The position numbers and the translations under genes were made by a program. The notes beneath the pieces are model-generated. The model saw only the letters and a list, made by a program, of their open reading frames with translations. It had not been told where the DNA came from and ran no database searches. A stretch of DNA of 64,000 nt, from positions 1,529,780 through 1,593,779 of the forward strand of contig OX621173.1 in NCBI GenBank assembly GCA_951640195.1, in the 5' to 3' direction. Of the stretch, positions 1-64,000 are shown piece by piece (positions within the stretch are counted from its first letter, which is position 1; each line of letters begins with the position of its first letter). This DNA comes from Porpolomopsis calyptriformis (Eukaryota > Basidiomycota > Agaricomycetes > Agaricales > Hygrophoraceae).

Positions 1-10
1 CAACATTTCA

Positions 11-1706
11 TTGACGCTAAAATGCAATAACGATATCAAATTGATGATGAACGGAAGCAATACGAAGGACGCTGCTTGGTATCAAACAGCTTATCAAACC
101 AAAAAACAAAACAAGTCTTACAATCTTTCCACATTAATGGCGAAGACTCTGGTTTATCACCACACAAATTCATCTTATCTCAAAGATGTATGGGAGAGAA
201 ATTGTCTTCTTCTTTTTCGATGTTTTCAGATGATCAATCGTGAGGCCAAATTGTCCATGCCACAAGTTATCTCGTATTTGATGGGATGGAATGATGTGTT
301 TTGGTCACATCACTATGTACTGATTTACTGGAGTTCATTATCGATGTACTTGATCCAAATCTATCCCTCACTTTGTTCTGCTTCAAACAGGTAAGTGTTC
401 GAGACAAACTATAAACAATTAAACATGTTTGAAACATACTTGTAGTAGTGAACTGGATAGAGAGATCGATAAAGAAGTGAATCTTGCTAATGATTTAGTG
501 GTATGTTATTCATTGTAATCAAACATGACTCACATTAAGATGATTTTAGAGTGTCAATACAATCTTGCTTGATGTAACACCGGCTGGAAAAATTGTAGCT
601 CGATCACAAGTGAACAATTATGAACTTCGAGGGCCAGAATTAGAAGGACAATCTTTCTTCAACTTTGTGATCGATACATACAAATATCCAATAGGCAAAA
701 AAGAAGCCATCTCTATAGGAAATCCTCGAGAAATTGTGCCAAGACATGCCGGTTGACTAATCAATCAATGAGTTTGATATCTTCCAAATCATCCAAGATA
801 TGAAACTTGTCATCGTATTGTTTGTATGAAAGGACACAATACATTACCAAGTGTTGTTGGTCCCTTCTTTCCATGTCACGATGATCCCGATTGACATGAT
901 TACTATTGCACTTCTATACTTGTTTTACTCAAACCGTGGCGAGAGATAAAAAAGTTGAAAGAAGTTTCTGAAATGTGGGAGGAAGCATTAAATGTATTCA
1001 TGAACACATCCTCACCAAGAAATCAAAATGTTGTCGCTGGAATTCAATATTACTATGAAGCGAAAAAATCAGTGAAAAGATGACAAGATGGACAAGAAAG
1101 AACCACTCACCTTTGTGAAAGAGACGATCGAAATGAATATGCAAATGAAGAAGAGGATATGTTAGAAATTGATGAATCTAATAGAGAAATCATGAGTAAT
1201 ACATCTTTTGTAGGTCTGAAAAACTTTAATTTTTACTGAGGATTCAATAGTTCATTATAACGGAAGAAGAAATCAGAAAATATGAAGCTATGCAAATATT
1301 GTGGTGTGAAGAAGAACATGGCTATACAGCTGTCAATTTGGGAAAAAGAATCGATTTTTTTGTTGATGAACCAGATGTGTGGGATGTATCGTCTTCATCT
1401 ATCAATATCGCTGTTGGCGACGACTATATTTGTTTAAATGATTAGTTGGAAATGATGAATAGAGAAGCATCAAAACAAAATGATTCAGCCCATCAAATAT
1501 CATCAATGACAAATAATCAAAGAGTCATAGAAACTCATCAAACAATCGAAATCAATAAAACCAACGATCCCACTTATTTGATCGATGATGTTGATATGTT
1601 ATCAAATCTATTGCCAGTGGTGGAAGAACAAATCTCTGTGGCAGAACCCAACGAGTTATTGAAAGATCAACGACGCACATATGATATCATTACTTGGCAC
1701 TTATAA
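11..1706 (+). pseudogene. Helitron helicase, N-terminal/middle region
   Basis: The reading frame at 11-394 carries the order TLKCNNDIKLMMNGS, then KKQNKSYNLSTLMAK, then INREAKLSMPQVISYLMGW, which matches the region just ahead of the helicase domain in basidiomycete Helitron proteins as I know them. The match resumes at 565-756 (LLDVTPAGKIVARSQVNNYE) and in broken frames at 800-1080 (a PSF..DDP..D-type stretch and an NIQYYY-like stretch). A further open stretch at 1446-1706 is acidic and Asn-rich and lies just before the ATPase core. Between these pieces the frame is broken by stop codons and shifts, some of which may be real introns (a GTAAGT lies at the end of the first block). No intact protein can be made. 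Confidence 0.7.
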
Positions 1707-1740
1707 GAGACTCTTTCAGGATGAAAACCTAGCCAATTAC

Positions 1741-2366
1741 TAATGTATATAACAGGTGAAGGAGAAGTCAGGAAATCCAAGACGATTCAATTGATCACCA
1801 AATATTTCGCTTCACAAAACATTTGACACATTTTGGCAAAAGCAGTGTATACTGGAATTACTGCTTCTCTGATTGACAGTAAAATGTTACACACCATCAC
1901 AATGATACCACTTAATAGCCAGGCACCATCTTCAAAAACCGTTCAAAAGTTAGTGACATTGTGGGCTTCAATTCAATACTTTATTATTGACGAAATATTG
2001 ATGATATCCCGCTCCTTTATGGCAAAGTTATCAGCCATTGTTACAAGGGCGAAAAATGTAGAAATGACATCAAACTTGACATTACCTTTTGGAGGCATGA
2101 TTGTGATACTTGTTGGAGATTTTCATCAGTTCCTGCCAATCGCTACCAAGAAGTCGGCATCATTATATTGGCCATCAGACCCTGCCAAGGATATGAGAGA
2201 AGATATCATTGGACAAATGATATACGAAGAGTTTCAAACTGTCATTAGATTGAAAGAACAATGCCGAGTAACAGATGACGTATGGACTGAATTGTTACAA
2301 CATGTTCGCCATGGTTCTTGCAGGCCCAGACACCTGCAAATTCTTCGTAACCTGATAATCACCAAT
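1741..2366 (+). pseudogene. Helitron PIF1-type helicase core (ATPase half)
   Basis: This piece would encode the nucleotide-binding half of the 5'-to-3' DNA helicase that unwinds the transposing strand. A degenerate Walker A remains at about 1755-1785 (TGEGEVRKSKT where GxGGxGKS/T is expected), the Walker B is FIIDEILMIS, and a later core motif is VGDFHQFLPIATKKSASLYW. It ends at LRNLIITN, where the 2.3-kb LTR-like insertion begins. The homologous text continues as TNPSCPPTNF after 4644. The altered Walker A and an in-frame TGA after SQNI show that it is not functional. Family assignment is strong and details of exon structure are uncertain. Confidence 0.82.
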
Positions 2367-4643
2367 TGTCATGAAATTGGCGTTCACTCTCTTAAAAATC
2401 CTCTCTTTTCATTGTCTTTTCCTGTTTTCATGTCTTTTTCTCTTTGGAAGGGGCTGTCTTTATTGACGGCAGGAGTTATTTGTACAAGAGGGGGAAGTCC
2501 ATGTCTGACTAATTATCTAAACTAGTCCACTTTGGCAATCTCCTGCACCATACTATCCCTCAAGAACTCTACGAAACTAGAAACCACTTGACCATCTAAA
2601 GCGGCCAATTTATTACCCCAGTAGATTGCCCCGTTAGTGTCACCACTGGAGGCCTGCAATTCTGCAGCCTTCCCCTCGACGAAACCCATCACTATCTTTC
2701 TTGCCTCCTCACCCAACCAATCATTGGTAGGACCCCATAACAAACTGGGAGGAACTTCTTCCTCCTCAATCTTGACGTTGACATTAGTCAACGATGACAA
2801 ATCTTCTACTAAGAAATAAGGGGTCAATAAACATGAAGAGGGTGAGAGAATTGATGACTTACCACTAGATAAAACACTCATTGGACCAGGGGTCCAAGGA
2901 CGAAAAGGGGGACTGGCAGCCCAGTCAACTGCCTCCTTCTTGACAGAAGGAAGAGAGTCAGCCCACTTGTCGGACCCCCAATTAACCTGCTCCTCCAAAG
3001 GGAGCTGGGAAGTAGGGGGAGGGGCATCATCATCCCAAGCTAAAAATAGGAAGAGCCTATTATCAACAAATACAGACTGATAATGACAAAACAAGACACA
3101 TACCAAGCGGATCCTCCATCAAGCCACAAACATGCTGGATTGGCCAGCGAATATATGGACACTTCCTGACCTTATGCTTGCCACCGCAAGCAAAGCAGGA
3201 GAAGGAAGACCAACAGAGGTCAGCGTCAGAGGGAATGCGCTGGAGGTAGTAATGAAACGAATCGCAATCGAGAAAGACAGGAGCAGTGTGGTGCACCACT
3301 CCAGACTGCTTGAAGAATCGGACATAGTGGCCTTGGTGGGAGGGAGTCATGATGATTGACAAGGATTGAACTAAAGCATAGGGATATAACCCACACCTTT
3401 TATATGCCCAGACACAAAGGGAGGACCAAAAGGAGGTTCCTCAGGCAAAGAAGAGAAACCCGATATGCCAGACAAGAGATAGAAACAACGGCAATCTCAT
3501 GACTAGAAGAACAATAGAAACCAGTCATGGGACAACACAGCCCCATGCTGCGGGAGGCTATGCCCAATAGAACTGAGTCATCAGAAGCACACAGCCTACT
3601 GCAGTACAACTAGGAACAATGGCAAACCTTAGTTGGAGGCTGTGAACAATAGAAAATGGGGTGACTGCAGAGGCTGACTCATAATGACTCCTATTTTAGA
3701 AATACTATATAAACCCTGAGGGCGAAGCGGTGATACGACCCCTTGGTCCCCTGAGGTCTGGAGGACATGTTCCATATATCTATGTGATCCCCAAGACGTC
3801 CACTACACTGCTACGATGTCCCCGACTACGCGATTTGGCTTCCCGTCCAGTGATTTATCTCCGAACGCTTCGGATTTCTGCGAATTTCTTCAAATTCTCC
3901 GATCCTTCGATTCGCATTCGCAGCTCATATCAAAGGATGCATCTGATAGCCAGACGTCCATTGTGTAGTTCCTCATCGTTTCCATCGTCCCTTTCACTGG
4001 TGGCTTCGTTCAGAAGTCTCATCCCTTTACTATATAGCATATAAAGGGATCTTTGTTTTCACAGATATATTTACTTGTAGATATGTTTGTATCATAGAGA
4101 AGGAAGATATATTCCATCGTCCCACGTCCAGTCCTTCATGTTTGAGCCTCTTCGACTGCCTCTAGCACTCTAGAGAGTGCTCCGATTTTCTGATTTCTTC
4201 TATTTCTTCGATTTTCACGATTTCTTTGATAGCTCCTTTCTATTGTGCCTCCCATCATCTCTCAGGGCAGATCCCAGAGCTCAGACGGCTCCACATCGCA
4301 TCAGCAGATCATCACTTCGTCCTCCTGTGAGATTACTTGTAGTAGCACGAACGCAATCAGAATCATTAGACTTCTTTCCCATCAGAACAAGGAAAGAGAA
4401 ACATAAACTCGAAACTATTGAGCCAACTGTTCATGCCTATATTCCCTAAACTCTCAGCAGAGGCAAGGAACGGATTTAACCCACAACAGAACTTCTTTGT
4501 AGAAGTCAAACTCCATACTGAAGGAATCATTACCCTTTACGAAGACGTCCCTGTCAGAACCTTTTTCCACATCCTTCTAGACTTATTAAGCTCCAAGGCC
4601 TGCCTTGTGATTAACGAAAAGACTTGCAACTACAGTTGTGACA
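2367..4643. mobile_element. LTR-like insertion in the Helitron (TGTCA...TGACA, CCAAT target duplication)
   Basis: The Helitron helicase text is cut cleanly between LRNLIITN and TNPSCPP. The inserted 2277 bp starts TGTCATG and ends TTGTGACA, and is bounded on both sides by the 5-bp direct repeat CCAAT (2362-2366 and 4644-4648). TG...CA ends with a 5-bp target duplication are the hallmark of LTR elements. I find no internal pair of long direct repeats and no gag, reverse transcriptase or integrase, so this may be an unusually long solo LTR or a non-autonomous element. It holds TATA-like stretches near 3706 and 4028 (plus strand) and an antisense spliced ORF. The span 3363-4640 has no gene I can support. 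Confidence 0.65.
2522..3350 (-). CDS. Spliced ORF with a CCxH-type zinc-knuckle-like motif, unknown function
   Basis: On the minus strand an ATG at 3350 opens a three-exon reading frame: 3350-3104, 3039-2863 and 2808-2522, joined by introns of 64 and 54 nt with GTATGT...TAG and GTAAGT...TAG borders. The frame is kept across both junctions and gives about 236 residues. Near residue 60 is CFACGGKHKVRKCP, which resembles a zinc knuckle with altered spacing. The rest is acidic with many Trp (WDDDAPPP, WGSDKWADSLPS), and the C-terminus looks helical. It lies wholly inside the LTR-like insertion, antisense to the TATA-like boxes. I do not recognise the family. It could be cargo or a decayed gag-like protein. 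The second intron is a multiple of three, so retention also stays open. Confidence 0.45.
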
Positions 4644-5500
4644 CCAATCCTTCATGTCCTCCAACAAACTTTAACTCACCACTGTGGAATATGGCAATAG
4701 TCATAACACCTTGACACAGAGTACATTGCCAATGGAATGAGGCGGCTGCAATCACGGAGTGCATGAGAGAACAAAAACAATTGTTTCGTTGTCCCGCAAT
4801 CGATACGATACAAGGATGATGAATGACTTTGGAAGAATGATTCATGGTGGCCACTACGAGAACAGGAAAAGGGAGGAATACTTGAAAAGAAAGAGCTGGA
4901 TTGCAAAATATCGTCAACCTAGCAATAGGACTGAAAGTGATGGTGACCTTCAATATCCAAACAGATCTAGATGTTGCCAATGGAGCTTGAGGGGTTGTCA
5001 TGAAAATTGTACTGGATGAGAGGGAAAAACCAAAAACCTCAGCAATTGTCAAACTAGAATATCCACCATGCTATGTTCTCGTGAAGCTGGAGAGAACCAA
5101 GTTGATAGCTTTGAAAGGACTTGGACAAGGAATTGTCCCAATTACTCTGATAACAAGATCATATTGTATTTCCGATTCGAAAAATATCAAAACGATAACA
5201 CAATTCCAAATACCAATCACATCAGCATACACTTTCACTGATTTCCCTGCGCAAGGACAAACCATTGATAATATATTAGTCAACATTGTTCAACCTCCAA
5301 CAGGAGAACTCACAGCTTTCAACACATACATTGCTTTATTGCACGCACATGGAAGAGCCAATGTTTGTTTATTATGAGAATTCAACGATGGAATGTTCAC
5401 ACAACATCCAAGTGAGTTTCTTCACCTTGAAGATGAACGATTGATATGTTTGGATAAGGAAACAGAAAATTGGTGGAAGGAAGTAAAGAATGTGAGGTGA
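4644..5500 (+). pseudogene. Helitron PIF1-type helicase, C-terminal half
   Basis: After the insertion the helicase resumes with NPSCPPTNFNSPLWNMAIV, then a CPAIDTIQG-like stretch, then LAIGLKVMVTFNIQ and TDLDVANGA in one frame, and finally SAYTFTDFPAQGQTIDN and GELTAFNTYIALLHAHGR. These are the conserved late motifs of PIF1/Helitron helicases (the FTDxxAQGQT and SRxxGR-like region). Stops interrupt the piece (for example after IVITP, after DTIQG and after ANGA). In the last motif the usual SRSRGR is replaced by HAHGR, removing an arginine that is normally conserved. The tail FLHLEDERLICLDKE ends near 5500. It is the same gene as the pieces at 11-2366. Confidence 0.8.
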
Positions 5501-5697
5501 AGAGTGAGAAGTGGAAACATACATATATTACATATGAACCCTATCCTAAAAAAAAAATGACAATAAACTAAACCAATATGGAAACAGGAGACTAATGAAA
5601 AAAGAAACACAAGTGAAGAGACCAAGACTCCCACAAAAAATTGCATGGTCCAGCATAATTGTCATTATCCAGTAACCTTGTTTGCAATAAGGTTATA

Positions 5698-5722
5698 CAG
5701 TACACCATCTCATAATGCATCA
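5698..5722 (+). repeat. pogo element left terminal inverted repeat
   Basis: 25 bp starting CAGTACACC. It is identical to the reverse complement of 8233-8257, and TA precedes it. Confidence 0.92.
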
Positions 5723-5937
5723 GCTCATAATGCATAATATCTCATAATGCATCAGCTGAGGCAGGGACGCACTCAGTCCACAGTGAATTATGCACGCTAT
5801 CTAATAATTAATAATGCATAGCATATGCATAGCAATTTCAGGTGGGATACACCATTTTTCTATCTAATAATGCATAGCACGATGGCTGTGGTGCCCAAAT
5901 ATATCTATGTCATATCAAATTCCTTTGCTTGCTCATC

Positions 5938-8051
5938 ATGCCTGAGGAACAAAGGTGTAAAGTTCGTACCCACCATGCCCCTTATCCATCTCGCAAGCCA
6001 AAAGAACCTGCAGGACCCAAAACTTCAGCAAGAAATTCAGCAACACAAGAGAATCTTACCCTACATGACTGGATGACTGTCGTGGCATTCCATGATGCCA
6101 ACACACCTATTTCACAATGTGATGTTGTCAAACACTTTGCCAATCGTAAAGAAAATACATTATGTTTCAACCAATCCAGTCTCTCCCGGCACCTCTCTAT
6201 AAAGGGTCACAGAGATGATCAGGTCTGTTTGGAGTCAAACCCAACTGTGTTATCCAAGAGGAGGGCACGGATTGTGACGAGGCCTGATGTTGAGCAGGCT
6301 TTGATTTTCTGGGTGTGGCATATGGAGGAAAAGGGTGAGCATGTGTCCGGACCCATGCTTGTTGTCAAACGAGCTAGGTTTGAAAACCTGCTCAACGTTC
6401 CTGATGAAGAAAGACTTAAGACGGATAGTTGGGTCCTCAATTTTTGCAAGACATACGTGTTTCATTTTTGTTAGTGATTTTTTTGCTGAAACAGAGAGCA
6501 CAGGTATAATTTGAAGGAATACTGAAGACACAGCAAGGCTGGCTCTATCGATACAGAAGAAGTCAGCAAGGAACAAGAAAGGATTAAAAAAATACTTAAC
6601 AACTACGCACCAAGAGACCAGTGGAACTTTGACGAGACAGGCCTATTTGGGTTTGCTCTGCCTGACCGTGGTTTGGTGTCGAAGCAAATGTCAGGGAAAA
6701 AACGGGACAAGTTTAGAATTACCATTGGGTTTGCATGCAACGCAGATGGGAGTGAGCGACTCCCACCATTTTTCATTGGGAAATTGAAGCAGCCGCAGTG
6801 CTTTGGGAAGATCACACCTGAAAAGAGAGGGTTTTATTACCGTAATAATAAAACTGCTTGGATGACTGCAGTTTATTTCGAGGAGTAAGTTAGCAGACAT
6901 GATTCGATAATGGTAAAGAGGCTTACCATGTATGCAACAGATGGATACGAAAATACAATTGATATTTTGAAGAAAGGAACCAAAAGATCTGCCTCACCCT
7001 CGACAACTTCTTGGCGCATATGATTTCATATGAACCAAGGAGCATCCGTCTCCTGTATTTTGGGCCAAATATGACGTCCTTCATCCAGCCTCTTGATGCT
7101 GGGATTATTTGATGTTTCAAGGCGCTTTACCGATGGGCATTTTGTGAGTGAGCGATTAACCTTGATGAAGCCAGTGCAGATGAAATCTACAAAGTAAATC
7201 TGCTGGAGGTAATGTTGATGGCCAATGAGGTGTGGTATGCCGTCACTGGGGAGACAATGAAAAACTGCTGGATCCATGCTGGCATCCAAGCAATGACACC
7301 TCAAGTAGGCAGTGTGGAACCGTCAATGCCAACGTCGGACCCAAAGTGCTGGGATGTGCTTATGGATATGGCAACAGACAAGTTAAATCTTGTTGAGGTG
7401 GAAGCACAGCTTACCGAATATCTTGGAGAATGGTACACATATGCAGATTGGAGGGAGGCGTTGACTGCGATTATGGCCACAGAGGACGATGTTCCTGCAG
7501 CAATTGATGTGGTTGCAACAATGCGATTGCAGGCATTGGACGTACCACAAGCCTTTGCTACCCCTTCCGGAAACTTGGCAAACCAGCCTATGCCAGGGAT
7601 AACGCAACTTCTCGAACTCAAGTAAGACTTGATGAACAGCGTGGATGACTTGTATTCACGCAAGCGCCTCTGAGGATCAAGACCTACACTTGAAGACCTT
7701 CTCAATCCAGTTGAGGAGAACGAGGTTGGTGACTCGCCCTATCGATTTCCTGGAGGTGATAAGGAAATCATCGAGGAAGTAAAGAGATCACTCATGGAAA
7801 AAGCGGCTGGTCCAATTCCCATGCCAGAAGGGGATAACAAAGATGGCGATGAAGGCGATGACTTTGATATGTCACCCCAGGAGGGGATGGCATTGTGTGA
7901 GCAGATGGAGCAGCTTGCTGTCTTGTACTCAGATGTTGAGGGAATCAATGTGCTGGAATTGCAGTGGCAGTTGCGGAGGTTGCAGGTCCATTTGTGCAAG
8001 GCTGATTTTGACTTAAAAAAACAAACCACAATTGATAATTTCTTTCACTGA
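5938..8051 (+). pseudogene. pogo/Tigger-type transposase
   Basis: The protein would bind the element ends through a CENP-B-like helix-turn-helix and cut through a DDE catalytic core. In the sequence, 5938-6450 encodes a Tc5/CENP-B HTH region (NQSSLSRHLSIKGHRDD, then KRARFENLLNVPDEERLKTD). A probable intron follows (about 6454-6503). Then come KAGSIDTEEV, RDQWNFDETGLFGFALPD with the first catalytic Asp, and KRDKFRITIGFACNADGSE. After frame breaks near 6950 the second Asp block LTLDNFLAH and PNMTSFIQPLDAGII follow (6990-7115). The C-terminal part (7212-7625 and 7794-8051) is acidic and ends DNFF. Stops (for example after GII and FCE) and frameshifts make it inactive. Confidence 0.85.
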
Positions 8052-8232
8052 TGTAGCTCATTAATATAGCTTCTTTCTAGCTGCTTTATCTATGAACTTT
8101 CTATGCATAAATTGTTCTTCACACCCTAGATAATTGCCTGCAATCGGCTACAATATCACAAAGTTGTCACTGACCATAACATATGCTACTGCATAACACA
8201 TACTAATGCATCACCTAACCTGGGAACTGGCG

Positions 8233-8257
8233 TGATGCATTATGAGATGGTGTACTG
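8233..8257 (-). repeat. pogo element right terminal inverted repeat
   Basis: Reverse complement identical to 5698-5722, and TA follows it. Confidence 0.92.
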
Positions 8258-8259
8258 TA

Positions 8260-8887
8260 GTTACATCTTCCCAATGTAACTACTGTTCATTTGGTGAAGC
8301 TTATCACACCATTTGTGAAAAAGAAAAACCCCAATGGTAATCCCCAGTGAAAAATGATGACTAGAATGAGTTGTAGTGATTCTCAATCACTATATTTCAG
8401 AGTCAATGTGGTAGGTATTGTGTGAGGTAATGGCTGCCTACCCATCGCATTTAGAACATCAACAAAGTATTCATGGTATTGTAAGAATGTGCGATCATCG
8501 AGTTTACACCAATACAGCACACTGGCCAAGCAAAACACTGACAGATAATGTGTATGGCTTTAAACCAACACCTACAATAGTGAAGATAGCATATATAGGC
8601 ATCGTGATTTTTCTCTTGTTTTTGCGGCTGAAAGTGATTGCATGTTTGAAGGCAGTTTTCTTTGTTAGTTGGCTCCTGGATTAAACCCACAGTGCTAGGT
8701 GGTCATCAGCCCCCCGCTGGGCATTTCCATGGGGCTACTACATTTGTTCAACTTTTGGTGAGATGAATTTGGCGCCTTTCTTGTAGTTAGGGTGGTATGT
8801 GTATGTTGGTCGTACATATAGTCAAGGTGGTGGACCATATCTCCAGTTGTCGGAGAGTCACTAGAGTAGGAGTGAGCAGGCATTGAG
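8260..8887. other. Region between the pogo and hAT elements, no gene seen
   Basis: AT-rich sequence with only short open frames. It opens with a small hairpin (GTTACAT...ATGTAAC, 8259-8280). I see no transposase motif, rRNA or tRNA. It may be Helitron 3' tail or degraded intergenic sequence. Confidence 0.5.
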
Positions 8888-8895
8888 GTTTTGAT

Positions 8896-11800
8896 TAGGG
8901 CCTAGCACGGGTATAGCAAACCCAGGTATACCTGCAGGTAGACACCTGCAGGTGGTGCATGGGTCGGGTTAAATGGGTACAGGTGACCTGGCTAGTGGGT
9001 ACAGGTTGGGTACGGGTAAGCCAATGAGAAAATGTGTATACCCAGGTATTACCTGTTACACTTGTATCATTTCACAATCACAATCGGCTCAACTCCTCCT
9101 TGTTTCCAATTCCTTCGCACCAATATCCACACAGGTTCATTTCAATATATTAAATTCTACCCTACTCATGACAATTTATGATATGCAGATGTGATTTACT
9201 CAAAAACATGAGCATAGCATCAAGCACCCCAAAAATGAATTGGATGCTTAAATGGTAGGACACCAGCGATGGCCATGAGTTGGGCCTCTTGTCCACACCA
9301 TGATATGTCAGTCTGGTCTATTTTTTTGCACTTTATGGCTGATAATCTGTAAGGATCATCGTCTGACCCGCCGAGCACACCAGAGCAAGAGCAAACCCCA
9401 ACAGAGACTCAAAATTCACAATCATACAGTTCTCCATCCAAGAACACTCAATCACAAATGTCAGCCAAACCTATTGTCATTGTATCACCTCCAAAGGGTC
9501 AATCAAACAAGTCTTCAAACGTCAATTCTGATCTGGATGTATGGCACAAAACTGATGATGAAATCATTGGTAAGTTTATCCATCCATAAACTCAGAGGTA
9601 CTAACAAATATAATAGTAGATCTTGCATGCAAATCATGGAAATCAAAAGCATATGACCACTATTCTGTCTCTCTGATTTGCCATCTCACCGGAACGAATA
9701 AACCACACCACTTGACATTTAAATTCACCTGTAAACATAACCCTGTGAATCACCCTCTACAGCTGCAAGATCACATGAAAACAGCTCAGGGTACTAAGAA
9801 CTTGGATCATTCAAGTACTGCATGCAATCGTCGTCGAGGAGCTGCCGACAACAGCAATAGTGGTGCACAACAAACACTGACTGAGAGTGTGTCCAGATAT
9901 ACCCCATCTCATCACCGTGCTATCATTGCAATGCGTTGCACAGTCTCCTACTGTCCATTTAATTGTGTAGCTGATCCACTTTACCTAGAGGAGGTACAGC
10001 TTCTACACCCTGGAATCAAGATTCCATCTCCAAGTACTGTAGCACGTGATGTTCAGACAATCTACAGAGAGGGATCTATTGGCGTCAAGGAGTATTTCTC
10101 TGTGAGTCTGATAACTTCATTTCCTTGATAACTTAATGCATTGATTGATGTTATAGAATCATAACAGTGCAATCCACCTTGTAATTGATGGCTGGACAGC
10201 TCCATTCGCTACTTCATATCTTAGGATTGTTGTAGTGTAGTTGAGTAAGGGTAAAATATGGCATGCAATACTAGAATTTATATGGTATAACACTTGCTTC
10301 ATGATATTTTGGTAGCTGAAGTTTTGCTGTAGATTAACCGAGCATCATACAGGCCAGCATCTAGCAGAAGTCACGGCAGGATGTCTGAAATGCTTTGGTC
10401 TTGAAAACAAGGTTGGCGTATTTATGCTTAGATGTTTCTATATCTAACTCTTTGATAGTTTCATACTATTTGCATGGATAATGCAAGTAATTGTGATGCT
10501 GCTGCAGACCATCTCGCGAATCTTGTTGACAATTTTCGTGGCTCATTATCTCGCTCGCGATGTTTTCTGCATATAGTAAACCTTGTTGCAAAGGTATGTC
10601 GTTACTGTTGATCTTAATATATAGGCTAAGTACTAGCGTACTATAGGCTTTGATCACCTTTTTCTTCCGCCAACCAAAGAGAAAGAAATCTGTAAAGGTC
10701 GCAACTGGAACAAAGTGAAAGTATACAAGATGACAAGGGATTGCGGTTATGCCTGCAGGAGCAGCAAATATTGAAGTAGAGTCAGGCGAGAGTGATATTG
10801 AGATTGATCCATCATTGCATGATACAGATGAGCTGCCGAATGATGATGAAGCCTCTATTCTAGATCCAGCCAAGGCAGAGCATGATAATGCTGCAGTTTC
10901 ATCTGTGAAAGTCCAAGCAATCACTACAATGGTGAAATGCGGTGTAACCCTTTCAGAGGAAGAATGATTTACAGCTCTTGGGCTATTCCCAAAGGTAATC
11001 CCAATGCTATCTTATCATAAATTGCTAAACAGGCTTTATTTTAGGTTGCTGGTCTAGCTCACTGTGTCCATGATTCCAGCATACTCAAGGAAAAGTTTGA
11101 GAAACTTGTGGATGTGCAACAAGATCTGGAAACTAGGCAAAAGAAATCTCTGGATCGCTGTGTTCCAACGCGGTGGAATTCAGATTTTGCTTGCCTAGCA
11201 GCACATCTGAAATTCGAGACACCTGTGCAACAACTCACAAGTGATGCCAAAAATGACCTCAAGGTCTTGGCCCTCACAGAGGGGCACTGGGCACTGGCTA
11301 AGGAACTTGTCAACGTGCTTGAAGTAACCTCAAATCTTTCAAGTAACACACTGAGTTAACAGATATACTCCTAGATCTTCCAAGATGTCACCGATTTGTT
11401 CTCTCAAGCAGAGGTTCCACTTGTTCATGAAGTTATACCAATGCTTGAGGCCATGGAACATCAACTGGTTAATGTGCGAGATGCAACTGACATCCCAAAT
11501 GTTATCCGCATTACTGCACAGGCAGTGCTACTAGTTCTTTCTAAATACTATGCCCTGACTGATGACAATGAGGTGTATCGAATTGCCATTGGTAAGGCCT
11601 CGTCTTGTATTTATTTGAGTTACTTATTTCTATTGCAGTAATGTGCCCCAACAAAAAGCTGGAGTGGTTTGCAAACAACCCTGACTGGCAGCCAGAGGAT
11701 CATGCTCTTGTTAAAGATGTGGTTTGTAACTGCTGGAAGGAGACGTATGCACCATCAACCCCTACCAATGCCACCACTGGCTTGGTGGACCAGACGTCAT

Positions 11801-12564
11801 CCTCATCCTTGCCAAGTCATGGTTCACAGGTAAAATTTTCGCTTGTCAAATCATATTCTATGGTTACTAATAAGTTTCGTTAGATCCGTGGTTGCTGGGC
11901 CAGCTCTTCCTATGGCTTGTTAACCTCTGCCAGCACTATAGCTCCCCGAGACCCCGACTCAATTGAAGCCTATCTAGGTGCCCCAGTAATGAGCAGTGAG
12001 GATTTAAAGGCAAGTGGAGGACCCTTAGTATTCTGGGAACAAGCCCTTCATATGCATCCTCGGGTTGCTCGCATGAGCCTTGACTTTCTCTCTGCCCCAG
12101 GTATTTTCAATTTGGTTCACATTCATACTAATCTTATGAATGGCATTCCAGCATCATCTGTCGATGCTGAACGTGCATTCTCTGTTGGCCGCCTTCAAGT
12201 GAATCACCTCCAGCATGGGATTTCGTCTCAATCTTTCAAGGCTCTCGTTGCCCTTGGCTCATGGTACAATACACCCCTCATGACAAAAGATTTGAAGGCA
12301 GCAACAGCTGCAGTGGAAAGTCGAGCAGACCGTAAGGGTAAAAACAAGGCTACCGATAATATTATAGAATTACAGACAATTAAATGTACTTAGCCATTCA
12401 AAAACCTCTGTACCTGTGGGTAACCCGGGTACCCGTAGCTTTACCTGCAGGTTAACCCGGGTAAATTGGGATGGGTACGGGTCGGGTACGGTCATCACCT
12501 TCCAAGTTCAAGCACCCGCAGGTATGAGCCGGGTTTCACCCGGGTTAACCCATGCTAGGCCCTA
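8896..12564 (+). mobile_element. hAT (Ac-like) DNA transposon, complete ends
   Basis: The 3669-bp element starts TAGGGCCTAGCACGGGT and ends with the inverted match ATGCTAGGCCCTA. The 8-bp sequence GTTTTGAT directly precedes (8888-8895) and directly follows it (12565-12572), the exact 8-bp target duplication expected of hAT. Both ends are packed with short subterminal motifs (GGGTACGGGT, ACCTGCAGGT, ACCCGGGTA) over about 150 bp (8930-9050 and 12410-12560), the kind of clustered sites that hAT transposases bind. It carries a transposase with introns and a hATC domain. The exact target duplication points to a fairly recent insertion. Confidence 0.93.
9715..12393 (+). pseudogene. hAT transposase (nearly intact, at least two nonsense codons)
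   Basis: A multi-exon hAT transposase. In order: a BED-like N-terminal region (FKFTCKHNPVNHPLQLQDH), SVSRYTPSHHRAIIAMRC, and the first catalytic Asp block HLVIDGWTAPFATSYLR (about 10180). Then DNASNCDAAADHLANLVDNF with the second Asp and the RCFLHIVNLV Cys/His motif (about 10480-10590), an acidic insert (SGESDIEIDP), RCVPTRWNSDFACL (the conserved RWNS), the long helical insertion domain, and the C-terminal dimerisation domain IPASSVDAERAFSVGR. Short introns split it (for example near 10105-10155, 11345-11390, 11592-11640 and 11828-11883). In-frame stops after RIVVV (about 10238) and after LSEEE (about 10966) look like single-base lesions and make this copy unlikely to be active. Confidence 0.88.
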
Positions 12565-13012
12565 GTTTTGATGCATTTGAGGTGGATGCCGATCGGTCAT
12601 GGTATTACCGAGATCATCGCTTCAATTCACATACTCTGAGGAAAGCTGGGTAGAACGTGGTTTGGCCAGGCGAGGGGAATCGAGGACAGAAAAAGAGGGC
12701 GGAAAGTGTCAGTAGGTCGATCGTCGACGCTCGCAGGTGCGAGTTGTTTTGCATATTGATCCCATGGAGGAAATCATCGGTGGCTAATTGTTGCCCCGAC
12801 CCGTACCTGACGGCGCTTGTCAGGAAGACGTCCAGCTTCAAGGACACTGACACTGGTGCATCTGTGAGTGACGTTTCACTTGGGCCATAGTGATCACGAC
12901 TCTCAACGAAAGCGGAAGAGATCCTTGAGGTCGCCTCGTTGCGGGAAGCGAGGTTCACTACGAAAGCCATTAGTGGTCCCTCCAGTTTCAATCTTCAATA
13001 TCCAGATCCCTG

Positions 13013-14346
13013 ATGAGCGCCAACATCTTCTTGAGACTTCTAAGAAGTGTGGAGGATGCAAAGAAAACGGCACAAATTCACTCATCGACTTCCCCTCTTC
13101 CTATCGCCCTTAATGATGGCCAGGCTGCCCTACAAGATCAACGACAAGACTGCGTAACGGCCCCCACCATATCCCATTTTGCTCTCCTTCCTTTCGAACT
13201 GTGCCAGGCTATTATCGATAATCTCAGAGATGACTGGGCTGCCCTGCGTGCTTGTAGCTTGACCTGCAAAACGTTTCTACATGCCAGCAGGTATCACATT
13301 TTTCACAGTATTCGCCTCGATCATGGGGAAGATGCCATACGCTTCCTTCATAAAGTATGTTCCACGGATTCGACAACTGGTCCTTACACATACGTCCGCT
13401 ACCTGTCCTTGGGACGGGGGGAAACTTACTACCAGGGGCCTCAATTTGCGAACGAAACATTACCTCTCCTTGCGACATGCCTACCAAACGTCACTTCACT
13501 CACCCTTCATTGTTTAAATTGGGCGGTCCCCGATGATGACGCATGGGCCAGGATATTATCGGGCTTCCCAAAGGTCCAGCACTTGGTGTTGAATGCCCAC
13601 TTCGAGACATCACAACAAGCGAACGAATTCATCTCATCATTCCCATTGCTGAAGACCCTTAGATTCTGGGATGTGAGCTGGAAACCATACAGTGAACCAG
13701 TAATCCCTCTACCCCGCAGTTTGAAATATATTTCCCTGCACTCCACCGAATCGCATTTTTTCAATCGGCTTCTGCACCTCGGGTCGCATCCTGACGTATC
13801 CACCCTTTACTTCGAACGTCTGTATCCAAAGGACGCCCAAGCGGTGGGTGAACTACTCAAGACGCTAGGTTCGCGTCTTAAGTATCTCCGACTATTTGAA
13901 GTGGAGAAGGGCGCGACCCTTGCAAGAGGCTAGTGTATTTTGTTATCGCGCTGGTGGTTTATTTGACTGGTTTATTTGGTTTCGCAGCTGTCTGCGAAAA
14001 TCTCATCAACCTTGCCCACAACACCCGGCTTTGTTGGGTCGACCTGGTCCTCTCATCAGCCGTGTGGAATAACTCTTCCACTCTGGATTGGGTGTCCACG
14101 TTATTCTCTCAGATCACCTCACATGATATGGAATACGTATGGCTCCAATTGCCCAAAACCGGTGTCGACAAATTGGAGGTCTTTTTGCCTTCGATAGAAC
14201 ACGTTTTCACTCAACAGCACTGGTCCAACCTTCGACTGTTTGAAATAAGAATTGTTGGTGACAGGCTCCGAGCAGCCCCAAAATCCATCAATGCTTACAT
14301 GCCCATACTTGACAGTCGTGGCGTTGTCCTCCTTGCGAATTGGTGA
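13013..14346 (+). CDS. F-box protein with leucine-rich C-terminus (copy 1)
   Basis: Predicted substrate receptor of an SCF ubiquitin ligase. Two exons, 13013-13928 and 13988-14346, give about 424 residues. The intron is GC-AG (GCTAGT...CGCAG). The F-box lies near residues 60-105: LLPFELCQAIIDNL followed by WAALRACSLTCKTFL and ASRYHIFHSI. The rest consists of degenerate LRR-like strands (LPNVTSLTLHCLNW, FPKVQHLVLNAHF, LPRSLKYISLHS) that would form the substrate-binding face. It is paralogous to the genes at 15778, 23726 and 47870. The start is chosen at the first ATG in the frame, and the family often has a variable 60-residue N-terminus before the F-box. The 3' region shares a repeat (CTACCCACTCCGAGG, 14522) with the other F-box units. 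Confidence 0.82.
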
Positions 14347-14798
14347 GAGACTTTTGACTATTCCGAGGTTTTTTCATATAGATTGTAAGTTCTTCTGTTG
14401 TAATACGGCATTTCTTTCACTCTTGTGGTTCGGGCCAGATTCACTGGCTGCTTTTATAATACTTCATTGTCACTGTACGTTCGCTTATATACCATGAGTT
14501 CATCGCTTTCGTCCACAAAGGCTACCCACTCCGAGGAAGGCTGGGGAGAATGTTACTTTGCTGGCAAGGTTTCACAATGAAACCGTTTAACCTAGGTGAA
14601 CCCATACTTGCCAGTCGCGCGGTGTTATCCTCAAGAACAGAATCATGAATCTACTGTTTCGCCTCTTGAGAAAACATACGCAGATAAAGATACAGGAAAA
14701 ACTTACATAGCCTTTAATTATCTCAACAATGCCCCGGAGAGCTGCCCAAGAGGCATTCGATGTAATATCTGGGTCCCAACAGTCTGGTTTCGAGGATC

Positions 14799-15628
14799 TC
14801 AAAGAGCAACACCCTTTACAGGCTGGCCACCCTTGCTGCCATTGCCCTTCAAGGCGTAACATGCCCTCCACTTTTTCCCAATCGCAGAAATGGCATACAA
14901 TCGATCCGAATGCTGATTGTTTGGCCCAATCTCATCGAGATGTCGAATGACTTGGACAATGGCAGCATCCCGCCCCGAATCCATTTGGAAGTCTGATGGA
15001 GGCTTGACCTCAACAAGCAACAACGGGTGCTGATGATGCTCGATAACGAAAGCAATCGTGAAGTCGTCGGTTTTTCTGGAGTCTGGAATGGACCACTGGG
15101 GACAGACATCATAGCCTTCGGTTGGAGGGAACCAATAGTTCAAAATCTTGTCATAAAGGGGGTAAAACTTTGTTTCAATGCTCTCGTTGTCGTTGTCCAA
15201 CTCGGCAGCCTTGATTAAAATGTACTGTGGGTAGCCACCGCCACGAAGACGAAGGACTACACAAAGTATCGATGTTAATTGTAGGGGGCAGGGCTTAATG
15301 GCGTACCCAGATGAAGAGTGGACTCCTTCCGGATGTTGTAATCCGAGAGAGTACAACCATCTTCCAACTGCCTTCCAGCAAAAATGAGACCTACCACGCT
15401 GGATCAGTGTAACAAGACAATGTGGAAATATGGATGGGCAGACGATGTTGATCCAGGGAGATGCTGCAATATGATGTGAAGCATATTGGTTGACCATCAA
15501 CCAGGCAATCTGTGAAAAACTAACACTTCCTTGTCATGAATCTTGGCTTTGACATCATGGAGAGTGTCAGAAGACTCGGTCTCAAGAGTAATTGTCTTCC
15601 CATTCAACGTCTTCACAAAGATCTGCAT
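14799..15628 (-). CDS. Ubiquitin (K48R) fused to a PD-(D/E)XK nuclease-like domain
   Basis: Starting at the minus-strand ATG 15628, exons 15628-15525, 15463-15444, 15390-15307 and 15256-14799 join in frame across introns of 61, 53 and 50 nt. Residues 1-76 are ubiquitin: [16 protein letters not shown] at the start, the LIFAG I44 patch and the LVLRLRGG end. Clear changes are N9, T17, V35, S37, L38, H41 and R48 in place of Lys48; K6, K11, K27, K29, K33 and K63 remain. Directly after GG comes a domain with [10 protein letters not shown], then [12 protein letters not shown], then [11 protein letters not shown]. The D...ExK...Q layout is that of restriction-nuclease-fold proteins. A one-base frame slip after GGQPVKGVA ends the frame at 14799. 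The family-like C-terminus (PDCWDPDITSNASWAAL) continues in the next frame to about 14707. A deubiquitinase could release the C-terminal part. The role is unknown. The closest analogy I know is the Crinkler/CR-effector plan of a ubiquitin-like header plus nuclease. Confidence 0.72.
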
Positions 15629-15777
15629 TGTGAGGGTGAGGGAACACTGTAACGTAGCGTGGCAGAGTTTGCTACACTTTTACGCTACGTTACTGTGATC
15701 ATCACTCTAGGTCGTATCAACCAATCTTCAATATCCAGATCGCCCCAACATATCATAAGGAAGATTCAAAGGATACT

Positions 15778-17026
15778 GTGCCGGAACAACTCAAACAGGA
15801 AGAATACTCATTGTCTTCTCTTCCTGCCCACCGCAAAACGATGACCACTATATCGCATTCTGTGTTCCTTCCTTTTGAACTATGCCAGCCCATTATCGAC
15901 AACCTTAGCGACGACTGGGCTGCCTTGCATGCTTGCAGCTTGACCTGCAGAGCCTTTTTACATGCCAGCAGGTATCACATTTTTCACAGTATTGCCCTCA
16001 TCAATGAAACCGACGCTATACGCTTCCTTGATATTATGGATTCGCCAACCGGTCCCTGCGCATACGTCCGCATCCTGTCCATGTATGAATGGGAATATCC
16101 CCACCTGTTCCAATTTGCAGACGCGATATTACCTTTCCTTGCTGCATGCCTGCCAAACGTCACTTCACTCATCCTTCGTCATTTGGATTGGGCACCTGAA
16201 AATGATACGTGGGCAAAAATATTATCGGGCTTCCCAAAGGTCGAGCACTTGACATTGCATGTCTCCTTCGAGACATCACAACAAGCGAACGAATTCATTT
16301 CATCATTTCCGTTGCTGCAGACCCTTACATTCTGGGTTAACGCGAGCTGGAAATCATACAGTGAACCGGTAATCCCCCTACCCCGCAGTTTGAAATCTAT
16401 TGACCTGCAATCCAACCAATTTCGTTTTTTCAATCGGCTTCTGCATCTCGAGTCACATCAGGACATATCCTCCCTTTCCTTGGAGGGTATGTATCTGGAG
16501 GACACTCAAGTAGTGAATGAGCTGCTCAAGACACTGGGTTCGCGTCTTGAGCATCTCCGACTAGCCGAGGCGGTTGAAAAGGCTGGAACCCTCGCAACAG
16601 GTTAGTGTATCCTTTATCGCGCTGGCGGTCCGTTTGACTGGTTTGACTGGTTTCTCAGCTGTCCGTGGAAATCTCATCGACTTTACCCACAACACCGATC
16701 TTCGTTCGCTTGGCCTGGGCCTCCCACAAGCCACGTGGAGGCACGGTCCCAGCCTGGAATGGGTGTCCACGTTATTCTCTCAGATCACCTCAGATCATAT
16801 GGAACGTGTGTCGTTCCAAATGCCTCCAAAGGGTGGATTCGGTTTGCAGGTCGTTTTGCCTTTGGTAGAACGCATTTTCACTCAGCAGCACTGGTCCAAC
16901 CTTCGGCAGCTTGAAATAACAATTTTTGGTGACCCGAATGTCGGGCAAATGGTCAGAGCATCCGCCAGGGCTCACATGCCCGTACTTTACGGTCGTGGTA
17001 TTGTCCTGATTAGAGATTGGTGCTAG
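15778..17026 (+). CDS. F-box protein with leucine-rich C-terminus (copy 2)
   Basis: Paralog of copy 1. Exons 15778-16600 and 16659-17026 are joined by a 58-nt GT-AG intron, giving about 396 residues. The ATG at 15841 (MTTISHSVFLPFELCQ) is an alternative start closer to the F-box. The F-box FLPFELCQPIIDNL...WAALHACSLTCRAFL lies near residues 30-70 of the long form, followed by LRR-like segments (LPNVTSLILRHLDW, FPKVEHLTLHVSF, LPRSLKSIDLQS) and the conserved tail ending RGIVLIRDWC. The start lies only about 150-210 bp from the divergent ubiquitin-nuclease gene, so they may share a promoter. It is the only one of the four paralogs with a canonical GT donor at this intron. Confidence 0.82.
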
Positions 17027-17222
17027 ATTACGGTATCTTAGAGTTTACAACTCCGAATTCATTTACAGCCACGTCCGTCGACAGCAGTCTCATACCAAAA
17101 AACGGACGCGTACGTCGACAGCAGCTTCGTAAGGAAAAACGGACGCGTGCCCAACAAATTACGGCCAATCCTTCAGCCCCCTCGTCTAGTATTAGGAACA
17201 AATCACAGACATATCCAAAATC

Positions 17223-20200
17223 ATGTCTGTCATGCTCACCAAGTTTGAATCCAAGAGCAATCGTGTGAAGGGTACGGGATCTATCCGTTCTACTTCGATG
17301 GTTTAGTAAACTTGGCGTTCTAGGACTCGCATTTCATCCCACTCAGCCCTTGCTCGCAGCAGCCCTCCACAATGGGAGCGTCCAGTTATGGAATTATCGT
17401 ATGGGCGTTCTTGTTGACCGATTCGAGGAACATGAAGGCAAGCCATGTCGATTTCCTTGATCGTTAAATCTAATCTATTTATAAGGCCCTGTCCGGGGTG
17501 TTGCAATCCATCCTAGTCGCGCTTTACTCGTTACTGGAGGTGACGACTATAAGGTCAAGGTTTGGGGTGAGCATTCTTACTTTCTTTTCGATTACATTTC
17601 CCGCGCCCTAACTCCCATTCTGCCCCCCGAGCCAGATCTTAAACCTCAAAGCAGACGGTGTCTATTCACTTTGCATGGCCATTTGGATTATGTGCGTACG
17701 GTTGGATTTCACCACGAAATGCCTTGGATCGTGAGTGTCTATCCCAGCCTAATCTACACCTCTTTGTGACGCTTGGTCAAGATATCCACTTCCGATGATC
17801 AAACCATTCGCATATGGAACAGCACATCCCGCAACTGCATCGCCGTTCTCACCGGCCATTCGCACTATGTGATGTCCGCTCAGTTTCACCCAAAGGAGGA
17901 CCTCGTCGTTTCTGCCTCCATGGATCAGACCGTAAGGGTGTGGGACATTTCAGGGCTTCGAAAGGGCACACCCAATGTCGGACCTGGCAATTTCGAAACA
18001 TTTGATACTTTTTCCACCGTCAAATATGTCCTCGAAGGCCACGATCGCGGTGTAAACCATGCCATGTTCCATCCCACTCTCCCGTTGATCATTTCAGCCG
18101 CAGACGATAGGGTGATAAAAATTTGGAGGATGAGTGAGACCAAGGCGTGGGAGGTGGACTCGTGCAGAGGTCATTTCAACAATGTGTCTAATGCAGTCTT
18201 TCACCCAAAGCATGAGTTGATTGTCTCTTGCGGAGAGGACAAGACCGTCCGAGTTTGGGATTTGGCCAAGAGGACGGCCATTCAGACGTTCAGAAGAGAG
18301 CACGACCGTTTTTGGGTCCTGGCTGCTCATCCTCAACTTAATCTATTTGCTGCTGGTATGGCTTCGGTTAGCATCAGTTCCGAGGTTATAAATGAGCTTA
18401 ATGATTTTTATAGGACATGACAGTGGTCTTATAGTGTTCAAATTAGAGCGCGAACGCCCAGCCTTTGCCGTCCACCAGGACACTCTTTACTATGTTCGAG
18501 ACAAATATGTCCGCGCGTACGACTTCAACACGGGCTCAGACATCGGTTTACTTAGCGTCCGCAAGTTTGGAAGCCCATACGTACCCCCAAAGACTCTCAG
18601 TTTCAACCCTGCCGAACGGGCAGTAATTCTCACCATCTCATCGGATAACGGAATATTCGAGTTGACAAATTTGCCGACTCAATCTCAGGGAGAGGTAAAG
18701 GACTCTTCGGTCGATGGCAAGAAAGGAAACGGACAGTGTGCGATTTTTGTGGCTAGGAATAGGTTCGCCGTGCTAAACAAGGTTGCCCAGGTAAGTGTGG
18801 CATCTATTTTGATGGCCTCGTTACCTAATCCTGGACTGTGAATAGCTCATTGAGGTCCGCGATCTTTCCAACGCTGTCGTGAAGACCATCAAGCCTCCCG
18901 TCCAAACGAATGAGATCTTTTACGGAGGCACCGCCTGCCTTATCTTGAGCTCCACTTCATCTATCGTTCTTTATGATATCCAGCAACAGAAGACTATCGC
19001 AGAGGTGAACAGCCCACCGGTAAAATATGTGATATGGAGTGCAGACAATTCGTTGGTTGCCCTGATGAGCAAGCACAGTGCGTCTCTTAGACCAGTCCAT
19101 ACTCCTCTTTTGTTTTCGTTGTCACTAAACAGTTGGCTTTCCGAACAGCGATCACTATTGCAAACAAGAATTTCTCTCAGCATAGTCTCATCCACGAAAC
19201 GATCCGCATCAAGTCCGGTGCTTGGGATGATGCTGGTGTTTTCATCTATTCCACCCTTAACCATGTCAAATACTGTCTTCCACAAGGGTGCGTTCCTCAC
19301 AATGTTACACCGTGCGTTCTCATATTTGAACTATCATCCAGGGATCACGGTGTCATCTGCACCCTTGACACACCCGTCTATCTGACGCGCATCAAAGGCA
19401 AGACAGTACATTGTCTTGATCGTTCAGCAAGACCACGTACCATTGCATTCGATCCAACGGAGTATCGCTTTAAGCTCGCTCTGTTGCGTAATAACCACGA
19501 GGAGATGCTCCATATCATTCGGACATCGACTTTAATCGGTCAAAGTATAATCGCATACTTGCAACAAAAGGGGTTCCCAGAAGTGAGCCACGTCTTGACC
19601 TTGACGATGTGAGCTTCGATATTGAGATTACTTGCCCCCAGATTGCCTTGCACTTCGTTCAAGATAATAACACGCGTTTCGACCTCGCAATCGAATGCGG
19701 CAACCTTGATGTCGCTGTGGAAACTGCCAAGGCCATCGACAGACCAGAGTGTTGGGAACGGTTGGCGCAGCAAGCACTTAAGCAAGGCAACCACAAAGTT
19801 GGCAATTTTCGGTAAACTGAATGCTCCGTTGCTGATCGCCTTCCACTTAGATCGTCGAAAAGGCTTACCAGCAGACCAAAAATTTCGACAAACTGTCCTT
19901 CCTTTACCTTGCTACCGGCAGTACCGACAAACTGTCTAAAATGCAGAAAATCGCAGAGGCGAGGGCAGATCCAATGTCCAGGTTTCACAATGCGCTGTAT
20001 GCTGGTGATGTGCAAGGTCGGATAACCGTCTTGCGTGACGTTGGACTAAGTGAGTGAACAGTCTTACTTTACCTCCCTAAATTTAGCCCACGAATGCAGA
20101 TCCATTGGCCTATCTAACTGCAAAAACGAACGGATTGGATGAGCTTGCCGATGAGATTCTCGAGGCAGCGGGCTTAACTCCGTCCGATATAGATGACGTG

Positions 20201-21639
20201 CCGTCCTTTGGTGCCTCGACTCTAAGCCTGCCACCAATTATCACCCCTACGACTGACCTCAACTGGCCATCAATTTCCTCAGGCGAGAGCTTCTTTGACC
20301 GCGCACTCGCGAATGGGAAACTAGAGACGGGCACAGATGTCCCCTACGCTAACGGGTACGACGTGGCTGGTGTAGCGGCATCATCAGCCTTGGACGCATG
20401 GGCCAAAGAGGAAGAGACGCATGAGATTGATCCTGCAGAAGGTGGTTGGGAGCTTGACACTGAGGATGTATTCCCTCAGTCCCCACCAGCTGACGAGACA
20501 GCGACTGTAGAAAATGAAGACTCAGGAGCTGGTGCTACACCTGGCATCAGCGAGACTGAACTTTGGGTTCGGAACTCGCCATTTGCGGCGGACCACGTCG
20601 CGGCTGGATCGTTTGACACAGCGATGCAGGTGAATTTTCAATCAAGCCAAGACCTTCGCCTCTAGCTGATCATCACTCTCGCTTTAGCTTCTCAAAGGTC
20701 AAATGGGAGTGGTGAACTTTGCGCCCCTAAAGCCGCTGTTTCTTTCTATTTACCGATCGTCTCATGCTTATCTCTCGCCGTTGGCTTCCCTTCCACCCTT
20801 GCAACTCCACTTGAGACGCAATCTGGAGGAGTCTTCTTCGAGCCGTGTTTTACCTGTGATTTCGCGGACTCTATCCTCCATTCGGTCAGAACTCTCAGAA
20901 GGCTATCGGTTTGTATCGGGGAACAAACTACCAGAGGCTCAGACCGTTTTCCGCGCTGTACTTCATGCACTTTTATTGGTTTCTGTTACCACTGATGATG
21001 AAGCTAAATCGGTAGGAATTTCGGGTATTACGCTATTCTTTTGACTTATCTCTCCATGATTCGTTTAGTGGAGAGAAACGGTTACCTCCGCACGGGAATA
21101 CCTGCTTGGGGTTTCGATTGAGCTTGAACGGCGACGTGTCGCTCAAGAGACGCCGGATGATATTCAACGATGCCTGGAACTGGCGGCATATTTTACTCAC
21201 TGTCAGTTACAACCACCGCATATGCAGATTGCCCTACGTAGTGCTATTGGGATGTTTGCTCGGGCGAACAACCACGCGCACTCTGGTAGATTTGCTAGGC
21301 GTTTGGTGGAATTGAATCCTGATCCCAAGATTGTTGCTCAAGTACGTTTTTTCCTCTTTTCTTGTTCTTCGATCTCATTCGTCAATTATTCGACAGGCCC
21401 GCCAGCGCATCACCGCCGCCGATCGGAATCCAACGAACGTATATACGATTGCATATGACCCAGGCACGGAGTTTGCCATCTGCGCTGCGAGTTACACGCC
21501 AATACCGCAAGGATCATCATTAGTTCGCTGCCCGTACACCGACGCGTGTTATTTACCAGAGTTCAAGGGTAAGCTGGACCCTCTCCTGCAGCTGACTGAG
21601 ATTGGTGCCCCGTCGACTGGTTTACCAGCACCTCGGTAG
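17223..21639 (+). CDS. COP1: Coatomer subunit alpha (alpha-COP)
   Basis: Scaffold of the COPI vesicle coat that carries cargo from Golgi to ER. Fifteen exons read by eye (17223-17271, 17324-17437, 17486-17566, 17636-17730, 17782-18355, 18414-18790, 18846-19077, 19149-19287, 19342-19582, 19642-19797, 19851-20049, 20100-20629, 20688-21011, 21069-21341, 21397-21639) total 3627 nt, or 1208 residues, the normal size. Residues 1-300 are WD40 repeats ([51 protein letters not shown]) forming the KKxx-cargo propeller. The middle is the second propeller and solenoid ([36 protein letters not shown]). The C-terminal COPI_C region has [32 protein letters not shown] and ends GLPAPR. Intron 2 is GC-AG, and intron 10 would use a poor GTTGGC donor. 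Everything appears intact. Confidence 0.95.
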
Positions 21640-21742
21640 CTCGGATGTTTACATAGATGAATCCTGTACAGAAAGAGGTCAAATATACTTTTTTTTCGCC
21701 TTCTCATACAAATAGATACAAACGAAATTCTTCACCTCAACG

Positions 21743-22445
21743 ATGATGACGGACTTAGAGCTCGAGAGGCTTTTCCCCTCTTCCCCGCCTTTTCACGGAG
21801 ATGAACACAACTCTGACAAAATTTCACAACCTGCCTCCCAGATTCCTTCTCAAAGGCGGTCTATCACTGAGATCATCGAAGAAAAGTTTCCTTCGTTCAA
21901 CCCTCAATCCATAGTTGAACCTTTTGAGGGGGAGAGCCAAAGGGATACCGTCTTCCAGAATCGTGAGCTTTGATCTTGAACAAAAATTCCATTCATCTCC
22001 TCCGACAAACGCGTCGATGTGGTCTTCGCGTCCACCGCCCCGAATAATTAACTTATCATCTTTCTCCGCACTTTAGAACTGACCAGAATGATTATTGACT
22101 TGTTGATCCAATGCCACGCCTGGTCGTCCGCCCGCCCGAGACACGAAAGAAACTGCTCGGCCGCTAAGCTCGAAAGGAATATCAATGCAATGCTAAAGGT
22201 AGAACAAGAACAAGGCATGTCTCCAGAATCATCGTCGTATTCCATCTTGCTTCTCGTTGGTACGCCCACATTCCGAGCATACACACACACCCTCTCTCGC
22301 ACTCCAATTTCTCCACTCCTCGACTGGTTGTTTGAAGCTGACTTTTTTTTTGGGGGCCACTAAAGAGAACACACGGGAACGTCTTGGAGAATTCGTGATG
22401 CGCATGAAGACCGCTCTGGCTGCTCTCACTGGAATCATCGTTTAG
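21743..22445 (+). CDS. Small unknown protein downstream of alpha-COP
   Basis: Three exons (21743-21962, 22077-22259, 22366-22445) with GT-AG borders keep one frame and give 160 residues. The N-terminal half is Pro/Ser-rich and acidic (LERLFPSSPPFHGDE, ITEIIEEKFPSFNP). The C-terminal half is helical and charged (LERNINAMLKVEQEQG, then ENTRERLGEFVMRMKTALAA). There is no signal peptide or membrane segment. It starts about 100 bp after the alpha-COP stop on the same strand. I do not recognise the family. The consistent splice frame supports a real gene, but intron 1 and intron 2 (114 and 106 nt) are longer than usual here. Confidence 0.55.
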
Positions 22446-22693
22446 TAAAATCCAGATGTAACTCTGACCTCAGATGGGATGTCTGTCCCCCGTCTATTTC
22501 TGTCCCACCCAACATTGTCACTGCCCATAACACAAGTCTGAGCCGCAAGAATTGGATTAAACACAAGACGACGCGTGTGAGTTTCGTTCTTGACGCTCTG
22601 CTTTTCGTGTCCTGTCGATTGGCCGGATGACCACTGATCGTCATTCCACGCTCACCGAATTTTGCTTTGTTCTCTTTCTACCAATCATCATTG

Positions 22694-23165
22694 TCAACTT
22701 CGAATTCTCTCCCCGTTATCGTCACTACGACGGGAGATTTCCCTTCCCCCGAGAGCGCGCAGGAAGTGATCATCTTCAAGCGCCTCCTTCGTGATTCTGA
22801 AACGCATGACGAACACGAGGAGATTAAGTCCTCCTAACGCGTAGAGGAAGTCCTTGGGTCCTTGCAAAGAGTCCCTAGACATGACAGTTTTTATTTGGCG
22901 CTGATTCAGGCCAGTCAATCCCGATGACAGATTTGGTGCTAGAAAGTCGATCCGGAAGCGACTGCAGCAACTTAGTTCGGGGACAAGGACCAGCATCTTA
23001 CTTGCCAACGGTCACGAAGTACAAAAGGGGAGTCGGGTTTCTGTCCTCGGGGCGTCCCATACTGCGCGGAGCATGGCTTTTGTCGTTAAACCAGCCCATA
23101 CAAGTGATGGATTGATAAATCTGAAGGTCGCTATCGTTCAGGACACGATGCGAAAAACTCTCAAA
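22694..23165 (-). pseudogene. Unknown gene, 5' end lost at the F-box repeat boundary
   Basis: A minus-strand frame runs from about 23165 to 23002 (SITCMGWFNDKSHAPRSMG and FVTVG). It crosses a 40-nt intron (22962-23001, GTAAGA...CTGCAG with a CTAAG branch-like site) and continues in phase from 22961 to a TGA at 22694 (LQGPKDFLYALGGLNLLVF, then KEALEDDHFLRALGGRE). The hydrophobic stretch YALGGLNLLVFVM may be one membrane helix. No start codon is seen before the sequence gives way to an F-box tail remnant at about 23170, so the gene looks truncated. I do not recognise the family. The 22446-22690 stretch between it and the previous gene holds no feature I can support. Confidence 0.4.
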
Positions 23166-23173
23166 CCCATCGA

Positions 23174-23228
23174 GGTTTATATGCCCGTACTTGACAGTCG
23201 TGCTGTTGTCCTTGTTGCGAATTGGTGA
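23174..23228 (+). pseudogene. Remnant 3' end of another F-box gene
   Basis: Encodes VYMPVLDSRAVVLVANW followed by a stop, which matches the last residues of F-box copy 1 (AYMPILDSRGVVLLANW). The 3' flank down to 23365 (including GCTACCCACTCCGAGG) also matches the flank of copy 1. The upstream part of this F-box gene is missing. Confidence 0.75.
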
Positions 23229-23344
23229 GAGACTTTGACGATCCCTTGGTTCTGTTGTAGTACGGTGTAACTTTTACTTTTGTAATTCCATTGACTGGCC
23301 ACTTTTGTAACATTACATCCTCGCTGTACATTCAGTGCGACCAT

Positions 23345-25313
23345 CGCTCCACAAACGCTACCCACTCCGAGGCAGGGTGGATAGAATGAGGTTAACCAAA
23401 CGAAGGGAGTGGAGTGTAGAGAAAGCAGGGCGGAAAGTGTCTGATCGACCATCAAAGTTCAAGTTCAAAGTTGATGTGTGGGAGTTGCCAGTCGCTGTGA
23501 GAAATCATCGGTTGTTCATCACTGCTACATCTCTCCCCAGGCGGAGGTGCTTGTCACGAAGACGTCCAACATCAAAGGCGCCAGTACTGGTGTGTCCATT
23601 AGGTGATATTTAAATTGAGCATTAGTGATCGTTACTCTAGGAGGGATCATCTTTGGCAGCGAATCAGGTTACGAAAGCTAGTTCATAAAGGCCCTTTCGT
23701 CTAGATCCCCCAACATATTCTCAAGATGTATCTTTCGGAAATGGCGATTTCTGATAAGCCCGAAGATCTAAAGACAATTGGACAAGTAACCTCATCGACT
23801 TCCCCTCTTCTTCATATTGAACTCAATGATGACCAGGCAGGTCTGCAAGATCAACTCAAACCAGATAACTGCGAAACGACCCCTAACATATCCCACCCTG
23901 CCCCCCTTCCTTTTGAATTGTGTCAGGCTATTATCGATAACCTCAGTGATGACCTGTCTGCCCTGCGTGCTTGCAGCTTGACCTGTGAAGCTTTTCTACC
24001 TGCCAGCAGACGTCACCTTTTTCATAGTGTTCGCCTTAAGGATAACGAAGAGGCTCTACGCTTCGTTGATAAAATATGTTCCACAGATTCGCCAACCAGT
24101 CCCTGCACATACGTCCGCAAACTGTCCATGTTTCAAGAGGAAACTTGCTGGTGGATGCCTAAAGTTAGGAACGAAACACTATCTTTCCTTGCGATGTGCC
24201 TGCCAAACGTCACTTCGCTCGAGCTTTACCATTTTTATTGGATGCTCCTTACCAATGACGTGCAGGTGAAGATATTATTGGGCTTCCAAAAGGTCCAGCA
24301 CTTGATGCTGCAGGGTTCCTTCCAGACATCACAACAAGTGAACAAATTCATTTCGTTATTTCCATTGCTGACGACCCTTAACTTATGGAATATGGGATGG
24401 GAACCAGACAGCGAACCACTGATTCCTCTTCCCCGGGGTTTAAAATCCATTCGCTTGGACTCCAGCGAATCCCATTTTTTCAATCAGCTTCTGCGCCTCG
24501 AGTCACCTCCTGCCGTATCCGCCCTTTACTTCAAACGGCTTGATACAGAGTACTGCCAAGCAGTGGGTGAACTGCTCAAGACACTAGGTTCGCATCTTGA
24601 GCATCTCCAACTAAATGAATACTATGACGCCCTCGCAACAGGCAAGTTTGATCACACCTGTGGTTTGTCTGACTGGTTTAATCGGTTTCACAGCTGTCCG
24701 CGCAAATCTCATCAACCTTGCATACAACACCAATCTTCGTTTGATTCGCCTCAACCTCAGGTCAGCTAGGGTGATTTACCCTTCCACTTTGGATTGGGTG
24801 CCCACGTTATTCTCTGAGATCACCTCACATCATATGGAAGATGTTCAGCTCTCATTGCCCCGAAGCGGTGTCGATTTGGAGGTCTTTTTTGCTTCATTAG
24901 AACACATTTTCGCTAAACAACACTGGTCCAACCTTCGGCGGCTTGAAATAACAGCTCACAAGTCTACGATATCAGAAGCCTCCAAATCCTTGGGGGCTTA
25001 CATGCCCATACTTGACAGCCGCGGTGTTGACCTCGTTACAACTCAATTTTGACAATCCCTCGGTTCATTCAGACGATTCAGGCCAGATTGATTAGCCAGT
25101 GTAATATTATTTGGTCACAGTACATTCGCTTATCTGCGACAATGGCTTCACAAATGCTATCCACTCCGAGGAAGGGTGGACAGATTGTGGTTAGCCAAGC
25201 AAGCGGAGTGTAGAGAAAGTGGGATGGAAAGTGTCTGATTATTATACTATGTGTGACCTAGTATGAGGGACCAACTCAAACTCGACAACTTTTATTTTTT
25301 GTCCAGTTTGGTC
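23345..25313 (+). repeat. Segmental duplicate, copy A (F-box unit)
   Basis: About 1.97 kb that is nearly identical, with scattered substitutions and few small indels, to 47474-49447. It contains a leader repeat, an F-box gene and a trailing copy of the leader repeat (CACTCCGAGGAAGGGTGGAC at 25162). Confidence 0.88.
23726..25052 (+). CDS. F-box protein with leucine-rich C-terminus (copy 3)
   Basis: Exons 23726-24641 and 24694-25052 give about 424 residues. The intron (52 nt) begins GCAAGT and ends CACAG, so it is GC-AG. An N-terminal MAISDKPEDLKTIGQV follows a second ATG at 23741, which is the likelier start because the first ATG is not kept in the sister copy. The F-box is PLPFELCQAIIDNLSDDL...RACSLTCEAFL, near residues 70-110. 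LRR-like strands follow (LPNVTSLELYHFYW, FQKVQHLMLQGSF, LPRGLKSIRLDS), and the end is MPILDSRGVDLVTTQF. It is the close sister of the gene at 47870. It is predicted to be an SCF substrate receptor by family, with target unknown. Confidence 0.82.
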
Positions 25314-25320
25314 CCTCATA
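25255..25320. repeat. Short hairpin-forming repeat with TATGAGGGACCA ends
   Basis: TATGAGGGACCAA...TTTGGTCCCTCATA forms an inverted repeat around about 35 bp (25262-25320). The same unit follows copy B (49391-49447), where the right end is cut short at GGTCCCTA. A further right-end-like copy (GTTTGGTCCCTCATA) lies at 26364-26378. It could be a tiny MITE. Confidence 0.6.
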
Positions 25321-26356
25321 CCCAGTGAAAAATGACTCGATTTGTGTCGATTTGTATATGGTCTTGCTGATACAATCAGTCTGAATGAGTAGAAATCACA
25401 AATTTGAGTGGACAATTGATCAGAACCTATTTACTTTAATACCCATACATTCTTGTTCATATGTAGTATTTAATTCAATGCGAATCAATTCATATCAGTC
25501 ATGTTGGTACCAATCCAATCCATTCACCCCGATTTACAGCAATATACATACATTTATTGCATTGCGGATAGTCCCAATCCCAAGCCACTTCTCCTCCCCA
25601 TCCCCTTGCAGCACCACTCGTGTCCCCTTGGTTGGCAGCAGCAGTGATTCGAGGCACCGGGGGATGAGATGCATGTGCTTGAGGGTGATGAGGACGTTGT
25701 AGGATGGCTTTCTAGGAGGGGAGTTGGGGTCGTGGTGGATGGTGGAGATGGCAAGGTCAAGGAGGGAGAGGAAGCCTTGGGAGAGGGTGTGCATGAGTTG
25801 GGGGAGTGCCTTTTTGGCCAGTTAGGTGGGGCACATACCTGGAATTTCCAATACTGCACCCCTTGCGAGTTGCTCGATAGGTGGACCATCCTCATCGTCA
25901 ACTGGGAGGAACTGTATATGTTTATAGGGTTGACTCGTGCCACTGTTGGGGCCACCTTCAACTGCAGGAGATGTATGGCGTCAGTAGCATGTGTATATAA
26001 CAGAGGCATACATACAATTGTAGAATGCAATGAAGTGCCTCCTGGCCCTGTGGGCAGCCACGAGCAGCTAGTAGGTATGTATGAAATTGGGGGGGAAGAG
26101 CAGGGATGATTGGGATGAGCCCAGCACTTGCGTTCATGCGTGTGGCCAAGATGAGGGTTTTCTGGCATAAGGGTAAGGAAAATTTCAATGAGTTGTCTTG
26201 CAATTGTCAAAGACAGCAACTATATTGCCTTAAAGTAGTTGATAAGTTGAATGACCAGTTGAAGGAATGGATATGAATCATAGTAAATCGAATTAATATG
26301 ATTTAATCAGTCAGCCGGGATCTAAATCCATCTAAATTGAGTGATTTTTCACTGGG
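25321..26356. mobile_element. 1.04-kb non-autonomous TIR element
   Basis: The ends CCCAGTGAAAAATGACTCGA and, inverted, CCCAGTGAAAAATCACTCAA match at 18 of the first 20 positions, and CCTCATA flanks both sides (25314-25320 and 26357-26363). A 7-bp visible duplication (8 if one end base has changed) with CAGTG-type ends would fit hAT or a related class. No transposase motif is seen. A minus-strand open frame (26219-25554) is Pro/Ser/Thr-rich, low in complexity and without known motifs, and I do not call it a gene. Confidence 0.7.
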
Positions 26357-26378
26357 CCTCATAGTTTGGTCCCTCATA

Positions 26379-26980
26379 AATACCATGGGCACAATCTCTG
26401 ACAAGGTTCACAATCATGGTCAAACATTACCCTGCCTGAAACCCAGATGACAAAATGACATTGTAGCTACAAAATGACAATCTAGTTACTCAATAGCAAG
26501 GCAATGCAAAACCATCTCTTGTGCAAAAGGCAGGGCTGAGATGTAAGCTGCCAACAAGTTTGTGAGTCAATGCAAGCTCATACCTTCATATGGATTGCGG
26601 GAAAGGCAAGGTCCCCATCTATTGCTTGACATGTGCAGACAAAGTTGACAAGGTCAATTCAATCCATTACAATGGTTATCAGGGTATACAATCTCATGTA
26701 CAAAAGGTAGTGAATGAAGTCCAAAACCATTACAGTGGTATGCTGATGGTATGCTGATGGTATGCTGATGGTATAAAGTGGGATGGGGGGTATGTCAATG
26801 CAGGAATTCTCCTGGTAAGCAAGGGACATAACAAAGCAGTGAAAGCATAGAGTTGAAATGCGCAAGTAGAAATATTAGATAGAGAAGTCAGAGTATAGTC
26901 TATGACCAAGTGGATCATGTATGAGGTAAGTGAGGGTGCAATCTAAGAATCATCAGAAGCAACAGTGCAGCAGTAAGCAG
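26379..26980. other. Non-coding region with a short tandem repeat
   Basis: AT-rich sequence without a supportable gene. It contains three copies of the 11-mer GTATGCTGATG at about 26739-26771. Confidence 0.5.
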
Positions 26981-27184
26981 GTTAGTGGGCACACCTAGCT
27001 GATTTGCATTGAGAGGCCTTCTTTTTGCTGGCAGCCTTGTGAGTGACAGTGCAGTAATGAGTGGGGGCATTGTTGGTTGTTTCTTTGGTATCAGTGTTGC
27101 ATCCATGCTTTGACCCTCAATTTTCATCTATCCTGTCATCATTGGAACTGAGAGGTGAAGACATATGCCATGTCAACCCTCTTG

Positions 27185-27300
27185 AGCAGTGTTCCAGGGA
27201 GACCTCTGTCCTTTCCAGGGAGACCTCTGTTCCAGGGAGACCTCTGTTCCAGGGAGACCTCTGTCTGTTCTGGGGAGACCTCTGTCCATTCTGGGGGATT
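27185..27300. repeat. Minisatellite of about 18 bp inside the DUF6698-like tail
   Basis: Six imperfect copies of GTTCCAGGGAGACCTCT (some with CTGGGGAG or a CTTT spacer) lie head to tail. On the minus strand they would encode Glu/Gly/Pro-rich repeats (EVSLEQ, RSPWNRGLPG), with the unit length causing frame drift. Confidence 0.8.
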
Positions 27301-28014
27301 CATCTGAGGGGATTCTGCACCTTCCCTTGAACTGCCTTCCCCTTGTGAAGGTTCTCCATCTTTGCCCACAGCCTAGGCCCTTGCGACAGCCTCTTGATGC
27401 ATGCAATGTTGTGCAAATAAGTCTAATATGTCATTTGATGCAGATGGTGCATCTGCCTGTTCATTTTGCAGTAGGGTGCCTATAAAAACTTGTCTGTTGC
27501 AGAACATTTCAATATAAGACAGTTTAAGAAGATATAAGATAATAACTTGTTCCACCACTTGAGGGTGTCGACACACCACTCATGATTAGGATCCTCTTTG
27601 AAAAGCTTCACAATCATATTGAAAAAGTCTTCCTTATTAAATTGGCTATCCTTAAGCTTCCAATTGTCCTCAGCGCAGAGGAGCCAATAAGTCTGTGGAT
27701 ATCAATGTATACATATAAGAGTCAAGATGATATGAACATACTTGTAGTGTGGCATAAGCAATAGTACATCCAGTGACATGCTCCAGATCATTGAGCTTGG
27801 CTTGGCCAGCTTTTCCATGTATAGGACCACATACTTTCTTCACAGCTGATGATGGAGATATAAAAATATGGTGCCAAACCTGGAAAAGAGTGAATGAATG
27901 AAAACCAAAAGATAGTGAAAGACAACTCACCCAAACAAGAAGAGGCCCTCGGCATAGGCCTTTGTTCATTTCCTGCCAATCCCACATTCCCAGATTCTCA
28001 AAAAGAAATGTGGG

Positions 28015-28403
28015 TGTTATAAACTGGTTGTTGATGAGATGGTTTTACTTCGGAGAGCTCTGTCCCAAGACAATGATAATGTCTCAAGTCCTAGTTATTG
28101 GGTTGCTAACGAGGAATCAGACTTAAAGTCTGAATACGACTAACTAGGAGTTTATATACTGACTACGCTACTGCGGATGAGTCAGTGTAAACACGAGGAG
28201 TACATGCAACGAGTAGAGATAAGCATGATAGAAGACTCGGAGCATGTGAAGAGGTGAAACATGATTGTCGGAAATGAAATGTGTCCTATCTAGGATATAT
28301 GAAAAGATATGAAACTGTGGGGAATCCCAAGCAAAGATAAGACTGATCCGACTGAGCAATGATGACTAACATAGAGAAGGAATGAAAAATTACGTCTGTG
28401 ACA
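28015..28403 (-). mobile_element. Solo LTR (family L1), GTGGG target duplication
   Basis: 389 bp with TGTTATAAAC...CGTCTGTGACA ends, flanked by GTGGG on both sides (28010-28014 and 28404-28408). Read on the minus strand it starts TGTCACAGACGTAATTTTTC and ends GTTTATAACA, matching the solo LTR at 44569 (TGTCACAGTCGTAATTTTCC...TTTATAACA). It shares the GAAGTAAAAC block and the GACTTAAAGTCTGA/CTTAAGTCTGATTCC region. It interrupts the DUF6698-like gene. Confidence 0.9.
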
Positions 28404-29312
28404 GTGGGCAGGTCTTTTGCAGTAATAGACAGCTTGCCCTGAGCAAGCTTTGATAAAACACTGGAACTATCATATCAGAATAAATGAATAAATATGTGTG
28501 TAAATAACTTACTCCTTAGTGGGGTCATCAAAGTCCTTCAAGTACTTGATCAGACACAGGAGGTGACCAAGGACCTTGTGGTTGAAACCTTGTGTGGTTG
28601 CCTTTATACTTTTTACAAGGATGGGTGGGTCAAGGGCTTTGTCCAGAAGATTGAGCTCAACATATGCAAGTCCATCATTGCACAGACTGCTAATGTCATC
28701 AGAGCAGGCTGTGCCAGCTCCCTTATTCATCTGAGGTAAAATGATAATAAGTTATTACTGTAGCATATCATGGATATACCACCCATGAGATGTCTTCAAT
28801 CCTTCCCGGCTTATCGATATACCTTCACTTATTTTCCCTGAACTCAGGTAAGGCCTTGGGTATCATCTTGTATGCATTGAGAAGTTCTGTGCAGTGATCT
28901 GCATCCATCCTATGATCACTGATCAATACATACGTTATTCACATATAAATGGCACATACTGAACTTCAGTTTCATCTTCACTGCAGTCACTGAGATTCCT
29001 CCGGTTGTTGCCATGCAGTCCTACATCAAAGACAAGGGAATAATACAGAAATGGATTGTAACTATGTGCAAGCCAACAGGCAAGCTTGATGTATGGAACA
29101 TGTTGCATAAGCCTGGAAGTAAAGGGTAATAACATGCAATGACTTCAATGTAATGATCACTCACAGTTGTTTTTGGTGTCGTGCTTGTTCAGATACGTGA
29201 TCATTATCGTTATCAGATGATTGGTAAGGCATGGTAATTAACTGGATGGATGAGGCATAAGATGTAAGGGGGGACACATAAACAGGCGGACAACATGTAG
29301 CATGATGGGGGG

Positions 29313-32300
29313 ATGTGGAAAAGGAAGGCTCAGGGTTTAGGGTATTTATATAGATTGGATGTACCTAGAGAAGAACTTCGTCTACAAAAATCACTGAGTC
29401 CCTTCACCCTCATGAAGCTACTTCAGCTATATTTCATCCTTTTAATGGCTGTTGTGTGCTTAGGATGCAGGCAAGTTTCAAAACAATCATGGACTTACAA
29501 AGCACCAAAACTCATGCAAAGAGGTCCTCAAAAGGATCTCTCACTTAGCGCAAAAAGATCAGGAATGATCTGAAGCTGAATGAGCCACTAAAATTGTGCG
29601 GAGGTTGGGAGGGGATATTGCAGAGGAACTGGGACACCTGGGAGGTACAGATAATGATAGAAATGTAGAGGTATGTCTTATTCTTTTGATGAAGTATTTC
29701 AGTTGATCTAAATAATCTTTAATAGATTACTATTGACCCTCCCATTGAAACTCATATCCTGCTCCCTACATCTTCTGGTCAAGTCCGATGATTCCCTTAG
29801 CAATATCAAGACTACCTACCCTCATCTACAACACAAATACCACATATGCCCCCACCTGCTCTGCGTATTCTGCCATCACAAAACACTGAGATTCAGGCTC
29901 CACAGTCTGAAGCTCCTGCTGATCCCGCTGATCCTCCCAACCTCCCTTTCTTCAAAATGGAACCAAATGAGTTTGGACTTTACCAGCAATATCCTGGCAC
30001 TCCAACCTATAAACCTGATGAAGACACCTCCTTGGATACTTTGTGTGATGCCCCTGGACTTGCCGTTGGCAATTGCACCCTTGGGAGCTGGTAGTCTGGA
30101 CTTGGATTATCATTTTCATTGATCGCGCAGAATATCTATAAGCCTTTCCTCAATGGCATGGTTTTTGATCTGATGAACTGGTATTACAATGGCTCCACTA
30201 CAAAATTGAACGCCAACCTTGATGCTCTCATGAACAATGTCCTTCTCTCGAAGGACTTTGACATCAATCACCTTACAGGCTTTAGTGCAACATGAGAACT
30301 TAAACGTCTCAACAATTATAAGACTAACCCAGGACTTTTAATAAAGGACAGGTGGAATGAGACATCAGTTTTCATTCCCCTACCAGCTAAAGATGTGAAG
30401 CATGCATCAGAAAATACCACACCCTAATTTGAAGTTAAGGGAGTCTTTTACTGCTGAATAATCAAAGTCATCAAGTCCATGTTTGAAGAGGCAACTGTGA
30501 AGTCTTTTCACTTCATGCCATTCCAACTTTTTTGGCGACGGTCTAATGATGTACTACCTGAATGTATCATCTCCGAACTCTACAATTCTGATACTTACCC
30601 AGATGAACATACCAAAGTCCAATCACAACTGCTAGAACCTGGATGTAACCAAGAGTGAGTCATTGCAGCTCTGATGTTATAGTCCAATACTATGCATCTT
30701 GTGAACTTTGGGACTGCATCCTTATGGCCCATTTATTTATATTTTGGTAACCAGTCCAAGTATACATGTAGTAAACTGACTTCCTTCTCGGCTCACCATA
30801 TAGCCTATATTCCTTCAGTAAGTTTCTTTTTGCAGGATGTCATAACCTTCATATACTGACTACACAACCTTACAGCTTCCAGACACACTCCAAGACACCT
30901 ACAAGGAGGTATTCAGTAAAAGCCTAACACCTGCAGTCCTCATGCAGCTGAAATGGGAGCTTGTCCATGCTATTTGGGCTGTCATCCTGGACAGGGACTT
31001 TATACATGCATACCATCATGGCATCATTATCAAATTTTCAGATGGGATTGAGCACCACATATTCCCACAGTTTTTCACATACTCTGCTGATTATCCAGAA
31101 AAGTAGGTGCATATACATCCTATCAAGCTCATTCCATTGACTATTCTTCTAGAGTCCTTCTTGTATCTATCAAGTCTTTAGGTCGATGCCCATGTCCACA
31201 TTGCTTTGTCACTCAAGATCAAATCTCATCTTTGGGCACCAAAGTGGATATCTGGCATTGCAAAGATATACGTCAAGACAGCGACTATCTATGAAGAAAC
31301 ATTGCAATGGTTCACACTTGGATATTTGAGAAAGGATATTCACTTATGAGCAAAGCGATTGACCATGTACTTGGCAAAACATCCTTAGTGCCTATTTGAG
31401 TGAGATTTTTTATTTGATATTCATATGACACAAGTAATTGATCTAAATTGATCTAGAACGCATTCTCAAATGCATTTGTTGGGATGGACTTCAATTACTA
31501 CTCACTGTTCATCCCTGACCTCCTGCATGAGTTTGAACTTGGTGTATGGAAGGCTACCTTTACACATCTCATGCGAATCCTGGATGTAGTGAAGGGGGAT
31601 GCAACCCAACAACTAAATAGATGGTTAGTACCAGGTGTAAATAATGAGAGTGTTTTATCTGATATTTCAGATAGATATTGGATGGTACCTACCTTTGGAC
31701 AAAGTACAATACAGTGATTCAGTAATAATACCTCCAGAATGAAGAAACTAGCTGCATGGGATTATGAAGACTTATTACAGGTATGTGAGGCTTCTAAATT
31801 ACTTATCCAACAGCTATTTATTAATAAGCCCTTAAAGTGCTCATTACTGGTTTTCAAAGGTCTCATTCCCACCCCACATAATGAGATCATACTCAATCTC
31901 CTTTTCACTCTTGCTACTTGGCATAGAGTTGCCAAGCTTCAGCTTCACACTTAAATAATGCTTGCATTTCTTGACACGACAACCACACAACTTGGACAAA
32001 TCCTGCAAAGGTTTTGAAAATTTACTTGTGCTGCATTTGCAACATGAGAATTCCCTCAGGAGGCTGCAGCACGTGAATGATGCTTTGCAGCAAGTGCGGC
32101 AAAGGGGAAACAGAGAGCCATCCCTAAATCAAAGGAATGGCAGAAACTGTTCAACCTTTCCATGTATAAGCTCCATGCGCTCAGCGATTATGTGAAGACA
32201 ATTCAACTTTATGGCACTACAGATAATTACAACACCCAAGTGGTGAGTAATAGCCTTATCTACAACTCCATGTATTTGATTATCTGTTAGTTTTGCAGGG

Positions 32301-32316
32301 GGAACTTGAACACTAG
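29313..32316 (+). pseudogene. Plavaka-type (CACTA-related) transposase
   Basis: A long, intron-split and stop-ridden transposase. Recognised blocks in order: PFLNGMVFDLMNWYYNG (about 30140), TVKSFHFMPFQLFWRRSND (30495), EPGCNQE then VIAALMLYSNTMHLVNFG and LWPIYLYFGNQSKYT (30635-30780), SAHHIAYIPS, FPQFFTYSADYPEK (31062), LGRCPCPHCFV (Cys-rich), FYYSLFIPDLLHE-like NYYSLFIPDLLHEFELGVWK (31490), RMKKLAAWDYEDLLQ, VFKGLIPTPHNEIILNLLF, and YNTQV|GELEH (32225-32310). These match the Plavaka branch known from Agaricomycetes. At least eight in-frame stops remove activity. The 3' part after GELEH is missing, because an LTR begins at 32320. The promoter side (TATTTATATAG at 29344) faces the DUF6698-like gene divergently. 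Confidence 0.85.
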
Positions 32317-32319
32317 CAG

Positions 32320-32673
32320 TGTTATGATTTGATAGTCGAAGGTTTTACTTCTCGCATTGGAGGGGCTGATAGGGAATAGAGATTTGACTAAAGAGTAGGG
32401 AGCTAACTAGGAATCGAACTTAATCTACCAACTAGAGGTTAGGTCTTATATACTAACTGAGTCAGTCATAAGGATGATTACGGAGTGGAATCTGGAATGT
32501 GACTAGTGAAGAGTCACAAAAAGAATGAAGGAAACGGAATGTGACTTATGAAGAGTTAGAATAGAAGTACATGTGATCAGTCTCTATATATAAATCAGTA
32601 AAGCAGAAGGGTGAATGGCTAAGAGACTAATCAAGTATGACTAAAAGAAAAAAGAAAAAGTATGTCTGTGACA
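32320..32673 (-). mobile_element. LTR of family L1, no target duplication
   Basis: TGTTATGATTTG...GTATGTCTGTGACA, 354 bp. It has the same end motifs and internal GGTTTTACTTC as the LTR at 28015 and lies in the same orientation. The flanks (AGCAG and TACAC) differ, so it may be the product of recombination between elements, or a deletion border. It cuts the Plavaka transposase right after GELEH. Confidence 0.72.
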
Positions 32674-33296
32674 TACACCCACACTAAAAGGAATTTCATC
32701 CCAAAATTCAAGGTGGCATTTGAGAGTGTTGATGGGTGTGGAGGAGGGGAAGGACTAGGATAAGTTCTTGTTGGGAATGGCAGTTGACAGGGAAATAATG
32801 TTGGCTGCAGAAGTATCATCGTCATTGGGGATGGTAATGGGATTTGATGACGAACTGGGGGGAACAATGAGTAGACCCAGGAAAACATGGGGAGTGGGGG
32901 AATCAAGATGGGGAAGTACCTTTGTGACTTCCTCATATTTCGCCTCCCAGTACTTTACCTGTTCTCTCCAGTGTTTACTCATTCTCTTCTCCTAATCCAA
33001 ATCCAACCACTGGTTGTACAGCTCTTCATTTAGTCTTGCAATCTTGCTCTTGTAATAATTGATGTCCTTCTTCAACAACTTGATGATTTGCTCAGGTGGG
33101 ATGGGTGGTGCAATAATCTCTTCTGGCCACATGGAGAGGGCTCAATTTCATGCACAACAATTGTGTTGCCAGAGTTGTCCAGTAAGCTCAGCCTCACTGT
33201 AAGCAGATGAGGTGGAGGTAAGCAGAGGGGGAGTGCGATGAGGGGGTTATCCTCCAGTGGACATGTGAGGGGCACAGGGTGGATGACCACCAGTGG
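32674..33296 (-). other. Gene-like fragment of unknown origin left of the Gypsy element
   Basis: Minus-strand frames here show coherent but broken coding-like text: TIVVHEI, EEIIAPPIPPEQIIKLLKKD, INYYKSKIARLNEELYNQW (a likely coiled coil), then a Pro/Ser-rich tail. Stops and shifts interrupt it. It may be the other half of the minus-strand fragment at 45140-45640, separated by the Gypsy insertion. I do not recognise the family. Confidence 0.35.
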
Positions 33297-33630
33297 TGTT
33301 ACGATGCGTCCATATCTTTTCGTTTTATCTTATCGCAGCCTATCTAATCTTGTCTCACCCATTCACCACCTTCCTTATCTCGTCTTTTCCTCTGTCGTTT
33401 CCTTCTTGTCACTTGTGACCATCACACACGAGCGGCTTCTGCCATTGGTCGGCAATGACGCCATCTGCAGTCGTGCAGCCATCCGCAGCAGCTAAATAAG
33501 TAACGCGTAGTCAGAGTTTGTATTCTTAGTTTCGATCTCAACATAGACACCCCCCTCTAGTCGTTGACTAGAGTCTCTGTTCTTCCCATTGACCACCCTA
33601 AGCCGACCGAAAGATCACTGCGCCTTAACA
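33297..33630 (+). repeat. Gypsy 5' LTR
   Basis: 334 bp, TGTTACGATGCGTCC...CACTGCGCCTTAACA, and almost identical to the 3' LTR. It includes CTAGTCGTTGACTAGAG and a run of ACACCCCCCTC. Confidence 0.93.
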
Positions 33631-33810
33631 GAAGATCGAAACTCACTCTTTCCCTCTGCTTCTCTCCACAACAGTCCTGGGTCAAGATTCGTCTGACAAC
33701 ACCCATCTTTCTTAAGACCATCATTGTTGCCTTGGAATCCCAACCCAGGCTCCCTCTGCAAAGCCAACCTTTCTCGTTCAGAAAACCACGGGTGACTCTG
33801 ACATCCCCGC

Positions 33811-35693
33811 ATGGTAACTGATTCAACCACCATCCTGGCCTCGCACTCTCCATCGCCGCCTCCGCCCTACGCCCTCACCAATCCCAAACCACACCAGGCA
33901 TCGACGTCCGAGCTCATCAGCAATGCATGTCTGATTACTGCTGCCACATTAGACTTGTCGCCAGCAGAGCTCGATTCTCTCACAGAACAGCTCAACCCGT
34001 TGGTCGACGAATTCTACAAACCCGACCTCACCCCTTCCCCACCTTTATCCCCTTCGTCATCCTCATCTGAGGAATCCTTTAATACTGCCCTGTCCTCTCC
34101 GATTGAAGACCCGTCCAACCCATCTACACTCCTTGAAGTAGAGCCAGTCGTCCACCTCCAAGTTTGCTTTCACGTTCACCACCCCCGTTGCCTCACAGAA
34201 CAAGTCGTTGTCCCCGTTATCTACGTTTTCCAACGTCGCGATATGCAAGACGTACGAGAAATCCATCTCGTACTTGATCATTAGCCAATACATCTCGCCC
34301 GTCGCGGAGGCCCTCTTATAGCGCCTCAGAGACTGAAGAAGAACAAGAGTTCGAAGACACACCCGAAGACCACGAGATCCACTTGCCCTTCTCGTCGCAG
34401 CTTCTTCCCCCTCTTCTTCCCTCCATCTCTTTGCTCGAATCCGGGCCCTCCACCTTCGTACGGACTCCCGTCTCGTTCTCATTCCTAGGTCTCAGACCTC
34501 GATGAACCCCTCCTCCTCCGGTTGATTCACCTTTCCCGCGACCTAGCCCCAAGGGAAAGCAATGGATTGCTTCCGTTGAATTCGAACCAGAACCCAAACC
34601 TTCAGACCCACCTCCTTCTGCTCCTTCTTCTCTTTCCTCCAGAAAACTAAGCCCTTCTCCTCGAGAGCCGTTAGCTCTCCTCCTCGACACAGACCCTGAA
34701 CCGAACCCAACCCTGCACACGTCTCCTTCTCCATCACCACCCAACAGCCCCCTCCTTGCTCCCCCAATGGCTGCCGCTGTCTCCAGTAAAATTAAGCTCG
34801 CCGAACCCAGTACATTCAATGGCAACCCAAAGACCTACAAGGATTGGTATCGACAGGTCATCATTTTCCTTGCTGGTCGTGGCATCACCGACAAGACCGA
34901 ACGCGCCCTCGTCACCCTCTCCTACATGAAGGAAGGGACTGCCGCCATCTGGGCCCAGCAGTTTGTCGACGATTTCCTTGACCAGACAGACGCTCAGGGT
35001 AACACTGTCCCTTTCCCCGATTGGGCAGACTTCAAGATTGGTCTTGATAGAGCTTTCACGGACACTGCCTCGGAGCAACGCGCACAAGAAGAGATTGAGA
35101 CCATGATGCAAGGGTCATCCCTCATTGTGGAATACCTTGTCAGGTACAAGATGAAGGCAAAACTTGCTGGCCTCAGCCAGGATAAAGAAAAAATCCGGAT
35201 CTTCGAGAAGAACATCCATCGCGACATCGTTCGCCAGATGTATCTTAACCCTCCCCTCCCCACAGTATGGGCTGACTATATCGAGAAGGTCGTGGCCATC
35301 GGACAGCTCCACAAGCGCTATCGCCAACAGGAACAAGCTCGTCGTCCGGCTGCCCCTTCTTCGCGATTCGTGCCCCAGACCTTCCCTCGTCCCCAAGGTC
35401 AACCTGCCGAAGATCGTCGTGTCCCCACTGGGATCATCCACAGCAGTCAGGGAAAGCCCATGGACGTTGACAAGACACGTCAGGTCCACCGATGTTTCAA
35501 CTGTAGAGAGATCGGACATTTCCAACGAGATTGTCCCAAGGAGAAGGCTGCCGTGAATGTTCGTGCCCTCTTCTATGACATGACCACGTCGGAGCTGAAC
35601 GAGCTGAAGAACCTCCTTTCCGAAGAGGAGCACAGCTCAGCGAACGAAACCCCTGCTCTCGGTGACGAATCGGATTTTGTCGACGGTCAATGA
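33811..35693 (+). CDS. gag: Gypsy gag (capsid and nucleocapsid), N-terminal part frameshifted
   Basis: The intact frame 34767-35693 (308 residues) begins MAAAVSSKIKLAEPSTFNG and carries the capsid-like retrotransposon gag domain (KTYKDWYRQVIIFLAGRG, AAIWAQQFVDDFL, VEYLVRYKMKAKLAGL). It ends with one CCHC knuckle, CFNCREIGHFQRDC, near residue 245, and an acidic tail. Upstream, 33811-34766 is a Ser/Pro-rich region open in one frame to 34286 and in another afterwards, so the longer gag has a frameshift. The stop codon TGA at 35691 overlaps an ATG (ATGA, 35690) that opens the protease frame. It would assemble virus-like particles, but the element as a whole is inactive. Confidence 0.85.
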
Positions 35694-36631
35694 AGATGCG
35701 TTCCCTTCACTCGACTGGTAGCTGTTTGCTTTGGCAGAACACTCTCATATCAGACACTTCTCTTTTATCTACAACAACGGCATGTACAATACCTAGTATA
35801 TCCAAATCCAATACCCCTGTTGTTTCTTCCCCTCCGAAACCTGTTCTGTCAGACGCATGCATTGAACGCCCTGAAACTCTCACTCCCGAACCATTGTCTC
35901 TTTCTGTCAACTCAATCGACGTCAACTCTCTTTCAACACCTCTGGATATCATTAATGCTATTAAGGGCAACACTAATTCTGCGATCTCCATCCTTCAACA
36001 CTGGTCACACCCAGCGCGTTCACGCGAGATGGTACAATCCACCATCGATGAAATCACCGCCCTCACCCCAGAGAATGCCATTCGAGCCTTGAACGAACTC
36101 AAACAACCTCACGTCTTCGTTTGTGGTTCCAAAGGAAATCAACTCATCCTCAAGGCCCATCTTGTCACTCTGGACAATCATACAGAGCATACTGCCACCG
36201 CTCTCGTCAACAGCGGATGTGAAGGCTCCTGTATTGATGTCAAATACGTCCGAGATCATGATCTCCATATGACCTCCCTTGCTTGACCCATTCTGGTGCA
36301 CAATGCTGATGGACAACCCAACACCGAAGGCCCCATCACGGAAATGGTCACTCTCGAGATGCGAGTCGGAACTCACGTGGAAAGGATCAATTTCAGCGTA
36401 ACCAATCTCGGCAAGGGACAAGTCTTCCTTGGACATGACTGGCTCAAGACCCATAACCCCTCTGTGGACTGGAAGGCTGGTACCCTCGATTTCGACCGAT
36501 GCCTGTCGGATTGTCATCCCTCTGTCGATTCCTTCGACATCAACAACCTCATTCTGGAAGACAATGATCATCTCCTCATGATCGATCTCGCTCCTGCTAT
36601 CCAGATCCAGTTGATGACTACCAAGTTGTAG
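35690..36631 (+). pseudogene. pol: Gypsy aspartic protease region
   Basis: Starts in the ATGA overlap with gag, runs through a linker and reaches a retroviral-type protease core with ALVNSGCEGSCID, where the usual active-site triad D-S/T-G is N-S-G. The Asp-to-Asn change fits GAC to AAC at a CpG. The flap-like later part (GKGQVFLGHDWLKTHNPSVDW) is in a second open stretch (36296-36631) after a TGA at 36286-36288, where Arg (CGA) is likely. Without the catalytic Asp the polyprotein could not be processed. Confidence 0.85.
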
Positions 36632-36655
36632 GAACTCGCAATCAAAGCTGCCGAG

Positions 36656-37986
36656 GCCCAGAAGAAGGACCGCGATTAGAAAGACATTGTCCCCAACTAT
36701 CTTTATGAATTCCAAGACGTCTTCACCAAAAAGGACTTCGACGAACTACCACCACCCCGTCCTTGGGATCATGTGATTGAGTTACTCCCCGGAACCGAAG
36801 AAAAACTCGATTGCAAGATCTATCCCCTCAGTGTGGATGAACGTTCACAACTTGATGAATTCCTCGAGGAGAATCTCCGAACTGGACGAATTCGCCCTTC
36901 CATCTCCCCCATTGCTTCCCCCTTCTTCTTCATCAAGAAGAAAGATGGTCGATTACGCCCGATCCAGGATTACCGCAAGTTGAATGACATGACCATCAAG
37001 AATCGCTATCCACTCCCCTTGATCACTGAACTCATTGACGCCCTGCAGAATGCCCATTACTTCACTAAATTGGACATCCGTTGGGGCTACAACAATGTTC
37101 GCATCAAGGAAGGCGATGAACACAAAGCCGCATTCAGGACTAACCGTGGCTTGTTCGAGCCCTTGGTTATGTTCTTCGGGCTCACGAACTCGCCTGCCAC
37201 TTTCCAAACAATGATGAATGACATTTTCCATGTTCAGATCCACCAAGGTCACATATTGATCTACATCGACGATATACTGATCTTCGACAAGGATCTCGGG
37301 ACGCATCATCGGCACGTCCACGAAGTCATGTCTCTACTCCGTGAACACAAGCTTTATCTCAAGCCTGATAAATGCGAGTTCGACCAAAAACAAGTGGAAT
37401 ATCTCGGAGTCGTTGTCTCAGAAGGCCAAGTCAAAATGGATCCGATCAAGGTCCAAGGCATCACCGATTGGCCGACCCCGACTTGCAAATGCGACGTTCA
37501 GTCCTTCCTCAGATTTTGCAACTTCTATTGTCGTTTCATTCACCACTTTGCCGGTATTGCCCGCCCCCTTAACATCTTAACTGGAAACACTCCTTTCGAA
37601 TGGACTGATCAATGCCAGGATGCCTTCGACATCCTCAAAACTATCATTACTTCCGCTCCTGTTCTCTCCATCGCTAACGATCATGACTTACTCCGCGTCG
37701 AGACTGATGCCTCTGAGTACGCTTTGGGTACTATACTCTCGCAAAAACAAGAAAACATTTGGAAGCCCATCGGATTCCTCTCAAAGTCATTCAGTCCCGC
37801 GGAATGGAACTATCAGATTTACGATTGCAAACTCCTCGCAATAATGACCACTCTCCAAGAGTTTCGCAAGCATTTGTTGTCCGCAAAACAAGTCTTTGAG
37901 GTTTGGACTGATCATGCCAACCTCCAATACTTCAAGAAGCCACAGAAGCTCAACAGGCGTCAGGCCCGCTGGCTCACAGCACATGG
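36656..37986 (+). pseudogene. pol: Gypsy reverse transcriptase and RNase H (5' part)
   Basis: RT reads almost intact: IYPLSVDERSQLDEFLEENL, SPFFFIKKKDGRLRPIQDYR, FTKLDIRWGYNNVRI with the first catalytic Asp, NSPATFQTMMNDIF, and the YIDD box (ILIYIDDILIF). RNase H follows with RVETDASEYALG and EVWTDHANLQYF, but the block expected to read DKELLAI is DCKLLAI, replacing a catalytic Glu by Lys. Stops lie at 36629 and 36677 (TAG where CAG is expected). The text breaks at RRQARWLTA, where the foldback element enters, and resumes after 42286 with LLTELQDFHFTLHHVAG. Confidence 0.88.
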
Positions 37987-38262
37987 TTCAGTCAAAGATA
38001 GTGGTGAACTACAGTGAAATGAACTTGCTATATAGCGGTGTTTCTCAGTCCACCGATCTTCGGCTGAAAATACATATATAGCTGATGTACACTGAAGCGC
38101 CGAAATTTATATATAGTAGTGAAATACATCTCCACTAAGAGGCAGGTATGCCAGTACACTACAGAGTAGCCAAGAGTGATAAGGGAGATACACTAATAGG
38201 CCGAAGATAGTACTCACCAAAGACTATGGAGGGGCCGAGAAATGGATGTATATGTATATGGC

Positions 38263-38480
38263 TCAGCTGAGATATAGATTGCCGATAACTACCGATGGGC
38301 CGAAGGTGGTTTCTACTATATATACAGGTTGGCCGAGATATAGATTGCTGATAACTACCGATGGGCCGAAGGTGGTTTCTACTATATATACAGGTTGGCC
38401 GAGATATAGATTGCCAATGCCTACCGATGGGCCGAAGGTGGTTTCTACTATATATACAGGTTGGCCGAGATCGGTATGCT
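38263..38480 (+). repeat. About 66-bp tandem repeats, left arm
   Basis: Three units built on GATGGGCCGAAGGTGGTTTC, TACTATATATACAGGTTGGC and CGAGATATAGATTGC. The matching inverted array is at 41655-42005. Confidence 0.88.
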
Positions 38481-39835
38481 ATACTACACCTTCAGAGATG
38501 TCCACCGATACCGAGAATGGCTCGGCTGAGGGGTAGCAGTTGCATCGGTACCCTATAAATATGTGTATAGTAGATATAAATATATATTGTGAATAATTAA
38601 TTGCTTCAGCTATAAACAACTTTGCTGATAATTGTATACTTTAATCCACCTTCGGAGAGGTCCACCGATGCCGAGAATAGCTCGGCCGAGGGGTAGCAGT
38701 TGCCTCAGTACCCTATACATATGCATATAGTAGATAGAAATACATATTGTCAATAATTAATTGCTTTGGCTTTAGATAACTTCACTGATAATTGCATGCA
38801 TTAATCCACCTTCGGAGAGGTCCGCCGACGCCGAGAATGGCTCAGCCGAGGGGTAGCAGTTGCCTCAGTACCCTATACATATGCATATAGTAGATAGAAA
38901 TACATATTGTCAATAATTGATTGCTTTGGCCTTGGGTAACTTTGCTGATAATTGCATGCATTAATCCACCTTCGGAGAGGTCCACCGATGCCAAGAATGG
39001 CTCGGCCAAGGGGTAGCAGTCACCTTGGTACCCTATACATATGCATATAGTAGATAGAAATACATATTGTCAATAATTAATTGCTTTGGCTTTAGATAAC
39101 TTCACTGATAATTACATGCATTAATCCACCTTCGGAGAGGTCCGCCGACACTGAGAATGGCTCAGCCGAGGGGTAGCAGTTGCCTCAGTACCCTATACGT
39201 ATGCATATAGTAGATAGAAATACATATTGTCAATAATTGATTGCTTTGGCCTTGGGTAACTTTGCTGATAATTGCATGCATTAATCCACCTTCGGAGAGG
39301 TCCGCTGACACCGAGAATGGCTCGGCCAAGGGGTAGCAGTCACCTTGGTACCCTATACATATGCATATAGTAGATAGAAATACATATTGTCAATAATTAA
39401 TTGCTTTGGCTTTAGATAACTTCACTGATAATTACATGCATTAATCCACCTTCGGAGAGGTCCGCCGACACCAAGAATGGCTCGGCCGAGGGGTAGCAGT
39501 TGCCTCGGTACCCTATACATATGCATATAGTAGATAGAAATACATATTGTCAATAATTGATTGCTTTGGCTTTAGATAACTTTGCTGATAATGGCATGCA
39601 TTAATCCACCTTTGGAGAGGTCCGCCGATGCCAAGACTAGCTCGGCTGAGGGGTAGCAGTTGCTTCAGTACCCTATACATATGCATATAGTAGATAGAAA
39701 TACATATTGTGAATAATTAATTGCTTTGGCTTTAGATAACTTTACTGATAATTGCATGCATTAATCCACCTTCAGGGGGGTCCGCCGACACTGAGGATAG
39801 TTTCGCCGAGGTTTCACAGCTGCCTCGGTAACCTA
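38481..39835 (+). repeat. 160-bp tandem array, left arm (about eight units)
   Basis: TTAATCCACC recurs exactly every 160 bp at 38641, 38801, 38961, 39121, 39281, 39441, 39601 and 39761. Each unit holds GGCTCGGCCGAGGGGTAGCA, the box TACCCTATACATATGCATAT and AATTGATTGCTTTGGC. Alternate units share variants (ACTTCACTGATAATT versus ACTTTGCTGATAATT), suggesting growth by 320-bp steps. Confidence 0.93.
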
Positions 39836-40489
39836 CACTCCATGGATGATTTATTAATATAACTTCTATAGAGATGTAAGACTATCTATCTTAGAGTAGT
39901 GCAACATATTTCCTATTTTATTTCTATCTCAATAGTGAAGTATTCAATGTTTAGTTGTTACTCTCTGCTAAAATGCAACGTCAAATTTCGGACTTGATAA
40001 ATATGCTTGTAAAAAATCTAGAAATATTTGTACCACTTGTTTATATACTCTATATTACATTTATTTGATGTGCCTGACAGGGTGCGCTAGTATAAGTAAA
40101 CTGTGTAGAAAATGTTGTGTTAGATTAACCTATGTTCGATGTTACTCTACACTGTCACAGTATAGGTTACTATATAAATCTATAGAGTTTTTTCATTACA
40201 TTCAAACATAGTAGACTACTCAGTATTAGGCACATAGTATTAATAGAATATGAAGTACATATACAAGTGGTACAAATATTTCTGGATGTTTTACAAGCAT
40301 ATTTATCAAGTCCGAAATTTAATGTTGCATTTTAGCAGAGAGTAACAACTAAACATTGAATACCTCACTATTGAGATAGAAATAAAATAGGAAGTATGTT
40401 GCACTACTCTAAGATAGATAGTCTTACATCTCTATAGAAGTTATATTAATAAATCATCCATGGAGTGTAGGTTACCAAGGCAGCTGTGA

Positions 40490-41640
40490 AACCTCGGCGA
40501 AGCCATCCTTGGTGTCGGCGGACCCCCCTGAAGGTGGATTAATGCATGTAATTATCAGTAAAGTTATCTAAAGCCAAAGCAATTAATTATTCACAATATG
40601 TATTTCTATCTACTATATGCATATGTATAGGGTACTGAAGCAACTGCTACCCCTCAGCTGAGCCAGTCTTGGCATCGGCGGACCTCTCCGAAGGTGGATT
40701 AATGCATGCCATTATCAGCAAAGTTATCTAAAGCCAAAGCAATCAATTATTGACAATATGTATTTCTATCTACTATATGCATATGTATAGGGTACCGAGG
40801 CAACTGCTACCCCTCGGCCGAGCCATTCTCGGCATCGGCGGACCTCTCCGAAGGTGGATTAATGCATGTAATTATCAGTGAAGTTATCTAAAGCCAAAGC
40901 AATTAATTATTGACAATATGTATTTCTATCTACTATATGTATATGTATAGGGTACTGAGGCAACTGCTACCCCTCAGCCGAGCCATTCTCGGCGTCGGCG
41001 GACCTCTCCAAAGGTGGATTAATGCATGCAATTATCAGCAAAGTTGCCCAAGGCCAAAGCAATTAATCATTCACAATATGTATTTCTATCTACTATGCAT
41101 ATGTATAGGGTACCGAGGCAACTGCTACCCCTTGGCCGAGCCATTCTCGGCGTCGGTGGACCTCTCCGAAGGTGGATTAATGCATGCAATTATCAGCAAA
41201 GTTACCCAAGGCCAAAGCAATCAATTATTGACAATATGTATTTCTATCTACTATATGCATATGTATAGGGTACTGAGGCAACTGCTACCCCTTGGCCGAG
41301 CCATTCTCGGCATCGGCGGACCTCTCTGAAGGTGGATTAATGCATGCAATTATCAGTGAAGTTATCTAAAGCCAAAGCAATTAATTATTGACAATATGTA
41401 TTTCTATCTACTATATGCATATGTATAGGGTACTGAGGCAACTGCTACCCCTCGGCCGAGCTATTCTTGGCATCGGTGGACCTCTCCGAAGGTGGATTAA
41501 AGTATACAATTATCAGCAAAGTTGTTTATAGCTGAAGCAATTAATTATTCACAATATATATTTATATCTACTATACACATATTTATAGGGTACCGATGCA
41601 ACTGCTACCCCTCAGCCGAGCCATTCTCGGTATCGGTGGA
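40490..41640 (-). repeat. 160-bp tandem array, right arm (about seven units)
   Basis: The inverted counterpart of the left array: GGTGGATTAATGCATG recurs about every 160 bp, with one unit 4 bp short (41096, CTATGCATATG). It has one unit fewer than the left arm. Confidence 0.9.
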
Positions 41641-41654
41641 CATCTCTGAAGGTG

Positions 41655-42005
41655 TAGTATAGCATACCGATCTTGGCCAACCTGTATATATAGTAGAAAC
41701 CACCTTCGGCCCATCGGTAGTTATCAGCAATCTATATCTCGGCCAACCTGTATATATATTAGAAACCACCTTTGGCCCATCAGTAGGCATTGGCAATCTA
41801 TATCTCGGCCAACCTGTATATATAGTAGAAACCACCTTCGGCCCATCGGTAGGCATTGGCAATCTATATCTCGGCCAACCTGTATATATAGTAGAAACCA
41901 CCTTCGGCCCATCGGTAGTTATCAGCAATCTATATCTTGGCCAACCTGTATATATAGTAGAAACCACCTTCGGCCCATCGGTAGTTATCGGCAATCTATA
42001 TCTCA
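41655..42005 (-). repeat. About 66-bp tandem repeats, right arm
   Basis: Five units against about three on the left, built on GTAGAAACCACCTTCGGCCC and ATCGGTAG and TCGGCCAACCTGTATATAT. Confidence 0.88.
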
Positions 42006-42285
42006 GCCGAGCCATATACATATACATCCATTTCTCGGCCCCTCCATAGTCTTTGGTGAGTACTATCTTCGGCCCATTAGTGTATCTCCCTTATCACTCT
42101 TGGCTACCCTGTAGTGTACTGGCATACCTGCCTTTTAGTGGAGATGTATTTCACTACTATATATAAATTTTGGTGCTTTAGTGTATATTAGTTATATATG
42201 TATTTTCGGCCGAAGATCGGTGGACCGAGAAACACCACTATATAGCAAGTTCATTTCACTGTGGTTCACTGCTATCTTGGCTGAA

Positions 42286-43400
42286 TGGGCTCCTCACGGA
42301 GTTGCAAGACTTCCACTTCACCCTTCATCATGTCGCTGGTAAGGCTAACTCGAAGGCTGACATCCTGTCGAGACGACCAGGATTTGAAAGGGGGGTGGAT
42401 GACAATGACGACACAATTCTCTTACCCAACTCTCTTTTTTCTGTTTCTTCTCACCCTATCATAGATCTCCGACCAGTTCAACTCGATGTTGAACCCAATC
42501 ACTTTCGCTTACGCATCAAGAATTCCTACCGGAACAAAGAAGATTCTGTCACACTCCCTTAAAGAAAACAAGAAAATGGTTGGAAGATTCAAGACGATGG
42601 TATCCTCACTTTCAACAATCGGATCTATGTCTCCATCAACAAATCTCTCTGTGGTGAAATCATCTCTCGGTATCACGACAACCCTTTGTCAGGACATTAC
42701 GGTCCGTTCAAGACTACCAAAGTCCTTTGTCGCGATTACTGGTGGCCCACTATCCGTCAAGATGTGAAACAGTACATCTCCGGTTGCGAGACTTGTCAAC
42801 GCACCAAGGCATCTCGCCTGCCCGCTCGACCCCGCTCCACCCATTTGATCCCCCAGCTTGTCCTTGGGACACGATCACCGTCGACCTCGTAGGACCAATC
42901 CCCGAATGTCAAGGTTACAACGCTGTCTTGACTATCGTCGACACGTTCTCGAAAGCCATCAAGTTCGAGCCCACTCATATCGAACTCAATTTGGAAGGCT
43001 TCGCAAAGATCATTCGAGATCACGTCATCCAAGATCATGGAGTCCCACGACGGATCATTCACGATCGCGACCCGTGATTTGTATCCAAATATATGACTGA
43101 TCTCTTCCGCCTCCTAGGCACAACACAAAACATTTCCACCGCTTACCATCCTCAAACCGATGGCCAATCCAAACGAATGAATCAGACTCTCGAGCAGTAC
43201 CTACGAGTCTTCATCAATCATTGCCAGGATAATTGGAAGGAATGGTTGGCACTGGCCGAGTTCTCGTACAACAACTCTGTCCACGCCGCCACTACCCAAA
43301 CCCCTTTCTACATCAACTACAGCCAACACCCTTGGTCCGGAAACGATACCTGAAGAGAAGTCCGGAACGAATCCGCTACTCAATTCGCAGAACGAATGAA
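42286..43400 (+). pseudogene. pol: Gypsy RNase H end and integrase
   Basis: The RNase H end (LTELQDFHFTLHHVAGKANSKADILSRR region) is followed by a zinc-binding HHCC domain (ISRYHDNPLSGHYGPFKTTK, then CETCQRTK). The DDE core is WDTITVDLVGPIPE with the first Asp, RIIHDRDP with the second Asp, and AYHPQTDGQSKRMNQTLEQ, where the catalytic Glu (normally S-E-R) is Lys. Stops follow HDRDP (TGA) and SGNDT (TGA), both where CGA Arg is likely, and one frame slip near 42840 separates the zinc domain from the core. Insertion activity is therefore lost. Confidence 0.88.
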
Positions 43401-43479
43401 ACATGTCCGTCAAGAAACCAAGTCTGCCCTCGGACAAGCCAATGAGAGAATGAAGACCAGCCATGACAAATGATCCCAA

Positions 43480-44389
43480 TCCGCTCATGAGTACTCCCCC
43501 AGAGATAAAGTCTGGCTCACTGCCACAAACATCAAGACCAATCGCGCAATGAAGAAGCTTGACAACAAACGCTTCGGACCCTTCAAGGTCATTGAAAAGG
43601 TTGGTCGTTCTGCCTACCGACTCGAACTCCCCCATGAATGGATGGGCTTACATCCGGTCTTCAACAAATCTTACTTGTCCCCTTACCGTCATTCTTCCTA
43701 CCCAAACCAAAAAGCTCCTCCTCCTCCCCCTCCCCTCCAATTGGACGATGAAACCGAGTACGTCGTCGAGAAAATCTTGGATTCCCAAGTCCATCGAAAG
43801 CAACTCCAATACCTGGTGCATTAGGAAGGTTACACCAACGAAGAGAATACTTGGCAATCCGCATCCGATGTTGCACATGCCCAAGAGCTAGTCGACGAGT
43901 TCCATGCTCTGAACCCGAAACGACCAGCCCCGAGACTTCAGATCCGCGTCATTCGCATGGATTATTTCTTTAGTATCGATGATCGCCTCTACAACCCGAT
44001 CACCGACTCGTACGGTGAAGGTTATAAACCACCGACGATGTCCGACAACATCGATGTCATTGTCCCACTCATGCCCATCGAAGTCGATCGTGCTCTGGAT
44101 TTCGATTTCGACATCTCCGTCCTCTTCCCCCATCTCCCCGCCCATGTACGTCGAGTCTGGATTTACGAAGAAGGACCAACCAATGCAGTCACTCTTGTTG
44201 CGCGATTGGACGGTCACGGTCAAGTGCTTCGTTTATACTAACTCACACTCCCTCTTTCGGCCTTGGATATCCAACGACGATACGGTCATTACCTCCCTGC
44301 TATTCCCTGTTACGCACCCCGCTGGCTTCTACGAGACTGCTCAAGACATCTCCAATGCTTACATTGAACTCATGCAGACACGATTCTGA
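43480..44389 (+). pseudogene. pol: Gypsy integrase C-terminus with chromodomain
   Basis: The GPY-type module (KRFGPFKVIEKVGRSAYRLE, LHPVFNKSYLSPY) leads into a chromodomain: YVVEKILDSQVHRKQLQYLV, then a TAG at 43822 in place of the conserved Trp, then EGYTNEENTWQ. This marks the element as a chromovirus, whose integrase reads histone marks to choose targets. A further C-terminal extension (YFFSIDDRLYNPITDSYG, VIVPLMPIEVDRALDFDF) continues to about 44240 and then in another frame to 44389, just before the purine tract. Confidence 0.85.
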
Positions 44390-44400
44390 AGGGAGAGTGA

Positions 44401-45139
44401 TGTTACGATGCGTCCATATCTTTTTGTTTTATCTTATCGCAGCCTATCTAATCTTGTCTCACCCATTCACCACCTTCCTTATCTCGTCTTTTCCTCCGTC
44501 GTTTCCTTCTTGTCACTTGTGACCGTCACACACGAGCGACTTCTGCCATTGGTCGGCAATGACGCCATTGTCACAGTCGTAATTTTCCTTCTTTTTCTTT
44601 ATCTTATCATATGCAAACCTATCTCTTATCTTGGGATTCCCCCCATTTGTTATCGGGATTCCCCATTACCTTTCTCCGGGATTCCCCACTACTCTACCTA
44701 TATGCGGATACACTTCATTTCCGTTATGTTTCAACCCCTTTATGATTCGTCATCGATCACAATGACTCATCCTTATCTTTACCTCATGTTATGTCGCACT
44801 GACTCACACAGATAAGTAGTCAGTATATAAAGAGTACTTCTGTACGTATCAGACCTTAAGTCTGATTCCTTGTTAGCCTACTCATAACAAGGACTTGGAA
44901 CCATCTCTTATATCTCTTGGGACAGAACACCTGAAGTAAAACGCGTTCCAAACAACCAGTTTATAACAGCCATCCGCAGTCGCGCAGCCATCCACAGCAG
45001 CTGAATAAGTAACGCGTAGTCAGAGTTTGTATTCTTAGTTTCGATCTCAACATAGACACCCCCCTCTAGTTATTGACTAGAGTCTCTGTTCTTCCCGTTG
45101 ACCACCCTAAGCTGACCGAAAGATCACTGCGCCTTAACA
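44401..45139 (+). repeat. Gypsy 3' LTR, split by a solo LTR
   Basis: 44401-44568 and 44969-45139 together match the 5' LTR. The guest LTR and the duplicated GCCAT account for the extra 405 bp. Confidence 0.93.
44569..44968 (+). mobile_element. Solo LTR (family L1), GCCAT target duplication
   Basis: 400 bp, TGTCACAGTCG...TTTATAACA, flanked by GCCAT at 44564-44568 and 44969-44973. It contains a TATA-like CAGTATATAAAGAG (44819) and a CTTAAGTCTGATTCC block also seen inverted in the copy at 28015. It entered the Gypsy LTR, so it is younger than the Gypsy element. Confidence 0.94.
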
Positions 45140-46300
45140 CTATCTGAGGGCAGCCTGCGGTCTCGTTTGGACTGCTCATTTTGTCCTTCTGCCCATAAAT
45201 CTATGGTTTCTCCAGAAGCATTGAAGGCGATACCTTGATCGTCCAGGCTGGATCTTCCGGTTTCACGGATGTCACCATTTCTCAACCTTTGGATGGCCAC
45301 TCTGTCTTTGAGTGTGAATGTGCCCAGTCTCAAGGCCACTTCATTTTCTTGTTCGAACAACCTGTTCCGGTTGTTCCTCTTCTTACTTCCATGTTGATGT
45401 TTATTGACTCGATCAGCTGTCTCTGATAGACAGAACTCATCTCATCTTCTTGTCAAGGACAGTGAAGCTCAGCTTCTGCTTGTTGCAGAAGTTTGTCTTC
45501 TTCATCCCTAGCTGGACGAATGGTTGTATCCATCTTATTTCGATGGATGTTGTCGCTATTCTTACACACCATGACCTTATTAAGGTTGTTGGCTAGCTTC
45601 ATGAATTCCTCATGACTAATTCTGCCCGTTCTCATCTAAACGAGTACATTGACCCTGTCAACTACATCAGAGAGCGTCTCACTCAATGCCTTGCAATTCT
45701 GCAGGCACTTTTCTTGTCATCTCTTATTACAGGTGACAGTCGACATCTGACTGGGTGTGGGCGATGGGTCTCATCACTCATATTGATCGTCTATTTCATT
45801 ACGCTGTAATAGATTTAACATTTGATGAATGTGTACTTGTTCATTCAGGTTTTGTGATGAGGAAGGGTTTCCTATCCTCATTTGACCCTCAGTGAGGGTT
45901 GCATCAAAGTATCAAGCATAGGGTCAATTGTCATGCTTACACGCTGACTTGTCATTGGTGACGACTCCTCTCTTTCCATAAGTTGGGAACCGCCATCGTC
46001 TAAGTTGGCATGGTGTCTTTGTTCACTCTGGGGTGAATTTACAGCCATTGCTGGCTGTCATTGGGTGTCGCTAAGGTTGTGACGTGGCACACCTGAATCA
46101 GCAATGGCGCTCGTCTGCACTATTCCTGGGTCATCGTCGTCAGGCAGTTTGCCTTGCAAGTTGCGCGCCGTTGAGGCCCACATGATTCAAGTCTTCATGT
46201 GGGTCTTCATCATTGATAGAGGCCGTGTCGTTGACAGGGAAGCTTTTTTAATCAAAGTTGATTTACACAGATATTCCACAATTTCTTGTGGATGTGCAAA
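45140..46300 (-). pseudogene. Unknown minus-strand gene fragment right of the Gypsy element
   Basis: Minus-strand text looks coding but is broken. An acidic stretch lies at about 46235-46150 (NDEDPHEDLNHVGLNGAQLA). At 45635-45140 come ISHEEFMKLANNLNKVMV, TIRPARDEEDKLLQQAEAEL, a frame slip, then NEVALRLGTFTLKDRVAIQR and DDQGIAFNASGETIDLWAEG, stopping abruptly at the LTR edge. It may join the minus-strand fragment at 32674-33296 on the other side of the Gypsy element. I do not recognise the family. Confidence 0.4.
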
Positions 46301-46492
46301 AAAGTGTAAGGGTTGGGGATAAGTTATCACACTTTGCTCAATACCAGGATATGCACAGAACCAATGTATTGGGGCAATCTGGTATAAGTGGGAGTGGGAT
46401 GTAAACTTATTGTTTACCTAAGCATAACCAGTACTTAAGGTATCCGGTACAAATATGTACAAACACAGCACGGTGGCTGTATGTAACATATC

Positions 46493-46850
46493 TGTTACAG
46501 CAGTCTAGGATTGATCGCAAGGTTTTACTTCAGGCTCTAGGTGTAGGGTTTTAAAGGGCTAGCAGACTACTAATTGGGGGTGTTAACAAAAGAAACAGAC
46601 TTATCCTAAGTCTATCTACTGCTAGCTTTATATACTAGCTAAGTATGAGTTATACTGACTATGTGTGAGTCGTAACAACTATGGATGAGTCATGTAGATA
46701 AGGAGAGTGATGGTAGACTAAATATAGATATAGCTTGGTCACCTTGTATTACTAAGCAGAGCTTAGGTGGCTAAGCAGCTATTGATGTAAACTGTCTGAT
46801 GTAAATAGGAATAGACAAGCAAAGGAAAAAGAAAAAATATATCTCTGACA
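46493..46850 (-). mobile_element. LTR-like sequence (family L1), diverged
   Basis: TGTTACAGCAG...ATATCTCTGACA, 358 bp, with the shared GGTTTTACTTC near the left end and the A-rich stretch just before the right end, as in the copy at 32320. The flanks ATATC and ATGGG do not match. Confidence 0.65.
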
Positions 46851-47430
46851 ATGGGTGAGGTTGAGAGGCAGCAAGCTGATGGAGAGGTTATTGGGAAGAA
46901 GTGCAAAGAGCGCAGGGATAAGGGGTTGCAGCGTAAAAAGAAGGTCAGGCATGATAACAACAAGCCCATCTCCTGCAAACGCACAACCAGAGCACCCAAA
47001 AGTAGGCTGCTAGTCTTGAGTTCTAATGACAAATCAGGGTAGCAACAGTGCCTGTTAATGTACAGGTGTTGCGAGAATGAAGAAAAAGGTTTAGGCAACA
47101 CACCTGAGAGTGACTGACGCCAATGATGAGTGGGAAGTAAAGTTACTTCCACTGTGCATGGGCTGCACCATGCGTGGGAGAGTCGTAGTGCAACCAACCG
47201 CTTCTATTAGCACCGAGTAGGTCACCAAAGCTTACAAGTAGCTACTACAAAAATCAGTCAAGTTCACAAAAAGATATTGCACCTTTATTGCAGGAGGCCC
47301 TACTGAGGCTGTATCACCTTGAACTAGAGGTGACTACTGAATGCGTCATCCCCTCTACTTAGAAGGCTCATGTGGGAATCACAGGTGCGGCCTTTACCGG
47401 GCTGACATTGTTTTTGCACTTTTGCTGATG
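46851..47430. other. Region without a clear gene
   Basis: A short Lys/Arg-rich frame (46851-47042, KKCKERRDKGLQRKKKVRHD) directly follows the LTR-like sequence and could be a gene scrap. Nothing else is supportable. Confidence 0.4.
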
Positions 47431-47470
47431 ACTAGTCACAAGGTTTCCTATGTTGTTCCGACAACGAGAT
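47431..47470 (+). repeat. 40-bp direct repeat, left of F-box copy B
   Basis: ACTAGTCACAAGGTTTCCTA followed by TGTTGTTCCGACAACGAGAT. It is identical to 49616-49655. The F-box unit lies between the two. Confidence 0.95.
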
Positions 47471-47473
47471 CGC

Positions 47474-49447
47474 TCAACAAACGCTACCCACTCCGAGGCA
47501 GGGTGGATAGAATGAGGTTAACCAAACGAGGGGAGTGGAGTGTAGAGAAAGCAGGGCGGAAAGTGTCTGATCGACCATCAAAGTTCAAGTTCAAAGTTGA
47601 TGTGTGGGAGTTGCCAGTCGCTGTGAGAAATCATCGGTTGCTCATCACTGCTACATCTCTCCCCAGGCAGCAGAGGTGCTTGTCACGAAGACGTCCAACA
47701 TCAAAGGCGCCAGTACTGGTGTGTCCATTAGGTGATATTTAACTTGAGCATTAGTGATCGTTACTCTAGGAGGGATCATCTTTGGCAGCGAATCAGGTTA
47801 CGAAAGCTAGTTCATAAAGGCCCTTTCGTCCGGATCCCCCAACATATTCTCAAGACGTATCTTTCGGAAATGGCGATTTCTGATAAGCCTGAAGATCTAA
47901 AGACAATTGGACAAGTAACCTCATCGACTTCCCCTCTTCTTCATATTGAACTCAATGATGACCAGGCAGGTCTGCAAGATCAACTCAAACCAGATAACTG
48001 CGAAACGACCCCTAACATATCCCACTCTGCTCTCCTTCCTTTTGAATTGTGTCAGGCTATTATCGATAACCTCAGTGATGACCTGTCTGCCCTGCGTGCT
48101 TGCAGCTTGACCTGTGGAGCTTTTCTACCTGCCAGCAGACGTCACCTTTTTCATAGTGTTCGCCTTAAGGATAACGAAGAGGCTCTACGCTTCCTTGTTA
48201 AAATATGTTCCACAGATTCGCCAACCAGTCCCTGCACATACGTCCGCAAACTGACCATGTTTCAAGAGGAAGGTCCCTGGTGGATGCCTCAAGTTAGGAA
48301 CGAAACACTACCTTTCCTTGCGATGTGCCTGCCAAACGTCACTTCGCTCGAGCTTTACCATTTTTATTGGATGCTCCTTGCCAATGACGCGCAGGTGAAG
48401 ATATTATTGGGCTTCCAAAAGGTCCAGCACTTGATGCTGCAGGGTTTCTTCCAGACATCACGACAAGCGAACAAATTCATTTCGTCATTTCCATTGCTGA
48501 CGACACTTGACTTATGGGATGTGGAATGGGAACCAGACAGCGGACCACTAATTCCTCTTCCCCGGGGTTTGAAATCCATTCACTTGAACTCCAACGAATC
48601 CCATTTTTTCAATCAGCTTCTGCGCCTCGAGTCACCTCCTGCCGTATCCGCCCTTTACTTCAAACGGCTTGATACAACGTACCGCCAAGCAGTGGGTGAA
48701 CTGCTCAAGACACTAGGTTCGCATCTTGAGCATCTCCAACTAAATGAATACTATGACGCCCTCTCAACAGGCAAGTTTGATCACACCTGTGGTTTGTCTG
48801 ACTGGTTTAATCGGTTTCACAGCTGTCCGCGCAAATCTCATCAACCTTGCATACAACACCAATCTTCGTTTGATTCGCCTCAACCTCAGATGGGCTAGGG
48901 TGATTTACCCTTCCACTTTGGATTGGGTGCCCACGTTATTCTCTGAGATCACCTCACATCATATGGAAGATGTTCACCTCTCATTGCCCCAAAGCGGTGT
49001 CGATTTGGAGGTCTTTTTGGCTTCATTAGAACACGTTTTCGCTCAACAACACTGGTCCAACCTTCGGCGGCTTGAAATAACAGCTTACAAGTCTACGATA
49101 CCAGAAGCCTCCAAATCCTTGGGGGCTTACATGCCCATACTTGACAGCCGTGGTGTTGACCTCGTTACAACTCGATTTTGACGATCCCTCGGTTCTTTCA
49201 GACGATTCAGGCCAGATTGACTAGCCAGTGTAATATTATTTGGTCACAGTACATTCGCTTATCTGCGACAATGGCTTCACAAATGCTACCCACTCCGAGG
49301 AAGGGTGGACAGATTGTGGTTAGCCAAGCAAGCGGAGTGTAGAGAAAGTGGGATGGAAAGTGTCTGATTATTATACTATGTGTGACCTAGTATGAGGGAC
49401 CAAACTCAAACTCGACAACTTTTAGTTTTTGTCCAGTTTGGTCCCTA
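47474..49447 (+). repeat. Segmental duplicate, copy B (F-box unit)
   Basis: Near-identical to 23345-25313, including the leader (CGAGGCAGGGTGGATAGAAT), F-box gene, trailing repeat and the TATGAGGGACC hairpin. Similarity stops at GGTCCCTA (49447). Confidence 0.88.
47870..49181 (+). CDS. F-box protein with leucine-rich C-terminus (copy 4)
   Basis: Exons 47870-48770 and 48823-49181, with a GC-AG intron (GCAAGT...CACAG, 52 nt), give 419 residues starting MAISDKPEDLKTIGQV. The upstream ATG of copy 3 (23726) is ACG here, while the TAG that closes the frame upstream of copy 3 (23701-23703) is CGG here. The frame is therefore open back to 47732, but that extension is untranslated-like in the sister copy. 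F-box LLPFELCQAIIDNLSDDLSA followed by RACSLTCGAFL. LRR-like segments are as in copy 3, with replacements concentrated in the loops (GPWWMPQVRNE against CWWMPKVRNE). Predicted SCF receptor, target unknown. Confidence 0.8.
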
Positions 49448-49615
49448 GGTGGCAACACTAGTTTGGAGACAACACATAGGCTTTGCTGATCTTACTCTTT
49501 TATGTAACTCCCTTTACTCTGGTCTGGAAATTTGCAAATACCATTATGACATCTCATTTGGCGTGGTCGTTCACTGAATTTTGACCTGCTGACCAGTCAA
49601 GTAAAGGCCCGAAAT

Positions 49616-49655
49616 ACTAGTCACAAGGTTTCCTATGTTGTTCCGACAACGAGAT
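49616..49655 (+). repeat. 40-bp direct repeat, right of F-box copy B
   Basis: Identical to 47431-47470. On this side it runs straight into the SDR pseudogene. Confidence 0.95.
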
Positions 49656-50520
49656 GGCTTTGACCAGGAATTATCAAAATTCTTCAGTCACGGATGGGCC
49701 GCCCGGAGCTCCGCTACGATTTCTGAGTCTCGCGCATCTTCCAAAGGTTCTCCTAACCACCCTGGATATAACCTGCCATATACCTTTCGGGATGTTGGCG
49801 GATTACAGGGTACGTGGCGGTGATGACTAAATTATATGAGCCCTTATCCCAAGGATTGAAGAGGTGCACAGTAATTATGCCCAAGGCTTTGCTCCCGTCC
49901 TCGAGGTGTTAACAGCGGCGGGATGCACGGCAACGATGACGATTGGAACACCGTCTGTATTTAGAAGTCTCTGTAGATCACTGGTCCAGAGAAATCTGCA
50001 TACTTGGACAGGGCTATAAGAGTGAATTGATACATGCAACCGTCAATAGCTACCCCAATAATGATGCAAAGCTTACAATACTGTGACAAATGAGGCAACC
50101 AAGCGTCGGTCATTTCGCGATTGAAGTCCTCTATACTCTTGAAACGAGTACCTTTAGCAACGAAATAACGTCCATATGAGGCAACCTGAGTCTGGACATA
50201 TGAATAACAGAAGGCGGGTGAATGCGATGTGTGCAATACGGCAGTGAGAATGCTGGCATTAACGATCCGAACATCAGAGCCTGGCTCTTCGGTAGTTTTA
50301 TTGAGCAGAGGAAGATGTTGAGTAGCGATGGAGAACCGGCGCGAGCCATCTTGCGAAAGAGACGTGCTCGACAATGTTCATATCGATCACGGCTACCTGG
50401 AGATTTCAGTTAACGCTAAACAGACCGGCTGTATTCACATACCGTCATTGTTTTTTTCATAAGGAGAATGCAGGCTAACGACAAATCGCGGCATCAGCGA
50501 ATACGTTCAATCAAGATGGT
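49640..50520 (-). pseudogene. Short-chain dehydrogenase/reductase (SDR) pseudogene
   Basis: Minus-strand pieces keep the SDR order. A degenerate LNVFADAAIC (LxVLxNNAG-like) lies near 50500, then IDMNIVEHVSFA, then LPLLNKTTEEPGSDVRIVNA (about 50300, the PLL..T....SDVRIVNVSS region). After these come KGTRFKSIEDFNREMTDAWL (about 50150), VPIVIVAVHPAAVNT (about 49930), and LGEPLEDARDSEIVAELRA near the end. The Ser-Tyr-Lys catalytic region is not recognisable, frames shift several times and stops interrupt it. The N-terminal nucleotide-binding TGxxxGxG is missing. It would have been an NAD(P)-dependent oxidoreductase. The 40-bp repeat overlaps its 3' end. Confidence 0.68.
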
Positions 50521-50933
50521 AGATCTACACCACAGCATTATGAGCATTGTGTGTTAGCTAGTTGGGAAAGAACGAACTGGGAATATCAAGCCTCTTCAGA
50601 GGCTTGATACGAGGTTCACTTAGACGTCCGAGTCTTGTTGTCTCTTCCTGGGTGGCACCATTGTGCATTCATTCTGCTCGTGACTTGCCGTCGTTATCTT
50701 GATAGTCTTTGTGATGTCCTTGGCCAATGCCGTTCCTCTGATGAGTGATGCGATTGATTCGAGTGATCTGAACGTATCCGAGTGCCAAAAAAGGATATTT
50801 TATTATTATTATTGAAAGTGTGTATGCAGAAATCCCGCTCGCTACTTATGCTCTGAATATTCGCCGTAGCAGCCACCCCGCTGATATTCCCCCCTCCCCA
50901 GGTTCTAGTGTTTTGTCTAGAGGGCCGCTAGCA

Positions 50934-53900
50934 ATGCCAAGCGATGCCAACCACTGCTCTTTCGTTCTCTTGGCCGAGTTCGATATTGATCGAGGTGCAA
51001 TGTTGACCTATCAATTTCCTCAACCGTTGGGTACAGACGAATTGTATGCCCTCATTGTCTCGTATTCTTAATTTCTCACTCAGCCTTTGCATTTTCTTAG
51101 ACTTCTCGCAAACCTCATGCTTCCGGATGGTGCAGAAAAGCAGCTGGAAGACTGGACTATCTTCTTTCTCAACCAGACGCCCTTCAACACTATATCACCT
51201 GTTCTCGCATTGGAGACACCCGAACCGAACGGGCGCGAAGGCCATGGAGATGAGGAGCAGTCCGAACTGTTATATGTTTTGAATCTTGTTCGGACTAAAC
51301 ATGACAAGACCGTGAGGAGGTAAGTGCAAATTCTTGTTATAAAAGCTCTCTGTTCTCTCACTACCATTTCTTCGTGCCTGCCCTATAGAGGAGCCGTGGT
51401 AAAGGCTATGGCGATATGCACGCGACACCCCTTTATTCAAATATTCAAGGTGTGTGGCAACCAGCGTCGCCTCTGCTGAATTTGTTACCCCCTGCTCACA
51501 TCTTGCCTGTTTTCTTCAGCCCATCTTGTTGATGGCACTAGATGACTACTTCTCAGACCCCTCTCAAGACTGTCTTGCCCGACTGTTTGATGCGATAAAC
51601 GCAATGGACCTTACCTCTGCCCCAGTTCTAACGCGCAACGAGAAAGTCGTTATGCGCTGTTCAGATCGGAAAGACATCTTCGCGGAGAAATTTCTTTATC
51701 AAAAAGGATCCGGCGATCATCACCAATCCAGTACGAACTTGACCACTCCGTACAGACCGCATCACCGTGTGACGGGTTCGGGTGAGTCGAATACTAGTTT
51801 TGAGGAAGGAATTTTGATGCGCTATCGGGACCGTGAGCAAAATGCTCCTCGAGACCCCGATGGACGGCCACAATCAAACCTCAGAGGGCGCGAGCGTGCA
51901 GGGACCGAGAGTAGTCAATCTACTAATTCTCAACACCACCACAGTCAGGCTCACAGCTCGAACCAGTCTCATTCACCATCAGAATCGTCGTTCACCCTAG
52001 GCGGGAGCGCTGTGTGGGTGGATGAGGACGGTGGCGTTGAAACTCAACCTACCGTAGGCAATGCACCAAGTTCTGCCGTTCCTTCCTCGAGCAGCAGCAC
52101 CTTGGCAGCAAGTCGTGGGCGGAGATCGACTGATGCTTCATCTGCTTCTTCCAATTTCGGAACAGCTATCGCAACACCTCCCTACGACCACCAGTTACGC
52201 TCTGGCGTGGCAAAAGATACCCACTTTTATCATACGTTGATTGCTTATAAAGAGCATCAATTGCCTATCAAAATGCCCCTGTCGACATTCCCCGAAGAAG
52301 TGGGCGACGTGAGGAATTGCTGATTAACCAACGAAACCTATGTCTGACACTCATTGCTCTCTAGTATTCCCTGATCACGTTGATTCAGGCGTTCCCTTCA
52401 GCCCAGCAGGTTTCGGGGCCCCTGCATCCACATATTCACACCAACGGAACGCTTACACACCCCATCATCATCTTATTCAATGCACTCGTGAGTGGTAAGC
52501 GGATTATTTTCCTAGGTCACAATCGGCCTGCGGGACAAGTTTCCCATTATGTATTGTCTGCCTGTGCACTTGGGTCCGGGTGTGGGGTCGTTTTAAGAGG
52601 TTTCATCGAGAGAACATTCCCATATGCGACTCTGACGAACAGGGACGAATGGGAGTCTGTGTGAGTTGACTATTTGTTTTTTTTCGATGCCTGACAGCAC
52701 TGAGATGCGCACATTATTGCAATGTTTGGTTCTACTCATGGACAGTCCCGCTTATATCGCCGGAGTCACGAATCCGATATTCGAATCTTCCGGCTCGTGG
52801 GACCTTTTGTTTGACGTCAGCAATGGACGAGTGATCGTGTCCAAAGAAATTGGGAATAGGTTCCCGCCAAGTTCGACATCTAGCCATTCAGGCCTGCCCA
52901 TCTTACCACGCGGAGGGCTGCTCAAGGCTGAGAGCTCATTAAGCAGTGAAGACGATATTGGACGCATGCCAAGCAGAGAAGGCAAGGATACCGGACAAAA
53001 GAGTGATATTGTTGCGAGGAACGATTGTCCAGACAACTTGTTTATGGAAGACGTCAGTTCTCGTTCTCTGAAACGATAGACGCTCGGCCGAAGAATCCTG
53101 TACTGATATAAAAAATAACTTTGGGCAGGTATTGACAGCGATCTCATATCACTTTGGAGAAAGCTTGGTACGGTCTCGATTTATGGAATACGTCACGCGA
53201 TTCGTGCGCCTAGCGGCACGTTATGAGGAGGCCACATATGGTTCGACTAAACTGAGCTATCCGAGCGTATCCTTCTCATACGGTTCCCCAAACACTCCAC
53301 CCCAGCTTGGCAGTGGAATTCTTTTCAGCGATGAGACGACTGGATTGAGAGAGTTATCCACGAATGCCAGTCGCATTGAAGGATGGCGGAAGACTAACAG
53401 TTATAAATATTGCCTAAGGGTATGTGGCTCGTTGAACCTTCCCTGATCATATTTTCTGACGAGCCAGTTCGATCACTGCCATGTACAGGATTTCGCGAAA
53501 TGTCAGGCTACAAAGTCTATCCGGGGTGTTGATATTCTTCACCAGCTCTTCCGCTTGAGGCATACGAAAAACATGCCCGACGCTGAAGTGGACTTGATCA
53601 TGCGAGTGATTGCAGAGAATCTCCAGTCGTATGACCAAGTAGTCGAGGCAAGTTTTTCTTTTTTCCTTTTTTTACCTCCCATATATAAAAGGTGATGGAC
53701 AGCTCCTGGCGTATCTGACACCGCTGGGCGGTGGACTCCTTGCTCTCAGCTTTGGACTCTTCCATCAGCAGGAGACCATTCGGGAACTGACTGTGGACAT
53801 CTTCAATGAACTCCGTGCATACCCGGTACGGTGTCTCCATCATGCTCCTAGTGGCGGTGCTAAAGTGTGGTGATTAGGTCGGTGTGCTGTTCTTGCAAGG

Positions 53901-53958
53901 CCTCAACCACTTCCAACGTTACGCGTATGTAAGGCAGGCCCACGTCCGAGAGCAATGA
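50934..53958 (+). CDS. AFI1: AFI1/MesA-like Arf3-interacting polarity protein (DENN-related, SPA domain)
   Basis: Ten exons (50934-51043, 51101-51319, 51389-51449, 51520-52308, 52365-52660, 52746-53052, 53129-53419, 53489-53647, 53703-53825, 53878-53958) total 2436 nt, or 811 residues. The N-terminus, NHCSFVLLAEFDIDRGAML then TYQFPQPLGTDE, is the Afi1 docking domain for Arf3. After a Ser/Gln/His-rich disordered insert (about residues 165-310) comes the SPA (stabilisation of polarity axis) core: HPIIILFNALVSGKRIIFLG, VLSACALGSGCG, FPYATLTNRDEWESVPAYIA and GVTNPIFESSGSWDLLFDV. The C-terminus has ISYHFGESLVRSRFMEYVTR and LAYLTPLGGGLLALSF. Known homologs recruit polarity factors at growing tips. 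Intron 8 is GC-AG. An upstream in-frame ATG at 50820 would add 38 residues. Confidence 0.88.
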
Positions 53959-54490
53959 GCGGCAAGGATCAGCAACAGCATCTCCAACCGCCTCCTTTTA
54001 TATCAGACACCTCCAGACCGTAGTGATTCAAGTTTGGGCCTGAGAGGATAGGTTATATTGGTTCTGTCACCTTTCACTCTTTCCAAAGTGTCAACCACAC
54101 TGGTAATATGCATATACCGTGCTTTTATTCTTTGCATAGCCTTACACCGCCACACATCCAGTCTTTTTTCACGTCGCCTAAGTAGCGTTGCATATCAAGC
54201 GCCCACATATCAGTCAGACCAAGCAAAAATACACCTCCCCCCCCCCTCTCATTCAAAACCATCACAACACAGGTTTACGGTTTGAGGCAGAGGCCAATGG
54301 GCTGTGCAATCTTCGAATGGTGGAATTGAATTCCGAGGAAGACATGACAGAGCGAATGGTTGCATGACGCGGCTGCGTCCGGCGCCTGAAAGGAAAGGTA
54401 TAAAATGACTCGGACTCGAGTGGTTCGTGCTTTGCCAAACCATCAACCCCCCCTCATCCCAACCCACCTTATCAATTCGCGATTTCTCAA

Positions 54491-54982
54491 ATGAACCGCT
54501 CTGAATCTGACACTCGCAAGCCAGAGCAGGAGATACCCGAGCCTGCTCAGCTCAGGTGAGTGGCCGACTGTGACACACCGAACGCTTGGCTGACTTCCAC
54601 GCCCCCATCCGCAGCGATCCCAAGCAGCAGCAAGATGACAAGTCCGAGCAGAAGACGGAGCCTGCTCAACCCTGGTAAATGTCGCATAATGTATATACAT
54701 ACGAGTTAAATCTTGATCAATCGACCCTCAATCGCAGCATCGAGGGAATGAAGCCGGGCCCTCATTGGTGATTCACTTTTTATTATCGATGTTTTACTCT
54801 TTAACTCATGTCTGAGCGCAGCACCGATCAGTCTCCAGCAAGCGAAGTCAAGGCTGATGAGAAGGAGCTGCCTGAATCGTATGCATCGCTTTCTCATCGA
54901 TTCATTATAGCCTTCTTCTCTGACTCTGGGTTTTCCTAGGACTGCCGCTGCCACTGATACCACAGAGTCAGCGTTCAAATAA
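54491..54982 (+). CDS. Micro-exon gene 1, small hydrophilic repeat-like protein
   Basis: Five exons of 65, 60, 30, 57 and 43 nt (54491-54555, 54615-54674, 54738-54767, 54822-54878, 54940-54982) all join in phase 2 with GT-AG borders and give 84 residues: MNRSESDTRKPEQ at the start, EIPEPAQLS and KTEPAQPC at successive exon ends, then SPASEVKADEKELPES and a stop after TTESAFK. The inner exons are multiples of three, so each can be skipped without changing the frame. The protein is charged, Pro/Glu/Lys-rich, with no signal peptide. I do not recognise the family. The regular phase and length argue for a real gene. A CAACCCCCCCTC tract and a TATAAAATG at about 54400 could be its promoter. Confidence 0.6.
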
Positions 54983-55025
54983 CAATACAATAACGTCGTT
55001 GTCATCTGACTTTGAGGTCATCTAG

Positions 55026-55289
55026 ATCATGCCCCGGCAAACACTCTGCCTCTGTCGCGTCGTGAGTCCATCCCGTTACCGTCTATTTTTTGCTCCTTTG
55101 CCAATTCCGGACACCCGTTTTCAGGACCCTCCTCCAAAAATTGGGCTTTGGGTTCGTCTCCTGACCGCCATGCATGTGTGCTTCCTTTCTAACTCTTGTT
55201 TTTTGTTTTGTTTTCCTCATAGGGGACTCAGGCCGAGGGGAAGGCAAACCAAGCCTGTCGCGACTGGTGGTGGGTCTCGCCCCAAGTAG
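55026..55289 (+). CDS. Micro-exon gene-like exons 2 (fragment or 3' part of the same gene)
   Basis: Exons 55026-55061, 55125-55151 and 55223-55289 fit together in phase 2 and encode SCPGKHSASVAS, TLLQKLGFG, then GLRPRGRQTKPVATGGGSRP and Lys-stop. The last exon resembles the final exons of the gene at 58469 (GLGGRQTKPVVKGK). An ATG at 55029 exists in another phase, so either this is an independent gene or a downstream part of gene 1 after a stop. Exact structure is uncertain. Confidence 0.4.
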   Translation: MMPRQTLCLCRVVSPSRYRLFFAPLPIPDTRFQDPPPKIGLWVRLLTAMHVCFLSNSCFLFCFPHRGLRPRGRQTKPVATGGGSRPK

Positions 55290-55862
55290 ACACTATGCGG
55301 TGTCCCCTGTTTATTGTACTATATACCCCGTAGCGAAGTGGCTCTTATGTACTGAACAGTGTTATTTTTTGCGTTGGTGATATACCCCACACCATTTTCG
55401 TCATCAAATCCCCGATTTTGACAAGGTCTATCTCGGTCCAACTAGACCGCTAACGTTCTAAAAAGTTCAAGTCTGTGCAATTGGACCTAACGAGTGATCT
55501 TCAACCAGGAAGTTCTGTAGCTCAACCAAAAATATTTATACTCCAAGAGCCAGGTATACAATATTTTACAGTAAGAAAACAACCATATGTTACTGCCATT
55601 GTCCCAAGGGTAAGTGTAGTTTTACCATGTATCATGAAAGCGCCGTTGAAATTCAGTCAGTCCTCCGGTAGCGGGCGGAGGTATAAGGGAAGCCTTGAGG
55701 TGATTGCGTTAGCAATCACCTCTGAACTCACAAAATGCCAGCCGATCGATGGCACGGGGAAGGGCGAGCCCTCTCGTCGGCATTGGCGTGATGAAAGTTA
55801 ATTATCGTAGTGACCAGGTCCGCTCCCATTATTGTCCAGAGCCGCCACGCAGGCCTACTTTT
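55290..55862. other. Intergenic region, no supported gene
   Basis: Contains a plus-strand open frame (55475-55801) without motifs. It lies between the micro-exon cluster and the 3' end of the first WW-membrane gene. Confidence 0.5.
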
Positions 55863-57728
55863 TTAGACGGCGGAACTTTCGTCGGAAGCGACATCCGACG
55901 AGAACCGGGAAAGAAGGTTGGCGAAGTAGCATCTGGGACGAGGAGAACAAGTTGAAGAAGCCTCTTCTCCTCCTCCCTCTTGCCAAATGCCTCGCTGAAC
56001 GCCAAGGACGAGGGCGAGGAGAAGCACCACCGAACCGATGGCGGTGCTGAGATTAACCATACGGGCAGCCATAAAAACCCAATGGCAGACGAAGAGCACG
56101 AGAGACCATAAACAGAACGCTTTTGGAAGGCCGAAAATGACGGCCATGTGCTGGAAACCAAATGTCTCTGAACGGACCGCTTGCAAGTATTGAGCCTGTG
56201 TTACTGGTCAGTATCATTTGAAAGGAAAAGTCAGGCGGTAATGGACTAACAGCGATCGTTGCGGAACTATCAGTATGCTCTTGGTGTTGGATGAGTAGGA
56301 GAACTCCCGCCAGGATACTCATGCTGCAGATGAGAGAGGTGGCGATTATCAACATAGAGGAAGTTGTCGACATGAACGACATGACGATATTTGACCTGGA
56401 AATGGATGGGCATTATGTTAAAAAGAGAGCCGTTTGTGAAACTCACACAAGGAGTGGAAATGCCTGAGAGAATATGATTAGAGTAATCCTAAAACAGAGG
56501 GAGAATTGAGCCTACCCAAGACAAGGTCAATCTCCAATCATCTTGACACGTCGACATGAAAAGACGCCATTGGTCCTCATATACCAGGTCATCCACAAAA
56601 ATATTGTCGAAGAGCGACAAATAAAAGTCTGGTACTCGAAGGAATAGGCCGAAAATTGCAGTGAATAACCAGTGCTTTCGGGGGTTGGTTGACACAAGGA
56701 TAGATTGATCGCGGGACAGCCTCGCATGTTCTTGGCCATAATGCGTGCCGAACCTATTGCTGACTGCAATTTTACTCAGTATAGTTGCCCTAGCTCGCGG
56801 AAGAATATCTTACCGATAAAGCTCCAGAGGCGAGCTTAAAAGTGGAAATTTAGACCAAGGTGCAGGAGGAATTTTGTACCACTGTACTTACCAACGAAGC
56901 AGGTGACATGACCATCCGCAATATCTCCTGTAATGAATCGTTTACCATTCGAGTTGCACAAAATGGGGAGGGTAAATGCATACCTCGAGATATTCTGAGC
57001 AACTCCAGGAAATCGGCAGATTCTGATGCGCTATAGGGAAATGTTGAGACTTTTGAGGTCATGCGATCTTTGGAAAACCAGATAAGTTGACTTGTCTAGG
57101 CTGAGGATTTTCTACACTGACCGGCTCGGCCGTGTGTAAATATACTTATGAGATCATCAACTACGCGAGTCTTGAGGCCACCGAAGTGCATTGGAAAATT
57201 TGCTATATGATTCCAATATTGCTCTTCCAAGACAAGCTCTGAAAAGATCTTGTCAACGAGTGGACGGAACGGGAGATTTCAAGGAGAACGTACTAAGATG
57301 AGAAGTCGAGACAACAGGGGGAAGATTGAGGAGATCGGTGGGCGTGGGGTCGACCCAAAATTGCGTTCGGGATGAATGATCGATAAAGTAATACGAACAT
57401 TCTTCCGACGCGTCGCCGAATTGTAGATAGAGCTCTACATCATCAGAAAGCGTTATTTTTCGTTGGACGAGAAGATCCTCCATCCATTTTGCGGCGTATA
57501 AAATGCGTTCCATCGTCTCGGGTCGATGCAGATATGCTTCCGTTATGATTCGTAACTTCGTGTGGCGGCAAAAATACAATTGGCCTTCCGGGTGAACATA
57601 TGATGACCATCCGGAGGGCAAATACAAGGGTCTAGTCGAAAAAGTGAGTAAATAAAATAAATAAATAAATAAAACCGAACTTACTCAGAGCCCTGATCGA
57701 AATGGAAAAGTCCTGCGGGAATTACCAT
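55863..57728 (-). CDS. WW-domain multi-pass membrane protein, paralog A
   Basis: Minus-strand multi-exon gene from ATG 57728. Exon 1 (57728-57685) and exon 2 (57631-57294) encode MVIPAGLFHFDQGSE then PLYLPSGWSSYVHPEGQLYF, a WW-type module, and a second half-module EECSYYFIDHSSRTQFW. Further exons give LVLEEQYWNHIANFPMHFG (57245-57125), SASESADFLELLRIS, then YGQEHARLSRDQSILVS (motif GQ..ARL.RDQS) and FLRVPDFYLSLFDNIFVDDL (about 56740-56520). Hydrophobic exons at 56398-56255 and 56190-55863 supply about three membrane helices (MLIIATSLICSMSILAGVLL and AIGSVVLLLALVLGV). The stop is at 55863. This plan matches a WW/transmembrane family common in Agaricomycetes. Function is unknown. Some middle splice sites are not settled. 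Confidence 0.7.
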
Positions 57729-58468
57729 GTGGGTGGGTTTTACACTGCTAGGTCATCAGAATGCTGTCGACCCGGCCGGAAGAGCTGAGACATACATTGC
57801 CGTCTTGTCATACCTATCGTTAGCCAAGGAGGTGGTGGGTTGCATCGCAATATGCGACAAACATCCAGAATCTTGGGACATTCCACAGTGTTTCAGAGCG
57901 CTAGGATGGGAGTGAGAGCAACAAAATGATCATCTCCACCGTCCTTAAGTACACGGGCGAGGCTAGATGTTGATTCTAGCGACCGTTAGCCGAAGTCAGT
58001 GCGGGCTGTGAGCACAGAGACCCATGATACCGCATAAATGAACGTAATCCCAAATTTGTGCATTGTTACCAAAAACAGGCATAAATATATGTTTTATTTC
58101 CAAACATATGCTTTCGGTCAATGCAACTGTTCGGGGTGCTTAAACCCGATATTGCCTATGCGTGTTACCACAAGTTCCGAGCCTGTGTCGTTTACGCGAT
58201 GCACTGCTAATTCCCATGGACACCTCACTTTGTCCGTCAGACTCCTCAATTATACAATCACGTACACCCAGTACGGTAACCGCCATATGGCTGTTCTAGC
58301 TATCTCTCTGCACAGGACGGGTTCACACCACTCGTCTTCTATCTGGAAAGAGAAGCCAACTCTCAAGCGCCCTTACGGCATGTCTGACTCACTCGAGCGC
58401 TCCCACCAGGGATAAAAAGAGCTACACTCGCTGAGCGAGGAATAACTTCCAACACTTTTTGTCAAAGC
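57729..58468. other. Intergenic region between divergent genes
   Basis: No supported gene. It should hold the promoters of the minus-strand WW gene (57728) and the plus-strand micro-exon gene (58469). GGGATAAAAAGAGC at about 58408 is TATA-like and well placed for the latter. Confidence 0.5.
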
Positions 58469-59147
58469 ATGAACGGCCAAACGCACTCGACGTAAGTTAC
58501 GCCCACATTCCCCGTCAATCTATCAAAATTTACGTATATCCGGCCATTAGTTACCCTCACCCGCAATCCGCAAACGGACCGACTGGTGTTCCGGCTCACC
58601 TCATATCGTACGTAGCTTTACATGTGAATACCTTCCCCGAGGGCTAAAATTTTCGATCGTAGCTCCTCTGAGTGCTCCGGACACAGGTATGACCCTATCT
58701 GGCCATTAGCACTCTTCGTGTTTGTAATTTCCGATTTAGTTTCCCTGAAACTGGTGGTCAGGCTCCTGCTCCTCACCCCTGTTGTAATGAATGTACGTCG
58801 TAGCTCTTCTCATTTCAGAACCCGTAACCGTCTGACCTCCGGATTTATTCAGGTCTGAACCACTGCCATCAGTAAGTGTCAATGTCCCATTCAGCGCTCT
58901 TTCTCTGACTTGGTGCAGGCCCGGCGGGTTAGGCGGCCGTCAAACTAAACCCGTCGTAAAGGGGAAGAATGATGAGAAGTGCCCCCAAGATACGACTTGG
59001 TGCAGGCCCGGCGAGTTAGGCGGCCGTCAAAATAAACCAGTCGTACGGGGGAAGGATGATAAGAAGGGCCCCAAAGATACATCTCAAGAAGATCCCATAA
59101 ACCCTCCCAGCCCTGGTCCGGAAAGTCCAAATCCTGCACCCAAGTAG
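58469..59147 (+). CDS. Micro-exon gene 3, Pro/Gly-rich small protein
   Basis: Very short exons in phase 2 can be traced from ATG 58469: 58469-58491 (MNGQTHS), 58551-58607 (YPHPQSANGPTGVPAHLI), 58663-58686 (SECSGH) and 58740 to about 58785 (FPETGGQAPAPHPC). At the 3' end, two near-identical blocks at 58921-58975 and 59005-59060 encode GGLGGRQTKPVVKGKNDEK and GELGGRQNKPVVRGKDDKK, followed by NPPSPGPESPNPAPK and a stop at 59145. The exon duplication is plain in the DNA (GGTGCAGGCCCGGCG appears twice). The middle joins (58785-58915) are unresolved. It is unlike any family I know, and is related to the exons at 55223 by the GRQxKPV motif. Confidence 0.5.
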
Positions 59148-59265
59148 CTGCGATCGTGATTCTCGTATCTTCACTCCCAGCTCAGTCTACTTTCACGATT
59201 TTTAGTCCTTTTGATTTTTCAAGATGTATGTGGTAGATAGATATGATACCGTAGAAATATACCCA

Positions 59266-62002
59266 TCATGCCTCTACCGCAGTTTTTTCGGAACCCCAAG
59301 ACCGTCGTCTGCTAAACGGGGGCAAATGCTTTGTACAGTTATCCACGGCCGCTTTACAGCTCTGCCGCATTTCAGTAAACCATGACGACCACCAATATCG
59401 CTCCTCAGACTCCCAGGCCGTCAGGATGGACCAAAGCAAGATGATCCCAACAAGGGTCAAGATTACGCACACCAGTATACGCGCCGCCGTGTCCGATTGA
59501 GTGACGCTCATACACAAAAATGCGAACATGAACAAACCCGTTCTTGTCAAACTCCCATTAGTCAAGATCTAAGATTGTAGAAAATTCTCAACTTACCCCC
59601 ACATAATCAACGCGTAAGGGAGGCTGTACCTAATCGCCAAACTTTCAAGCCCGCATGTAGGATGTTTCATGGTCTGCAGATATTGCAACTATACATACTC
59701 GCGCCTCAGCAGAGCAAGAAAAAAAGAAATTCACCGCACTTACGGCCGCATCGGCAGTGCTTCTGTCCTTGGTCTTGTTCTGCCGGAAAAGAAGCAGGCC
59801 AATCATCGCGCTCCCCCCACTGGTAATAACAGACAAATAGCTAGCAACCGTAGCCACACTCGAGGCATTGAAAGTTCCGATGGCAAGGAAGCCCACGTTT
59901 GCGGCAAGAATCACGGTACTCTGTAAAAGGTTGGGTCGAAGGAATCAAACAACATGGGACAATGCGTACAAAAAAGCTGTATCTTTCCCAGTCATCATTC
60001 AGTTTGGCGATGAGCTCATTCCACGGTACATGGGAGACCATGTTATCGACTAATATACTCTCGAGGGCCTTCAAGTGGACGTCCGGAGCGCAAAACAAAA
60101 ATGGTGAGAACAGTTTAATGAGCCAGGTTCGTTCCGGAGCCTGACTTGAGTGGACAGATTGATCCCGACAGAGCCGGGCGCCGTTCTGACCATGATAATG
60201 GAGGAACTTCTGATGTACTTGAAAGTGACAAGAGATTAGATCAATGCTGTAGAGGCATGATTAGATGACATACCAAACGTGGCCAGAAATCTGCCTGTGT
60301 CCGAGGTCAGTATTTGCTGGCTCTGGGTGGTACAACTTGCCTGCAACGCATGCCTCGTTATTAACCGATTCTTTGGCATAAAAAGAGTTTTCAGACGGAG
60401 GTCCATCCGTGACTAATAAGCAGGAAATCAGATTTGGGTTGGGTGGCGGCGACCCAAAATAAAAAGACCTTTTAATCTGTCGGTTATGTCGATCATACTT
60501 CGGAGATCGTCCCAACTGTATGGTGCCGTTGAATTGTTGGATGTTAGGGAATCTGTCAAAGTTTAGAAAGAATGAGAATCGAGAGCAATCTTTCAACTAA
60601 CCCGCGCTAGCGTATAGTAAGATTCCCCGGAGCTCATGAATGATATCATCTGTCAAATTACAAACACTGGGAAATGTCTCCCAATGCCTCCTACATATAT
60701 GTTAGACCATGTAGGCACCTAAACAAAAGGTAGACGTTGTGAATAAATGGCTTCACGTCATGAAGCGAAGAGGAATGCAATGTACCTATCAATACCTTGA
60801 GCTCACCAGTATTGTGATTGGATCTCGTATTCTAATTTGAAACAAGTTAAACAACAGAGAACAGAGAGGGCAGGAAACCATACTGATATGAGCATCCGAG
60901 GTTGCACCTTTAATTTCCTCAAATTCGAAGGACACATCAAAGTCCTCAAACCAGAGGAGTGATCGAGATTGGTGGTAGACAAAATAATAACCACATGTAA
61001 CCTCATCGCGATCTTGTGTCAATTCCAACACAAGGTCGTCTGCCTCGAAATTTTGATGCATATTATCGATTTTGTTAATGTAAGCCGTAACAGATTTCAG
61101 CGTTGGCTCGTGACATAGGTATGCATTGGTAAGGATGTTCATATTCTTTAAGAACGTTATTAGACAGGTTGCTTGTTCAAGCAGGGATCACTCACCCGGT
61201 GTCGACGACGAAAGTAAAGATTACCTTCCGGGTGGGTACATGCTGTCCACTCTGGAGGTAGGTTTTCGCTGGCATCACAAGTCAAGAGGTTTGGGGGGAT
61301 GTGAGATTGGCTCGAGTTACTCACAGGGTAAACTCTTTAGCGCCTTGTTTGACAACCAGTTGGGGTAGTGTTTTCGGGCTGTTAATAGAACGTATTGGAT
61401 ACTGCTTCAAGTCTGAAACGGGGCACAGACATATCGTAATTCCGATCATATCTTCTATCCAGAACGACCGTTGGTAGCATTGGTTCCAACACCAGCAGCC
61501 CTGTTGAAGGTGTAGGCTGATAGGGATCTTCCCTAGCTGGAAAGGCGTATTCAATTGGTGATTCCCTCAGGGGACAATCTGAGATGTCCAATTCAACATG
61601 ACTTGGGGGATCGGGGGTATTGGGATGAGAGGGGACATTGATGTGGGCAAGGTCGTGTTCCTCCAAATACGGAGTAGCTAATTCTCGCGATGCGCATGAT
61701 GACTGGTGAAGAGGTGAATGAGGAAATGTTTCTATTGATACAGTGGGAATATTGCCGCCTGGCCCCAGAGATGGTTGGGCGCTGGCGCAAATGACACCGG
61801 AATGGGCGTTATCGAAGTCATAACGAATCGCCTTGCTCGATGAGTCGCAGGGAGACAAGTCATTTTCGGCAAATAAAGCCTTGCGCTTTAATTGACGTTG
61901 AAGTACAGCAAAAATGAATTGCAAGGACCGGACAGAGCCCCGGAACAGCTGGACGAGCCGGTGTAAAACGTTGAGCAACCAGGAAAGGCGAGACATTGAC
62001 AT
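59266..62002 (-). CDS. WW-domain multi-pass membrane protein, paralog B
   Basis: Minus-strand gene, likely start ATG 62002 (MSMSRLSWLLNVLHRLVQLF). A long disordered N-terminal exon to about 61400 is Pro/Ser-rich. The WW module ENLPPEWTACTHPEGNLYF lies at about 61245-61200, followed by LTQDRDEVTCGYYFVYHQSR (60960), DDIIHELRGILLYASA (60640), FLHYHGQNGARLCRDQSVH (60210-60150), ESILVDNMVSHVPWNELIAK (60080-60000), and membrane segments STVILAANVGFLAIGTF and VASYLSVITSGGSAMIGLLL. The last exon (59565-59266) has VCVILTLVGIILLWSIL. The join between the N-terminal exon and the exon encoding VVKQGAKEFTL needs a frame change for which I see no normal intron, so a frameshift is possible. Confidence 0.68.
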
Positions 62003-62204
62003 GGGTTCGACTTGACAGAGAGGGCTATGGATACAAAGATGGAGTGAAGTGACACAGACAGAGGTATCTGGGGCGGAGGCCCTCGACTGAAGGCAGTACC
62101 TTATAACACAGCCGACTTTTAATACAGCAAAGTGGGGATAAATCACGTGAAGGACTTCCCCACTAGATGTATGTTATACAAATTTGCCAGCTAGATAATT
62201 ATAA

Positions 62205-64000
62205 TTATACAATCGATCCGCAACACCCTCGTCCACTGGACGAGGGCAAATATTTTGTACAATGAATCACGACCGCTTGACAGCTCTCCCGCAGTGCAGT
62301 ACACCTGGACAACCAGCAAGATCGTGCCTTCGACCGCAAGATGGACCAAATCAAGATGGGAACAACAAGGACCAAGACCACGCCAATAAGTATGCATCCG
62401 ACACTGTTCGTTTGACTGAGACCCAGGGTTCCAAATGCAACTACGAATAAAACCGTTCTTGGCAAACCCCCCATTAGTCGAGCAGTAAAATTGTTAGGAA
62501 ATTCTTAACGTACCCCCAATTCATCAACGCGTAAGGAAGGCTGTATTTAATCGCTAAACCTTCAAGCCCGAATCTATTATCTTTCATGTTCTGCAAATAT
62601 TCCAACTATGCCCGCCGCTCAGCAATGTAAAAGTAGGAGAGAAAGACTCCGTCACTGACAGCAGCTTCGGCAGTGATTATGTCTTTGATCTGATCCTGAA
62701 GGAGCAGACCGATTATGGCGCCCCCCCCGCTTGTAAGAACGGATAAGAAGCTGAAAATCGTAGCAGCTCTTGAGGGACTGAACGTTCCGATAGTCAAGAA
62801 TGCCATGTTTGCAGCAAGGATCACAGTACTCTGTGAAAGGTGAAATGAGGAACACAAACGACATGAAAGCGGTGACATACAAATCGGGTATATCTTTCCA
62901 GGGCAAGAGTCAATTTCTTGACGAACATATTCCACGGAACATGGCCAACCATGTCGTCGACCAGTATAACATTGAGATCCTTCAAGTGGTTGTCCGGAGC
63001 GCCAAACAAAGGTCGTGAGAAACGTTTAGTGAGCCAGGTTGGCCCAGCAACATCCCTTGAATGAACCGATTGATCCCGACAGAGCCGGGCGCCGTTCTGA
63101 CCATGATAATGAAGAAATTTCTGATCCACTTGCAAGTGACAGGAGGTCAGCTCGATGTTATAGGGGCATGATTAGATGACCTACTAAACGTTGCCAAAAG
63201 TCTACCTATGTCAGAGGTCAGTACTTGCTTGCTCTGGGTGGTGCACACTTCCCTGTAAAGCATTCCGAATAACCAACCGGTTCTTCAGAGTTTGCAGTGG
63301 GAGGTCTATGCGTGACTAATGGGTAGGAAATTAGATTTGTCCAAGGGTTGAGTGGCTGGACCAAAAATCAAAAAAACCTCTTAATGTGTTGGCTATGTTA
63401 AGCATACTTTGGAGAACATCTAAAGTATATGGCGCCGTCGAGTTGTCGGACGTTAGGGAATCTGTCCAAGTTTAGATAGAATGAGAATCGGGAGCAATCT
63501 TTGGACTTACCCACGATAGCGTGTTGTAGGATTTCACGGAGCTCATGCACAATATCATCCGTCAAATCACAAACACCGGGAAATGTCTCCCAATGTCGCC
63601 TGCATATCGGTTAGACTGTGTTAGGACCTAAACAAAAGGTAGACATTGTGAATAATGGTTTCTGGGTCGAGCAGGAATGTAACGTACCTATCGACACCTT
63701 GTGCTCACCAATATTGTGATCGGACCTCATATTCTAATTTGAAACAGATTAATAATGATAGTGGGAAGATCGGGAAGGAAACCATACTGAGATGAGCGTT
63801 CGATGTTGCACCTTTAATTTCCTCAAAGTCGGAGGACACGTCAAAGTGCTCAAACCAGAGAAGCGATCGGGATTGATGGTGGACGAAATAGTAACCACAG
63901 GTAAAATTGTCCCCGTCTTGGATCAGTTCCAAAACGAGGACGTCTGCCTCGACAATTTGAGGCATATTATCGATTTTAGCAATGCAAGCTGTAACAGAGT
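62205..64000 (-). CDS. WW-domain multi-pass membrane protein, paralog C (5' end outside window)
   Basis: Closest to paralog B. Pieces in order on the minus strand: VLELIQDGDNFTCGYYFVHH (63940-63880), KFLHYHGQNGARLCRDQSVH (63120-63065), NVILVDDMVGHVPWNMFVKK (62985-62920), STVILAANMAFLTIGTFS and FSFLSVLTSGGGAIIGLLL (62830-62700), FGLEGLAIKYSLPYALMNWG (62575-62510) and a final exon with VGCILIGVVLVLVVPILIWS, stop at 62205. The conserved GQxxARLCRDQS and IxVDxMVxHVPWN motifs are shared with B. The WW exon is beyond the right edge. Genes A, B and C lie head to tail on one strand, consistent with tandem duplication. Confidence 0.7.

Follow-up and report, generated by a model that had tools for sequence, protein, structure and literature searches.

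The window analysed here is a stretch of 64,000 nucleotides from Porpolomopsis calyptriformis (contig OX621173.1, positions 1,529,780 to 1,593,779 of the forward strand). It contains a gene on the minus strand, running from 15628 to 14799, in which four exons and three GT-AG introns give an in-frame protein of 221 amino acids. The initial annotation had read four exons as one frame that begins with a complete 76-residue ubiquitin ending in LRLRGG, and this holds with splice junctions that are predicted from the sequence. The gene that it had placed at 14700..15628 is real and lies on the minus strand, but it ends at 14799 and not at 14700. Its parts are the following:

15525..15628, minus strand: exon 1, ubiquitin codons 1-34 and part of codon 35, joined in frame
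15464..15524, minus strand: intron 1, 61 nt, GTTAGT...TTGCAG, in codon 35, phase 2
15444..15463, minus strand: exon 2, 20 nt, remainder of codon 35 to base 1 of codon 42
15391..15443, minus strand: intron 2, 53 nt, GTCTGC...GGTAG, in codon 42, phase 1
15307..15390, minus strand: exon 3, ubiquitin codons 42-69 and base 1 of codon 70, including K48R
15257..15306, minus strand: intron 3, 50 nt, GTACGC...GTGTAG, in codon 70, phase 1
15256-14799, minus strand: exon 4 in total, including the stop codon
15237..15256, minus strand: 5' end of exon 4, from within codon 70 through codon 76, (V)LRLRGG, where deubiquitinases are predicted to cut
14802..15236, minus strand: PD-(D/E)XK-fold domain in exon 4, residues 77-221, truncated (fold from relative P0023)
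15063..15065, minus strand: D134, first catalytic-type acidic residue, directly before core strand 2 (strand from the P0023 model)
15003..15011, minus strand: E152-V-K154, ExK motif at the end of strand 3 (strand from the P0023 model)
14799..14801, minus strand: stop codon, premature compared with relatives
14704..14805, minus strand: out-of-frame match to the last ~34 residues of relatives

The genes on both sides of the fusion gene are related to each other. They had been described as two F-box genes; their N-termini do resemble F-boxes, but the matches to the Pfam F-box-like model, with 16.4 and 14.0 bits (E 0.0076 and 0.043), stayed below the cut-off of 24.3. The best repeat of one neighbour's 3'-region elsewhere in the genome ends near 14610, so that the fusion gene lies in the spacer between the two. 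No indication of a functional link between the fusion gene and its neighbours was found. An inverted repeat with 19-nt arms (89% complementary, 21 nt between them) is located just upstream of the start codon at 15642-15700. The window also contains a PIF1-like helicase fragment at 1833-2525 and retrotransposon pieces at 34767-38017, namely a gag gene with zinc knuckle (34767-35693) and a reverse transcriptase with RNase H (36773-38017).

The ubiquitin part was matched by Pfam PF00240 with 85.3 bits (E 2.4e-24, cut-off 25.4). Residues 1-76, with the tail LRLRGG, are identical to canonical ubiquitin at 62 of 76 positions. The 14 changes include K48R, G35V, P37S, P38L, Q41H and R54C. K11, K63 and the I44 patch (L8, I44, V70) are unchanged, and both this and the replacement of Lys48 by Arg had been reported correctly. 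Conservation was studied in 14 fusions, the P. calyptriformis copy and 13 relatives that were picked by eye as spanning ubiquitin, three of them lacking its first four residues. At 45 to 64 of 76 positions, these ubiquitins are identical to the polyubiquitin of P. calyptriformis. G10, E16, L43, Q49, L50, L56 and Y59 are invariant, and L8 (12/14), I44 (12/14, V in two), K63 (12/14) and H68 (10/14) are mostly kept. K48, K33 and R54 drift. As K48 is present in nine of the 14 fusions, its loss is a trait of some copies and not of the whole family; K48R as a designed feature was rejected on the same count, and a degradation-resistant, K48-less tag is not supported as the purpose of the fusion. Compared with two polyubiquitin repeats of the same genome, the fusion ubiquitin gave a pN of 0.09 and pS values of 0.73 and 0.85, part of the synonymous change belonging to the polyubiquitin side. 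Judged from these sequences, synonymous sites are saturated and protein change is limited, which argues for long-term selection on the ubiquitin part that was looser than for canonical ubiquitin.

The second domain starts with GYPQY immediately after GG and carries D134 in a DDFTI motif as well as E152 and K154 in a VEVK motif, as had been described. It matched no Pfam model, and the same domain remained unmatched in Pfam for the relatives P0023, P0107 and P0013. In NCBIfam, P0023 and P0016 were matched in their ubiquitin part alone (Rad23 model, below cut-off) and P0122 gave no match; PADLOC gave none for P0023, P0016 and P0122. Among solved structures, the C-domain of P0023 had no match by sequence, and the profile of alignment A2 (33 of 97 ubiquitin-free relatives) retrieved one insignificant match (E 1.1). 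The fold was assigned by structure prediction on the Armillaria relative P0023, not on the P. calyptriformis protein itself. This model contains the restriction-enzyme core alpha-beta-beta-beta-alpha-beta, and both the PD-(D/E)XK core fold and the D...ExK residues at strands 2 and 3 (strands from P0023) were found. With Pfam for the ubiquitin and the P0023 model for the fold, the proposed union of a true ubiquitin with a PD-(D/E)XK-fold domain is borne out. The nuclease domains of the Type IIG restriction enzymes BpuSI and DrdV showed 13% and 10% identity. In contrast to these enzymes, the fusion family has no methylase or target-recognition part and its catalytic K is not conserved throughout.

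Concerning the catalytic residues, alignment A1 covers 68 of the 120 listed second-domain relatives (215 found). The D134 column holds D in 58/68, the E152 column E in 55/68 and D in 11/68, and the K154 column K in 44/68; a complete D-[DE]-K set occurs in 39/68 rows, which may include decayed copies. When the 183 columns are ranked by entropy with the most conserved first, D, E and K take places 82, 83 and 140. Alignment A3 combines 66 of the 120 listed relatives with the P. calyptriformis exon; in at least 90% of its 67 rows, the D is conserved. The 33 ubiquitin-free relatives of A2 keep D in 24, E in 18 and K in 19 cases. F112, P113, W124, P127, L149, G180 and G196 are invariant in 68/68 relatives. 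From these alignments, the family looks constrained for fold more than for catalysis, with one reservation: many relatives lie on short metagenome contigs and are perhaps decayed copies, in which case the rows may understate how well the catalytic residues are kept. An active nuclease as the function of the family, as first suggested, is not upheld with so variable a lysine. The D-E-K triad of the P. calyptriformis copy is intact.

A truncation by frameshift had not been foreseen in the initial annotation. The 13 ubiquitin-spanning relatives have 233 to 280 residues, 12 of them at least 250, and the relatives whose sequences were printed mostly end in ...CWNPDITSDASW.ALQSIVETIKGYVA. The P. calyptriformis protein ends in GVAL, approx. 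37 residues earlier than its closest relative P0001. The match to the missing C-terminus continues in another frame at 14805-14704, which points to a short deletion that shifted the frame and led to an early stop. The lost portion includes the last helix of the P0023 model (residues 240-257). Six alternative GT-AG pairs of 38 to 101 nt could bypass the frameshift; all of them rely on weak-looking sites and such an intron was rejected as unconvincing. The P. calyptriformis copy is probably impaired, since its C-terminal part including the last helix appears to be lost, with D, E and K kept.

The second domain has many relatives. A search with it found 215 proteins at E values up to 0.01, the best being 91% identical, and a precomputed ubiquitin domain is present in 31 of the 120 listed. 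The same fusion was thus recovered in other Agaricomycetes, where it had been proposed to look for it, namely in Lactifluus volemus, Armillaria fumosa, Russula ochroleuca, R. aff. rugulosa, Lactarius pseudohatsudake and L. hatsudake. One L. deliciosus protein and a second protein of R. ochroleuca lack ubiquitin as annotated. Some fusions are already named 'ubiquitin-related domain-containing protein' by NCBI. Given a 76-residue ubiquitin and second-domain relatives of up to 91% identity, the fusion gene cannot, as far as sequences tell, have arisen by chance.

The P. calyptriformis genome (33.5 Mb, 17 contigs) contains one fusion copy and five distant second-domain paralogs, according to searches that score best candidates only. 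No ubiquitin was seen directly before the five paralogs when three-frame translations were inspected by eye. The inverted repeat at 15642-15700 occurs once in the whole genome, and with a single gene copy found, a repeated transposon passenger was rejected. Among viral contigs, 54 pattern matches contained no relative. A wider, ubiquitin-free family of 97 PD-(D/E)XK-like proteins was found in Lactarius, Amanita, Pisolithus, Armillaria, Coprinopsis and others; together with the own paralogs L002 to L006, these proteins have a homologous domain without ubiquitin. Aligned with hhalign, the fused and ubiquitin-free profiles gave a homology probability of 99.5% (E 4e-23).

Ubiquitin is described in PMC8122580 as fused almost exclusively to itself or to two ribosomal proteins, and PMC6332867 reports Ub-actin and Ub-IMP as lineage-specific fusions beyond eS31 and eL40. 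Like these two, the present fusion has a partner other than eS31 or eL40 in certain lineages. By a word-start search, which does not reach 'endonuclease', neither PMC6332867 nor PMC8122580 has a word beginning with 'nuclease' in its main text, and no ubiquitin-nuclease fusion is described in titles or abstract openings of the open-access literature searched. On sequence grounds it is well supported that these proteins form a real family of ubiquitin fusions, which would be an interesting variant rather than a new class.

The introns point to the origin of the ubiquitin part. Intron 1 (codon 35, phase 2) has the position of the intron in polyubiquitin repeats 1 and 2 of the same genome and is also shared with the gene that we take from its sequence to be Ub-eS31. 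Intron 3 (codon 70, phase 1) has that of the last polyubiquitin repeat. Intron 2 (codon 42, phase 1) is without counterpart in the canonical ubiquitin genes examined in this genome. Two matching positions are expected by chance with 1.2e-4 in a crude estimate with uniform placement. With two intron positions in common, the ubiquitin part is most likely derived from polyubiquitin. Many metagenome relatives read ILCLVLRL.GG followed by GYPQY, as expected from read-through of a similar intron-3 end.

A tree of 107 rows was calculated with 79 of the 120 listed relatives, the P. calyptriformis copy, 23 of the 97 ubiquitin-free proteins and four of the five own paralogs, L003 being left out as it has no clear start. 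The label 'fused' denotes the C-domain family there, in which 31 of the 120 listed have a precomputed ubiquitin domain. The fused rows formed one group with support 80/89 and in 81% of 200 bootstrap trees, in an analysis with unsettled bootstrap and midpoint root. The ubiquitin-free proteins separate from the fused rows, except for the long-branched paralog L005 on the fused side. One capture of polyubiquitin 3' exons would be the simplest, though not proven, history.

Ubiquitin pieces were also observed elsewhere in the genome. Dispersed copies with 91-93% identity lie at C10:1952050-1952850, C5:400058-400863, C5:443793-443931 and C5:450765-450961, and parts of this stretch carry a broken ubiquitin first exon. 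The copy at C5:400058 is located approx. 0.7 kb downstream of L006, a ubiquitin-free PD-(D/E)XK paralog. Ubiquitin exon pieces seem to be mobile within the P. calyptriformis genome. At C10:117543-117866, tandem pieces of divergent ubiquitin contain an in-frame stop and are probably a decayed polyubiquitin-like copy.

It had been left between a processed and a deliberately uncleaved ubiquitin, and the junction bears on this choice. It was readable in 80 of the 120 listed proteins (37 are without the motif and three start at the junction). GG stands directly before it in 73/80; two more read DGG, so that a loose rule gives 75/80. Of 68 aligned relatives, 61 retain G75 and 61 retain G76, five of the other seven being gaps in each case. 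R74 is kept in 23/68 (24 C, 8 H, 4 S) and in four of 11 fusions with readable tail, and R72 is lost in some. R74 and R72 are used by E1 and many deubiquitinases. The retention of GG together with the loss of R74 suggests that the cleavage site is selected and conjugation features drift, although changes from R to C and R to H may partly be due to CpG mutation instead of relaxed selection. In P0229, P0230 and P0231, the latter two from Lactarius, most or all of the VLRLRGG tail seems to be absent; they may be uncleavable forms or gene-model errors. The conservation of GG favours processing against these three proteins, and we consider it roughly twice as probable as a permanent tether.

As a whole, we regard the gene, with slightly better than even confidence, as a shortened member of a family of ubiquitin fusion precursors in Agaricomycetes. 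Ordinary deubiquitinases would cut the precursor after Gly76, as for Ub-eS31 and Ub-eL40. Two products would be set free, a ubiquitin of divergent sequence and a small protein of PD-(D/E)XK fold that starts with Gly-Tyr-Pro. The main task of the ubiquitin would lie in cis, in aiding folding and expression. For the domain set free, binding to nucleic acid or to a protein partner would be more likely than cutting DNA, given a catalytic lysine that varies within the family; the better conservation of the D column (58/68) than of the K column speaks against a non-catalytic role. The precursors of Ub-eS31 and Ub-eL40 likewise have one N-terminal ubiquitin, a GG junction and a partner behind it, and the codon-35 phase-2 intron is common to the Ub-eS31 gene and the fusion gene. 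The fusion differs from them in its PD-(D/E)XK-fold partner and divergent ubiquitin. Cleavage is at odds with the frequent loss of R74, the occasional loss of R72 and the seemingly tail-less P0229, P0230 and P0231.

It is quite possible, though short of even probability, that the P. calyptriformis gene is a decaying pseudogene of the family with no present function. Its C-terminal frameshift, its single copy in the searches made and the alterations at conserved ubiquitin positions (G35V, P37S, P38L, Q41H) fit such decay. No stop precedes the frameshift, however, all three introns are GT-AG and D-E-K is intact; pN is far below pS in the ubiquitin part, which reflects the past, and the six GT-AG pairs, none strong-looking, could bypass the frameshift.

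Rather doubtful is a ubiquitin that stays uncut as an N-terminal tether, like the UBL of Rad23 or Ddi1, and would place the PD-(D/E)XK domain at the proteasome, at Cdc48 or at repair factors that bind ubiquitin. Such a role would agree with a hydrophobic patch that is largely kept (L8, I44, H68) amid drifting K48, K33 and R54, with the widespread loss of R74 and with the relatives seemingly without LRLRGG tail. It conflicts with GG right at the junction in most relatives and with the P. calyptriformis copy, in which an intact LRLRGG is followed by Gly, the standard deubiquitinase substrate.

An effector or a conflict (incompatibility) protein had been among the initial suggestions. A nuclease of this sort, built like a Crinkler with ubiquitin in place of the Ubl header and a toxic restriction-fold domain, is very unlikely. 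Pfam includes a Crinkler header model, and no such header was among the matches at E values up to 10; the N-terminus is ubiquitin. No NTPase or kinase domain was among the Pfam matches either, and the second domain follows directly after ubiquitin. As described in passages of PMC5289972, CR effectors have a layout of Ubl header and REase, and an NTPase or kinase domain with REase is a common architecture. In outline, these Crinkler (CRN/CR) effectors thus also combine a ubiquitin-fold N-terminus with a REase-fold C-terminus, and this likeness, the rapid divergence among the fusions and the intact D-E-K of the P. calyptriformis copy would suit an effector. The fusion protein, by contrast, begins directly with MQIF and has a true ubiquitin with the introns of polyubiquitin, and its catalytic lysine varies among relatives. 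With Crinkler, NTPase and kinase models all absent from the Pfam matches, a Crinkler effector was rejected. Most improbable of all, yet viable given the LRLRGG tail needed for E1 activation, is that the P. calyptriformis precursor releases, besides a protein of nuclease fold, an altered ubiquitin that would join chains but, without K48, cap them, as a self-encoded terminator made one-to-one with a nucleic-acid-acting protein and lacking K48 in some copies.

For the preferred precursor reading, the drift of much of the ubiquitin surface and the persistent GG junction point to a role in cis, i.e. folding and then release, over ubiquitin supply. The introns of the ubiquitin part point to polyubiquitin, and the second domain is common (215 proteins) and Pfam-unmatched in all four proteins searched. 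A long-lived fusion of ubiquitin with a restriction-enzyme fold in mushrooms would be a natural test of why ubiquitin gets fused.
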